This document shows, piece by piece, positions 1-41,393 of a DNA stretch of 41,393 nucleotides. Positions within the stretch are counted from its first letter, which is position 1; every line of letters starts with the position of its first letter. Position numbers and translations under genes: made by a program. The stretch lies in assembly GCA_022844525.1 (NCBI GenBank), contig JALHLO010000006.1:1-41393 (forward strand). The letters are read 5' to 3'. Source of the DNA: Ramlibacter sp. GTDB lineage: Bacteria; Pseudomonadota; Gammaproteobacteria; Burkholderiales; Burkholderiaceae_C. Under the pieces are notes generated by a model, which was not told the DNA's origin, searched no databases, and saw only the letters and a program-made list of their open reading frames with translations.

Positions 1-1
1 C

Positions 2-1147
2 GGTGGCTCCACGGCCACCGCGCCGGCGCGCCAGGTGCCGGACGACCCGGTGCCGGGCCCGGGTGCCGGCGGCATCCAGGGCCAGAACATCTTCGACGTG
101 AAGCCGGAGGTCAAGCGCGATGCTTCGTCCGAACCGGGCTACATGGAGCAGAACAACGCCCAACGCAACCGCGTGCAGCCCGGCAACAACGCGCCGATGT
201 GGCGCGGCGTGCAGGGCGGCGTGGAGGGCTACACCAGCCTGCCCAAGCGGCAGGACCCGGAAGCGGGCGTCCTGATCCAGGGGCCGGTGGCGTATCCCGG
301 CTCCCGCTTCGTGAGCGCGGGCCAGGCGTGGCGCGAGGTGCGCAACAACTGGATCGTGCCCTACGGCGGCGCGCTGCTGCTGATCGTGCTGCTGGCGCTC
401 ATCCTGCATTACTTCACGCTCGGCCCGATCGGCCAGCACGGCGTGGACACCGGCCGCAAGATCGAGCGCTTCACGCCGTTCGAGCGCGCGACGCACTGGG
501 CCAACGCCATCGCCTTCGTGATCCTCGGCGTCTCCGGGATCGTGATGGCCTTCGGCAAGTTCTTCCTGCTGCCGGTGATCGGGCAGACGCTGTTCGGGTA
601 CTTCACCTACATCCTGAAGAACCTGCACAACTTCGCCGGGCCGCTGTTCGCGGTGTCGCTGGTCATCATGGTGGTCAGCTACGCCCGCGACAACCTGCCG
701 CAGCGCGGCGACCTGCGCTGGCTGCTCAAGGCCGGCGGCCTCCTGAGCAAGGGCCACGAGCCGCCCTCCAACCGCTTCAACGGCGGCGAGAAGCTGCTGT
801 TCTGGGGCGGCGTGCTGGTGCTGGGCGCGATCGTGACGGCCTCGGGCATCGTGCTGGACAAGCTGGTGCCGAACCTGCTGTACGAGCGTTCCACCATGCA
901 GGTGGCGCACATGGTGCATGCGGTGGCGTCGGTGCTGATGATGGGCCTGTTCTTCGGCCACATCTACCTGGGCACCGTGGGCATGCGCGGCGCCTACCAG
1001 GGCATGCGCACCGGCTACGTCGACGAGGAGTGGGCCAAGGAGCACCACGCCTACTGGTACGAGGACATCAAGGCCGGCAAGATCCCGGCGCAGCGCAGCA
1101 AGCCGCTGACCATCGTGGACGACACGCAGACCGTGCGGACCGTGTGA
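2..1147 (+). CDS. fdoI: Formate dehydrogenase gamma subunit (cytochrome b556), 5' truncated
   Basis: Membrane cytochrome b subunit of a respiratory formate dehydrogenase. It anchors the catalytic complex and passes electrons through two b haems to quinone. The frame is open to the left window edge, so the true start lies outside; the GTG at 35 is only an internal codon. About 100 soluble residues precede a first membrane segment (NNWIVPYGG onward), then come four more segments typical of FdnI/FdoI. Candidate haem-ligand histidines sit in FERATHWAN, LKNLHNFAG, MQVAHMVHAV and FFGHIYLG. The N-terminal extension is longer than in E. coli FdnI but, as far as I recall, usual in Burkholderiales. A small secreted-protein gene follows 14 nt downstream, and the maturation gene fdhD comes after a terminator. 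The family call is firm; whether it is the fdo or the fdn type is not resolved. Confidence 0.93.
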   Translation, partial: GGSTATAPARQVPDDPVPGPGAGGIQGQNIFDVKPEVKRDASSEPGYMEQNNAQRNRVQPGNNAPMWRGVQGGVEGYTSLPKRQDPEAGVLIQGPVAYPGSRFVSAGQAWREVRNNWIVPYGGALLLIVLLALILHYFTLGPIGQHGVDTGRKIERFTPFERATHWANAIAFVILGVSGIVMAFGKFFLLPVIGQTLFGYFTYILKNLHNFAGPLFAVSLVIMVVSYARDNLPQRGDLRWLLKAGGLLSKGHEPPSNRFNGGEKLLFWGGVLVLGAIVTASGIVLDKLVPNLLYERSTMQVAHMVHAVASVLMMGLFFGHIYLGTVGMRGAYQGMRTGYVDEEWAKEHHAYWYEDIKAGKIPAQRSKPLTIVDDTQTVRTV

Positions 1148-1161
1148 GGAGAGGACCCAAG

Positions 1162-1668
1162 ATGAAACGACTGATGCTCACCGCCGCCGCGCTCGCCGTC
1201 TGCGGAGCCGCGCTGGCCAAGCTGCCGACGCCGGTGCTCGACGAGGCGGCCAAGGCCAAGGCCGCGGAAGCGGCCGCCAAGACCGCCTGGCAAGGCAAGG
1301 TGGACGCGTACAAGCTCTGCCAGGCGCAGGACAGGGCCGTCGCCGCCTACAAGCGGACGGCGGCTGCCAGGCCGGCCGCCGCCGCGACGGCAGGCTCTTC
1401 CGCGGTGGCCGCGGCCGCCGCTGCCAAGCCGGTGCCGACGACGGCCAGTGCTTCCCAGGGCGGCAGCACGCCGGTGGCCGCTTCTGCCGCGCTGCCCCCG
1501 ACGCCCTGCGCCGACCCGGGACCTTTCGCCTACGCGCCGCCGGAGCAGAAGCCGCTGGAGGCGTCCGGCGCGCATTCGCCGGCCGCCACCGCGACCAGCC
1601 CGCCGAGCGTGCGCCCGAACGCGGCCGAGATGACGCCCAGCAAGCCCAGCGTCGCGACCAAGAAGTAA
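1162..1668 (+). CDS. Small secreted Ala/Pro-rich protein of the formate dehydrogenase operon
   Basis: A 168-residue protein of unknown function. The ATG is preceded by a purine-rich AGGAGAGGA ribosome-binding site and lies 14 nt after the formate dehydrogenase gamma stop, so it is very likely the last gene of that operon. Residues 1-19 form a signal peptide with a likely cut after AALA. The mature part starts with a charged, Ala/Lys-rich helix (about 24-70), continues into a low-complexity Ala/Pro/Thr/Ser stretch (70-110) and ends in a Pro-rich tail. Two cysteines, C53 (KLCQAQ) and C116 (PTPCADP), could form a disulfide in the periplasm. I do not recognise a named family. A role linked to the periplasmic side of formate dehydrogenase is inferred only from position. 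Confidence 0.8.
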   Translation: MKRLMLTAAALAVCGAALAKLPTPVLDEAAKAKAAEAAAKTAWQGKVDAYKLCQAQDRAVAAYKRTAAARPAAAATAGSSAVAAAAAAKPVPTTASASQGGSTPVAASAALPPTPCADPGPFAYAPPEQKPLEASGAHSPAATATSPPSVRPNAAEMTPSKPSVATKK

Positions 1669-1685
1669 CAGGCCGCCACCGCACC

Positions 1686-1718
1686 AAGGCCAGCCGACCG
1701 GCTGGCCTTTTTCTTTTC
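1686..1718 (+). terminator. Rho-independent terminator after the formate dehydrogenase operon
   Basis: A perfect 10-bp stem (AAGGCCAGCC paired with GGCTGGCCTT) with a 4-nt loop (GACC) is followed at once by a T-rich run (TTTCTTTT). It begins 17 nt after the stop of the secreted-protein gene and separates that operon from fdhD. Confidence 0.92.
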
Positions 1719-1733
1719 CTGTAGCCTTCCGGC

Positions 1734-2591
1734 ATGTCCCGCCCCGTCCTCACCACCGCCCGCGCGCCGCTCACCCGCGGCGTGGAGGTCGTCAACGAGC
1801 ACGGCGACACGGAGACGATCTCCATTCCCGCGGAGCGCTCGCTGACGGTCTACGTCGACAAGCGCGAGCTGGTGACGCTGATGACGCTGGGCGCCTACCC
1901 GGAGTGGCTGGTGCTGGGTTACCTGCGCAACCAGCGGCTGGTGGAAGCGGTCGCCGCGGTGGAGTCGGTCACCGTCGACTGGGACGTCGGCGCCGCGGCG
2001 GTGAAGACCGTCGACGGCATCGACCGCATCGAGGAGCGCACGGCGCACCGCGTGGTCACCACCGGCTGCGGCCAGGGCACCGTGTTCGGGCAGCTGATGG
2101 AGGACGTGGAGAGCGTGCCGCTGCCGGATGCGCGCATCACCCAGGCGCAGCTGTACGGCATCGTCAACGCGATCCGCCTGCAGGAGAGCACATACAAGTC
2201 CGCGGGCTCCGTCCACGGCTGCGCGCTCTTTCGCGGCGAGCGCATGCTGCTGTTCGTGGAGGACGTGGGCCGCCACAACGCCATCGACACCATCGCCGGC
2301 TGGATGTGGCTGCACCCGCAGGAGCACGCGAGCGCGACGCCCGCGGACCCGCTGGTGTTCTACACGACGGGCCGGCTGACCAGCGAGATGGTGATCAAGT
2401 CCGCGCAGATGGGCGTGGCCATCGTGGTCTCGCGCAGCGGCACCACGCAGATGGGCTTCGAGATCGCCGAGCGGCTGGGGCTGTGCACGATAGGCCGCGC
2501 CACCGGCCGCCACTTCATCTGCTACACCGCGCGCGACCGGCTGCAGCTGCAGCCGGAGCTCGCCGGCGCGCGTCCGCGGCCGGCGTCCTGA
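1734..2591 (+). CDS. fdhD: Formate dehydrogenase accessory sulfurtransferase FdhD
   Basis: FdhD passes sulfur from IscS to the molybdenum cofactor of formate dehydrogenases and is needed for their activity. At 285 residues it matches the family length. Family blocks seen are TTGCGQGTVFG (about 109-119), SVHGCALF, EDVGRHNAIDTI, FYTTGRLTSEMV and SRSGTTQMG. The CXXC site of E. coli FdhD reads C112-G-Q-G here, so only the first cysteine is kept; I believe this form is common in beta-proteobacteria. No Shine-Dalgarno sequence is visible before the ATG, which sits only 15 nt after the terminator T-run, so the gene needs its own promoter. The match in function with the upstream formate dehydrogenase genes supports the call. 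Confidence 0.95.
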   Translation: MSRPVLTTARAPLTRGVEVVNEHGDTETISIPAERSLTVYVDKRELVTLMTLGAYPEWLVLGYLRNQRLVEAVAAVESVTVDWDVGAAAVKTVDGIDRIEERTAHRVVTTGCGQGTVFGQLMEDVESVPLPDARITQAQLYGIVNAIRLQESTYKSAGSVHGCALFRGERMLLFVEDVGRHNAIDTIAGWMWLHPQEHASATPADPLVFYTTGRLTSEMVIKSAQMGVAIVVSRSGTTQMGFEIAERLGLCTIGRATGRHFICYTARDRLQLQPELAGARPRPAS

Positions 2592-2605
2592 GGAACCGCC
2601 CGCGC

Positions 2606-2650
2606 ATGAACGACATCCAACCCGGCGCGCCGCGCCAGGAGACTCCGTGA
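2606..2650 (+). CDS. Possible 14-codon mini-ORF coupled to the permease start
   Basis: ATG at 2606 opens a 14-residue frame (MNDIQPGAPRQETP) whose TGA at 2648 overlaps the GTG start of the following permease (GTGA). A GAGGAA lies 11 nt upstream of the ATG. It could serve translational coupling, or could be chance in GC-rich sequence. No homology is claimed. Confidence 0.2.
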   Translation: MNDIQPGAPRQETP

Positions 2651-5169
2651 TCCGCACTTCCGCCGCCTCCCTCGGATGGCGCACCCTCAGGCGCGACCTG
2701 CGCGCCGGCGAGCTGCGCCTGCTGATCGTCGCCGTGACGCTGGCCGTCGCAGCGCTCACCGCCGTCGGCTTCTTCGCCGACCGCTTGAAGGGCGGCCTCG
2801 CGCGCGACGCGCGCCAGCTCCTGGGCGGCGATGCCGTCGTGGTCAGCGACACGCCGCCGCCGCCGTCCTTCGCCGAACGCGCCAAGGCACTCGGCCTGCA
2901 GGGCGTGGTCACGCTGCAATTCCCCTCGATGGCGCGCGCGCCCGACGCGCAAGGCGGCGCCAGCCGCCTGGTCGCGCTCAAGGCGGTGCAGGAGGGCTAC
3001 CCGCTGCGCGGCAACCTGAGCGTCGCGCCCGATCCCGACACCCGGGGCGAGAAGACCCGCGAGGTGCCGCGCCGCGGCGAAGCCTGGGTGGATGCGGCGG
3101 TGCTGGAGGCCCTCGGCCTGAAAATGGGCGACCCGCTGCTGCTGGGGGACGCGCAGCTGCGCCTTGCGCGCGTGATCACGCTGGAGCCGGACCGCGGCAG
3201 CGGCTTCCTCAACTTCGTGCCGCGCGTGATGATCCACGTGGACGACCTGCCCGCCACGAAGCTCGTGCAGCCCGCCAGCCGCATCGGCTGGCGCCTGGCG
3301 GTCGCGGGCGCGGACCGCGACGTCGCGCGCTTCACGGACTGGGCGCAGGCCGAGACGAAGCGGCCGGAGGTGCGCGGCGTGCGCATCGAGTCGCTCGACG
3401 GCGGCCGGCCCGAGATGCGCCAGACGCTGGACCGCGCCGAGAAATTCCTGAACCTGGTCGCCCTGCTGGCCGCGCTGCTCAGCGCGGTGGCGGTGGCGCT
3501 CGCCGCGCGCGCCTTCGCGAGCCGCCACCTGGACGACTGCGCCATGCTGCGCGTGCTGGGGCAGAGCCAGCGCACGATCGCCTGGAGCTACACCTTCGAG
3601 TTCGCCGTGATCGGCGCGGCGGCCAGCCTGCTGGGCGTGGCCATCGGCTTCGCGGTGCACTTCGTCTTCATCGCGCTGCTGGGCGGCCTGGTGGAGACCT
3701 CGCTGCCCGCGCCCGGCATCTGGCCGCTGGCTTTCGGCATGGGCATGGGGCTCACGCTGCTGTTCGCCTTCGGGCTGCCGCCGGTGCTGCAGCTGGCGCA
3801 GGTGCCGCCGCTGCGGGTGATCCGGCGCGATGTCGGCAACCTCAAGCCCGCCTCGCTGCTGGTGCTGGGCATCGGCGTGTCGGGCTTCGCGGCCCTGCTG
3901 CTGGCCGCCAGCAGCGACCTGAAGCTCGGGGGCATCGCCGTGGGCGGCTTCGCCGGCGCGGTGCTGGTGTTCGCCGGCCTGAGCTGGGTGGCGGTGAAGC
4001 TGCTGCGCCGCGTGGTGAACGAAGCGACCGCGCCGCGCTGGCTGGTGCTGGCCACGCGCCAGATCAGCGCGCGGCCCGCCTACACCGTGGTGCAGACCAG
4101 CGCGCTGGCCGTGGGCCTGCTGGCGCTGATCCTGCTGGTGCTGCTGCGCACCGACCTGATCGCGAGCTGGCGCCAGGCCACGCCGCCCGACGCGCCCAAC
4201 CGCTTCGTGATCAACGTGCTGCCCGAGCAGAGCCAGGCCTTCGTGCAGAACCTGCGCGCCAACGGCGTGCAGCGCATGGACTGGTTCCCGATGTTCCGCG
4301 GCCGGCTGGTCGCGGTGAACGGCCGCGCCGTCTCGCCCGACGACTTCGTGGAGGACCGCGCGCGCCGCCTCGTGGACCGCGAGTTCAACCTGTCCTTCTC
4401 GGCGCAGCAGCCGCAGCACAACGAGGTGGTGGCGGGCCGCTGGCAGGCCGAGGAGCAGGGCGCCGTCAGCGTGGAAGAGGGCATCGCCACCACGCTGGGG
4501 CTGAAGCTGGGCGACACCCTGCGCTTCGAGGTCGCCGGCATGACGAGCGAGGCGAAGATCACTTCGCTGCGCAAGGTGGACTGGGGCTCGATGCGGGCCA
4601 ACTTCTTCGTGATGTACCCGGTCAGCGAGTTGCCCGACATGCCCGTGACCTACATGGGCGCGTTCCGCGCGCCCGAGCGGCGCGGCTTCGACAACGCGCT
4701 GGTGCGCGCCTTCCCGAACGTGACCAACGTGGACATGTCGGCCACCATCGCGCAGGTGCAAGGCGTGCTGGACAAGGTGGTGCGCGCGGTGGAGTTCCTG
4801 TTCGGCTTCACGCTGGCCGCCGGCCTGGTGGTGCTGTTCGCGGCGGTGAGCGCCACCCGCGAGGAGCGCGCGCGCGAGTTCGCGATCATGCGGGCGGTGG
4901 GCGCGCGCGCCAGCCTGCTGCGGCAGGTGCAGCGGGCCGAGCTGGTCGGCGTCGGCCTGCTCGCCGGCTTCCTCTCCAGCGTCGTGGCCGGCGTGGTGGG
5001 CTGGGCGCTGGCGAAGTACGCGTTCGGCTTCACCTGGACCGCCTCGCCCTTCGTGCCCTTCATCGGCGCCGCCGCCGGGGCCGTGCTGGCGCTGGCGGCC
5101 GGCTGGTGGGGCCTGCGCGAGGTGCTGGCGCGCCCGGTCGTGGAAACCCTGCGCAAGGCCGCCGAATAG
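2647..5169 (+). CDS. FtsX-like ABC transporter permease (YbbP family)
   Basis: An 840-residue inner-membrane permease of the YbbP/FtsX-MacB superfamily. Layout: an N-terminal membrane segment (about 22-42), a large periplasmic domain, a central membrane block (about 265-480, with KFLNLVALLAALLSAVAVALAARAFASRH typical of the FtsX core), a second periplasmic domain and a C-terminal FtsX block (about 710-830, ATREERAREFAIMRAVGA). The duplicated FtsX arrangement and the length fit E. coli YbbP. YbbP family proteins work with the ATPase YbbA near the TesA esterase; neither gene is present here, so the permease is an orphan within the window. The GTG start is chosen because AGGAG lies 5 nt before it and it overlaps the mini-ORF stop. 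The substrate is unknown; lipid-linked cargo is a family-level guess. Confidence 0.88.
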   Translation: MIRTSAASLGWRTLRRDLRAGELRLLIVAVTLAVAALTAVGFFADRLKGGLARDARQLLGGDAVVVSDTPPPPSFAERAKALGLQGVVTLQFPSMARAPDAQGGASRLVALKAVQEGYPLRGNLSVAPDPDTRGEKTREVPRRGEAWVDAAVLEALGLKMGDPLLLGDAQLRLARVITLEPDRGSGFLNFVPRVMIHVDDLPATKLVQPASRIGWRLAVAGADRDVARFTDWAQAETKRPEVRGVRIESLDGGRPEMRQTLDRAEKFLNLVALLAALLSAVAVALAARAFASRHLDDCAMLRVLGQSQRTIAWSYTFEFAVIGAAASLLGVAIGFAVHFVFIALLGGLVETSLPAPGIWPLAFGMGMGLTLLFAFGLPPVLQLAQVPPLRVIRRDVGNLKPASLLVLGIGVSGFAALLLAASSDLKLGGIAVGGFAGAVLVFAGLSWVAVKLLRRVVNEATAPRWLVLATRQISARPAYTVVQTSALAVGLLALILLVLLRTDLIASWRQATPPDAPNRFVINVLPEQSQAFVQNLRANGVQRMDWFPMFRGRLVAVNGRAVSPDDFVEDRARRLVDREFNLSFSAQQPQHNEVVAGRWQAEEQGAVSVEEGIATTLGLKLGDTLRFEVAGMTSEAKITSLRKVDWGSMRANFFVMYPVSELPDMPVTYMGAFRAPERRGFDNALVRAFPNVTNVDMSATIAQVQGVLDKVVRAVEFLFGFTLAAGLVVLFAAVSATREERAREFAIMRAVGARASLLRQVQRAELVGVGLLAGFLSSVVAGVVGWALAKYAFGFTWTASPFVPFIGAAAGAVLALAAGWWGLREVLARPVVETLRKAAE

Positions 5170-5189
5170 CCTTGCGGGACAATGGCGTG

Positions 5190-5594
5190 ATGCAGAGTGA
5201 CAACAAGCCGTCGTATGACACACCTTTCGAGTGGATCGGCGGCGAAGACAAGGTGAAGGCGCTGGTCGAGCGCTTCTACGACCTGATGGACCTGGAGCCG
5301 CAGTACGCGGCGTTGCGCGCATCCCACGGAACCGAGCTGGCCCGAGCGCGGGAGAACTTGTTCTGGTTCCTGTGCGGCTGGCTGGGCGGCCCCCAGCACT
5401 ACACGGACCGCTTCGGGCACCCCCGGCTGCGGGCGCGCCACATGCCTTTTCGCATCGGCGTGATCGAGCGGGACCAGTGGCTCGCCTGCATGGACCAGGC
5501 CATGGGCGAGGTGGGCGTCCCGGAGGAACTGAGGGTTCGCCTGCGCGATTCCTTCTTCCAGACCGCCGACTGGATGCGAAATACGCACGGTTGA
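5190..5594 (+). CDS. glbO: Group II truncated haemoglobin (trHbO type)
   Basis: A 134-residue haem protein of the 2-on-2 globin group, thought to bind O2 or detoxify NO and peroxide in the cytoplasm. Visible key residues are Y30 (Tyr B10, in ERFYDLM), H84 (proximal His, in RARHMPFRIG) and W97 (Trp G8, in RDQWLAC). The Trp at G8 together with the GGPQHY segment marks group II. The ATG is only 6 nt downstream of a -10-like GACAAT (5178-5183), so the mRNA may be leaderless; a GTG one codon upstream is an alternative start. It is transcribed after the permease but probably from its own promoter. Confidence 0.93.
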   Translation: MQSDNKPSYDTPFEWIGGEDKVKALVERFYDLMDLEPQYAALRASHGTELARARENLFWFLCGWLGGPQHYTDRFGHPRLRARHMPFRIGVIERDQWLACMDQAMGEVGVPEELRVRLRDSFFQTADWMRNTHG

Positions 5595-5619
5595 GCCAAG
5601 TCCCCTCGCCCCCTATGAT
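5591..5619 (+). promoter_or_regulatory. Sigma70-type promoter for lemA-M48
   Basis: TTGAGC at 5591-5596 and TATGAT at 5614-5619 are separated by exactly 17 bp. The -35 overlaps the stop codon of the globin gene. Predicted transcription start is near 5626, giving a very short leader to lemA. Confidence 0.65.
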
Positions 5620-5645
5620 GGGCGAATAACGGGATGGAGGGGTGC

Positions 5646-6239
5646 GTGGAGTTTGCTACCTGGATCGTTCTTGCGGTCACCGTGGCCGTGGTCGTGTGGA
5701 TCATGGCCGTGTTCAACATGCTGGTGCAGCGGCGCAACCGCATCGCCAACGCGTACGCGCAGATCGACGTGCAGCTCAAGCGGCGCTACGACCTCATTCC
5801 CAACCTGGTGGAAGTCGCCAAGCGCTACCTGGCGCACGAGTCGTCCACCTTCGAGGCGGTGGCCCGTGCGCGTGGGGCTGCCGTCACCGCGGCTGCCGCG
5901 GCGCGGGTGCGGCCGACGGACGCCGCCACCGTCAACACCCTGGCCCTCGCGGAGCAGGAGCTCGGCGGCACCATGGGCCGCCTGATGGCCGTGGCCGAAA
6001 GCCACCCCGAACTCAAGGCCGACGAAACGATGCGTTCGCTGAGCGAGGAACTGACCTCCACCGAGAACCGGATCGGCTTCGCGCGGCAGGCGTACAACGA
6101 CGAGGTGCTGGCCTACAACGACGCGGCCTCGCAGTTCCCGGCCCTGATCGCCGCCCGCCTCTTCGGCTTCGACCAGGCCGCGATGCTGCAGTCCACGCAG
6201 AACGCCCAGGAACGCGAGGCGCCCCGCCTCGCCTTCTGA
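5646..6239 (+). CDS. LemA family protein
   Basis: A membrane-anchored LemA protein of about 197 residues: a single N-terminal membrane helix (WIVLAVTVAVVVWIMAVF) followed by a long helical domain. The family signature is clear in NAYAQIDVQLKRRYDLIPNLVE and in ENRIGFARQAYNDEVLAYN. I prefer the GTG at 5646 because GGAGGGG lies just upstream. An in-frame ATG at 5634 would add four residues but overlaps that ribosome site. LemA proteins have no settled biochemical role; in many Burkholderiales they are paired with an M48 metalloprotease, as here (11 nt downstream), which suggests a shared envelope function. Confidence 0.9.
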   Translation: MEFATWIVLAVTVAVVVWIMAVFNMLVQRRNRIANAYAQIDVQLKRRYDLIPNLVEVAKRYLAHESSTFEAVARARGAAVTAAAAARVRPTDAATVNTLALAEQELGGTMGRLMAVAESHPELKADETMRSLSEELTSTENRIGFARQAYNDEVLAYNDAASQFPALIAARLFGFDQAAMLQSTQNAQEREAPRLAF

Positions 6240-6250
6240 GCCGGCGCGCC

Positions 6251-7258
6251 ATGCGCTTCTTCGAGCACCAGGACGCCGCCCGCGGCGAGACCCTGAGGCT
6301 GCTGTTCCTGTTCGCCCTGGCCGTCGCCGCCACCGTCGTCGGCGTGCACCTGGCGCTGGCGCTGTGCTGGTGGCTGTTGACGCTGGTCTCGCCGATCCCG
6401 CTGGACGTGCCGCCGCTGTTCCTGGCGGTGAACGTCGGCGTGACGCTGCTGCTGGTGCTGGGCGGCTGGTGGATCGAGACCTCCAACCTGCAGGCCGCCG
6501 GCGGCGCCGAGCGGCTGGCGCGCCGGGTGGGCGCGCGCGAGGCGCGCCCCGGCACGTCGCATGCGGAACAGCGCCTGTGCAACATCGTCGACGAGGTCTG
6601 CATCGCCGCGCACATGCCGCGCCCCCTGGTCATGGTGATGCCGCGGCACCAGGCGATCAACGCCTTCGCGGCCGGCTGGGACGAGGCCGACGCGGTCGTC
6701 GCGGTCACGCAAGGCGCGCTGGACCTGCTGACACGCGACGAGCTGCAGGGCATCGTCGCCCACGAATGCAGCCACATCCACGAGGGCGACACGCGCCTGA
6801 ACATGCAGCTGGCCGGCATGGTGTCGGGGCTGGAACTGGTGTGGGGCTTCGGCGAGGCGGTGCGCGAGCGCGGCGGCCTGGCCATGCTGTTCGGCGGCGC
6901 CATCATGGCGATCGGTTCGGCCGGCTGGTACGCCGGGCGTGCGCTGCAGGCTTCGGTGTCGCGCCAGCGCGAATTCCTGGCCGATGCGCGGGCCGTGCAG
7001 TGGACGCGCAGCCGCGACGGGCTGGGCGGCGTGCTGCGCAAGGCGATGACCCAGCGGGCCGAGGCCGACCGCATGCCTGCGGATCCACCGTGGCCCCCCA
7101 CGGTGCAGCACCTGCTGCTGATGGGGCGCATGGCCGAGCGCGGCGGCTGGTTCGACGCGCACCCGCCGCTGGCGCTGCGCGTGCAGCGCCTTTACGGCCG
7201 GCCGATGCCGCCGCTGCCGCTGGACCGCGCCGCGCCGGTGCCGGTCACGTGGGCTTGA
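6251..7258 (+). CDS. M48 family membrane zinc metalloprotease (HtpX-like)
   Basis: A 335-residue integral-membrane zinc protease. Two membrane helices lie at about 16-43 and 53-73. The zinc site HECSH is at 171-175 with H171, E172 and H175, and the third ligand is E241 in RQREFLADARAV, a typical M48 motif. A further hydrophobic stretch at about 210-232 lies between them. The active site is intact. It forms an operon with lemA (11-nt gap) behind the promoter at 5591-5619. The last 14 bp overlap the end of the convergent Smr gene. A role in degrading misfolded membrane proteins is inferred from HtpX; LemA may be a partner or substrate-presenting factor. Confidence 0.93.
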   Translation: MRFFEHQDAARGETLRLLFLFALAVAATVVGVHLALALCWWLLTLVSPIPLDVPPLFLAVNVGVTLLLVLGGWWIETSNLQAAGGAERLARRVGAREARPGTSHAEQRLCNIVDEVCIAAHMPRPLVMVMPRHQAINAFAAGWDEADAVVAVTQGALDLLTRDELQGIVAHECSHIHEGDTRLNMQLAGMVSGLELVWGFGEAVRERGGLAMLFGGAIMAIGSAGWYAGRALQASVSRQREFLADARAVQWTRSRDGLGGVLRKAMTQRAEADRMPADPPWPPTVQHLLLMGRMAERGGWFDAHPPLALRVQRLYGRPMPPLPLDRAAPVPVTWA

Positions 7259-7880
7259 GCAGCACGACCACGGCGCCCGCGCCGCCTTCGTCCCCGCGCG
7301 CCTGCACGAAGGCCAGCACCTCGTCCTTCTGCACCAGCCAGCTGTGCACCTTGCCCTTGAGCACCGGCGTCTTGCCGGGCGAGCCCAGGCCCTTGCCGTG
7401 CACCACGCGCACGCAGCGCACGCCCTGGCGCATGGCCTCGCGCAGGAAGGCGGCCAGCGCCTCGCGCGCGTCGTCGGTGCGCAGGCCGTGCAGGTCGATC
7501 TCCGACTGGATGCTCCACTCGCCGCGCCGCAGCTTGCGCGCCACGTCGATGCCCACGCCGGGGCGGCGGAAGCTCAGGGCGTCGTCCGTCTCCAGCAGGG
7601 TGGAGGCATCGAACTCGTCGCTGATCGCTTCCTTCAGCACGCGCTGGTCATCGAGCTGGCGCTGCGCGGGGATCGGTGCCACCGGCTCGGGGGCGTGATG
7701 CACGCGCCCGTGGGCGCGCAGCCGCTCCACCTTGCCGGCGGCGCGCTGGAACAGGTCGCGCTCGGCTTCGCTGCGCTTGTGCGCCTCGGCGCGCCGCGCG
7801 GCTTCCTCGCGCGCCAGGCGTTCGCGCTCGGCGAGGTGCTTCTTCATGGCCTGCAGGTCCTGCAGCGACTTGGATTTCAC
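7245..7880 (-). CDS. Smr domain protein (MutS2 C-terminal-like, putative endonuclease)
   Basis: A 211-residue protein with a charged, probably coiled-coil N-terminus (about 1-60) and a C-terminal Smr domain (about 125-208). The Smr hallmarks are visible: [12 protein letters not shown] (LDLHG-type motif) and VVHGKGLGS (HGxG-type motif). Stand-alone Smr proteins act as DNA or RNA nickases; the biological target is unknown. The GTG start at 7880 overlaps the radC stop as GTGA, and GAGAAAGG lies upstream of it, indicating translational coupling to radC. An internal ATG at 7847 is a weaker alternative start. Confidence 0.9.
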
Positions 7881-8554
7881 AAGAGGCCTTTCTCGGCCAT
7901 CGACAGCGCCTGGCCCGGCGCGACGATGACGTGATCGAGCACGCGCACGTCCACCAGGGCGAGCGCCGCCTTGAGGGTCTGGGTGAGGGCTTCGTCCGCG
8001 CGCGAGGGCTGCACGGTGCCGCTGGGATGGTTGTGGGCCAGCACCACCGCCGCGCTGTGGTGGTGCAAGGCCTTGAGGACGACTTCGCGCGGGTACACGC
8101 TGGTCTGAGTCAGGGTGCCGCGGAAGAGTTCTTCCATGGCGATCAGGCGGTTCTGGGCATCGAGGAACAGGGCGGCGAACACCTCGTGCGGCCGGCGCGC
8201 CAGGTGCAGCTGCAGGTAATTTTTCACGGCGTCGGGCGAGCCGAAGACCTCGCGCGCCTTCAGTTGTTCCGCCACGGCGCGGCGCGCGAGTTCCAGCACC
8301 GCCAGCAGCTCCGAGCGCTTGGCCGGGCCCCCGAGGCCATTGACCCTGCGCAGTTCGTCGCCGCTGGCGTGCAGCAGGCCCGCCAGGCCGCTGAAGCGCC
8401 CCAGCACCTCCTCGGCCATCTGGAACACGCCGCGCCCGCGGGTGCCGGTGCGCAGCAGCAGCGCCAGCAGCTCGGTGTCGCTCAGGGCGGCCGGGCCGCG
8501 GGCCAGCAGTTTTTCCCGCGGCCGCGCGTCGGCAGGCAGGTCTTTGAGAGCCAT
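7877..8554 (-). CDS. radC: RadC family (JAB1/MPN domain) protein
   Basis: A 225-residue RadC homologue. The N-terminal part (about 1-85) holds a helix-hairpin-helix-like region ([14 protein letters not shown]), and the C-terminal half is a JAB/MPN metalloprotease-like fold with the motif AHNHPSG and the downstream DHVIV strand. Despite its name, RadC has no proven repair role; the family is linked to recombination and competence. It is followed by the overlapping Smr gene, another nucleic-acid family, so the two probably act together. It is divergent from fkpB with about 100 bp between them. Confidence 0.95.
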
Positions 8555-8579
8555 CAGGATGCCCCTTGCCCCGACTTTC

Positions 8580-8585
8580 TACAAT
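8580..8585 (+). promoter_or_regulatory. Possible -10 element for fkpB-ispH
   Basis: TACAAT in the radC/fkpB divergent spacer, 70 nt upstream of the fkpB ATG. No good -35 is found at 16-18 bp, so the support is the -10 and its position only. Confidence 0.35.
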
Positions 8586-8654
8586 GAGGCCAGTGTATTG
8601 AACTCCGGAAGGCCGCCCAGGCGGTATTTCGGTGAAATCCTTGTCGGGACTTCC

Positions 8655-9131
8655 ATGGCCTCCACCGCGCTCCGGGTGCAACCCGGTTCCTACCTCACGC
8701 TCCACTACCGCCTGGCGGGGCCGGAGGGCGACATCATCAATACCTTCGACGGCAAGCCTTCGACCATGCCCCTGGGCACCGGCGCCCTGTCGCCCGCGCT
8801 CGAGGAGCGGCTGATGGGTCTGGAGGAGGGCGCGCGGGCGCAGTTCGAGATCGGCGCGGGCGAGGCCTTCGGCGAGCGCAACCCCGAGATGATGCAGTGG
8901 GTGCCGCGCAAGCTCCTCGTCCAGGTGGGGGACAGGAACACGGCGCACAAGGTCGGCGACGTGGTGAAGTTCCCCACGCCGGACGGCATGGGCCAGTACG
9001 CGGGCTCGGTGCGCGAGCTCGGCGAGGACGAGGACGGCGACGGCCAGCCGGACCGGCTGCTGCTGGACTTCAACCACCCGCTCGCGGGCCAGCCGGTCAC
9101 CTTCGAGGTGCTGGTGATCGGGGTGCTGTGA
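8655..9131 (+). CDS. fkpB: FKBP-type peptidyl-prolyl cis-trans isomerase (SlpA/FkpB)
   Basis: A 158-residue prolyl isomerase of the SlyD/FkpB type. The N-terminal FKBP half ([33 protein letters not shown]) is interrupted by an insert-in-flap domain, and the C-terminal strand [20 protein letters not shown] is diagnostic. It lacks the His/Cys-rich tail of SlyD, which favours FkpB/SlpA. The stop overlaps the ispH ATG by one base (TGATG), reproducing the fkpB-ispH order known in E. coli and many proteobacteria. The ATG at 8655 aligns with the usual family start. Confidence 0.95.
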
Positions 9132-10069
9132 TGGCCGGCTCGCCGCAGGAGATCCTGCTCGCCGAACCGCGCGGCTTCTGCGCCGGCGTGGACCGTGCGA
9201 TCGACATCGTGGAGCGCGCGCTCGCCAAGTTCGGCGCGCCCATCTACGTGCGCCACGAGATCGTGCACAACACCTTCGTGGTCAACGACCTCAAGGCCAA
9301 GGGCGCGATCTTCATCGAGGACCTGGCGGACGTGCCGCCCGGCGCCACCCTGGTGTTCTCCGCGCACGGCGTGAGCAAGGCGGTGCAGCAGGAGGCGCAG
9401 GACCGCGGCTTCCACGTGTTCGACGCCACCTGCCCGCTGGTGACCAAGGTGCACATCGAGGTGGCGAAGCTGGCCAAGGAAGGCTACGAGTTCATCATGA
9501 TCGGCCACAAGGGCCACCCCGAAGTGGAGGGCACGATGGGCCAGCTCGATCACGGCATCCACCTGGTGGAAGACGTGGCCGACGTCGCGAAGGTGCAGCC
9601 CGCGCAGACCGAGCGCCTGGCCGTGGTCACCCAGACCACGCTGTCGGTGGACGACGCGGCCGAGATCAAGGAGGCCGTGAAGCGGCGCTTCCCGACCGTG
9701 CGCGAACCCAAGCAGCAGGACATCTGCTACGCCACGCAGAACCGACAGGACGCGGTGAAGCTGCTGTCGCGCGACGTGGACGTGATGATCGTGGTGGGCA
9801 GCCCCACCAGCTCCAACAGCAACCGCCTGGCGGAGCTCGCGCGCAAGCTCGGGGTGGAAAGCTACATGGTGGACAGCGCCGCCGAACTGCAGCCCGCGTG
9901 GCTCGCCGGCAAGGATCGCGTGGGCCTCACCGCCGGCGCGTCCGCGCCCGAGCTGCTGGTGCAGGACGTGATCGACCGCATCAAGGCGCTGGGCGCGGTG
10001 TCGGTGCGCAAGATGGATGGCATCGTGGAGACGGTGAAGTTCCCGCTGCCGAAGGGGCTGAAGTTCTGA
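9131..10069 (+). CDS. ispH: 4-hydroxy-3-methylbut-2-enyl diphosphate reductase
   Basis: The last enzyme of the MEP isoprenoid pathway. It reduces HMBPP to IPP and DMAPP with a [4Fe-4S] cluster. The 312-residue length is close to E. coli IspH (316). The three cluster cysteines are C17 (EPRGFCAGV), C101 (FDATCPLV) and C199 ([11 protein letters not shown]). The catalytic glutamate region GHPEVEGT is present at about 128-135. The ATG overlaps the fkpB stop and its own TGA overlaps the next ATG, so three genes are translationally coupled. The enzyme should be essential unless another isoprenoid route exists. Confidence 0.98.
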
Positions 10070-11007
10070 TGCGCGCGGCAGTCGAGGCTGCGGCAGCCCG
10101 TTTCACCACCGACGGCCGCGCCTTCATCCGCCGCACCCCCCTGTGGAAGCTCCCGGGCAGCGCCTTCGGCGTCGCCTGCGCCGAAGTCTGGCTCAAGCTC
10201 GAACACCTGCAGGTGGGCGGCAGCTTCAAGGCGCGCGGCATGTACAACCGCCTGCTCGCCAATCGCATTCCCGGCAGCGGCGTGATCGTCGCTTCCGGCG
10301 GCAACGCCGGCATCGCCACCGCCGCGGCCGCGCGGGCCCTCGGCGTGAAGTGCGAGGTCTTCGTTCCCACCGTCAGCAGCCCCGCCAAGCAGGCCAAGTT
10401 GCGCGAGCTCGGCGCCGAGGTGGTGGTCACCGGCGCGGCCTACGCCGAAGCGCTGGAAGCCTGCCTTGCGCGCCAGCGCGAAACCGGCGCGCTGCTCACG
10501 CATGCCTACGACCAGGAGGAAGTGGTGGCGGGCGCCGGCACGCTGGCGATGGAAATCGAGGAGCAGGGCGGCGAGCCGCCGGACAGCGTGCTGGTCAGCG
10601 TGGGCGGTGGTGGCCTGATCGCCGGCGTGGCCGCCTGGTTCGAGGACCGCAGCCGCGTGATCGCGCTGGAGCCGGAGCTCGCGCCCACGCTGTTCCGCGC
10701 GCGCGCAGCCGGCCGGCCGGTGGACGTTGCGGTGGGCGGCATCGCCGCCGACTCCCTCGGCGCGAAACGCATCGGCGCCATCGCGTGGGACATCACGCAG
10801 CGCCACGTCGCCGACGCCCTGCTGCTGCCCGACGACGCGATCCGCGCCGCGCAGCTCGCGCTGTGGAAGGACTTCAAGCTCGCGGTGGAGCCGGCCGCGG
10901 CGCTGGGCCTGGCCGCGCTGCAAGCCGGTGCCTACGCACCCAAGGCCGACGAGATCGTCGCGCTGGTGCTGTGCGGCGCCAACCTCGATCCCGCGAGCCT
11001 CGCCTGA
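10069..11007 (+). CDS. PLP-dependent threonine/serine dehydratase
   Basis: A 312-residue fold-type II PLP enzyme. The Schiff-base lysine lies in GGSFKARGMYN, the cofactor phosphate loop is GGGGLIAG, and a substrate loop ASGGNAGIATA is present. It has no C-terminal ACT domain, so it is of the short, catabolic or serine-racemase-like type rather than feedback-regulated IlvA. The reaction is deamination of L-Thr or L-Ser to 2-oxobutyrate or pyruvate. The motif reads SGGNAG where the family usually has SSGNHxQ, so substrate choice may differ. It is coupled to ispH by an ATGA overlap; no pathway link is evident. Confidence 0.85.
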   Translation: MRAAVEAAAARFTTDGRAFIRRTPLWKLPGSAFGVACAEVWLKLEHLQVGGSFKARGMYNRLLANRIPGSGVIVASGGNAGIATAAAARALGVKCEVFVPTVSSPAKQAKLRELGAEVVVTGAAYAEALEACLARQRETGALLTHAYDQEEVVAGAGTLAMEIEEQGGEPPDSVLVSVGGGGLIAGVAAWFEDRSRVIALEPELAPTLFRARAAGRPVDVAVGGIAADSLGAKRIGAIAWDITQRHVADALLLPDDAIRAAQLALWKDFKLAVEPAAALGLAALQAGAYAPKADEIVALVLCGANLDPASLA

Positions 11008-11008
11008 T

Positions 11009-11428
11009 TCACTCGGCGCTGACCATCCACGGCACGCCGAACTTGTCCACCAGCATGCCGAAGTGCCCGCCCCAGAACGGCGGCTGGAAGGGCATGGTCA
11101 CCTTGCCGCCGGCGGCCAGCGCATCGAACACCTTGCGGGCCCGGTCCACGCCGTCCTTCACCCAGACGGAGACGGCGAAGCCGTTGAAGTTGCCGCCGCT
11201 GCCCATGGTGGGCGGCACGTCGCTGGCCATGATCTGCGCGCCTTCGGCCTCGACGGTGCCGTGCATCACCTTCTGCTTCCAGCTGGCGGGCAGGTCCTTG
11301 TCGTCCATCGGCGAGCCTTCGAAGCGCATGAGGGCCGAGACCTTGCCGCCCAGGCACTGGGCGTAGAAGTTCAGGGCCTCTTCCGCCCTGCCGTCGAAGT
11401 TGAGGTAGCAATCGAGTTGCATGGCCAT
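11009..11428 (-). CDS. VOC superfamily protein (PhnB/glyoxalase-like)
   Basis: A 139-residue vicinal-oxygen-chelate fold protein of the PhnB-like group (once labelled 3-demethylubiquinone methyltransferase). Family blocks are YLNFDGRAEEALNFYAQCLGG at the start and GHFGMLVDKFGVPWMVS at the end. No reaction can be assigned. AAGGAG stands 7 nt before the ATG at 11428. The gene ends 1 nt after the convergent dehydratase gene and its start faces the serS promoter region. Confidence 0.85.
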   Translation of the reverse strand: MAMQLDCYLNFDGRAEEALNFYAQCLGGKVSALMRFEGSPMDDKDLPASWKQKVMHGTVEAEGAQIMASDVPPTMGSGGNFNGFAVSVWVKDGVDRARKVFDALAAGGKVTMPFQPPFWGGHFGMLVDKFGVPWMVSAE

Positions 11429-11471
11429 GGGTGTTCTCCTTGAGGGCGACCATCGTATTCAGGCCGCCGCA

Positions 11472-12794
<1,323 letters not shown>

Positions 12795-12935
12795 ACTTTA
12801 CGCGCCGATAACCGCCGAAGGCCGTCGGCGTACAAGGCCGGGCGGCAGCCGCCTACAAGGCCGTCCACCGGCCCTTGCCCATCATGCAGCGTCGAGGGTC
12901 CCCGACCCGCACAGCTACATGACAAGGAGCCGCAC
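12795..12935. other. Intergenic region with a hairpin and a direct repeat
   Basis: A 6-bp stem (CGCCGA 12813-12818 with TCGGCG 12825-12830) follows serS, and TACAAGGCCG occurs twice (12831-12840 and 12854-12863). There is no T-run after the stem. Function unknown; the region could carry the serS 3' end and the promoter of the next gene. Confidence 0.35.
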
Positions 12936-13742
12936 ATGGCCAAGTTCTATTTCAAGGCGGCATTCGCCGCTTCCGCCCTGGTCCTCGCCTCGCAGGCGAT
13001 GGCCCAGATCGTCCTGTACGAGCGCGAGGGTTTCCGCGGCCGCTCGGTCGTCGTCAATGGCGAGATGCGCAACGTCGAACGGCGCGCGCTCGGTGACGAC
13101 GCCGCCTCCGTCGTGGTCGAGCGCGGCCGCTGGGAAGTCTGCGAACGGCCGCGCTTCCAGGGCCGCTGCGCGGTGCTGCGCCGAGGCAATTACCCGGACC
13201 TGCGCGGCACCGGCCTGCAGTGGGACATCGCCTCGGTGCGGCCGGCCCGCGAAGGCCGCCGCTACGACTTCGAGCCGCAGGCCGCGACCGGGCAGGACTA
13301 TGCTTACCGCCGCCGCGCCAGCGAGCGCGTGCAGGAAGTGCCGATCCGCGACGTGCGCGCCATCATGGGCGCGGCCAACCAGCGCTGCTGGGTGGAGCGG
13401 CAGGCCGTTCCCGCTGCCAACGCGAACGCCAACGTCGGCGGTGCCGTGGTCGGCGCGATCGTCGGCGGCATCCTGGGCCACCAGATCGGCGGCGGCAGCG
13501 GCCGGGACGCGGCCACGGTCGCCGGCGTGGTGGGTGGCGCGGCGGTCGGCAACAGCGTGGGGCGCAACCAGAACCCCGGCTATGCCACGCAGGACGTCCA
13601 GCGCTGCGAGACCGTGCAGGGCGCGCCTGCCTACTACGAGGTGAGCTACAACTTCCGCGGCCGGCTGCACACGGCGCAGATGAGCGCGCCGCCGGCGAGC
13701 AACACGATCATCGTGAACGAGCGCGGCGAGCCGCGGATGTAA
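12936..13742 (+). CDS. Secreted beta/gamma-crystallin and glycine-zipper protein
   Basis: A 268-residue exported protein. Signal peptide 1-23 (cut after AMA). Residues 24-105 form a beta/gamma-crystallin-like domain (IVLYEREGFRGRSVVVNGE, then RPRFQGRCAVLRRGNYPDL), a fold often able to bind Ca2+. Residues about 167-211 form a glycine-zipper 2TM segment (GGAVVGAIVGGILGHQIGGG ... VVGGAAVGNSVGRN) as in the Rickettsia 17-kDa antigen and the OmpA-linked SlyB type. The tail is soluble. AAGGAG lies 7 nt before the ATG. No lipobox cysteine is seen. The combination suggests an envelope protein whose glycine zipper inserts in a membrane; a stress role is only a guess. Confidence 0.85.
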   Translation: MAKFYFKAAFAASALVLASQAMAQIVLYEREGFRGRSVVVNGEMRNVERRALGDDAASVVVERGRWEVCERPRFQGRCAVLRRGNYPDLRGTGLQWDIASVRPAREGRRYDFEPQAATGQDYAYRRRASERVQEVPIRDVRAIMGAANQRCWVERQAVPAANANANVGGAVVGAIVGGILGHQIGGGSGRDAATVAGVVGGAAVGNSVGRNQNPGYATQDVQRCETVQGAPAYYEVSYNFRGRLHTAQMSAPPASNTIIVNERGEPRM

Positions 13743-13770
13743 GGCGGCCGGGACCGGGTTGCGGGGCTGG

Positions 13771-13779
13771 TGCTAAAAT
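13771..13779 (+). promoter_or_regulatory. Extended -10 promoter for tRNA-Ser
   Basis: TGCTAAAAT is an extended -10 (TGn plus TAAAAT). It lies 31 bp upstream of the tRNA 5' end, which is a normal distance. No clear -35 at 17 bp, which extended -10 promoters can do without. Confidence 0.6.
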
Positions 13780-13810
13780 CGCCGGCTTCGCACCACGCGA
13801 ACCGAATTCA

Positions 13811-13901
13811 GGAGCGGTGGCAGAGTGGTCGAATGCGCCGGACTCGAAATCCGGTATACGGTTTCACCGTATCGAGGGTTCGAATCCCTCCTGCTCCGCC
13901 A
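13811..13901 (+). tRNA. tRNA-Ser (anticodon CGA)
   Basis: A 91-nt class II tRNA with its CCA encoded (13899-13901). The acceptor GGAGCGG pairs with CTGCTCC, the anticodon loop CTCGAAA gives anticodon CGA (reads UCG), a long variable arm TACGGTTTCACCGTA is present, and the T loop is GGTTCGAATCC. Short ORFs crossing this region are spurious. Confidence 0.97.
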
Positions 13902-13942
13902 AGGCCCTGTCTCAAGGGCGCCAACGAAATCCCCCAAGACCG

Positions 13943-13972
13943 CAAGAAGCCTTGAATCATCAAGGCTTCTTG
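13943..13972 (+). terminator. Hairpin downstream of tRNA-Ser
   Basis: A perfect 13-bp stem (CAAGAAGCCTTGA with TCAAGGCTTCTTG) with a 4-nt loop, 41 nt after the tRNA 3' end. Only a weak T-run (TCGTT) follows, so it may stop transcription or protect the 3' end of the precursor. Confidence 0.6.
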
Positions 13973-14115
13973 TCGTTCGAGGCCGGATCTTCCATTGCGT
14001 CCGACGCCCCATGGGAGCACTTGTTCGGGGATCGGCTGGCGCACCCTCTCGAGGCGCCGCGCGCGCTTGCGGTGCGTTTCGCCGGGTTTTCCCCATCAAC
14101 ACACGGCCCGCGCAG

Positions 14116-14131
14116 TGGCATAAAGCTTGCT
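14116..14131 (+). promoter_or_regulatory. Sigma54 (-24/-12) promoter of the liv-amidohydrolase operon
   Basis: TGGCATAAAGCTTGCT matches the RpoN consensus (TGGCAyr-N4-TTGCW). The invariant GG (14117-14118) and GC (14129-14130) are separated by exactly 10 bp. The start site would be near 14142, about 90 nt upstream of the receptor gene. Such promoters need an enhancer-binding activator, for nitrogen genes often NtrC. Confidence 0.7.
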
Positions 14132-14139
14132 GACTCTGA

Positions 14140-14154
14140 TTCAAGTTCCTTGAA
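14140..14154. promoter_or_regulatory. Inverted repeat at the predicted liv transcription start
   Basis: TTCAAG-TTC-CTTGAA, perfect 6-bp arms with a 3-bp spacer. It covers the start site predicted from the sigma54 promoter, so it could be an operator, for example for the XRE-cupin regulator at the operon end. It may also form a small stem in the mRNA. Confidence 0.35.
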
Positions 14155-14232
14155 CAAAAGGAAGGCCGCATGAACGCGCGCCGCGGCGGCCCATCGGCTC
14201 CGTCTCCCACATCACTGGAAAGGAAAGCAAGC

Positions 14233-15405
14233 ATGTCCTCGAGGAGAACCGTTCTCGCCTGCGTCGCCGCCGCCTCCGCGGCTCTGTCCATGGCGGCCAC
14301 GCCGGCCCTGGCCAAGGACGTGGTCAAGATCGCATTCGTCGGCCCGCTCACGGGCGGCGTGTCGAACGTCGGCCTGGGCGGCCGCAATTCGGCCGACCTG
14401 GCCGTGCGCCTGCGCAATGCCGACCCGAAGGCCAAGTACACCTACGAACTCGTCACGCAGGACGACGAGTGCAAGCCGAACGTGGGCGTCCAGGTGGCCA
14501 CCAAGGTCGCCGCCGACCGCAGCATCATCGCCGGCGTCACGCACTACTGTTCGGCGGTGGCCATGGCCACCACCGGCGTGTACCACCGCTTCGGCCTGCC
14601 GGCCGTCGTCTGGGGGGCGGTGCTGCCCGACGTGACCTACGCCAACAACTTCAAGGAGATCCATCGCGTCAACGGCACGATGATCAACCAGAACGACGTG
14701 GCGGCGAAGTTCATGACCGGCCTGGGCTACAAGAAGTGGGCCGTGATCCACGACACCACCGACTACGGCAAGGGCCACAACAAGTACTTCAGCGAGTACC
14801 TGAAGAAGTACGGCGGCAACATCGTCGGCACCTTCGGCGTCACGGCCGACCAGCAGGACTTCACCACCGAACTCACCCGCATCCGCGAGCTCAAGCCGGA
14901 CGTCATCTACTTCGGCGGCCTGACGCCCCTGGGCGTGCGCATCCGCACGCAGATGGAGAAGCTGGGCATCAAGGCGCAGCTGCAGGGCACCTCCGGCATC
15001 AAGTCCGACGCCTACATCTCGGGCGCGGGCAAGGAGCTGGCCGAAGGCAGCCTGTCCTTCATCGAGGGCGCGCCCTGGGAGAAGCTGCCCGGCGGCCTGT
15101 TCTTCACCGGCAAGTACTCGCAGCAGAAGTACGGCGAGCCGGCCGAGGCCTACGGCCCGTTCGCGTTCGCGGCGGCCAACCTGATCATGGACGCCGTCGA
15201 GAAGGCGGGACCGGACCGCAAGAAGGTGCTCGAGATCCTGAACAAGACGAAGGATGTCGACACCATCGTGGGCAAGGTCACCTTCGACGACCACCGCCAG
15301 AACATCGTCCCGCTGATCACCAAGTACGTCGTCGAGAACGGCGCCTGGGTGGTGTGGGAAGACAGCAGCTACGGCAAGGGCAAGCGCAAGCTGGCCGGGC
15401 TGTAA
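14233..15405 (+). CDS. Branched-chain-type (Liv) ABC transporter substrate-binding protein
   Basis: A 390-residue periplasmic receptor of the LivK/peripla_BP_6 family. Signal peptide 1-27 (SSRRTVLACVAAASAALSMA, cut after ALA). The mature protein starts KDVVKIAFVGPLTGG, as in LivJ/LivK, and the two-lobed receptor blocks follow (AGVTHYCSAVAMAT, WAVIHDTTDYGKGH, ADQQDFTTELTRIRELKPDVIYFGG). The family binds aliphatic amino acids, amides, urea or aromatic acids; the ligand here cannot be read from sequence, but the linked amidase and carbamoylase suggest an amide or ureide. AAAGGAAAG precedes the ATG. A GC-rich hairpin follows, typical where receptor mRNA outnumbers permease mRNA. Confidence 0.93.
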   Translation: MSSRRTVLACVAAASAALSMAATPALAKDVVKIAFVGPLTGGVSNVGLGGRNSADLAVRLRNADPKAKYTYELVTQDDECKPNVGVQVATKVAADRSIIAGVTHYCSAVAMATTGVYHRFGLPAVVWGAVLPDVTYANNFKEIHRVNGTMINQNDVAAKFMTGLGYKKWAVIHDTTDYGKGHNKYFSEYLKKYGGNIVGTFGVTADQQDFTTELTRIRELKPDVIYFGGLTPLGVRIRTQMEKLGIKAQLQGTSGIKSDAYISGAGKELAEGSLSFIEGAPWEKLPGGLFFTGKYSQQKYGEPAEAYGPFAFAAANLIMDAVEKAGPDRKKVLEILNKTKDVDTIVGKVTFDDHRQNIVPLITKYVVENGAWVVWEDSSYGKGKRKLAGL

Positions 15406-15425
15406 GCAGGCATCCACAGGCACGA

Positions 15426-15451
15426 CCCGCCCGCGCGCCGCGCCGGGCGGG
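15426..15451 (+). promoter_or_regulatory. Intercistronic hairpin between receptor and permease genes
   Basis: An 8-bp stem (CCCGCCCG with CGGGCGGG) and 10-nt loop, without a T-run. It probably stabilises the receptor mRNA 3' end or slows read-through into the permease genes. Confidence 0.45.
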
Positions 15452-15474
15452 CCCCCCACGTTCCGGATCGGGCG

Positions 15475-16404
15475 ATGAGCGAAATCGGTCAGTACATCTT
15501 CAACGGCTTGATGCTGGGCATGATCTATGCCATGGTCGCCGTCGGCTTCACCCTGTTCTTCGGGGTGCTCGACGTCATCAAGTTTTCCCATGGCGACGTC
15601 CTGATGGTGGGCGCCTTCGCCGGCCTCACCGCGGCGATCGGCATGGTCCACGTCGGCATCACCTCGCCGGCGCTGCAGCTGCTGGCCGTCGTGTTGTTCG
15701 CGGTGGGGCTCACCGGCCTGCTGGGCGCGCTCATTGCACGGTTCCTGATCCTGCCGCTGCACAAGGCGCCCCCGCTGAACACGTTGCTGGCCACGCTGAT
15801 GCTGGGCACCGTGATCCGGGAAGCCGTGCGGCTGTTCTATCCGGACGGCTCCAACCCGAAGCCCTTCCCCGCGCTGCTGCCGACCTCCTCGCTGGACCTG
15901 GGCGCGCTGCACCTGCGGCTGGACAACGTGATCCTGCTGGCCAGCGGGCTGGCGGCGATCGCCGGCGTCCACTTCCTGATCACCCGCACGAAACTGGGGC
16001 TGGCCATCCGCGCCGTGGCGCAGGACGGCGAGACGGCCCGCCTCATGGGGATCAACTTCGAGGCGGTGGTGCTGTTCACGTTCGCCCTGGGCTCCGGCCT
16101 GGCCGCGCTGGCCGGCGTGATGAACGGCCTCTACTACAACGAAGTGAACTTCAGCGTCGGCCTGCTGCTCGGCGTGATCGGCTTCGCCGCCGCCATCCTG
16201 GGCGGGCTGGGCAACATGTACGGCGCCATCATCGGCGGCTTCCTGTTCGCCGCCTTGCAGGTGGTGGGCAGCGCGCTGCTGCCGGCCGTGGTGCCCGACA
16301 TCCCCAGCGCCTACAAGGACGTGTTCGCCTTCGCCGCCGTCATCGTGCTGATGGCGTGGAAACCCACCGGACTGATTGCGGAGAAATCGAGTGAACGTGT
16401 CTAG
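15475..16404 (+). CDS. livH: Liv-type ABC transporter permease (LivH family)
   Basis: A 309-residue inner-membrane permease, one half of the channel of the branched-chain-type transporter. It has about eight hydrophobic helices. The LivH start pattern FNGLMLGMIYAMVAVGFTLFFGVLDVIKFSHGD is clear, and the coupling region FAAAILGGLGNMYGAIIGGFLFA is near the C-terminus. It pairs with the LivM-like permease directly downstream, which it overlaps by 14 bp if that gene starts at the GTG at 16391. The ribosome site before the ATG is weak. Confidence 0.95.
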   Translation: MSEIGQYIFNGLMLGMIYAMVAVGFTLFFGVLDVIKFSHGDVLMVGAFAGLTAAIGMVHVGITSPALQLLAVVLFAVGLTGLLGALIARFLILPLHKAPPLNTLLATLMLGTVIREAVRLFYPDGSNPKPFPALLPTSSLDLGALHLRLDNVILLASGLAAIAGVHFLITRTKLGLAIRAVAQDGETARLMGINFEAVVLFTFALGSGLAALAGVMNGLYYNEVNFSVGLLLGVIGFAAAILGGLGNMYGAIIGGFLFAALQVVGSALLPAVVPDIPSAYKDVFAFAAVIVLMAWKPTGLIAEKSSERV

Positions 16405-17581
16405 CGTGATGGAAACAGCGGAAGTCCCGAAGCGGGCGAAGTCACCGGTGGTGCTGCTGTCGGTGGCCGTCGGCCTGACCGCCTACACCTGGGTGTTCCT
16501 GCACGCCGAGAGCCAGCTCGAAGTCGCGCTGCTGCTCGCCGCCGCCATCGTGCTGACGGTGCTCGGGCGCAAGTGGGGCGTGACCGGAAGGCTGGAGGCC
16601 TCCGCGGCCGCGCGGCCCGGGCTGGCCCGGGGGCTGGCGGTGCTGGGCGCGCTGGCGCTGATCGCCGCCTTCCACGACTCGCACTTCGTGCTGCTGATGT
16701 TCTGCGCGGTGCTGCTGTTCTGCACGGCCTGCCTGGGCCTGACCGTGCAGTTCGGCTTCTCCGGCGTGGCCAACTTCGCCGGCGCCGCCTTCTTCGGCAT
16801 CGGCAGCTACGCCACCGCCGTGATGGTGACCCACACGGGCATCCCGCACCTGCTGGTGGTCGTGATCTCGGGCGCGATCGCCGCCGCGATCGGCTCGATG
16901 CTGATCCTGCCGGTGCTGCGCACGCGCGGCCACTATGCGGCGCTGGTGACCATCGCCTTCGGCATCCTGTTCAAGACCTTCATCGAGGTGAACGACGTGC
17001 TCGGCGGGCCGCAGGGCCTGCAGGTGCCGGGGATGAAGCTGCTCGGCTTCTCCTTCAACGAAGGCATCAAGCTGCCGGGCGTGGAGCTCTCCTTCTACGT
17101 GGGCTATGCCCTGCTCAGCCTGCTGGTGTTCGCGGGCGCGTTCGCGCTGGTCAGCGCGCTGGAGCGCTCGTGGGTCGGGCTGAGCATGGACGTGGTCCGC
17201 ACCGACGAGACCGCGGCCGCCACCTTCGGCCTGCACATCGCGCGCTGGAAGGTGATCGCCTTCACCCTGGGCAACTTCCTGGCCGGCATCGCCGGCAGCC
17301 TGTACGGAATGATCTCGGGCTTCGTGGCACCGAACAACTTCACCTTCGCCGACTCGCTGCTCATGGTGTCCATCGTCATCCTGGGCGGCCTCGGCAACAT
17401 CGTCGGACTGATCCCCGCTGCCATCATCGTCCTGGTGCTGCCCGAGAAGCTGCAGTTCATCCAGGAGTACCGCTTCCTGCTGTTCGCCGCCCTGGTGATC
17501 CTGATCCTGCTGTTCCGTCCGCAGGGCCTGCTGCCGCGCAAGACGCGCATCTTCTTCCGCCGCCGGGAGGCATCGAAATGA
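16391..17581 (+). CDS. livM: Liv-type ABC transporter permease (LivM family)
   Basis: The second channel permease, 396 residues from the chosen GTG at 16391, which has GGAGA 6 nt upstream. An ATG at 16409 is an alternative, and a TTG at 16376 has less support. About ten hydrophobic helices. LivM blocks are visible: LGLTVQFGFSGVANFAGAAFFGIGSYA, TRGHYAALVTIAFGILFK and VSIVILGGLGNIVGLIPAA. The end overlaps the LivG-like ATPase gene (ATGA). It works as a heterodimer with the LivH-like subunit. Confidence 0.94.
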   Translation: MNVSSVMETAEVPKRAKSPVVLLSVAVGLTAYTWVFLHAESQLEVALLLAAAIVLTVLGRKWGVTGRLEASAAARPGLARGLAVLGALALIAAFHDSHFVLLMFCAVLLFCTACLGLTVQFGFSGVANFAGAAFFGIGSYATAVMVTHTGIPHLLVVVISGAIAAAIGSMLILPVLRTRGHYAALVTIAFGILFKTFIEVNDVLGGPQGLQVPGMKLLGFSFNEGIKLPGVELSFYVGYALLSLLVFAGAFALVSALERSWVGLSMDVVRTDETAAATFGLHIARWKVIAFTLGNFLAGIAGSLYGMISGFVAPNNFTFADSLLMVSIVILGGLGNIVGLIPAAIIVLVLPEKLQFIQEYRFLLFAALVILILLFRPQGLLPRKTRIFFRRREASK

Positions 17582-18360
17582 GCGCGGCCAGCCTGATCGA
17601 GGTGGAGGACCTCACCATGCGCTTCGGCGGCCTGACGGCGCTGGACCGCCTGAACATGTCGGTGCGCCAGGGCGAGATCCTGGGGCTGCTCGGGCCCAAC
17701 GGCTCGGGCAAGACGACCTTCTTCAACGTGCTGACGGGCCTGTACAAGGCCACCAGCGGGCGCATCACCTACGGCGGCGAGAACGTGATCGGCAAGACGC
17801 CGCAGGCGATCTACCGCAGCGGCGTGGCGCGGACCTTCCAGCGCTCGCGCCTGTCGCTGTCGCTGACCGTGTTCGACAACATCCTGATCGGCGACTACCA
17901 GCACATCCAGCACGGGCTGGTGTTCAACCTGCTGCGCCGCAAGGCCTTCCGCGCGGAATACGAGGCCTACGTGGAGAAGGTGACGGCGCTGCTGCGGATC
18001 TTCAGCCCGCCGCTGGTGTCGCGCCTGTTCGAGCCGGTCGAGACCTTCACCATGATCGACCGCCGCCGGATCGAGGTCTGCCGCGCGCTCATGAGCCAGC
18101 CGCGGCTGCTGTTGCTGGACGAGCCTTCGGCCGGCATGACCCACGACGAGACCGACGAACTGATGCAGGACATCCTGCAGGTGCGCGGCAGGATGAACAA
18201 CCTGGCCGTGGTGCTGATCGAGCACGAGATGAACGTGATCGAGCGCGTGACCGAGCGCTGCATCGTGCTGAACTACGGCAGGAAGATCGCCGAGGGCACC
18301 TACGCCGAGATCACGGCCGACCCCGACGTGCAGGCGGCCTACCTGGGAGAAGCGGCATGA
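17578..18360 (+). CDS. livG: Liv-type ABC transporter ATPase (LivG family) with a degenerate signature
   Basis: A 260-residue ATPase. Walker A is G39-T47 (GPNGSGKTT), Walker B is LLLLDEPSAG (D181, catalytic E182) and the switch histidine is H216 (IEHEMN). The ABC signature, normally LSYGQ or LAYGD before RRLEIAR, reads F-T-M-I-D at 157-161 before RRRIEV, so the key glycine is isoleucine. The rest of the helix is normal, and the flanking DNA shows no frameshift. The LivG C-terminal end DPDVQAAYLGEA is present. In the dimer this weak signature would face the nucleotide held by LivF, while LivG keeps its own nucleotide against the normal LivF signature. Overlaps both neighbours by 4 bp. Confidence 0.93.
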   Translation: MSAASLIEVEDLTMRFGGLTALDRLNMSVRQGEILGLLGPNGSGKTTFFNVLTGLYKATSGRITYGGENVIGKTPQAIYRSGVARTFQRSRLSLSLTVFDNILIGDYQHIQHGLVFNLLRRKAFRAEYEAYVEKVTALLRIFSPPLVSRLFEPVETFTMIDRRRIEVCRALMSQPRLLLLDEPSAGMTHDETDELMQDILQVRGRMNNLAVVLIEHEMNVIERVTERCIVLNYGRKIAEGTYAEITADPDVQAAYLGEAA

Positions 18361-19064
18361 GCCGGTTGAGCGTCAAGAAGCTGAGCACCGGCTACGACAA
18401 GGTCAATGTGCTGCACGAAGTGTCCATCGACGTCGAGCCGGGCCGGATCACCTGCATCCTGGGCGCCAACGGCGCCGGCAAGAGCACGCTGATCCGCTCC
18501 ATCCTGGGGCTGACGCCGGCCCGGACCGGCGAGATCTGGTGGGACGGCCGCGACATCGCGCGGGAGAAGACGCACCGCATCATCGCCGGCGGGATCGCCT
18601 GCATTCCCGAGGGCCGCAAGGTCTTCCCGCGCATGACGGTGGTGGAGAACCTGACGCTCGGCGGCTACCTCGAGGCCGACGGCAGGCAGATCCGCAGCCG
18701 CCTGGACAACGTCTTCCATGTGTTTCCGCGGCTGAAGGAGCGCGCCGCGCAACTGGCCGGCACCATGTCGGGCGGCGAGCAGGCCATGCTTTCCATCGGC
18801 CGGGGCCTGATGGCGGCGCCGAAGCTGCTGGTGGTCGACGAGCCTTCGCTCGGCCTGTCGCCGCTGTACGTGAAGGAAAACTTCAAGGTGATCCGGCAGA
18901 TCAACGAGCTGGGCATGACCGTGCTGCTGGTGGAGCAGAACGCGCGCCAGACCCTGGCGATCTCGCACTACGGCTACGTGCTCTCGCAGGGCCGCGTGGT
19001 GGCCGAGGGCAGCGCCGCGGACCTGTCGCAGAACGACGAAGTCCGTTCGGCCTATTTCGGTTGA
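18357..19064 (+). CDS. livF: Liv-type ABC transporter ATPase (LivF family)
   Basis: The 235-residue partner ATPase. Walker A is G36-T44 (GANGAGKST), the signature TMSGGEQ at 136-142 is canonical, Walker B is LLVVDEPSLGLSP with D161 and E162. The switch position is Q194 (VEQN) instead of His, which is the rule in LivF proteins. The ATG overlaps the LivG-like stop (ATGA). It completes a five-gene transporter: receptor, two permeases, two ATPases. The stop is 8 nt before the amidase ATG, so transport and hydrolysis genes form one transcript. Confidence 0.95.
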   Translation: MSRLSVKKLSTGYDKVNVLHEVSIDVEPGRITCILGANGAGKSTLIRSILGLTPARTGEIWWDGRDIAREKTHRIIAGGIACIPEGRKVFPRMTVVENLTLGGYLEADGRQIRSRLDNVFHVFPRLKERAAQLAGTMSGGEQAMLSIGRGLMAAPKLLVVDEPSLGLSPLYVKENFKVIRQINELGMTVLLVEQNARQTLAISHYGYVLSQGRVVAEGSAADLSQNDEVRSAYFG

Positions 19065-19072
19065 GGATGGCC

Positions 19073-20371
19073 ATGAACATCATCGCGAACCTGTCCGCGC
19101 GCCAGATCGCCGCGAAGGTGGCCGCGCGCGAACTGGCGGCCGAGGCCGTGGTGCGGGCCTGCCTGGAACGGATCGAGGCTGCGGAGCCGCGGGTTCGTGC
19201 CTGGCAGCACCTGGACCCCGCGCTCGCGCTCGCCCGCGCCCGCGACATCGATCGCGGCACCATGCAAGGCGCGCTGCTGGGCGTGCCGGTGGGCGCCAAG
19301 GACCTGATGGACACGGCGGACATGCCGACCACCTACGGCTCGCCGATCTATGCCGGGCATCGCCCGGCCGTGGATGCGGCGTGCGTGGCGGGCTGCCGCG
19401 AAGCGGGCGCAGTGATCCTGGGCAAGACGGTGAGCACCGAGTTCGCCACCTTCCAGCCGGGTCCCACGCGCAACCCGAAGGCGCCGGCGGAGCGTCTCCA
19501 TACCCCGGGCGGATCTTCCAGCGGTTCGGCGGCCGCGGTCGCCGCCGGCATGGTGCCGCTGGCTTTCGGTACCCAGACGGCCGGCTCGATCGTGCGGCCG
19601 GCGGCCTACTGCGGGGTGGTCGGCTACAAGCCCACGCACGGCCTGCTGCCGCTGGCCGGCGTCAAGGCCTTGTCGCCCAGCCTGGACACGGTGGGCGTGC
19701 TGGCCAGGTCGGTCGACGACGCTGCCTTCTTCATCGGCGTCCTGGCCCGCCTCGACCTGCAGGCTTCGCTGCCCGCCGGCTGGCGCGTGGGCCTGTGCCA
19801 GACGCCGAACTGGGAACGCGCGTCCGGTGATGCGCGGCGCGCTTTCGCCGAGGCGGGGCGGCTGTTCGCCAGCGCCGGCGCGAGCGTGCGGGACGTGCAG
19901 GAACCGGGCTCCTGGGCCGGCCTGACACAGGCGCAGATCGACATCATGGGATACGAGGCGCTCGGCGCCTTCGCGCCGGAACGCAGGACGCAGGCCGGCC
20001 AGTTCAGCGCCGCCTTCTCCGCGTTCCTGGCGGCCGCCCTCGCGGTCGACGGCAGCCGCTTCGCCGATGCGCAGCGGCTGGCCGAACAGGCTCGCGCCGA
20101 ACTCGCCACGCTGTTCCGCACGGTCGACGTGCTGGTCGCGCCCAGCAGCGAAGGAGAGGCGCCGGCGGGACTGGATGCCACCGGCAATCCGGTCTTCAAT
20201 CGCATGTGGACCCTGCTGGGCGTGCCTTGCGTGCATGTGCCGCTCGGGGTCGGGACGACGGGCTTGCCGGTCGGGGTCACGGTGATCGCGCCGCGATGGG
20301 GCGACGCGCTGGCGCTCGCCGCGGCGGAGCAGCTGGAACGCGGCGCGCGTGCCGCAGGGATGGGAGGCTGA
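19073..20371 (+). CDS. Amidase-signature family amidase
   Basis: A 432-residue hydrolase of the amidase-signature family (GatA/AtzE/FAAH fold) that cleaves carboxamides to acid and ammonia. The catalytic triad is readable: K76 (VGAKDLMD), S148 (PGGSSSGS) and nucleophile S172 (GTQTAGSIVRPA). I chose the ATG at 19073, which has GAGG 6 nt upstream; the ATG two codons earlier overlaps that site. The protein is shorter than GatA, has no gatB or gatC partner nearby, and sits in a transport operon, so it is a catabolic amidase and not part of the tRNA amidotransferase. The substrate is unknown, but is presumably what the transporter brings in or a product of the next enzyme. Confidence 0.9.
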   Translation: MNIIANLSARQIAAKVAARELAAEAVVRACLERIEAAEPRVRAWQHLDPALALARARDIDRGTMQGALLGVPVGAKDLMDTADMPTTYGSPIYAGHRPAVDAACVAGCREAGAVILGKTVSTEFATFQPGPTRNPKAPAERLHTPGGSSSGSAAAVAAGMVPLAFGTQTAGSIVRPAAYCGVVGYKPTHGLLPLAGVKALSPSLDTVGVLARSVDDAAFFIGVLARLDLQASLPAGWRVGLCQTPNWERASGDARRAFAEAGRLFASAGASVRDVQEPGSWAGLTQAQIDIMGYEALGAFAPERRTQAGQFSAAFSAFLAAALAVDGSRFADAQRLAEQARAELATLFRTVDVLVAPSSEGEAPAGLDATGNPVFNRMWTLLGVPCVHVPLGVGTTGLPVGVTVIAPRWGDALALAAAEQLERGARAAGMGG

Positions 20372-20374
20372 GCG

Positions 20375-21667
20375 ATGGAACAGGCAAGAGGCGAACGCGC
20401 GCGCACGGTGGCGGAGTCCGCGCAGGATCATGTCGACGGGGAGCGGCTGCGCCGCGCGATCGCGCAGCTCGCAGCCTTCGGTGGGCGCGAGGACGGCGGC
20501 GTGTCGCGCCAGACCCTCACCGACATCGACCTTCAGGCGCGCCGCCACCTGGTGGAGCGGGCACGGGCGCTGGGCTGCGAGGTGCGGATCGACGAAGCGG
20601 CCAACCTGTATTTCCGCCGTCCCGGCGAGCAGGACCTGCCGCCGGTGCTCACCGGCAGCCACGTGGACACCCAGCCCGTGGGCGGCAAGCTCGATGGCGC
20701 CTACGGCGTGCTCGCCGGGCTGGAGCTCGTCGAAGCGCTGAACGACGCGAAGGTGCGGACAGCGCGCCCGGTGGAGGTGGTCTGCTGGACCAACGAGGAG
20801 GGCAGCCGCTTCGGCCCGGGCTGCATGGGCTCCAGCGCGTTCGTCGATCCGGCGCGGCTGCCCGCCTACCGTGCGGCCGTCGACGGCGACCAGGTGACCT
20901 TCGGCGAGGCGCTGGATCGCGCCCTGCAGCAGATGGCCGACGTGCCGCGGCGGGCGATGAAGCAGCCGCTGGCCGGCTTCGTCGAACTGCATATCGAGCA
21001 GGGCCCGGTGCTGGAACGGGCCGGCGTGGCCCTGGGGGTGGTGACGGGCATCCAGAGCGTGCGCTGGTACGCCGTGAAGGCAAGGGGCGTCGCCGCGCAC
21101 GCGGGGACCACGCCGATGGAGGTGCGCGCGGATGCGATGGCGGCCTGCATCGAGGTCGCGCACAGGCTGCAGGCGGAAGCCGCCAAGGCGGCGGGCAGCG
21201 GCCTGCGCCTGACGCTCGGGCGCTGGGTCGTCAGCCCCAACTCGATCAACACCATCCCCGGCGAAGTGGAGTTCACGGTGGATGCGCGCTGCGTCGACGA
21301 GCAGGTGCTGGCCCGCTTCGACGCCGGCCTGCGCACGATCGTCGCCGGGCACGCGTGGCGCGGGCGAATGGAGCTGCAGCCGCTGTTCGCGCGGGCGCCG
21401 ACGCGGTTTCCGCAGGCGATGCTGGATGTGATGGCGCAGGCTTGCCAGCGCGCGTCGCGGATCGCCGGCAAGCCGTCCCCGATCGAGCTGACGTCGGGCG
21501 CCTTCCATGACGCCATGTACCTGGCCGACCATTGCCCCACCGCGATGATCTTCGTGCCGAGCAAGGATGGCCTGAGCCACAACGCCGCCGAGGAGACGGC
21601 GCACGAGGACCTGGTGCTGGGCGCCCGGGCGCTGGCGCACGCGGTGGGCTGGCTGGCATCCGCCTGA
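20375..21667 (+). CDS. M20 family Zn-dependent amidohydrolase (N-carbamoyl-amino-acid hydrolase / allantoate amidohydrolase type)
   Basis: A 430-residue binuclear metal hydrolase of the HyuC/AllC group. Metal ligands are readable: H96 (GSHVDTQ), bridging D107 (GGKLDGAYG), the E141/E142 pair (TNEEGSRFGPG), H206 (ELHIEQGPVLE) and a late His in DGLSHNAAEE. The dimerisation-domain motif AHAGTTPM is also present. The family removes carbamoyl groups from N-carbamoyl amino acids, allantoate, ureidoglycolate or beta-ureidopropionate, releasing CO2 and ammonia. GGGAGG stands 7 nt before the ATG, 3 nt after the amidase stop. Together with the amidase this suggests stepwise release of nitrogen from an imported ureide or amide. 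Confidence 0.9.
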   Translation: MEQARGERARTVAESAQDHVDGERLRRAIAQLAAFGGREDGGVSRQTLTDIDLQARRHLVERARALGCEVRIDEAANLYFRRPGEQDLPPVLTGSHVDTQPVGGKLDGAYGVLAGLELVEALNDAKVRTARPVEVVCWTNEEGSRFGPGCMGSSAFVDPARLPAYRAAVDGDQVTFGEALDRALQQMADVPRRAMKQPLAGFVELHIEQGPVLERAGVALGVVTGIQSVRWYAVKARGVAAHAGTTPMEVRADAMAACIEVAHRLQAEAAKAAGSGLRLTLGRWVVSPNSINTIPGEVEFTVDARCVDEQVLARFDAGLRTIVAGHAWRGRMELQPLFARAPTRFPQAMLDVMAQACQRASRIAGKPSPIELTSGAFHDAMYLADHCPTAMIFVPSKDGLSHNAAEETAHEDLVLGARALAHAVGWLASA

Positions 21668-21690
21668 AGCAGCATGGGAGCCGTTGCCTC

Positions 21691-22275
21691 ATGAGACCGA
21701 GGACGGTCGCGCCGCAGGGCGATGCCGCCGGCAAGTCGCTTCCCATGCTGGGCGCGAGGATCCGCCACGCGCGCCGGGTGGCGCACCTCACCATGACGCA
21801 GCTCGCCGAGAAGGCCGGCTGCTCGGAAAGCCTCGTCTCCAAGATCGAGGGCGGCCAGGCGACGCCTTCGCTCGCCATGCTGCACCGGATCGCGGCGGCC
21901 CTGAACACCAACATCGCCACCCTGACCGAGGACGGCCCTGTGGACCGACCCGTGCTGCGCAGCGGCGAGCGGCCGGTGATCAGCGCCGGCGGGATCTCGC
22001 TGGAGCGGCTGGTGCTGCCCAAGCGCGGCGGCCTGCTGCAGGCGAACATCCACATCGTCCAGCCGGGTGCCGCGAGCGACGGCCAGATCGTGCACGCCGG
22101 CGAGGAGGTCGGCTACGTGCTGGAAGGCCGGATCGAACTCACGCTCGGCGACGAGCGCCACGAGATCGGGGCCGGCGACTCCTTCACGTTCGCCAGCCAG
22201 CTTCCGCACGGATACCGCAACGTGGGCAAGACGGTCGCCCGCATTCTCTGGGTGAACACGCCGGCGACCTTCTGA
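21691..22275 (+). CDS. XRE family regulator with C-terminal cupin domain
   Basis: A 194-residue transcription factor. An HTH of the XRE type spans about 19-79 (GARIRHARRVAHLTMTQLAEKAG, SESLVSKIEGG), and a cupin_2 sensing domain spans about 118-190 (GEEVGYVLEGRIELTLGDE, AGDSFTFASQLPHGYRN). This architecture (PuuR/SutR-like) usually represses nearby transport and catabolic genes and releases DNA on binding a small ligand. It starts 23 nt after the amidohydrolase stop, so it is probably co-transcribed and autoregulating. The inverted repeat at 14140-14154 is a candidate site, unproven. Confidence 0.92.
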   Translation: MRPRTVAPQGDAAGKSLPMLGARIRHARRVAHLTMTQLAEKAGCSESLVSKIEGGQATPSLAMLHRIAAALNTNIATLTEDGPVDRPVLRSGERPVISAGGISLERLVLPKRGGLLQANIHIVQPGAASDGQIVHAGEEVGYVLEGRIELTLGDERHEIGAGDSFTFASQLPHGYRNVGKTVARILWVNTPATF

Positions 22276-22337
22276 GGCGGCGCTGCGGCAGGGCCGGCCG
22301 TGCGCCCCGCTTCAGACCGTGGCCACCGGCGCGCCCG

Positions 22338-23255
22338 TCAGGCTTCGCCTGCGGTCCAGAAGATGTTGTCGACCTCGAAATCCGCCTCGTCCTGCACCAG
22401 GCTCACGACCGTGCGGATCAGAGGGCGGTCGTCGTCGCGCCGCCAGATCAGGTTGTAGGGCAGGCGCGGCATGGGCGGCTGGCTTTCGAGCGGGACGAGC
22501 AGCCCGCGGTCGAAGAGCGGCTGCACGTACCGGCGGGGCTGGAAGCTGATGCCGACGCCCGCGATGGTCAGCGCGATGATCGCCGCGCGGCTGTTGCACC
22601 GGATGGTCTTGGCCACCCGGATGCGGTTGGCCCGCGACCAGGTGTCGAAGGCCGCCGACAGGCCGGAGTCCTCGGGGTTGTTGATGACGGGATGCGCGGC
22701 GAACTGCTCGGGCGACAGCACCGTGCGCCGCCGCAGCCGCGACGGCGAACTGGTCCACACGAAGTCGATTTCCGCCACGCGCAGGCTCTGCACGTCCGGC
22801 GCTTGCACGGGGCCCGCGATGCTCGCCACGTCGAGCTCCCCGCGGGTGATCGCCGCTTCCAGCGGCCTGGACAAGGCCACCGTCGGTTCGAGCGCGACCT
22901 GCGGATAGCTCTGCTCGAGGCGCGCCGCGAAGGAGGGGAACCAGGTGGTCGCCGCCAGCTCGGTCAGCCCGAAGCGGCAGACGCCGCGCACTTCCTGCTC
23001 GCCCGCGGCCAGGCTGGAGCGGATCTCGCGCTCGAACTGCAGCATGGTGCCGGCCTTCTCCAGCAGGAGCTCCCCCGCGCCGGTGAGCGTCGGGCGCCGG
23101 CTGTTGCGGTCGAACAGCAGTTGCCCGAGGTCGGCCTCGAGCTCCGCGATGCGCTTGGAAAGCGAGGACTGCGTGACGTGCAGGCGGCGCGCCGCGATGG
23201 CGAAGGTTCCGAGCTTCGCCGCCCAGTAGAACGCTTCGAGTTGCTTCAGGGTCAT
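22338..23255 (-). CDS. LysR family transcriptional regulator
   Basis: A 305-residue LTTR. The winged HTH lies at 1-62 (MTLKQLEAFYWAAKLGTFAIAARRLHVTQSSLSKRI as pattern), followed by the effector-binding domain from about 90. It lies 44 nt after the CoA-transferase gene on the same strand, thus at the end of the leftward catabolic operon, unlike the more usual divergent LysR layout. It is the most likely local regulator of the divergent acyl-CoA operons. Its 3' end faces the XRE-cupin gene across about 60 bp. Confidence 0.95.
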   Translation of the reverse strand: MTLKQLEAFYWAAKLGTFAIAARRLHVTQSSLSKRIAELEADLGQLLFDRNSRRPTLTGAGELLLEKAGTMLQFEREIRSSLAAGEQEVRGVCRFGLTELAATTWFPSFAARLEQSYPQVALEPTVALSRPLEAAITRGELDVASIAGPVQAPDVQSLRVAEIDFVWTSSPSRLRRRTVLSPEQFAAHPVINNPEDSGLSAAFDTWSRANRIRVAKTIRCNSRAAIIALTIAGVGISFQPRRYVQPLFDRGLLVPLESQPPMPRLPYNLIWRRDDDRPLIRTVVSLVQDEADFEVDNIFWTAGEA

Positions 23256-23299
23256 GGACTGTCCAGGCGGGGCAGTCTACCCGAGCGACCCCGCGGGTT

Positions 23300-24529
23300 T
23301 CAGCCCGTGGCCGCCATTTCCACCGGCGACTGGACCACGCCGTCGCGCAGCAGGCCTTCGATCTCGGCGCTGGAGAAGCCCGCCTCCTCGAGCACCCCGA
23401 CGCTGTCTTCGCCCAGCCGCGGCGCGTGGTGGCGTACCTGGAAGGGCGCCGCGAACTGCACCGGGCTGCGCACGACGCGGTAGGCGCCCTCGGTCGGGTG
23501 CTGCTGCATGGGGAACATGCCCACGGCGAGGAGGTGCTCGTCGTGCAGCACCTCGTCGAGGCTCTTGACGGGCATGCACGGAATGCTCACGCCGTCGCAG
23601 AAGGCCTGCCATTGCGCGTTCGCGAACCGCGGCGCCTCCTCCTCCACCACCGAGTACAGCAGGTCGATGTGCTGCACCCGGTCCGCGAGCACGCGGAACC
23701 TGGGATCGCCGAGGAATTCGGTGCGGCCGGTGAAGCGGAAGAAATCCGCCCAGTTCGCGTCCGAGTAGGGAAGGATGCACATGTGGCCGTCGCGGGTGCG
23801 GAAGGGCTTGCGGTACTTGCTCAGCACGCGCTTGAAGCCGATCTCCCCCAGCGGGGGCTCGAAGGTGGCGCCGTGCAGGTGCTCGACGAGCGCGAATTCC
23901 GCGGCGGTCTCCAGCATGGGCACCTCGACGGCCTGGCCGCCGCCGCCCCGGGCCTGCTGCAGCAGGGCGGCCAGCACGGCGTAGGCGACCGTGTGGCCGG
24001 TGATCTTGTCGCACAGCACCGTGGGCGCGAACGCCGGCTCGCCGTGCACCATGGCATGCAGGCCCGCGAGCCCGGAGCCCGCCTGGATGACGTCGTCGTA
24101 GGCGGCCCGGCCCGAGTAGGGGCCGGCCGAGCCGAAACCGACGGCCGCGCAATAGACGATGTCCGGGTTGATGCTGCGCACGCCCTCGTAGCTCAGGCCG
24201 AGGCGGTCCGCGGCCTGCTGCCGCATGTTGTGGATGAAGCCGTGGGCGCCTGCCAGCAGCCGCTGGAGCACGGCCATCCCCTGCGGCGTCTTGAGGTCCA
24301 CCGAGATGCTGCGCTTGTTGCGGTTCAGGTTCAGGTAGTAACCCGCCATGCCTTCGTGCTTGAGCGGCTTGTAGTGGCGGGTCTGGTCCCCGGCGAGCGT
24401 CTCGACCTTGATCACGTCGGCGCCGAGGTCCGCCAGGATGCGGGTGGCATAGGGCCCGAGCACGACCGTCGTGAGGTCGACGATGCGGATGCCCTCCAGG
24501 GGGCCTTTCGCGAAGCGGCTGTTCGTCAT
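23300..24529 (-). CDS. CaiB/BaiF family CoA-transferase (class III)
   Basis: A 409-residue class III CoA-transferase that moves CoA between carboxylic acids through an aspartyl-CoA intermediate. Family blocks: EGIRIVDLTTVVLGPYATRILADLGADVIKVE at the N-terminus, LNLNRNKRSISVDLK at about 66-80, and the probable catalytic Asp D174 in VLCDKITGH. The start at 24529 has AAGGAC just upstream and is 11 nt from the dehydrogenase gene before it. No acyl-CoA ligase is found in the locus, so this enzyme is the likely activation step for the substrate acid. The CoA donor is unknown. Confidence 0.93.
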   Translation of the reverse strand: MTNSRFAKGPLEGIRIVDLTTVVLGPYATRILADLGADVIKVETLAGDQTRHYKPLKHEGMAGYYLNLNRNKRSISVDLKTPQGMAVLQRLLAGAHGFIHNMRQQAADRLGLSYEGVRSINPDIVYCAAVGFGSAGPYSGRAAYDDVIQAGSGLAGLHAMVHGEPAFAPTVLCDKITGHTVAYAVLAALLQQARGGGGQAVEVPMLETAAEFALVEHLHGATFEPPLGEIGFKRVLSKYRKPFRTRDGHMCILPYSDANWADFFRFTGRTEFLGDPRFRVLADRVQHIDLLYSVVEEEAPRFANAQWQAFCDGVSIPCMPVKSLDEVLHDEHLLAVGMFPMQQHPTEGAYRVVRSPVQFAAPFQVRHHAPRLGEDSVGVLEEAGFSSAEIEGLLRDGVVQSPVEMAATG

Positions 24530-24540
24530 GTCCTTGTTCC

Positions 24541-25632
24541 TCAGAGGCCGGCGATGCGCGGCCACAGGGTGCTGCCGGCGCAGCCGCACACCAGTTCGCC
24601 GATCCTGCGGCTCCAGAGCGATTCGGAGCCGAAGTCGTCGCGCCAGGCCCAGAGCCGCCGGGTGTGGTGGTGCAGCACGTGTTCCTGGGTGAAGCCGATG
24701 GCGCCGTGCACCTGGTGCACCAGCGCGCTCACCTTGCCCGCGGCTTCGCCGCAGCGCGCCTTGGCCGCCGCGATGCAGAACACGCTGTCTTCGTCCGCCT
24801 CCGGCCGCCAGTGTTCCAGCGCGAGTCCGGCCGCCGAGACGGACGCCGCCGTTTCGGCCGCGGCCTCCACGAGCATGTCCTGCACCGGCGCGAACCGTGC
24901 GATGGCCTTGCCGAACTGCGCGCGCTCGCCGGCGTACTGCAGGCCGAGTTCCAGGCAGCGTTGCATGCCGCCGACCATCTGCAGGCTGCGCAGCATCGCG
25001 CCGTGCGCCTGCAGCGCCAGCGGATGCCGCGGCTGCCAGCGGACCCGGCGCGCGGCCGGAACGAGGACTTCGTCCAGGCGCAGCGAGAACGCTGCCTCCA
25101 GGCCGGGGCCCGCGCAGCGCTCGCGCGGCAATCCATCGGTGTCCAGCAGGAGCAGCCAGTCCCCGCCGTCCGCGCCGCGCCCGTGCACCAGCAGCGATGC
25201 GGGAACGTCCGCGAAGGCGAGCGGTTCCGTCACGAGGCTGGCGGCCATCCCGCCGCGCATTTCGCGCAGTACCGCGGACGCCCCTTGCGCCTGGGACGCG
25301 AGCAGCACGGGGCGGTCCCCCGCCAGGTCCAGGTCGCCCCCGGCCCCCGCCCACAAGGCCTTGGCGACCATCGTGTCGCCCAGCGGCAGCGGCAGCGCGC
25401 GATAGCCGGCCAGGCGCACGATCTCGAAGGCATCGGCGGCGGCGAGGCCGACGCCTCCCTGCGCTTCCGGCACCAGCGCCAGCGACAGCGCGGATTCCTC
25501 CACGCTGCGCCAGAGTTCGCCGTTCCAGCGGCCCGCGCTCGCCGCCTCCAGCGCCTCGCGCGTCAGGAGCTCGCGGAACTGGCGGTCCGCCTGCTCGGAA
25601 ATGATGGAGGAGAAGCCGTCGTCGCGGTTCAT
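24541..25632 (-). CDS. Acyl-CoA dehydrogenase, second subunit type
   Basis: A 363-residue flavoprotein of the acyl-CoA dehydrogenase superfamily. The C-terminal domain is recognisable (YAGERAQFGKAIARFAPVQDMLV, VHQVHGAIGFTQEHVLHHHTRRL), but the N-terminal half is diverged and the C-terminus ends after RRLWAWRDDFG without an EGT-type catalytic Glu segment. Such subunits often form heteromers with a second dehydrogenase, as in FadE pairs for steroid side chains. The ATG overlaps the stop of the other dehydrogenase (ATGA), supporting equimolar synthesis. It probably supplies FAD-binding residues, not the catalytic base. Confidence 0.88.
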   Translation of the reverse strand: MNRDDGFSSIISEQADRQFRELLTREALEAASAGRWNGELWRSVEESALSLALVPEAQGGVGLAAADAFEIVRLAGYRALPLPLGDTMVAKALWAGAGGDLDLAGDRPVLLASQAQGASAVLREMRGGMAASLVTEPLAFADVPASLLVHGRGADGGDWLLLLDTDGLPRERCAGPGLEAAFSLRLDEVLVPAARRVRWQPRHPLALQAHGAMLRSLQMVGGMQRCLELGLQYAGERAQFGKAIARFAPVQDMLVEAAAETAASVSAAGLALEHWRPEADEDSVFCIAAAKARCGEAAGKVSALVHQVHGAIGFTQEHVLHHHTRRLWAWRDDFGSESLWSRRIGELVCGCAGSTLWPRIAGL

Positions 25633-26777
25633 CGCAGTCCCAGTCCACGGGCGATCACGCCGCGCAGGATTTCGCGCGTGCCACCGCGCAAGGTGAAGCT
25701 CGGCGCCGTCAGGGTGACCTGCCGCAGTGCCTCGTCGAAGCGGGTGGCGCCCGCGTCGCGGCCGTCGCCCCGGCCCACGAGCAGCCGCGCGATTTCGGGG
25801 ATCTCCCGTTCGAAACCGGTGCCGGCATGCTTGACCAGCGCCGCCTCGACCTGCGGATTGGCCCCCCGGTCCAGCAAGCCGGCGACGACGGTGGACATGC
25901 GGCGCAGCGCCATGGCGTGCGCCACCAGCCGGCCCACCTGCACCGACTGCAGGCGGTCCGGATCGCCTCCGACGCGGTCCACCAGGGCCGTGAGCAGCTG
26001 CCACGCGCTGAGGTAGCGGTCCGGGCCGCTGCGTTCGTAGGCCAGCTCCGCGGTCACCATGGCCCAGCCGCTGCCGGGTTCGCCCACCAGCATGTCGTCG
26101 GGGACGAAGTAGTCCTCGAAATGCACCTCGTTGAACTCGTGGTGCCCCGACAGGTCGAGGATCGGCCGCACCGTGATGCCGGGCGCATCGGTGGGCGTGA
26201 TCATCTGGGTCAGCCCCTCGTGCTTCTTCTCGCCCGCAGGCGAGGTGCGCACGAGGGTGATCAGGTAGTCGACCTGGTGCGCATTGGTGGTCCACACCTT
26301 GGTGCCGTTCAGGCGCCAGCCGCCCTCGACCTTCTCCGCCCGCGTGCGCACGGCCGCGAGGTCGGAGCCGGAGTCGGGCTCGCTCATGCCGATGCCGAAG
26401 GCGCACTCGCCCCGGACGATGCGCGGCAGGATCTCCCGCTTCGCCCGCTCGGAGCCGTGCTTCAGGATCTGCGGGCCGGACTGCCGGTCGGCGATCCAGT
26501 GCGCCCCGCACGGCGCGCCCGCGGCCAGCATCTCCTCGACCACCACGTAGCGCTCGAGCGCGGAAGCCTCCCCGCCGCCGAACGCGCGCGGCCAGGTCAT
26601 GCCGATGAATCCCGCCTCGCCGGCACGGCGGCTGAACGCGCGGTCGAAGGTGGTCCAGGTGACCTGCCAGGGCTTGAAGGTCCCGCGCGCCAGCTCCGCG
26701 GCAAGGAACTCCCGCACGCGGCGGCGGGTGCCGTCGTAGACCGACAGGTCGGCCGGCTGCTCGTTGAAATTGTTCAT
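25629..26777 (-). CDS. Acyl-CoA dehydrogenase, catalytic subunit type
   Basis: A 382-residue acyl-CoA dehydrogenase. The FAD/substrate motif is GIGMSEPDSGSDLAAVRT, and the middle beta-domain holds GGWRLNGTKVWTTNAHQVDY. At the usual catalytic position the YEGT motif reads RGGTRE, so the base is not there. A glutamate in ELAYERSGPDR fits the alternative helix-G position used by isovaleryl-CoA dehydrogenase and by the alpha subunits of heteromeric FadE enzymes. It therefore likely forms a heterotetramer with the next, overlapping gene product. The substrate is probably branched or cyclic. It starts 10 nt after the crotonase stop. Confidence 0.92.
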   Translation of the reverse strand: MNNFNEQPADLSVYDGTRRRVREFLAAELARGTFKPWQVTWTTFDRAFSRRAGEAGFIGMTWPRAFGGGEASALERYVVVEEMLAAGAPCGAHWIADRQSGPQILKHGSERAKREILPRIVRGECAFGIGMSEPDSGSDLAAVRTRAEKVEGGWRLNGTKVWTTNAHQVDYLITLVRTSPAGEKKHEGLTQMITPTDAPGITVRPILDLSGHHEFNEVHFEDYFVPDDMLVGEPGSGWAMVTAELAYERSGPDRYLSAWQLLTALVDRVGGDPDRLQSVQVGRLVAHAMALRRMSTVVAGLLDRGANPQVEAALVKHAGTGFEREIPEIARLLVGRGDGRDAGATRFDEALRQVTLTAPSFTLRGGTREILRGVIARGLGLR

Positions 26778-26787
26778 GCGCCTGCCT

Positions 26788-27588
26788 TCAGCGGCCCGTG
26801 AACGACGGCTTGCGCTTCTCGAGGAAGGCGAGCACCGCCTCGTCGTGGTCCTGCGTGTAGTGCGCGAGCGCCTGGTAGGCCGCGGCCATCTCCAGGGAGG
26901 TCGCGAGTGACATGTGGTCGCTTTCGCGCAGCAGGCGCTTGGTCAGGCGCACGGTGCGCGCCGGGTTGGCGGCCATGCGCTGCGCGAGACCCAGGGCCTC
27001 GGGCATCAGCGACTCGTGCGGCACCACGCGCGAGACCAGGCCGAGCTCGAGCGCGCGCGCCGCATCGAAGGTGTCGCCGGTGAGCATGAGCTCCATCGCC
27101 TTGGGCTGGCCGATGGTGCGGGCCAGCAGCCACGCGCCGCCGTCGCCGGGCACGATCCCGAGCTTGACGAAGCTGCTGGCGAAGCTCGCCCGCTCCGACG
27201 CGATCCGGATGTCGCACATGCACGTGAGGTCCATGCCCGCGCCGATGGCCGGACCGTTGACGGCCGCGATCGTGGGCACGTCGAGCTCGTACAGCGCCAG
27301 CGGGATCTGCTGGATGCCGTTGCGGTAGGCGTCGCGGATGTCCGCAGGCGAGCCGGCGGAGAAGCCCTTCTTGTCGCGCATGTTCTTCAGGTTGCCGCCC
27401 GCGGAGAAGGCCGAGCCGGCGCCGGTGAGCACCAGGGCCTTGACGCTGCGGTCCCGGCGCACGCGCGCGCAGAGTTCGACGAACTCCAACATCTGGTGCT
27501 CCTCCGTCATCGCGTTGCGCTCGTCCGGGCGGTTCATCGTCACCACCGCCACGCCTTCCGACTGTTCGTACAGAAGAAACCCACTCAT
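26788..27588 (-). CDS. Enoyl-CoA hydratase/isomerase (crotonase) family protein
   Basis: A 266-residue crotonase-fold protein. Oxyanion-hole segments are normal (GSAFSAGGNLKNM and AAVNGPAIGAGMDLT). The two glutamates of classical hydratases are absent: the first site reads GAGMDLT (Asp) and the second reads SSFVKLGIVPGDGG, with a hydrophobic residue where QPE normally lies. It is therefore more likely an isomerase, hydrolase or other crotonase than a plain hydratase. AGGAG precedes the ATG at 27588; an upstream in-frame ATG at 27654 lies inside the operator region and is rejected. First gene of the leftward operon. Confidence 0.9.
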   Translation of the reverse strand: MSGFLLYEQSEGVAVVTMNRPDERNAMTEEHQMLEFVELCARVRRDRSVKALVLTGAGSAFSAGGNLKNMRDKKGFSAGSPADIRDAYRNGIQQIPLALYELDVPTIAAVNGPAIGAGMDLTCMCDIRIASERASFASSFVKLGIVPGDGGAWLLARTIGQPKAMELMLTGDTFDAARALELGLVSRVVPHESLMPEALGLAQRMAANPARTVRLTKRLLRESDHMSLATSLEMAAAYQALAHYTQDHDEAVLAFLEKRKPSFTGR

Positions 27589-27827
27589 GCGAAGCTCCTG
27601 GTCCTGGAATGAGCCGGCAGTGTAGGCAGCGCCGCCGCCGGCGGAAAGCGACATTTCCGCATCGGCTCGCAGTCGCTTTTGGAATCGGAGGCGGCGCGCG
27701 CAGTGATCGAAAAAAGGACTGGCCGGGGGTGAATAAATGTCGCTTTGCCGCGCGCCCGAACGGCCTCACCATTGCCGCCGTTCGAAGCACACCGAAGGAG
27801 ACACCCGGCGACACCGGGCGCGACTGC
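27589..27827. promoter_or_regulatory. Divergent promoter region with three operator-like elements
   Basis: The spacer between the two catabolic operons. Site A (27641-27660) is a palindrome with 7-bp arms GCGGAAA and TTTCCGC around GCGACA. Its core AAAGCGACATTT recurs as an exact reverse complement, AAATGTCGCTTT, at 27735-27746 (site B). A shorter copy, GTCGCTTT, is at 27672-27679 (site C). A lies 53 bp upstream of the crotonase ATG and B 82 bp upstream of the rightward dehydrogenase ATG. One regulator could thus control both operons. No consensus sigma70 or sigma54 pair stands out. Confidence 0.6.
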
Positions 27828-28997
27828 ATGGACTTCCAGATCCCGGACGACCTGCGCGAGCTGCAGGAACGCACCCGCCGCTTCATCGCCGACGAGATCC
27901 TGCCGCTGGAGGGCGAAGTGCCGCGCGACGCGCACGGCCCCTCCGAGGAGCTGCGGCGCGAACTGGTCGCACGCGCGCGGGCCGCCGGCCTGCTGACGCC
28001 GCACGCTTCGCGCGGGATGGGCGGGCTGGGGCTCAGCCACGTCGGCAAGGCGGTCGTCTTCGAGGAGGCGGGCTACTCCTGGCTCGGGCCGACGGCGCTG
28101 AACATCCACGCGCCCGACGAGGGCAACATCCACCTCATGGAGGAAGTCGCCACCAGCGCGCAGAAGGAGCGCTGGCTGCGTCCGCAGGTGGCCGGCCGCA
28201 CGCGCTCCTGCTTCGCCATGACGGAGCCGGACGGCGCCGGCGCGGACCCGTCGATGCTGCGGACCACCGCCGTGCGCGACGGCGGCGACTACGTGATCAA
28301 CGGCCGCAAGTGGTTCATCACCGGCGCCGAAGGGGCGGACTACGCGATCGTGATGGCGCGCATGGAGGATGGCTCCTCCACCATGTTCCTCACCGACATG
28401 GACCGGCCGGGCATCCGCCTGGAGCGCAACATGCACGCCATGGATGCCTGCTTCACCGGCGGCCACGGCGTGCTGGCATTCGAGGACCTGCGGGTGCCGG
28501 CCGCCGACGTGCTGGGCGAGGTGGGGCAGGGCTTTCGCTACGCGCAGGTGCGGCTGGCGCCGGCGCGCCTGACGCACTGCATGCGCTGGCTGGGCCAGGC
28601 GCGCCGCGCGCACGACCTGGCGCTGGCCTACGCCAGCCGGCGCAACGCCTTCGGCAAGCCGCTCGCGGAGCACGAAGGCGTGGGCTTCATGCTCGCCGAC
28701 AACGACATCGACCTGCACACCGCGCGGCTGCACATCTGGCACACCGCGTGGCTGCTGGATCGTGGCGACAAGGGCGGCTACGAGTCGAGCCGCGCGAAGG
28801 TGGCCTGCTCGGAAGCGCAATGGCGCGTGGTGGACCGCTGCGTGCAGATCCTGGGGGGCCAGGGCGTGACCGCGGAGACGCCGGTCATGCGCATCTTCAT
28901 GGACATGCGCGCCTTCCGCATCTACGACGGCCCGAGCGAGGTGCACCGCTGGAGCATGGCGCGCAAGCTGGTGCGCCGGGAAGGTGCACCGGCATGA
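27828..28997 (+). CDS. ACAD10/11-like acyl-CoA dehydrogenase
   Basis: A 389-residue acyl-CoA dehydrogenase-fold protein close to the ACAD10/ACAD11 C-terminal domain. Markers: SCFAMTEPDGAGADPSML, INGRKWFITGAEGADY, RLAPARLTHCMRWLG (ACAD11 has a very similar RIHHCMR segment) and IYDGPSEVHRWSMAR near the end, where the usual YEGT glutamate is replaced by D367. In ACAD10/11 and LvaC this fold works on 4-phosphoacyl-CoA made by a kinase, eliminating phosphate instead of only dehydrogenating. The kinase gene lies two genes downstream. ATG at 27828 is the start giving the family N-terminus (MDFQIPDDLRELQERTR). Overlaps the SDR gene (ATGA). Confidence 0.9.
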   Translation: MDFQIPDDLRELQERTRRFIADEILPLEGEVPRDAHGPSEELRRELVARARAAGLLTPHASRGMGGLGLSHVGKAVVFEEAGYSWLGPTALNIHAPDEGNIHLMEEVATSAQKERWLRPQVAGRTRSCFAMTEPDGAGADPSMLRTTAVRDGGDYVINGRKWFITGAEGADYAIVMARMEDGSSTMFLTDMDRPGIRLERNMHAMDACFTGGHGVLAFEDLRVPAADVLGEVGQGFRYAQVRLAPARLTHCMRWLGQARRAHDLALAYASRRNAFGKPLAEHEGVGFMLADNDIDLHTARLHIWHTAWLLDRGDKGGYESSRAKVACSEAQWRVVDRCVQILGGQGVTAETPVMRIFMDMRAFRIYDGPSEVHRWSMARKLVRREGAPA

Positions 28998-29764
28998 AGT
29001 CCATGCCGAGCTTCAGCCTCGAGGGCAAGGTGGCCCTCGTCACGGGCGCCTCCAGCGGCCTGGGCGCGCATTTCGCCGAACTGCTCGCCGCCGCCGGCGC
29101 GCGGGTGGTCGCCGCCGCGCGCCGCGCCGATGCGCTCGACACGCTCGTCGGCCGCATCCGGGATGCGGGCGGCGAGGCCCGGTCGGCACAGCTCGACGTG
29201 ACGGATGCCGCGAGCGTGCGCGCGTGCCTGGACGCGGTGTGCGCCTGGGGCGCGCCGCAGGTGCTGGTGAACAATGCCGGCGTGACCGTGACCCGTCCGC
29301 TGCTGGAGCAGACCGTCGAGGATTTCGAGCAGGTGGTCGACACCAACCTGAAGGGCTGCTGGCTGGTGGCCACCGAGGCGGCGCGCCGCATGGTGCAGGC
29401 GGGAAGCGGCGGCGCCATCGTGAATGTCGCGTCCATCCTGGGCGAGCGCGTGGCCGGCGGAGTCGCGCCCTATGCCATTTCCAAGGCGGGCGTGATCCAG
29501 GCCACGAAAGCGATGGCGCTCGAACTCGCGCGCCACCGCATCCGCGTCAACGCGCTGCTTCCAGGCTACATCGTGACGGACCTGAACCGCGAGTTCCTGC
29601 GCAGCGAGGCCGGCGAGAAGCTGCGCGCGCGCATCCCGAGCCGGCGCTTCGGCGAGCTGCGGGACCTGGACGGGCCGCTGTTGCTGCTGGCTTCGGACGC
29701 CGGCAGCGCAATGTCCGGTGCCTGCGTCGCCGTCGACGGCGCCCACCTCGTGAGTTCGCTGTGA
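28994..29764 (+). CDS. Short-chain dehydrogenase/reductase
   Basis: A 256-residue classical SDR. The cofactor motif TGASSGLG is at 17-24, NNAG at 93-96, and the catalytic S147, Y160 and K164 (YAISK) are all present. It probably oxidises a hydroxyacyl-CoA to the ketoacyl-CoA with NAD(P)+. It lies between the ACAD11-like dehydrogenase and the kinase with 4-bp overlaps on both sides (ATGA and GTGA), so the three proteins are made together and should act in one pathway. The exact substrate is unknown. Confidence 0.93.
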   Translation: MKSMPSFSLEGKVALVTGASSGLGAHFAELLAAAGARVVAAARRADALDTLVGRIRDAGGEARSAQLDVTDAASVRACLDAVCAWGAPQVLVNNAGVTVTRPLLEQTVEDFEQVVDTNLKGCWLVATEAARRMVQAGSGGAIVNVASILGERVAGGVAPYAISKAGVIQATKAMALELARHRIRVNALLPGYIVTDLNREFLRSEAGEKLRARIPSRRFGELRDLDGPLLLLASDAGSAMSGACVAVDGAHLVSSL

Positions 29765-30780
29765 GCGGCGGCCTGGACCCGGCCGTCCTCGGAGCCTGGC
29801 TGCGCGAGCGCGGCCTGGCCGGGGCCGGCGTGCCCAGGGTCGAGGCGCTGGCGGGCGGCCAGTCGAATCCCACCTACCGCGTCCGCACGGAAGGGGGCGA
29901 CTTCGTGCTGCGCAAGCGCCCGCCGGGACAGCTGCTGCCCTCCGCGCACGCGATCGATCGCGAGTACCGGGTGATGCAGGCCCTGGCAGGCAGCGATGTC
30001 CCGGTGCCGGGGATGGTGGCCTGGTGCTCCGACGCGTCGGTCACCGGGACCGAGTTCTACCTGATGGAGTTCCTCGACGGCCGGGTCTTCGCGGATCCTG
30101 CGCTGCCGGGGGCCGATCCCGCGCAGCGCGCCGCCATCTACCGCGAGATGAACCGGGTGATCGCGCGCCTGCATTCGGTGGACGTGCAGGCCGCGGGGCT
30201 CGCTTCGTTCGGCCGCCCCGGGCACTACGTGGCGCGGCAGGTCTCGCGCTGGGTGGAGCAGTGCCGGAAGGCCACCTTGCCGCTGCCCGCGGCGATGCGC
30301 GAGCTGATGGACTGGCTGCCGGCCCACCTGCCGGCGGAGTCGGCGCAGCGGCTCGTGCACGGCGACTTCCGCATCGACAACCTCGTCTTCCATCCGACCG
30401 AAGCGCGCGTGATCGGCGTGCTGGACTGGGAACTGTCCACGCTCGGCGATCCGCTCGCGGACTTCTCCTACCACTGCATGGCCTGGCGCGTCGCGCCCGC
30501 CCTGTGGCGCGGCATCGGCGGGCTGGACCTCGCCGCCTTCGGGATCCCGGGCGAGGAGGAATACGTCCGCGCCTATGCGCAAGCGACCGGGCTGGCGATC
30601 GCGCACTGGGACTTCTACATGGCCTACAACCTGTTCCGCATGGCGGCGATCCTGCACGGCATCGCGCAGCGCGCCGCGCAAGGCAACGCTGCGGCGGCCG
30701 ATGCGGCGCAAGTCGGCGCCAGGGCGGGCCCGCTCGCCGACCTCGCGCTCGCGGTCGCATTGCGTCCGGCTGCCGCCTGA
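29761..30780 (+). CDS. ACAD11-like kinase (APH family phosphotransferase)
   Basis: A 339-residue kinase-fold protein of the APH family. It resembles the N-terminal kinase domain of human ACAD11 throughout: GGQSNPTYRV, FVLRKRPPGQLLPSAHAIDREY, CSDASVTGTEFYLMEF, then the Brenner-type motif VHGDFRIDN (200-207, catalytic D202) and the metal site LDWELSTLGDPL (D222). It is not an antibiotic resistance gene. Known relatives (LvaA with LvaB, ACAD10/11) phosphorylate the 4-hydroxyl of 4-hydroxyacyl-CoA. The GTG start at 29761 overlaps the SDR stop. The next gene, a Bug receptor, follows after 50 nt. Confidence 0.9.
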   Translation: MSGGLDPAVLGAWLRERGLAGAGVPRVEALAGGQSNPTYRVRTEGGDFVLRKRPPGQLLPSAHAIDREYRVMQALAGSDVPVPGMVAWCSDASVTGTEFYLMEFLDGRVFADPALPGADPAQRAAIYREMNRVIARLHSVDVQAAGLASFGRPGHYVARQVSRWVEQCRKATLPLPAAMRELMDWLPAHLPAESAQRLVHGDFRIDNLVFHPTEARVIGVLDWELSTLGDPLADFSYHCMAWRVAPALWRGIGGLDLAAFGIPGEEEYVRAYAQATGLAIAHWDFYMAYNLFRMAAILHGIAQRAAQGNAAAADAAQVGARAGPLADLALAVALRPAAA

Positions 30781-30830
30781 GACCGCCCTGATCCACAGCA
30801 GTTCACCCCCATCACACAAAGGAGACAAGA

Positions 30831-31805
30831 ATGCGTTTTGACCTGAGACAGACCCTCCACGCCGGCGTAGCCGCGCTCGCCCTGACCGCCGGCTCCCTGG
30901 CGCACGCGGCCTGGCCGTCGGATGCGCCGATCAACGTCACCGTGGGCTTCGCGCCCGGCGGCAGCACCGACGTGATGGTCCGCACGCTGGCGCCCTTCAT
31001 CGCGAAGCACCTGGGGGACAACGCTTCCCTGGTGATCCAGAACCGCCCCGGTGCCTCCGGCGAACTCGCCATCAACAGCGTGATGCGCGCGAAACCGGAC
31101 GGGTACTCGCTGGTCATCGTGAATCTGCCCGGCTACTTCTTCGTGCCGATGTACCGCAAGTCCTCCTATACGACCAGGGACCTCACGCTGCTCGCGCGCG
31201 TGGTGAGCGACCCCACCATCATGGTGACACGCAAGGACGGCAAGCTGTCCGACTTGAAGCAGGTGCTCGCCGCGCTGAAGGCGGCACCGGGGTCGATCTC
31301 CGCCGGGCACAACGGCCTGGGCACCAACGGGCACCTCGCGATGGCCCGACTCGAGGGCGCCGCGGGCGTGAAGTTCAATGCCATCCCCTACAACGGCACG
31401 GCTCAGCAAAAGACCGCCCTGGCCAGCAGCACGCTGGACATCGCCTACCTGGCCGCCTCGGAGGTTCCCGATCCGGAGAACGAGGCGACGCCCGTGCGCC
31501 TGCTGGCCCAGTTCACCAAGGAGAAGGTGCAGCGCATCGCCGGCGTGCCCAGCACCTTTGAACTGGGACTCCCGGTGGAGATGACGGCGGAGCGCGGCTT
31601 CGCGGCACCGAACGGCGTTCCCGCGCCCGTCCTCGCCCGGCTGGAAAGAGCGATCCAGGCGGCGATGAAGGATCCCGAGTACCTGAAGGCGGCACGCAAC
31701 GACGCACCGTTCCTGTCGTTCCTGGGCGGGGCGGACTGGACGCGCCAGATCGAGCAGGATATCCGCGCCTACGAAGCGATCGCGCGCACGCTGCCGAAGG
31801 AGTGA
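30831..31805 (+). CDS. Bug/TctC family tripartite tricarboxylate receptor
   Basis: A 324-residue periplasmic binding protein of the Bug family. Signal peptide 1-26 (cut after AHA), then INVTVGFAPGGSTDVMVR and VIQNRPGASGELAINSVMRAKPDGYSL, both typical. Bug proteins bind carboxylates in a Venus-flytrap fold; the membrane partners TctA and TctB are absent here, as is usual for the many orphan Bug genes of Burkholderiales. AAAGGAG stands 6 nt before the ATG. Its place at the end of the kinase operon suggests it binds or senses the carboxylic acid that the operon degrades. Confidence 0.94.
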   Translation: MRFDLRQTLHAGVAALALTAGSLAHAAWPSDAPINVTVGFAPGGSTDVMVRTLAPFIAKHLGDNASLVIQNRPGASGELAINSVMRAKPDGYSLVIVNLPGYFFVPMYRKSSYTTRDLTLLARVVSDPTIMVTRKDGKLSDLKQVLAALKAAPGSISAGHNGLGTNGHLAMARLEGAAGVKFNAIPYNGTAQQKTALASSTLDIAYLAASEVPDPENEATPVRLLAQFTKEKVQRIAGVPSTFELGLPVEMTAERGFAAPNGVPAPVLARLERAIQAAMKDPEYLKAARNDAPFLSFLGGADWTRQIEQDIRAYEAIARTLPKE

Positions 31806-31918
31806 GAAATCGCGCGGGCCGTGGCGACCGCGATTCGCACGGTCCGGCGCCTGCCCTTGGCGCACGCTCAGGGCCCGGTGGTCGATAGGACTCATGGGCC
31901 CCATTCATCACATCGCAG
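31806..31918. other. Convergent spacer with a weak hairpin
   Basis: AATCGCG (31808-31814) pairs with CGCGATT (31829-31835) just after the Bug stop. The loop is 14 nt and no T-run follows, so termination is uncertain. Confidence 0.3.
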
Positions 31919-32368
31919 CTACTTCTTCGAGAACACGGCCCGTACCTGGCCCGGGCCGAGCACCTGCGCAAGTGCGGCCGGATCGTCGATGCGGCCCAGG
32001 CGGGTGTACGAGTAGGGTGAGTCGAACGTGAGGTAGAAGACGACCAGGGTGTCCGCTCCCCACAGCATGAGGTCGCCATTGCGGATGGTTCCCGGCCTGC
32101 TGGCGCTGGCCGGCAGGGCCTTCGGCAGCTTCACGTGCTTCTCGTTGCCGTTCAGGTCCGGCATGTCGAGGGTGAGCGGCAGCAGGGCAGCGAAGGCACG
32201 CGCGGCTTCGTTGTCGGCCAGCGTGATGGAGAAGCGGCGTTCACCGACCGTCATCCACATGCGTCGTTCCTCCGGTTTGTTCGCGTCTGCGGCAGCCGCC
32301 GCCGGCAGGGCGGCCGCGTGCATCAGCGCCAGGCAGAGTGCGGCTGCGGCGAAGCGTCGTGATTCCAT
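31919..32368 (-). CDS. Secreted cyclophilin-like domain protein
   Basis: A 149-residue exported protein. Signal peptide about 1-26 (ALCLALMHAAALPAAAAA). The rest matches the small cyclophilin-like fold family: MTVGERRFSITLADNEAARAFAALLPLTLDM, then GDLMLWGADTLVVFYLTFDSPYSYTRLGRIDDP. Members are usually cytoplasmic and of unknown function; here the domain is periplasmic. The prolyl-isomerase active-site arginine and related residues of true cyclophilins are not evident. It starts 18 nt after the alpha/beta hydrolase gene ends on the same strand, so the two are likely one operon. Confidence 0.82.
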   Translation of the reverse strand: MESRRFAAAALCLALMHAAALPAAAAADANKPEERRMWMTVGERRFSITLADNEAARAFAALLPLTLDMPDLNGNEKHVKLPKALPASASRPGTIRNGDLMLWGADTLVVFYLTFDSPYSYTRLGRIDDPAALAQVLGPGQVRAVFSKK

Positions 32369-32386
32369 GGCTCGCCTGGCCGTGCG

Positions 32387-33517
32387 CTACCCAAGACTTT
32401 GCTGGAAGAAGGCTCCCAGCCGGTCGAACGGGATCTTCTTCCTGTCGTCGTACAGGTCGACGTGGTCGGCATCCGGAACGATCACCAGCTCCTTCGGGCC
32501 GCTCGCCGCCTTGTACACGTCTTCCGAGTAGTAGCGCGAGTGCGCATTCGCACCGTGCACGAGCATGATCGGGCGCGGCGCGATCATGTCGATGTTCGCC
32601 GCCATCGGGAACTCGAAGAAGGACATCGGCGTCGTGGCCGTCCACGCCGACGCGGAGTTGATCGACCGGGCGTGGAAGCCGCGGGGCGTGCGGTAGTAAT
32701 CGAAGAACGCCGCCAGCACCGGGTCCGCATCGGCCGGCAGTTTCTCGGGCAGCACGCGGGTGCCCTTGACGATCTGTCCGTCCTTGCCGAACGGGACTTC
32801 GTGATAGCCGACCGCGTAGCTCCCCTTTTCGGCGTCCGCCCAGCGCTGCCGGCCCAGGTAGTCGATCACCTTGTGCCTTTGCTCCTTCGTGTAGCCGTCC
32901 TTGTAGCCGCGGCTGATGCTGCGCGACATGTCGTACATCGAGGACGTCGCCACGGCCTTGATCCGGGAGTCGCCGCTGGCCGCCGTCAGCGCCATGCCGC
33001 TCAGGCCGCAGATGCCGATGGCACCGATGCGTTGGCGATCGACGTCACGAAGCAGGCCGACGTAGTCGACGGCGGCGCTGAAGTCCTCGGTGAACATTTC
33101 GGGCGAGGCCACGTTGCGCACCTCGCCTGCGCTTTCGCCGGTGAAGGACGGGTCGAACGCCAGGGTGACGAAGCCCCGCTCGGCGAGCGTCTGGGCATAG
33201 AGGCCGGACACCTGCTCCTTGACCGCGCCGAACGGGCCGCTGAGCACCAGGGCCGGCAGCTTCTCGCCGGCGCGGCCCTTCGGACGGTACAGGTCGGCCG
33301 CCAGGGTGATGCCGAACCGGTTGCTGAACGCCACCTTCCGGTGGTCCACCTGTTTGCTTTGCGGAAAGGTCTTGTCCCAACGGGGGGTCATCGCGGTCTT
33401 CCTGTTCGAGGAGCCCTGCGGATGGGCCGCGGCAGCGGGCGCGCCGACCAGGGGTGCGCTTCCCAGGGCCAGGCCGGCTTGCAGCGTCCTGCGGCGCGAG
33501 AGGTCCGGGTTCGTCAT
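32387..33517 (-). CDS. Tat-exported alpha/beta hydrolase (dienelactone-hydrolase-like)
   Basis: A 376-residue hydrolase. The N-terminus has a twin-arginine signal (SRRRTLQAGLALGS) with a cut around residue 30. The alpha/beta core follows: LVLSGPFGAVKEQ, FDPSFTGESAG, and a nucleophile elbow GICGLSG at 168-174. The elbow places C170 where serine usually lies, as in YcjY-like and dienelactone hydrolases, though S173 is close by. The catalytic His is probably in PDADHVDLYDD. The start at 33517 has AAGGAG 8 nt upstream; the reading frame continues upstream but that part is antisense to the LysR gene. Divergent from LysR, co-directional with the cyclophilin-like gene. Confidence 0.88.
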   Translation of the reverse strand: MTNPDLSRRRTLQAGLALGSAPLVGAPAAAAHPQGSSNRKTAMTPRWDKTFPQSKQVDHRKVAFSNRFGITLAADLYRPKGRAGEKLPALVLSGPFGAVKEQVSGLYAQTLAERGFVTLAFDPSFTGESAGEVRNVASPEMFTEDFSAAVDYVGLLRDVDRQRIGAIGICGLSGMALTAASGDSRIKAVATSSMYDMSRSISRGYKDGYTKEQRHKVIDYLGRQRWADAEKGSYAVGYHEVPFGKDGQIVKGTRVLPEKLPADADPVLAAFFDYYRTPRGFHARSINSASAWTATTPMSFFEFPMAANIDMIAPRPIMLVHGANAHSRYYSEDVYKAASGPKELVIVPDADHVDLYDDRKKIPFDRLGAFFQQSLG

Positions 33518-33574
33518 GTGTTTTCTCCTTCGTTGCTGGCCGCCAGTGTGCCGGCGGCTCACGCGCGCGACTAG

Positions 33575-33595
33575 ATAATGAATCCTGATTGGATC
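33575..33595. promoter_or_regulatory. Hydrolase/LysR divergent control site
   Basis: A -10-like GATAAT (33575-33580) next to an inverted repeat ATCC-TGATT-GGAT (33583-33595), in the 112-bp spacer between the hydrolase and its divergent LysR gene. This fits a LysR binding site but is short. Confidence 0.35.
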
Positions 33596-33629
33596 CAGTA
33601 GCCAGGCTGATGAATGGAGGAGCAGGCGA

Positions 33630-34523
33630 ATGGCCAGGAGGAACCTGAACGAATTGCTGGGCTTCGTGACGGTCGCGCGCGAAGGCAGTTTCACGCGGGC
33701 GGCGGCGAGTCTGGGCGTCACGCAATCGGCCCTGAGCCAGTCCATCCGCGGGCTGGAGGAGCGCCTGCAGATCCGCCTGCTGACGCGCACGACGCGAAGC
33801 GTGTCCACCACCGAGGCCGGCGAGCGGCTGATGCGCGCGATCGGGCACCGCTTCGACGACATCGAGTCCGAACTGGAGGCACTGACCGCGCTGAGGGACA
33901 AGCCCGCAGGCACGGTGCGCATCACCTGCGGCGATCATGTGCTCGAGAGCGTGCTGCTGCCCCGGCTCACGCCCTTGTTGCTGGACTACCCCGACATCAC
34001 GGTGGAGTTCGACATGAACTACGGCTTCCGCGACATCGTGGCCGACCGCTTCGACGCCGGCGTGCGCATGGGCAACACGATAGACAAGGACATGATCGCT
34101 GTTGCCATCGGGCCGCCGCTGCGCATGGCGGTGGTCGCATCACCCGCCTATTTCGCTGCGAACCCGCCACCGAAGGTGCCCCAGGACCTCACGGCTCACC
34201 GCTGCATCAACCAACGGATGCCGACCTCCGGCGGGCTCTACGTCTGGGACTTCGAGCGGCGCGGGCGCAAGGTGAACGTGCGCGTCGACGGCCAGCTCAT
34301 CTTCAATACCTCGCCGCCGCAGGTGGACGCCGCGCTGGCCGGCCTGGGCATCGTCTTGCTGCCGGAGGACGAACTGATGCCCGAGATCACGGCCGGGCGG
34401 CTGGTGCGCGTGCTGGACGACTGGTGCCCGAAGTTCGCCGGCTACCACTTGTACTACCCGAGCAGGCGGCAGCCTTCGCCGGCGTTCTCCCTGGTCGTCG
34501 AAGCCTTGCGCTTTCGCGCGTGA
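33630..34523 (+). CDS. LysR family transcriptional regulator
   Basis: A 297-residue LTTR with the HTH at about 5-62 (LLGFVTVAREGSFTRAAASLGVTQSALSQSIR pattern) and a C-terminal substrate-binding-like domain (RFDAGVRMGNTIDKDM, GLGIVLLPEDEL). It resembles the DsdC/PecT-like LysR group frequent in Burkholderiales. GGAGGAG lies 8 nt upstream of the ATG. The divergent Tat-exported hydrolase operon is its probable target. Confidence 0.95.
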   Translation: MARRNLNELLGFVTVAREGSFTRAAASLGVTQSALSQSIRGLEERLQIRLLTRTTRSVSTTEAGERLMRAIGHRFDDIESELEALTALRDKPAGTVRITCGDHVLESVLLPRLTPLLLDYPDITVEFDMNYGFRDIVADRFDAGVRMGNTIDKDMIAVAIGPPLRMAVVASPAYFAANPPPKVPQDLTAHRCINQRMPTSGGLYVWDFERRGRKVNVRVDGQLIFNTSPPQVDAALAGLGIVLLPEDELMPEITAGRLVRVLDDWCPKFAGYHLYYPSRRQPSPAFSLVVEALRFRA

Positions 34524-34714
34524 CTCAGGTTGGCAGGCGATGCTGGCCCTCGGCGCTTCTTCACCTTCCGCCACGCCTCGAAATCCTCCTTCGCCTGCGG
34601 ATCCGTCGGCGGATAAAGCCCCAGGATGCTGCACCCCGCCAGCACCTGCTCGCCCACGAAATCCTCGAACACCGCCATCTCCGCCGCCTCCCCGCGCCAC
34701 CTCGTCAGGGCCAT
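34454..34714 (-). CDS. Small hypothetical protein downstream of the IlvD/Edd gene
   Basis: An 86-residue frame on the minus strand. The ATG at 34714 lies 10 nt after the dehydratase stop, and the 3' end overlaps the last 70 bp of the convergent LysR gene. The N-terminal 45 residues (EMAVFEDFVGEQVLAGCSILGLY, PPTDPQ, DFEAWRKVKK) look protein-like, while the C-terminus is basic and may be chance sequence. No good ribosome site is seen, but coupling to the dehydratase is possible. I do not recognise the family. Confidence 0.45.
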   Translation of the reverse strand: MALTRWRGEAAEMAVFEDFVGEQVLAGCSILGLYPPTDPQAKEDFEAWRKVKKRRGPASPANLSHARKRKASTTRENAGEGCRLLG

Positions 34715-34724
34715 CGTGATGCGT

Positions 34725-36470
<1,746 letters not shown>

Positions 36471-36679
36471 CGGCGGATTATTCCTCCTTGATGCCGGCCA
36501 GGTCCGGGCGATCGCGGAGGGCGACGCCCGATCGGCCAGCCGCTTGATGCGGGTGCACATCGCCGCTGCGGCTCGTGACGGTGGCGGCGCCGTCGTACCT
36601 GCGCGCGCACGGCCGCCTTGCTCGCGGGCCTGGGCGTGTCGCAGCACGACGTGCGGTCGTGAGCACCGTCGGCGGCGGG

Positions 36680-37384
36680 TCAAGGCACCCCGCGCCCGGT
36701 GCGCCGCCGCTGCGACGCCTTGGCGATCGCCAGTACCAGCAGCGCGCCGGCCGCAGCGGCGGCGTATCCCCACGCCTTGCCGTGCGGCACGTGGACCTGC
36801 AGGCCGGCATCCGAATAGATCATCTGGCCGGCGATCCAGCCGAGGAGCATGCCGCCCAGGGTGATGATGACCGGGAAGCGGTCCATCAGCCCCAGCACCA
36901 GCTGGCTGCCGGCCACGATGATGGGGATGCTCACCAGCAGGCCGAAGATCACCAGGGGGAGCTGGTGCTGGCCGGCGGCGCCGGCGGCGGCGGCGATGGC
37001 CAGCACGTTGTCGACGCTCATGACCAGGTCCGCCATGATCACGGTGCGGACCGCCCCCACCAGCTTGTCGCTCGCCCGGATCTCCTCGTGCGCCTCGCCG
37101 GTGTCCTGCGGCTGCAGGACCTTCACGCCGATCCAGACCAGCAGCAGGCCGCCGGCGAGCTTGAGGTAGGGCAGCGCCAGCAGCGCCAGCGCGAAGGCGA
37201 CCAGCAGGATGCGCAGCGCGATCGCCCCCGCCGTCCCGTAGAGGATGCCCAGCCTGCGCTGCGCCGGCGGCAGGCCCCGGCAGGCCAGCGCGATCACGAC
37301 CGCGTTGTCGGCACCCAGCAGGATGTCGATCATGATGATCTGCAGCACGGCGATCCAGAACGCGAGGTCGGGGAGCTCGGTCAT
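36680..37384 (-). CDS. TerC family integral membrane protein (YjbE type)
   Basis: A 234-residue membrane protein with about seven hydrophobic helices. The two conserved acidic motifs of the TerC/Alx family are IDILLGADNAVVIALA near the N-terminus and MADLVMSVDNVLAIAAA in the middle; such Asp residues bind or pass metal ions, with Mn2+ export shown for some relatives. I chose the ATG at 37384, which puts the first helix directly at the N-terminus; a longer frame starts upstream but overlaps DUF488. It lies 19 nt after the DUF488 stop, likely the same transcript. Confidence 0.9.
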   Translation of the reverse strand: MTELPDLAFWIAVLQIIMIDILLGADNAVVIALACRGLPPAQRRLGILYGTAGAIALRILLVAFALALLALPYLKLAGGLLLVWIGVKVLQPQDTGEAHEEIRASDKLVGAVRTVIMADLVMSVDNVLAIAAAAGAAGQHQLPLVIFGLLVSIPIIVAGSQLVLGLMDRFPVIITLGGMLLGWIAGQMIYSDAGLQVHVPHGKAWGYAAAAAGALLVLAIAKASQRRRTGRGVP

Positions 37385-37403
37385 GCGGGCGCTTTTCGGG
37401 TGT

Positions 37404-37979
37404 TCACTCGCAGCAACTGCCGCCAGCGGCGGCATCGGGCGGGTAGACGAGCTCGCCCGCGACGATCCGCGCGGGTGCGGTGTAGGGGTGGGCCTTCGCC
37501 GGACCCGGCCCCATGACGTGCATGACTTCGTGGCCGAGGAAGCGCAGGACGTCGGCGATCAGGGCGCGGTGGCAGCGCCACCACGCCGCCTCGGAACACA
37601 TGATGGCGGTGGGCGCGGCGTTCGCGATGGCCAGCAGTTCCGCCAGGCCTTCGCCGAATTCCTCGCTCCAGGTATAGGCGGCATAGGACCGGAAGGACGG
37701 GTTGTTCCAGCCGAGGTGCTCCGTGGCCGGGGCTTCGCGCCGCCGGCCGCCGAGCCGCTGGAGCCAGACGTAGTCCATGCCCCGCGCGCGCAGGGTCGCC
37801 GCCAGCGCGTCCGCACCGAAATGCGGATGGCGCCGCGAGCCCGGGAAGCGCCGGACGTCGGCGACCACTTCGATGCCATGGCCCTGGAGAAGCGCGAAGA
37901 AAGTCTGCTCGCTGAGCGTCGAGTGGCCCACGGTGAAGACCTGGATGCGGCCGCTGGCTGTGTGGCTATCCCCGGTCAT
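37404..37979 (-). CDS. DUF488 family protein
   Basis: A 191-residue DUF488 protein. The family pattern is clear: VFTVGHSTLSEQTFFALLQ, ADVRRFPGSRRHPHF, YVWLQRLGG, and MCSEAAWWRCHRALIADVL (the CxE..xxCHR motif). The conserved cysteines and arginine suggest an enzyme, but no activity is established. The tail ends in GGSCCE, a small Cys pair that could bind metal. It is followed by the TerC gene 19 nt downstream, and is divergent from DUF6494 with about 100 bp between. Confidence 0.88.
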   Translation of the reverse strand: MTGDSHTASGRIQVFTVGHSTLSEQTFFALLQGHGIEVVADVRRFPGSRRHPHFGADALAATLRARGMDYVWLQRLGGRRREAPATEHLGWNNPSFRSYAAYTWSEEFGEGLAELLAIANAAPTAIMCSEAAWWRCHRALIADVLRFLGHEVMHVMGPGPAKAHPYTAPARIVAGELVYPPDAAAGGSCCE

Positions 37980-38080
37980 GACTCGTTCACGGTCCGATTC
38001 CTGTTGAAATGCCGCCAAGCGTACCGCCGCTGGCTGTTGCCGGGGGGCGAAACCGCAGGACAGCGACACCGGAGACCCCC

Positions 38081-38287
38081 ATGGACGAAGAAGCCCTCAC
38101 CAACAGCATCCGCAAGTTCCTCAAGACCGTCGGCGTCAATTCGCAGCGCGAGATCGAGCAGGCGCTGGCCCGCGCCACGGAGCAGGGCGGCCTGGCCGGC
38201 ACGGCGGAGCTGCCCGTGGCGATGACGCTGGAGATCCCGGCGCTGAAGCTGCAGGTGCGCTTCGACGGCGAACTGAAACTCCAGTAG
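38081..38287 (+). CDS. DUF6494 family small protein
   Basis: A 68-residue protein with the start MDEEALTNSIRKFLKTVGV and SQREIEQAL, which I recognise as the DUF6494 family common in Proteobacteria. Function unknown. GGAG lies 6 nt before the ATG. It ends 12 nt before the nitronate monooxygenase ATG, so the two share a transcript. Confidence 0.85.
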   Translation: MDEEALTNSIRKFLKTVGVNSQREIEQALARATEQGGLAGTAELPVAMTLEIPALKLQVRFDGELKLQ

Positions 38288-38299
38288 GAGGCCGCAGCC

Positions 38300-39280
38300 A
38301 TGGCCTCGATCGCCACCCGTCTGACGCGCGCGCTGGACGTGCGCCACCCGGTCGTCCTCGCGCCCATGGCCTTCGCCGCGGGCGGGGCCCTGGCTGCCGC
38401 CGTCACCCGGGCCGGCGGCCTGGGCCTGATCGGCGGCGGCTACGGCGACGCGGACTGGCTGGAACAGCAGTTCGCCGCCGCGCAGGGCGCGCGCGTGGGC
38501 GTGGGCTTCATCACCTGGTCGCTGCAGCGCCAGCCTTCGCTGCTGACGCAGGTGCTGCGGCACCGCCCCGTGGCGGTCATGCTGTCCTTCGGCGACCCGC
38601 TGCCCTTCGCCGAGGAGATCCGGCGTGCCGGCGCGGTGCTGGTGTGCCAGTGCCAGGAGATGGCGCACGTGGCGCAGGCCGTCAACGCCGGCGCCGACGT
38701 CGTCGTCGCGCAGGGCGCCGAGGCCGGCGGGCACGGCGCGCTGCGCGGCACGCTCAGCTTCGTTCCGGAGGTGGCCGACCACCTGGCCGCGCACGCGCCG
38801 GACACGCTGCTGCTGGCCGCCGGCGGCATCGCCGACGGCCGCGGGCTCGCGGCGGCCTTGATGCTGGGTGCCGACGGCGTGCTGATGGGGACGCGCTTCT
38901 GGGCCGCGACCGAAGCGCTGGTGAAGGAGGGCCATCACCGCGCCATCGTGCAGACCGGCGGCGACGGCACCCTGCGCACGCGCCTGCCGGACATCGTGCG
39001 GCAGCTTCCCTGGCCGCCGGGCTTCACCGCGCGCATCCGCCGCAATGCGTTCACGCAACGCTGGCAGGGCCGCGAGGCGGAACTGCAGGCGGCCGTGGCC
39101 GAAGAAGGACCGCGCTACCGGCAGGCCGCCGAGGCGGGGGACCCCGAGCAGACCGGCGTGTGGTTCGGCGAAGCGGCAGGCCTGGTGCATGCCATCGAGC
39201 CGGCCGCGGCCCTCATGGAGCGCGTGGTCGGCGAAGCCGCCGCGCGGCTGCGCGCGCACGGCGGGGCGCAACCGGGCTGA
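38300..39280 (+). CDS. Nitronate monooxygenase (NPD/2-nitropropane dioxygenase family)
   Basis: A 326-residue FMN-dependent TIM-barrel enzyme that oxidises propionate-3-nitronate and other nitronates. Family motifs: HPVVLAPMAFAAGGALAAAV, GADVVVAQGAEAGGHGALRG with the catalytic-type His, LLAAGGIADGRGLAAALMLGADGVLMGTRFWA for the FMN phosphate. AGGAGG stands 8 nt before the ATG. Nitronate monooxygenase-like proteins include enoyl reductase relatives (FabK), but the GGHG motif favours nitronate activity. Confidence 0.92.
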   Translation: MASIATRLTRALDVRHPVVLAPMAFAAGGALAAAVTRAGGLGLIGGGYGDADWLEQQFAAAQGARVGVGFITWSLQRQPSLLTQVLRHRPVAVMLSFGDPLPFAEEIRRAGAVLVCQCQEMAHVAQAVNAGADVVVAQGAEAGGHGALRGTLSFVPEVADHLAAHAPDTLLLAAGGIADGRGLAAALMLGADGVLMGTRFWAATEALVKEGHHRAIVQTGGDGTLRTRLPDIVRQLPWPPGFTARIRRNAFTQRWQGREAELQAAVAEEGPRYRQAAEAGDPEQTGVWFGEAAGLVHAIEPAAALMERVVGEAAARLRAHGGAQPG

Positions 39281-39318
39281 CGGGAGCGCTCAGCGGGCCG
39301 CGGCCTCGCGAGGACGGC

Positions 39319-39942
39319 TCAATCCACCCGCGTGAAGTGCTGCCGCACGTGGCGGCGGTCCAGCAGGTCGAAGTGCCACCACTCGTTGTCGATGCCCTGG
39401 AAACCGTTGCCGCACAGGACGGCGCGCAGCAACTCGCGGTTGCGGTGCTGGGCCGGCGTCAGTTCGCCGGTGGCGAGGTGGTGCGCATCGAGCCGCGGGT
39501 GCGACAGCTCGCGCATCTCGTCGTAGCCGGTGCCCATGTCGAGTTCGCGGCCGCCCGGGCCCACCAGCGTCACGTCCAGGGCCATGCCGAAGGAATGGAT
39601 CGATCCCAGGGCCGGGTCGGCGACATACTGGCGCAGGTCCGTGCCTTCGAGGTAGTCCCACAGCTCGATCTGCACGCGGTGCGGCCGCAGCGCGTCCAGC
39701 ACCAGCAGGCGATGGCCCGGCGCTTCCCGCGCGAGCAGCCTGGCCGCCTGCTCCAGCCCGGTGGCGGCCAGGTGGTGCAGCCAGGCGCAGTCCAGCGAGC
39801 CATACAGGTCGCGCCCGACGAAGCTGTCGGTGCCCGCATAGCGCAGGTCCACCGCGATCTCCTGCAGCGTCGACAGGTGCCGGAAATCCGCGTGGGAGGC
39901 GATGTCCTCGCAGCGCACCACGTTCGCGTCACTCGTTCGCAC
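39319..39942 (-). CDS. ddpX: D-alanyl-D-alanine dipeptidase (VanX/DdpX, M15D)
   Basis: A 207-residue zinc dipeptidase. Active-site residues fall at the same numbers as in VanX: R86 (ALRPHR), H116 and D123 (SIHSFGMALD), E187 and H190 (NEWWHFD). It cleaves D-Ala-D-Ala, probably for murein recycling or nutrition; with no vanH, vanA, dpp transporter genes or sensor kinase nearby, vancomycin resistance is not implied. No export signal is seen, so it is cytoplasmic. Start is GTG at 39942, 3 nt after the SEC-C gene stop, so the two genes form an operon. Confidence 0.94.
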   Translation of the reverse strand: MRTSDANVVRCEDIASHADFRHLSTLQEIAVDLRYAGTDSFVGRDLYGSLDCAWLHHLAATGLEQAARLLAREAPGHRLLVLDALRPHRVQIELWDYLEGTDLRQYVADPALGSIHSFGMALDVTLVGPGGRELDMGTGYDEMRELSHPRLDAHHLATGELTPAQHRNRELLRAVLCGNGFQGIDNEWWHFDLLDRRHVRQHFTRVD

Positions 39943-39945
39943 GCG

Positions 39946-40728
39946 TCACCCCGCCCCGTGGCACTTCTTGTACTTCTTCCCGCTGCCGCAGGGGCACAGG
40001 TCGTTGCGCCCCGGCTCGGCGGCCTTGCGCAGCGGGTCCACCCGCGGGCCCAGGCTGCGCCAAAGCTGGCGCAGTTCGTACACCGCCCAGATGCCTTCGG
40101 CCAGCGCGTCCAGGCGCTCGTTGCTCACGCTGGGCGGGCCGTCCTCGGCGTACATGGAAAGGGCCGGCACGCCGTCGTCACCCTCGGTGAGCGCGTCGAT
40201 GTCCTGCAGCGCCGCGTCCAGCATTTCCGCGGCCTCTTCGTCGCGCGGCGGCAGCCAGTCCTCGGGCCAGGACTCCACCGCGTACATGAAGCCCACCGCC
40301 CACGCCTGCGCGTAGGCGGGCAGGTTGGCGAGGTCACCCTCGAAGCGCTCCCCGGGCGGCAGCGCGAGGACGGCACCGCGCACGTCGAGCGCCTCCGGGT
40401 GGTAGGTGCGTTCGTCCTCCAGCACCTCCACCGGCTGGTCGAGCGCGAACGCGATCTCCTGCCAGCGGCGGCGCCAGCGCCACACGAACTCCATGTGTTC
40501 CATGGGCCGGAACGCCTCGCCGAGCAGCACGGGCCAGTATTCGTCGGGCGGCACCTCGCGCCGCATGCACACCAGCGCGGCGAGGAAGCCCTCGCAGAAC
40601 TCCCACTGCGGGATCTCCTCGTCGTCCTGGCGCAGCAGGTCGAGCTCGGCGTCGAGCGCGTCGAAGTCCTCGGGCGTGAGGGGGCCGGACCCCGGGGCGG
40701 CCGGGGCGGGAGTCGGAGTCATGGTCAT
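39946..40728 (-). CDS. UPF0149/YecA family protein with C-terminal SEC-C zinc motif
   Basis: A 260-residue protein with a UPF0149 (YgfB/YecA) helical domain (about 15-200, EFCEGFLAALVCMRR, YAQAWAVGFMYAVESW) and a SEC-C tail RNDLCPCGSGKKYKKCHG, a zinc-binding motif shared with SecA. YecA-type proteins associate with ribosomes and SecA-related protein quality control. Two ATGs, at 40728 and 40722, are possible; neither has a ribosome site, and the difference is two residues. The first gene of an operon with ddpX. Confidence 0.92.
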   Translation of the reverse strand: MTMTPTPAPAAPGSGPLTPEDFDALDAELDLLRQDDEEIPQWEFCEGFLAALVCMRREVPPDEYWPVLLGEAFRPMEHMEFVWRWRRRWQEIAFALDQPVEVLEDERTYHPEALDVRGAVLALPPGERFEGDLANLPAYAQAWAVGFMYAVESWPEDWLPPRDEEAAEMLDAALQDIDALTEGDDGVPALSMYAEDGPPSVSNERLDALAEGIWAVYELRQLWRSLGPRVDPLRKAAEPGRNDLCPCGSGKKYKKCHGAG

Positions 40729-40907
40729 CGAGCGGGGCCGCGGGAGCAGGTCTGGGGGATGATTATCCGCCTGCGAGCTGGAGGCCGAATGAGCGCGAAG
40801 GACTGCGTCACCGGCTCCGCGCCCGCCTGGAGGCGCTGGCCACCTCCGAATGAGGTGTCCGGAAAGCGCCAGCCGGCCCCGGGGCCGCGGCGGCATGATC
40901 GGACCCC

Positions 40908-41393
40908 ATGCCCTTTCCCGCTTCCTTCCACCGGCTGGCGGCGGCCAACCTGGCCGCGCAGTCCGCCGAGCAACTGAGCCTGGCCGCGGTGCCGCTGGTG
41001 GCGGTGCTGATGCTCGGCTCCGGGCCCGGCGAGATCGGCTTCCTGGCCGCGGTGCAGACGCTGCCCTTCCTGCTGCTGGCCATCCCGCTGGGCCTGCTGG
41101 CGGACCGGCTGCCGCGCCGCGCGCTGATGGTCGTCGCCGAAGCACTGCGCGCGCTGTCCCTGCTGGTGCTGCTGGCGATGCTGCTCACGGGAGCCTTGTC
41201 GGTCGGCTGGCTGGCCGCGGTGGGGTTCGTGGGCGCGGTGGGCACCGTGGCCTTCAGCGTGGCGGCGCCCGCTCTCATTCCCGCGCTGGTGCCGCGCGAG
41301 TCGCTCGGGCGCGCCAATGGCCGCATCGAACTGGCGCGCAGCGCCGCCTATGCGGCGGGCCCGGCGCTGGCGGGTGCGCTGGTCGCGTGGCTG
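40908..41393 (+). CDS. MFS transporter, 3' truncated by window edge
   Basis: The first 162 residues of a major facilitator transporter, open to the right edge. At least four membrane helices are visible, with the MFS loop motif GLLADRLPRRALMV after helix 2 and a PALIPALVPRESLGRANGRIE stretch typical of EntS/MFS_3 exporters. Its start has no clear ribosome site; it is divergent from the SEC-C gene across about 180 bp in which I see no other gene. Substrate unknown; drug or siderophore export is the family norm. Confidence 0.88.
   Translation, partial: MPFPASFHRLAAANLAAQSAEQLSLAAVPLVAVLMLGSGPGEIGFLAAVQTLPFLLLAIPLGLLADRLPRRALMVVAEALRALSLLVLLAMLLTGALSVGWLAAVGFVGAVGTVAFSVAAPALIPALVPRESLGRANGRIELARSAAYAAGPALAGALVAWL

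Follow-up and report, generated by a model that had tools for sequence, protein, structure and literature searches.

Phosphorylation followed by elimination is a published route that fits 4-hydroxy acids to β-oxidation; bacteria have been shown to use it on levulinate, and mammals on 4-hydroxy lipids. In the levulinate pathway, the SDR oxidoreductase LvaD reduces levulinyl-CoA, according to PMC6692424. The same paper describes a levulinate cluster 2 in Pseudomonas citronellolis that also comprises a kinase, a dehydrogenase and an SDR, with no lvaB homologue reported there; its kinase shares 59% identity with LvaA and is therefore of the LvaA type. In animals, the kinase and dehydrogenase are fused in ACAD10 and ACAD11, and a bacterial ACAD10/11-type pair from Burkholderia is active, as stated in PMC11342911.

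We analysed a window of 41,393 nucleotides of a Ramlibacter genome (the whole contig stretch considered here) in which three adjacent genes encode the same three kinds of enzyme as the lva operon, as separate proteins. Judging from sequence, these genes probably constitute an Lva-type module (lvaC-lvaD plus a kinase) that would feed a 4-oxo or 4-hydroxy acid into β-oxidation. The relevant features of the window are the following:

22338..23255, minus strand: LysR-type regulator, at one end of the conserved island
23300..24529, minus strand: family III CoA-transferase (CaiB/BaiF)
24541..25632, minus strand: small acyl-CoA dehydrogenase subunit, matching among others, though weakly, the partner chain in 6wy8/6wy9 and 4x28
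25629..26777, minus strand: large acyl-CoA dehydrogenase subunit of heteromeric type, matching one chain of 6wy8/6wy9 and 4x28
26788..27588, minus strand: crotonase-family enoyl-CoA hydratase/isomerase
27589..27827, no strand: divergent promoter region, the gap between the crotonase and dehydrogenase genes
27645..27656, plus strand: operator-like 12-mer AAAGCGACATTT, copy 1
27735..27746, minus strand: operator-like 12-mer AAAGCGACATTT, copy 2, inverted
27828..28997, plus strand: LvaC-type FAD-dependent acyl-CoA dehydrogenase, predicted to eliminate phosphate (R242, R247, H250-C251-M252-R253, D367)
28994..29764, plus strand: LvaD-like SDR oxidoreductase (motifs TGASSGLG, NNAG, NVAS, YAISK), with an ATGA overlap with the dehydrogenase gene
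29761..30780, plus strand: APH-fold, putative acyl-CoA kinase of the ACAD10/11 type (HGDFRIDN, DWE), with a GTGA overlap with the SDR gene
30831..31805, plus strand: TctC-family periplasmic solute-binding protein, final gene of the conserved island

The frames of the dehydrogenase (389 aa), the SDR (256 aa) and the kinase (339 aa, GTG start) are open at these coordinates, and each stop shares its bases with the next start (ATGA at 28994, GTGA at 29761), in agreement with a first-pass annotation that had described an overlapping three-gene unit at 27828-30780. Pfam assigned them acyl-CoA dehydrogenase domains, adh_short (170 bits) and APH (191 bits), respectively. The divergent CoA-transferase and heteromeric dehydrogenase pair signalled by the same annotation is also real, and a second Ramlibacter has this block conserved alongside the unit; the crotonase had gone unnamed.

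The dehydrogenase possesses the expected ACAD10/11 markers LTHCMR and YDGPSEVH, with Asp (D367) in the column of the catalytic Glu. Its R242, H250, R253 and D367 correspond to Arg626, His634, Arg637 (HCMR helix) and the catalytic Asp753 of ACAD11, whose roles in phosphate binding and catalysis are given in section 7 of PMC12440821. The complete signature R-R-H-C-M-R-D occurred in all 122 LvaC-type rows (113 distinct sequences) and all 13 ACAD10/11-type rows (one of them, from contig C199 of the same genome, counted twice), and in none of 19 other rows. Another ACAD of the genome (L091) has Asp in the catalytic-Glu column without HCMR, so that Asp alone is not diagnostic of the phosphate-eliminating class. 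In a tree built without animal ACAD10 and ACAD11 sequences, LvaC-type and ACAD10/11-type rows occupied one side of a branch (100/99), opposite 13 rows (12 distinct) representing other ACADs of the same genome. In an earlier version that contained both heteromeric subunits, the small one fell inside the LvaC-type group with a branch length of 8.2, which we took as a long-branch artefact; this subunit and five further long rows are absent from the tree described. Placement among ordinary FadE enzymes, which the first-pass annotation had named as the outcome that would speak against its reading, was thus not what we found, since the dehydrogenase groups in the phosphate-eliminating ACAD10/11/LvaC clade.

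Within this clade, the dehydrogenase is 70% identical to those of lva-like operons and 34% identical to the ACAD10/11-type enzyme of its own genome. By comparison with the lva-like operons used as reference, it is a member of the LvaC-type branch. Its earlier description as ACAD10/11-like holds for the joint clade and the residues, but not for membership of the ACAD10/11 type proper. The reference operons were Azotobacter and Stutzerimonas plasmid operons, LvaA, LvaC and LvaD of P. putida KT2440 not being among the compared sequences. The Stutzerimonas operon (prpR-kinase-DUF6285-histidine phosphatase-ACAD-SDR-acyl-CoA synthetase-DUF485-symporter), whose ACAD shows the 70% identity, has a composition fitting the lva gene kinds given in PMC6692424. 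With human ACAD11, the window enzyme shares 37% identity (62% similarity); PMC11342911 reports that the dehydrogenase domain of ACAD10 is 62% identical to LvaC and that of ACAD11 56%, which is at odds with our figure unless these values represent similarity.

The SDR had been regarded as inserted between the kinase and the dehydrogenase. This idea of a novel or foreign insertion must be abandoned because the levulinate pathway has its own SDR, LvaD, and the window SDR shares 59–61% identity with those encoded in lva-like operons. From these comparators, operons of other bacteria rather than KT2440 LvaD itself, its sequence is that of an LvaD-type enzyme. A different role, in which the substrate is a 4-hydroxy acid or γ-lactone and the SDR follows the dehydrogenase, serving as a 3-hydroxyacyl-CoA dehydrogenase instead of a 4-oxo reductase, seems unlikely to us. 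FabG-type models are among those matching the SDR, all below their cut-offs, and 10 of 80 close relatives keep ACAD and kinase without an SDR in the run, so that the SDR is not always needed; the identity to lva-like SDRs and the reaction reported for LvaD nevertheless argue for the 4-oxo reductase.

The kinase carries the HGDFRIDN and DWELS motifs that had been claimed for it, and its attribution to the ACAD10/11 type was borne out by its PDB relatives (3dxp, 393 bits; mouse ACAD11, 246 bits), by 52–53% identity to the ACAD10/11-type kinase of the same genome and by kinase trees, likewise built without animal sequences, which split LvaA-type from ACAD10/11-type kinases at 100/99-100/100. An aminoglycoside resistance kinase was discarded, the best APH resistance model scoring 41 bits against a cut-off of 205. 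We give almost no credence to an ordinary FadE standing by chance beside an aminoglycoside-type kinase: the broad Pfam names are all that favours it, and it is contradicted by the tree and signature residues, which rule out an ordinary FadE, as well as by the identities and the ACAD11 and 3dxp kinase matches.

In contrast with the lva operon, the window kinase is not LvaA-type (27–29% identity to LvaA-type kinases of lva-like operons), and DUF6285 (PF19802), which is probably the LvaB partner protein, was not found in the genome (92% complete). Because of these two observations and the higher identity to the ACAD10/11-type kinase, it is an ACAD10/11-type kinase that appears here beside the LvaC and LvaD types, in the place of LvaA plus LvaB. 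The LvaA-type kinase likewise distinguishes P. citronellolis cluster 2, as does its histidine phosphatase, not seen in the Ramlibacter island. The genome's own ACAD10/11-type pair on contig C199 has a related kinase, but its dehydrogenase is distant and no window-like SDR lies beside it in the 4 kb of its locus (L002). The divergence of both window enzymes from this pair (52–53% and 34% identity) would fit a kinase and dehydrogenase acting at another position or on another acyl thioester, with only the phosphorylate-then-eliminate logic in common; we consider this very improbable, as the positions defined for the phosphate of 4-phosphoacyl-CoA were invariant in the rows examined.

A kinase tree without outgroups nested the kinases that belong to ACAD10/11-type pairs inside the others. 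When outgroups were included, 32 of 34 kinases adjoining LvaC-type dehydrogenases formed one clade (100/98), and the tree did not settle the position of L152 and L153, which implies one or two kinase recruitments. Of 80 close relatives, 22 had the ACAD-SDR-kinase order, as did 11 of 30 family loci (sets with overlapping genomes). The dehydrogenase often stands alone, as 47 of the 80 relatives had no kinase in its gene run, although this number includes nine on contigs ending within 2.5 kb and one (L046) with a kinase 541 bases away. Altogether, the LvaC-type dehydrogenases of relatives are adjoined by one of three kinase types or by none, and the window suggests a natural recombination of the two halves of this chemistry.

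The genomic setting also departs from the lva operon. The region 22345-31805 is colinear (82%) with R. ginsenosidimutans, nothing else matching across the 21 kb that were compared, and defines in these two Ramlibacter genomes a 9.5 kb island, from lysR to tctC, where the unit lies between tctC and a divergent promoter in which a 12-mer is repeated. Among the island genes, Pfam and NCBIfam searches revealed neither an acyl-CoA synthetase (LvaE) nor a symporter nor a sigma-54 regulator (LvaR); the island instead includes genes for the CaiB transferase, for TctC and LysR and for a ChsE-like heteromeric dehydrogenase. Solved members of the ChsE-like heteromeric dehydrogenases act on bulky side chains. 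Plain catabolism of levulinate or 4-hydroxyvalerate, the C5 substrate of the P. putida lva operon, with the heteromeric cassette handling the next rounds or something else, is in our opinion rather unlikely: the identities of the dehydrogenase and SDR favour it, as does the description of levulinate as the substrate of LvaC and LvaD in PMC6692424, but the island's gene content, in both what it lacks and what it carries, speaks against it. A more far-reaching reading, to which we give somewhat less than even odds, is a hybrid origin: an LvaC/LvaD pair would have exchanged LvaA and LvaB for a partner-free ACAD10/11-type kinase and later become lodged within the promoter of a cassette that LysR controls and that encodes the CoA-transferase and the heteromeric dehydrogenase, being dedicated to a bulky or branched 4-oxo or 4-hydroxy acid and not to levulinate.

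The divergent block might alternatively be an unrelated neighbour. Among the loci examined, it occurs whole beside the unit in only one other genome, R. ginsenosidimutans, and a third genome (G146) has the cassette without the unit next to it. Against this improbable interpretation stand the colinearity of the island, the location of the unit between tctC and a promoter motif shared by island and cassette, and the only other one of 299 genomes with a close (84%) large subunit, which also has the unit, on another contig. As an operator, the inverted 12-mer pair is weak evidence by itself: an exact inverted pair arose in 37 of 5000 simulations, and when the window was shuffled 100 times, 12 of the shuffled sequences gave two matches with ≤2 mismatches.

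In the Lva-type module proposed above, the acid would be taken up with the help of TctC and receive CoA from the CaiB protein, as their families suggest. Acting like LvaD, the SDR would reduce the resulting 4-oxoacyl-CoA at its oxo group, giving 4-hydroxyacyl-CoA, and the kinase, by analogy with ACAD10/11 and LvaA and with its catalytic residues present, would phosphorylate the 4-hydroxyl at the expense of ATP. In the dehydrogenase, D367 and FAD may transiently open the α/β bond, with R242, H250 and R253 binding the phosphate and letting it go, to yield 2-enoyl-CoA with no net oxidation; the crotonase and the heteromeric dehydrogenase could continue β-oxidation. The position of the unit between the divergent promoter and tctC makes a single regulator for all steps possible. 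The new hydroxy-acid pathway suggested by the first-pass annotation is possible; its chemistry is known, and what looks new here is confined to the pairing of the kinase and the genetic setting. Among the open-access papers retrieved, no title or abstract opening described this pairing or this island. If the hybrid origin is true, kinase and dehydrogenase would prove to be freely exchangeable modules. The recombination suggested by the window allows specific questions: whether a single kinase can supply two dehydrogenases, whether only LvaA-type kinases need LvaB and which acid the Ramlibacter island degrades. Burkholderiales genes now labelled 'phosphotransferase' or 'acyl-CoA dehydrogenase' would also gain a sharper annotation.

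The structure model of the dehydrogenase had a mean pLDDT of 83.6, dropping below 50 in the stretch 368-375 next to the catalytic Asp. Its best Foldseek matches were 4hr3 and ACAD11 (also its PDB relatives by sequence, with 222 bits and, for human ACAD11, 203 bits), with equally high TM-scores to ordinary ACADs; this is consistent with the sequence-based class, but not independent of sequence. In the kinase, D, N and R occupy the columns of the catalytic Asp220, Asn225 and Arg176 of ACAD11. As for Arg86, described for ACAD11 beside the alpha-C Glu, position 86 falls on Phe in the numbering used here, and a DRE Arg-Glu pair lies nearby in both proteins.

All three genes of the dehydrogenase-SDR-kinase unit lie where the first-pass annotation had located them, in three different frames joined by 4-base overlaps. 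Their surroundings are as follows:

22338-23255 (-), LysR regulator
23300-24529 (-), family III CoA-transferase
24541-25632 (-), dehydrogenase, small subunit
25629-26777 (-), dehydrogenase, large subunit
26788-27588 (-), crotonase, diverging from the unit
27828-28997 (+), acyl-CoA dehydrogenase (ACAD)
28994-29764 (+), SDR, overlapping the dehydrogenase gene by 4 bases (ATGA)
29761-30780 (+), APH-type kinase, overlapping the SDR gene by 4 bases (GTGA)
30831-31805 (+), tctC, after the kinase gene

The large subunit on the minus strand has one chain of 6wy8/6wy9 and 4x28 high among its PDB matches (128 bits) and the small subunit has the other chain among its matches, weakly (31-36 bits); since these are two different chains, a heteromeric type is a fair reading.

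The dehydrogenase of the unit shares 70% identity with dehydrogenases on plasmids of Azotobacter and Stutzerimonas, against only 34% with the ACAD10/11-type enzyme encoded on contig C199 of its own genome. The Stutzerimonas locus has the order prpR, kinase, DUF6285, histidine phosphatase, dehydrogenase, SDR, acyl-CoA synthetase, DUF485 and acetate symporter, and a study on levulinate catabolism lists the same kinds of genes for the lva operon (PMC6692424). From this match and the 70% identity we name the branch of the window enzyme LvaC-type, a putative assignment made via lva-like operons of other bacteria. DUF6285 appears to occupy the place of the 12-kDa LvaB in the Stutzerimonas locus, and presumably the lva gene order and transporter genes match this locus as well. 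The identities of ACAD10 and ACAD11 to LvaC given in another study (62% and 56%; PMC11342911) do not fit well with the 37% identity (62% similarity, over 316 residues) between the window enzyme and human ACAD11.

According to PMC12440821, mouse ACAD11 holds the 4-phosphate with R626, H634 and R637, uses D753 as catalytic base and has in R631 a residue general to the family; in our alignment, the corresponding residues of the window dehydrogenase are R242, H250, R253, D367 and R247. The full RRHCMRD pattern occurs in 122/122 rows of its branch (113 different sequences, with double entries for the window and some genomes) and in 13/13 ACAD10/11-type rows (C199 entered twice). It is absent from all 19 other ACAD rows, 17 of them from ACAD matches in the same genome and two from the heteromeric subunits; three of the 22 ACAD places in this genome are not represented, namely L085 (its match contains a stop), L102 (again the large subunit) and L103. 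As a diagnostic by itself, the Asp was dropped because one acyl-CoA dehydrogenase of this genome (L091, contig C96, 3765-4889) has it in the catalytic column without HCMR or the rest of the signature. A maximum-likelihood tree built from 63 rows, after six long ones had been removed, contains a branch (100/99) with the window branch and the ACAD10/11-type branch together on one side and 13 rows (12 distinct) from other ACADs of this genome on the other. The enzyme is thus placed, as first proposed, outside the ordinary FadE enzymes; a position among them would have refuted the initial proposal. The structure model has an ACAD fold, with 4hr3 and ACAD11 as best matches, and cannot by itself separate the enzyme from ordinary ACADs.

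The SDR had been regarded as an insertion between dehydrogenase and kinase, a view that does not hold, since the Lva set has its own SDR. LvaD is described as an oxidoreductase listed as an SDR that converts levulinyl-CoA to 4-hydroxyvaleryl-CoA (PMC6692424). The window SDR carries the usual SDR motifs; it shares 72-73% identity with the SDRs of Massilia and Azoarcus and 59-61% with those from the operons of Azotobacter and Stutzerimonas, and is therefore best read as a putative 4-oxo reductase.

It is in the kinase that the unit differs from the lva operon. The window kinase is only 27-29% identical to those of the Azoarcus, Azotobacter, Stutzerimonas, Massilia and Thermus loci; with the C199 kinase, a member of an ACAD10/11-type pair, it shares 52-53% identity, and the kinase types split in trees at 100/99 to 100/100, which bears out the ACAD10/11-type assignment made initially. 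The catalytic Asp220, Asn225 and Arg176 of ACAD11 have counterparts in the alignment, where none was matched to Arg86. DUF6285 was not found in the window's genome (384 contigs, 92% complete, 5.4% contamination). In a tree with outgroup kinases, a single clade (100/98) unites 32/34 kinases adjoining LvaC-type dehydrogenases. Of the seven outgroup kinases, four (L174, L175, L176, L178) adjoin ACAD10/11-type dehydrogenases, L173 has one 2.9 kb off, and L172 and L177 have none within their stretches. Read most simply, an LvaC/LvaD pair would have recruited a kinase of the ACAD10/11 type, in one or two events. A kinase of a third type lies beside the LvaC-type dehydrogenase in Cupriavidus oxalaticus and another compared genome (G013, L179), and probably also in Rhizorhabdus, whose annotation calls the gene hypothetical.

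Among the best 80 of 516 dehydrogenase relatives (named genomes), 22 have dehydrogenase-SDR-kinase in the window's order, 10 dehydrogenase-kinase but lack an SDR in the run, one SDR-dehydrogenase-kinase, and 47 no kinase in the run; for nine of these the contig stops within 2.5 kb, and one (L046) has a kinase 541 bases on. An LvaC-type dehydrogenase occurs at E <= 1e-150 in 32/250 genomes of the family and at E <= 1e-140 in 11/399 of the order, the window's own included in both. The family loci, whose genomes overlap with those of the 80 relatives (30 of 31 foreign loci fetched), comprise 11/30 with SDR and ACAD10/11-type kinase, 1/30 with this kinase alone, 2/30 with SDR, LvaA-type kinase and DUF6285, and 16/30 without a kinase. 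Whole-genome searches of 24 of the 47 kinase-less relatives found an ACAD10/11-type kinase elsewhere in 24/24; it adjoins its own ACAD10/11-type dehydrogenase in 11/12 loci given, and one kinase might serve two dehydrogenases in those genomes. The LvaA-type kinase was found in eleven loci, all with DUF6285 alongside and the dehydrogenase nearest to the window's; as nine were reached through the dehydrogenase, the independent test consists of the two found by kinase search (2/370 genomes), whose dehydrogenases share 42-43% identity with that of the window and contain HCMR, the Asp motif being matched by pattern in one only.

Some loci deserve separate mention. Limnohabitans (L006 9905-12057, L012 10001-12101 and others) keeps an LvaC-type dehydrogenase 83-87% identical, phosphate-binding residues included, with no window-like SDR or kinase next to it; by eye, the next gene resembles pyrF (orotidine-5'-phosphate decarboxylase) in the two loci inspected at ORF level. 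A record named Pantoea sp. 18069 (L060) has the whole unit, with identities of 82/82/65% to that of the window, and its kinase groups with Comamonadaceae kinases; the name may be wrong. A histidine phosphatase gene recurs in the lva-like clusters of Azoarcus, Stutzerimonas and Thermus (L118 9381-10058, L120 5243-6004, L125 8475-9128), as in P. citronellolis, and the window's island has none.

From lysR to tctC, 22345-31805 aligns with R. ginsenosidimutans as a single block at 82% identity, with no second match in the 21-kb stretch compared; the CoA-transferase and heteromeric dehydrogenase genes noted at the outset as divergent are confirmed on the other strand within it. In another genome (G146, contig C36), tctC (81%) stands back to back with crotonase-large-small-CoA-transferase-lysR (86, 83, 53, 78, 68%) and the dehydrogenase-SDR-kinase genes are on a separate contig (C97). 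By comparison with this cassette, the Ramlibacter unit lies between the divergent promoter and tctC. A 12-mer occurs in this promoter region as two identical copies in inverted orientation (27645 and 27735). R. ginsenosidimutans keeps the pair, one copy differing by a single mismatch; in G146, three sites between tctC and crotonase match the 12-mer with one, two and two mismatches, and 17/17 other relatives checked have none with up to two mismatches in the 400 bases upstream of the dehydrogenase. Since exact inverted pairs arose by chance in 37/5000 simulations, and 12/100 whole-window shuffles yielded a pair of matches when up to two mismatches were allowed, this conservation weighs more than the copy count.

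The unit is real, well conserved and chemically intelligible from known enzymes. Starting from the gene order, homology, signature residues, kinase type and conserved island observed here, we infer its reactions and substrate from sequence: TctC would take up an acid, to which the CoA-transferase would add CoA; the SDR would reduce the 4-oxo group and the kinase phosphorylate the 4-hydroxyl; the FAD dehydrogenase would then expel the phosphate to give a 2-enoyl-CoA, with crotonase and heteromeric dehydrogenase serving later beta-oxidation rounds. What looks new is the hybrid pairing of LvaC/LvaD with an ACAD10/11-type kinase and its apparent capture by another catabolic cassette; among the titles and abstract openings listed in searches of an open-access library, none dealt with either.

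Beyond the conserved island, 32387-33820 (-) encodes an alpha/beta hydrolase that, judged by eye, begins with a twin-Arg-like stretch and that matches a lactonase model weakly (58 bits against a cut-off of 400); lactonase activity would fit a 4-hydroxy-acid pathway. A large ORF at 34725-36491 (-) resembles by eye an IlvD/Edd-type sugar-acid dehydratase, and a nearby one (33630-34523) a LysR gene. The sole tRNA gene in the window according to ARAGORN is a tRNA-Ser (CGA) at 13811-13901 (+).
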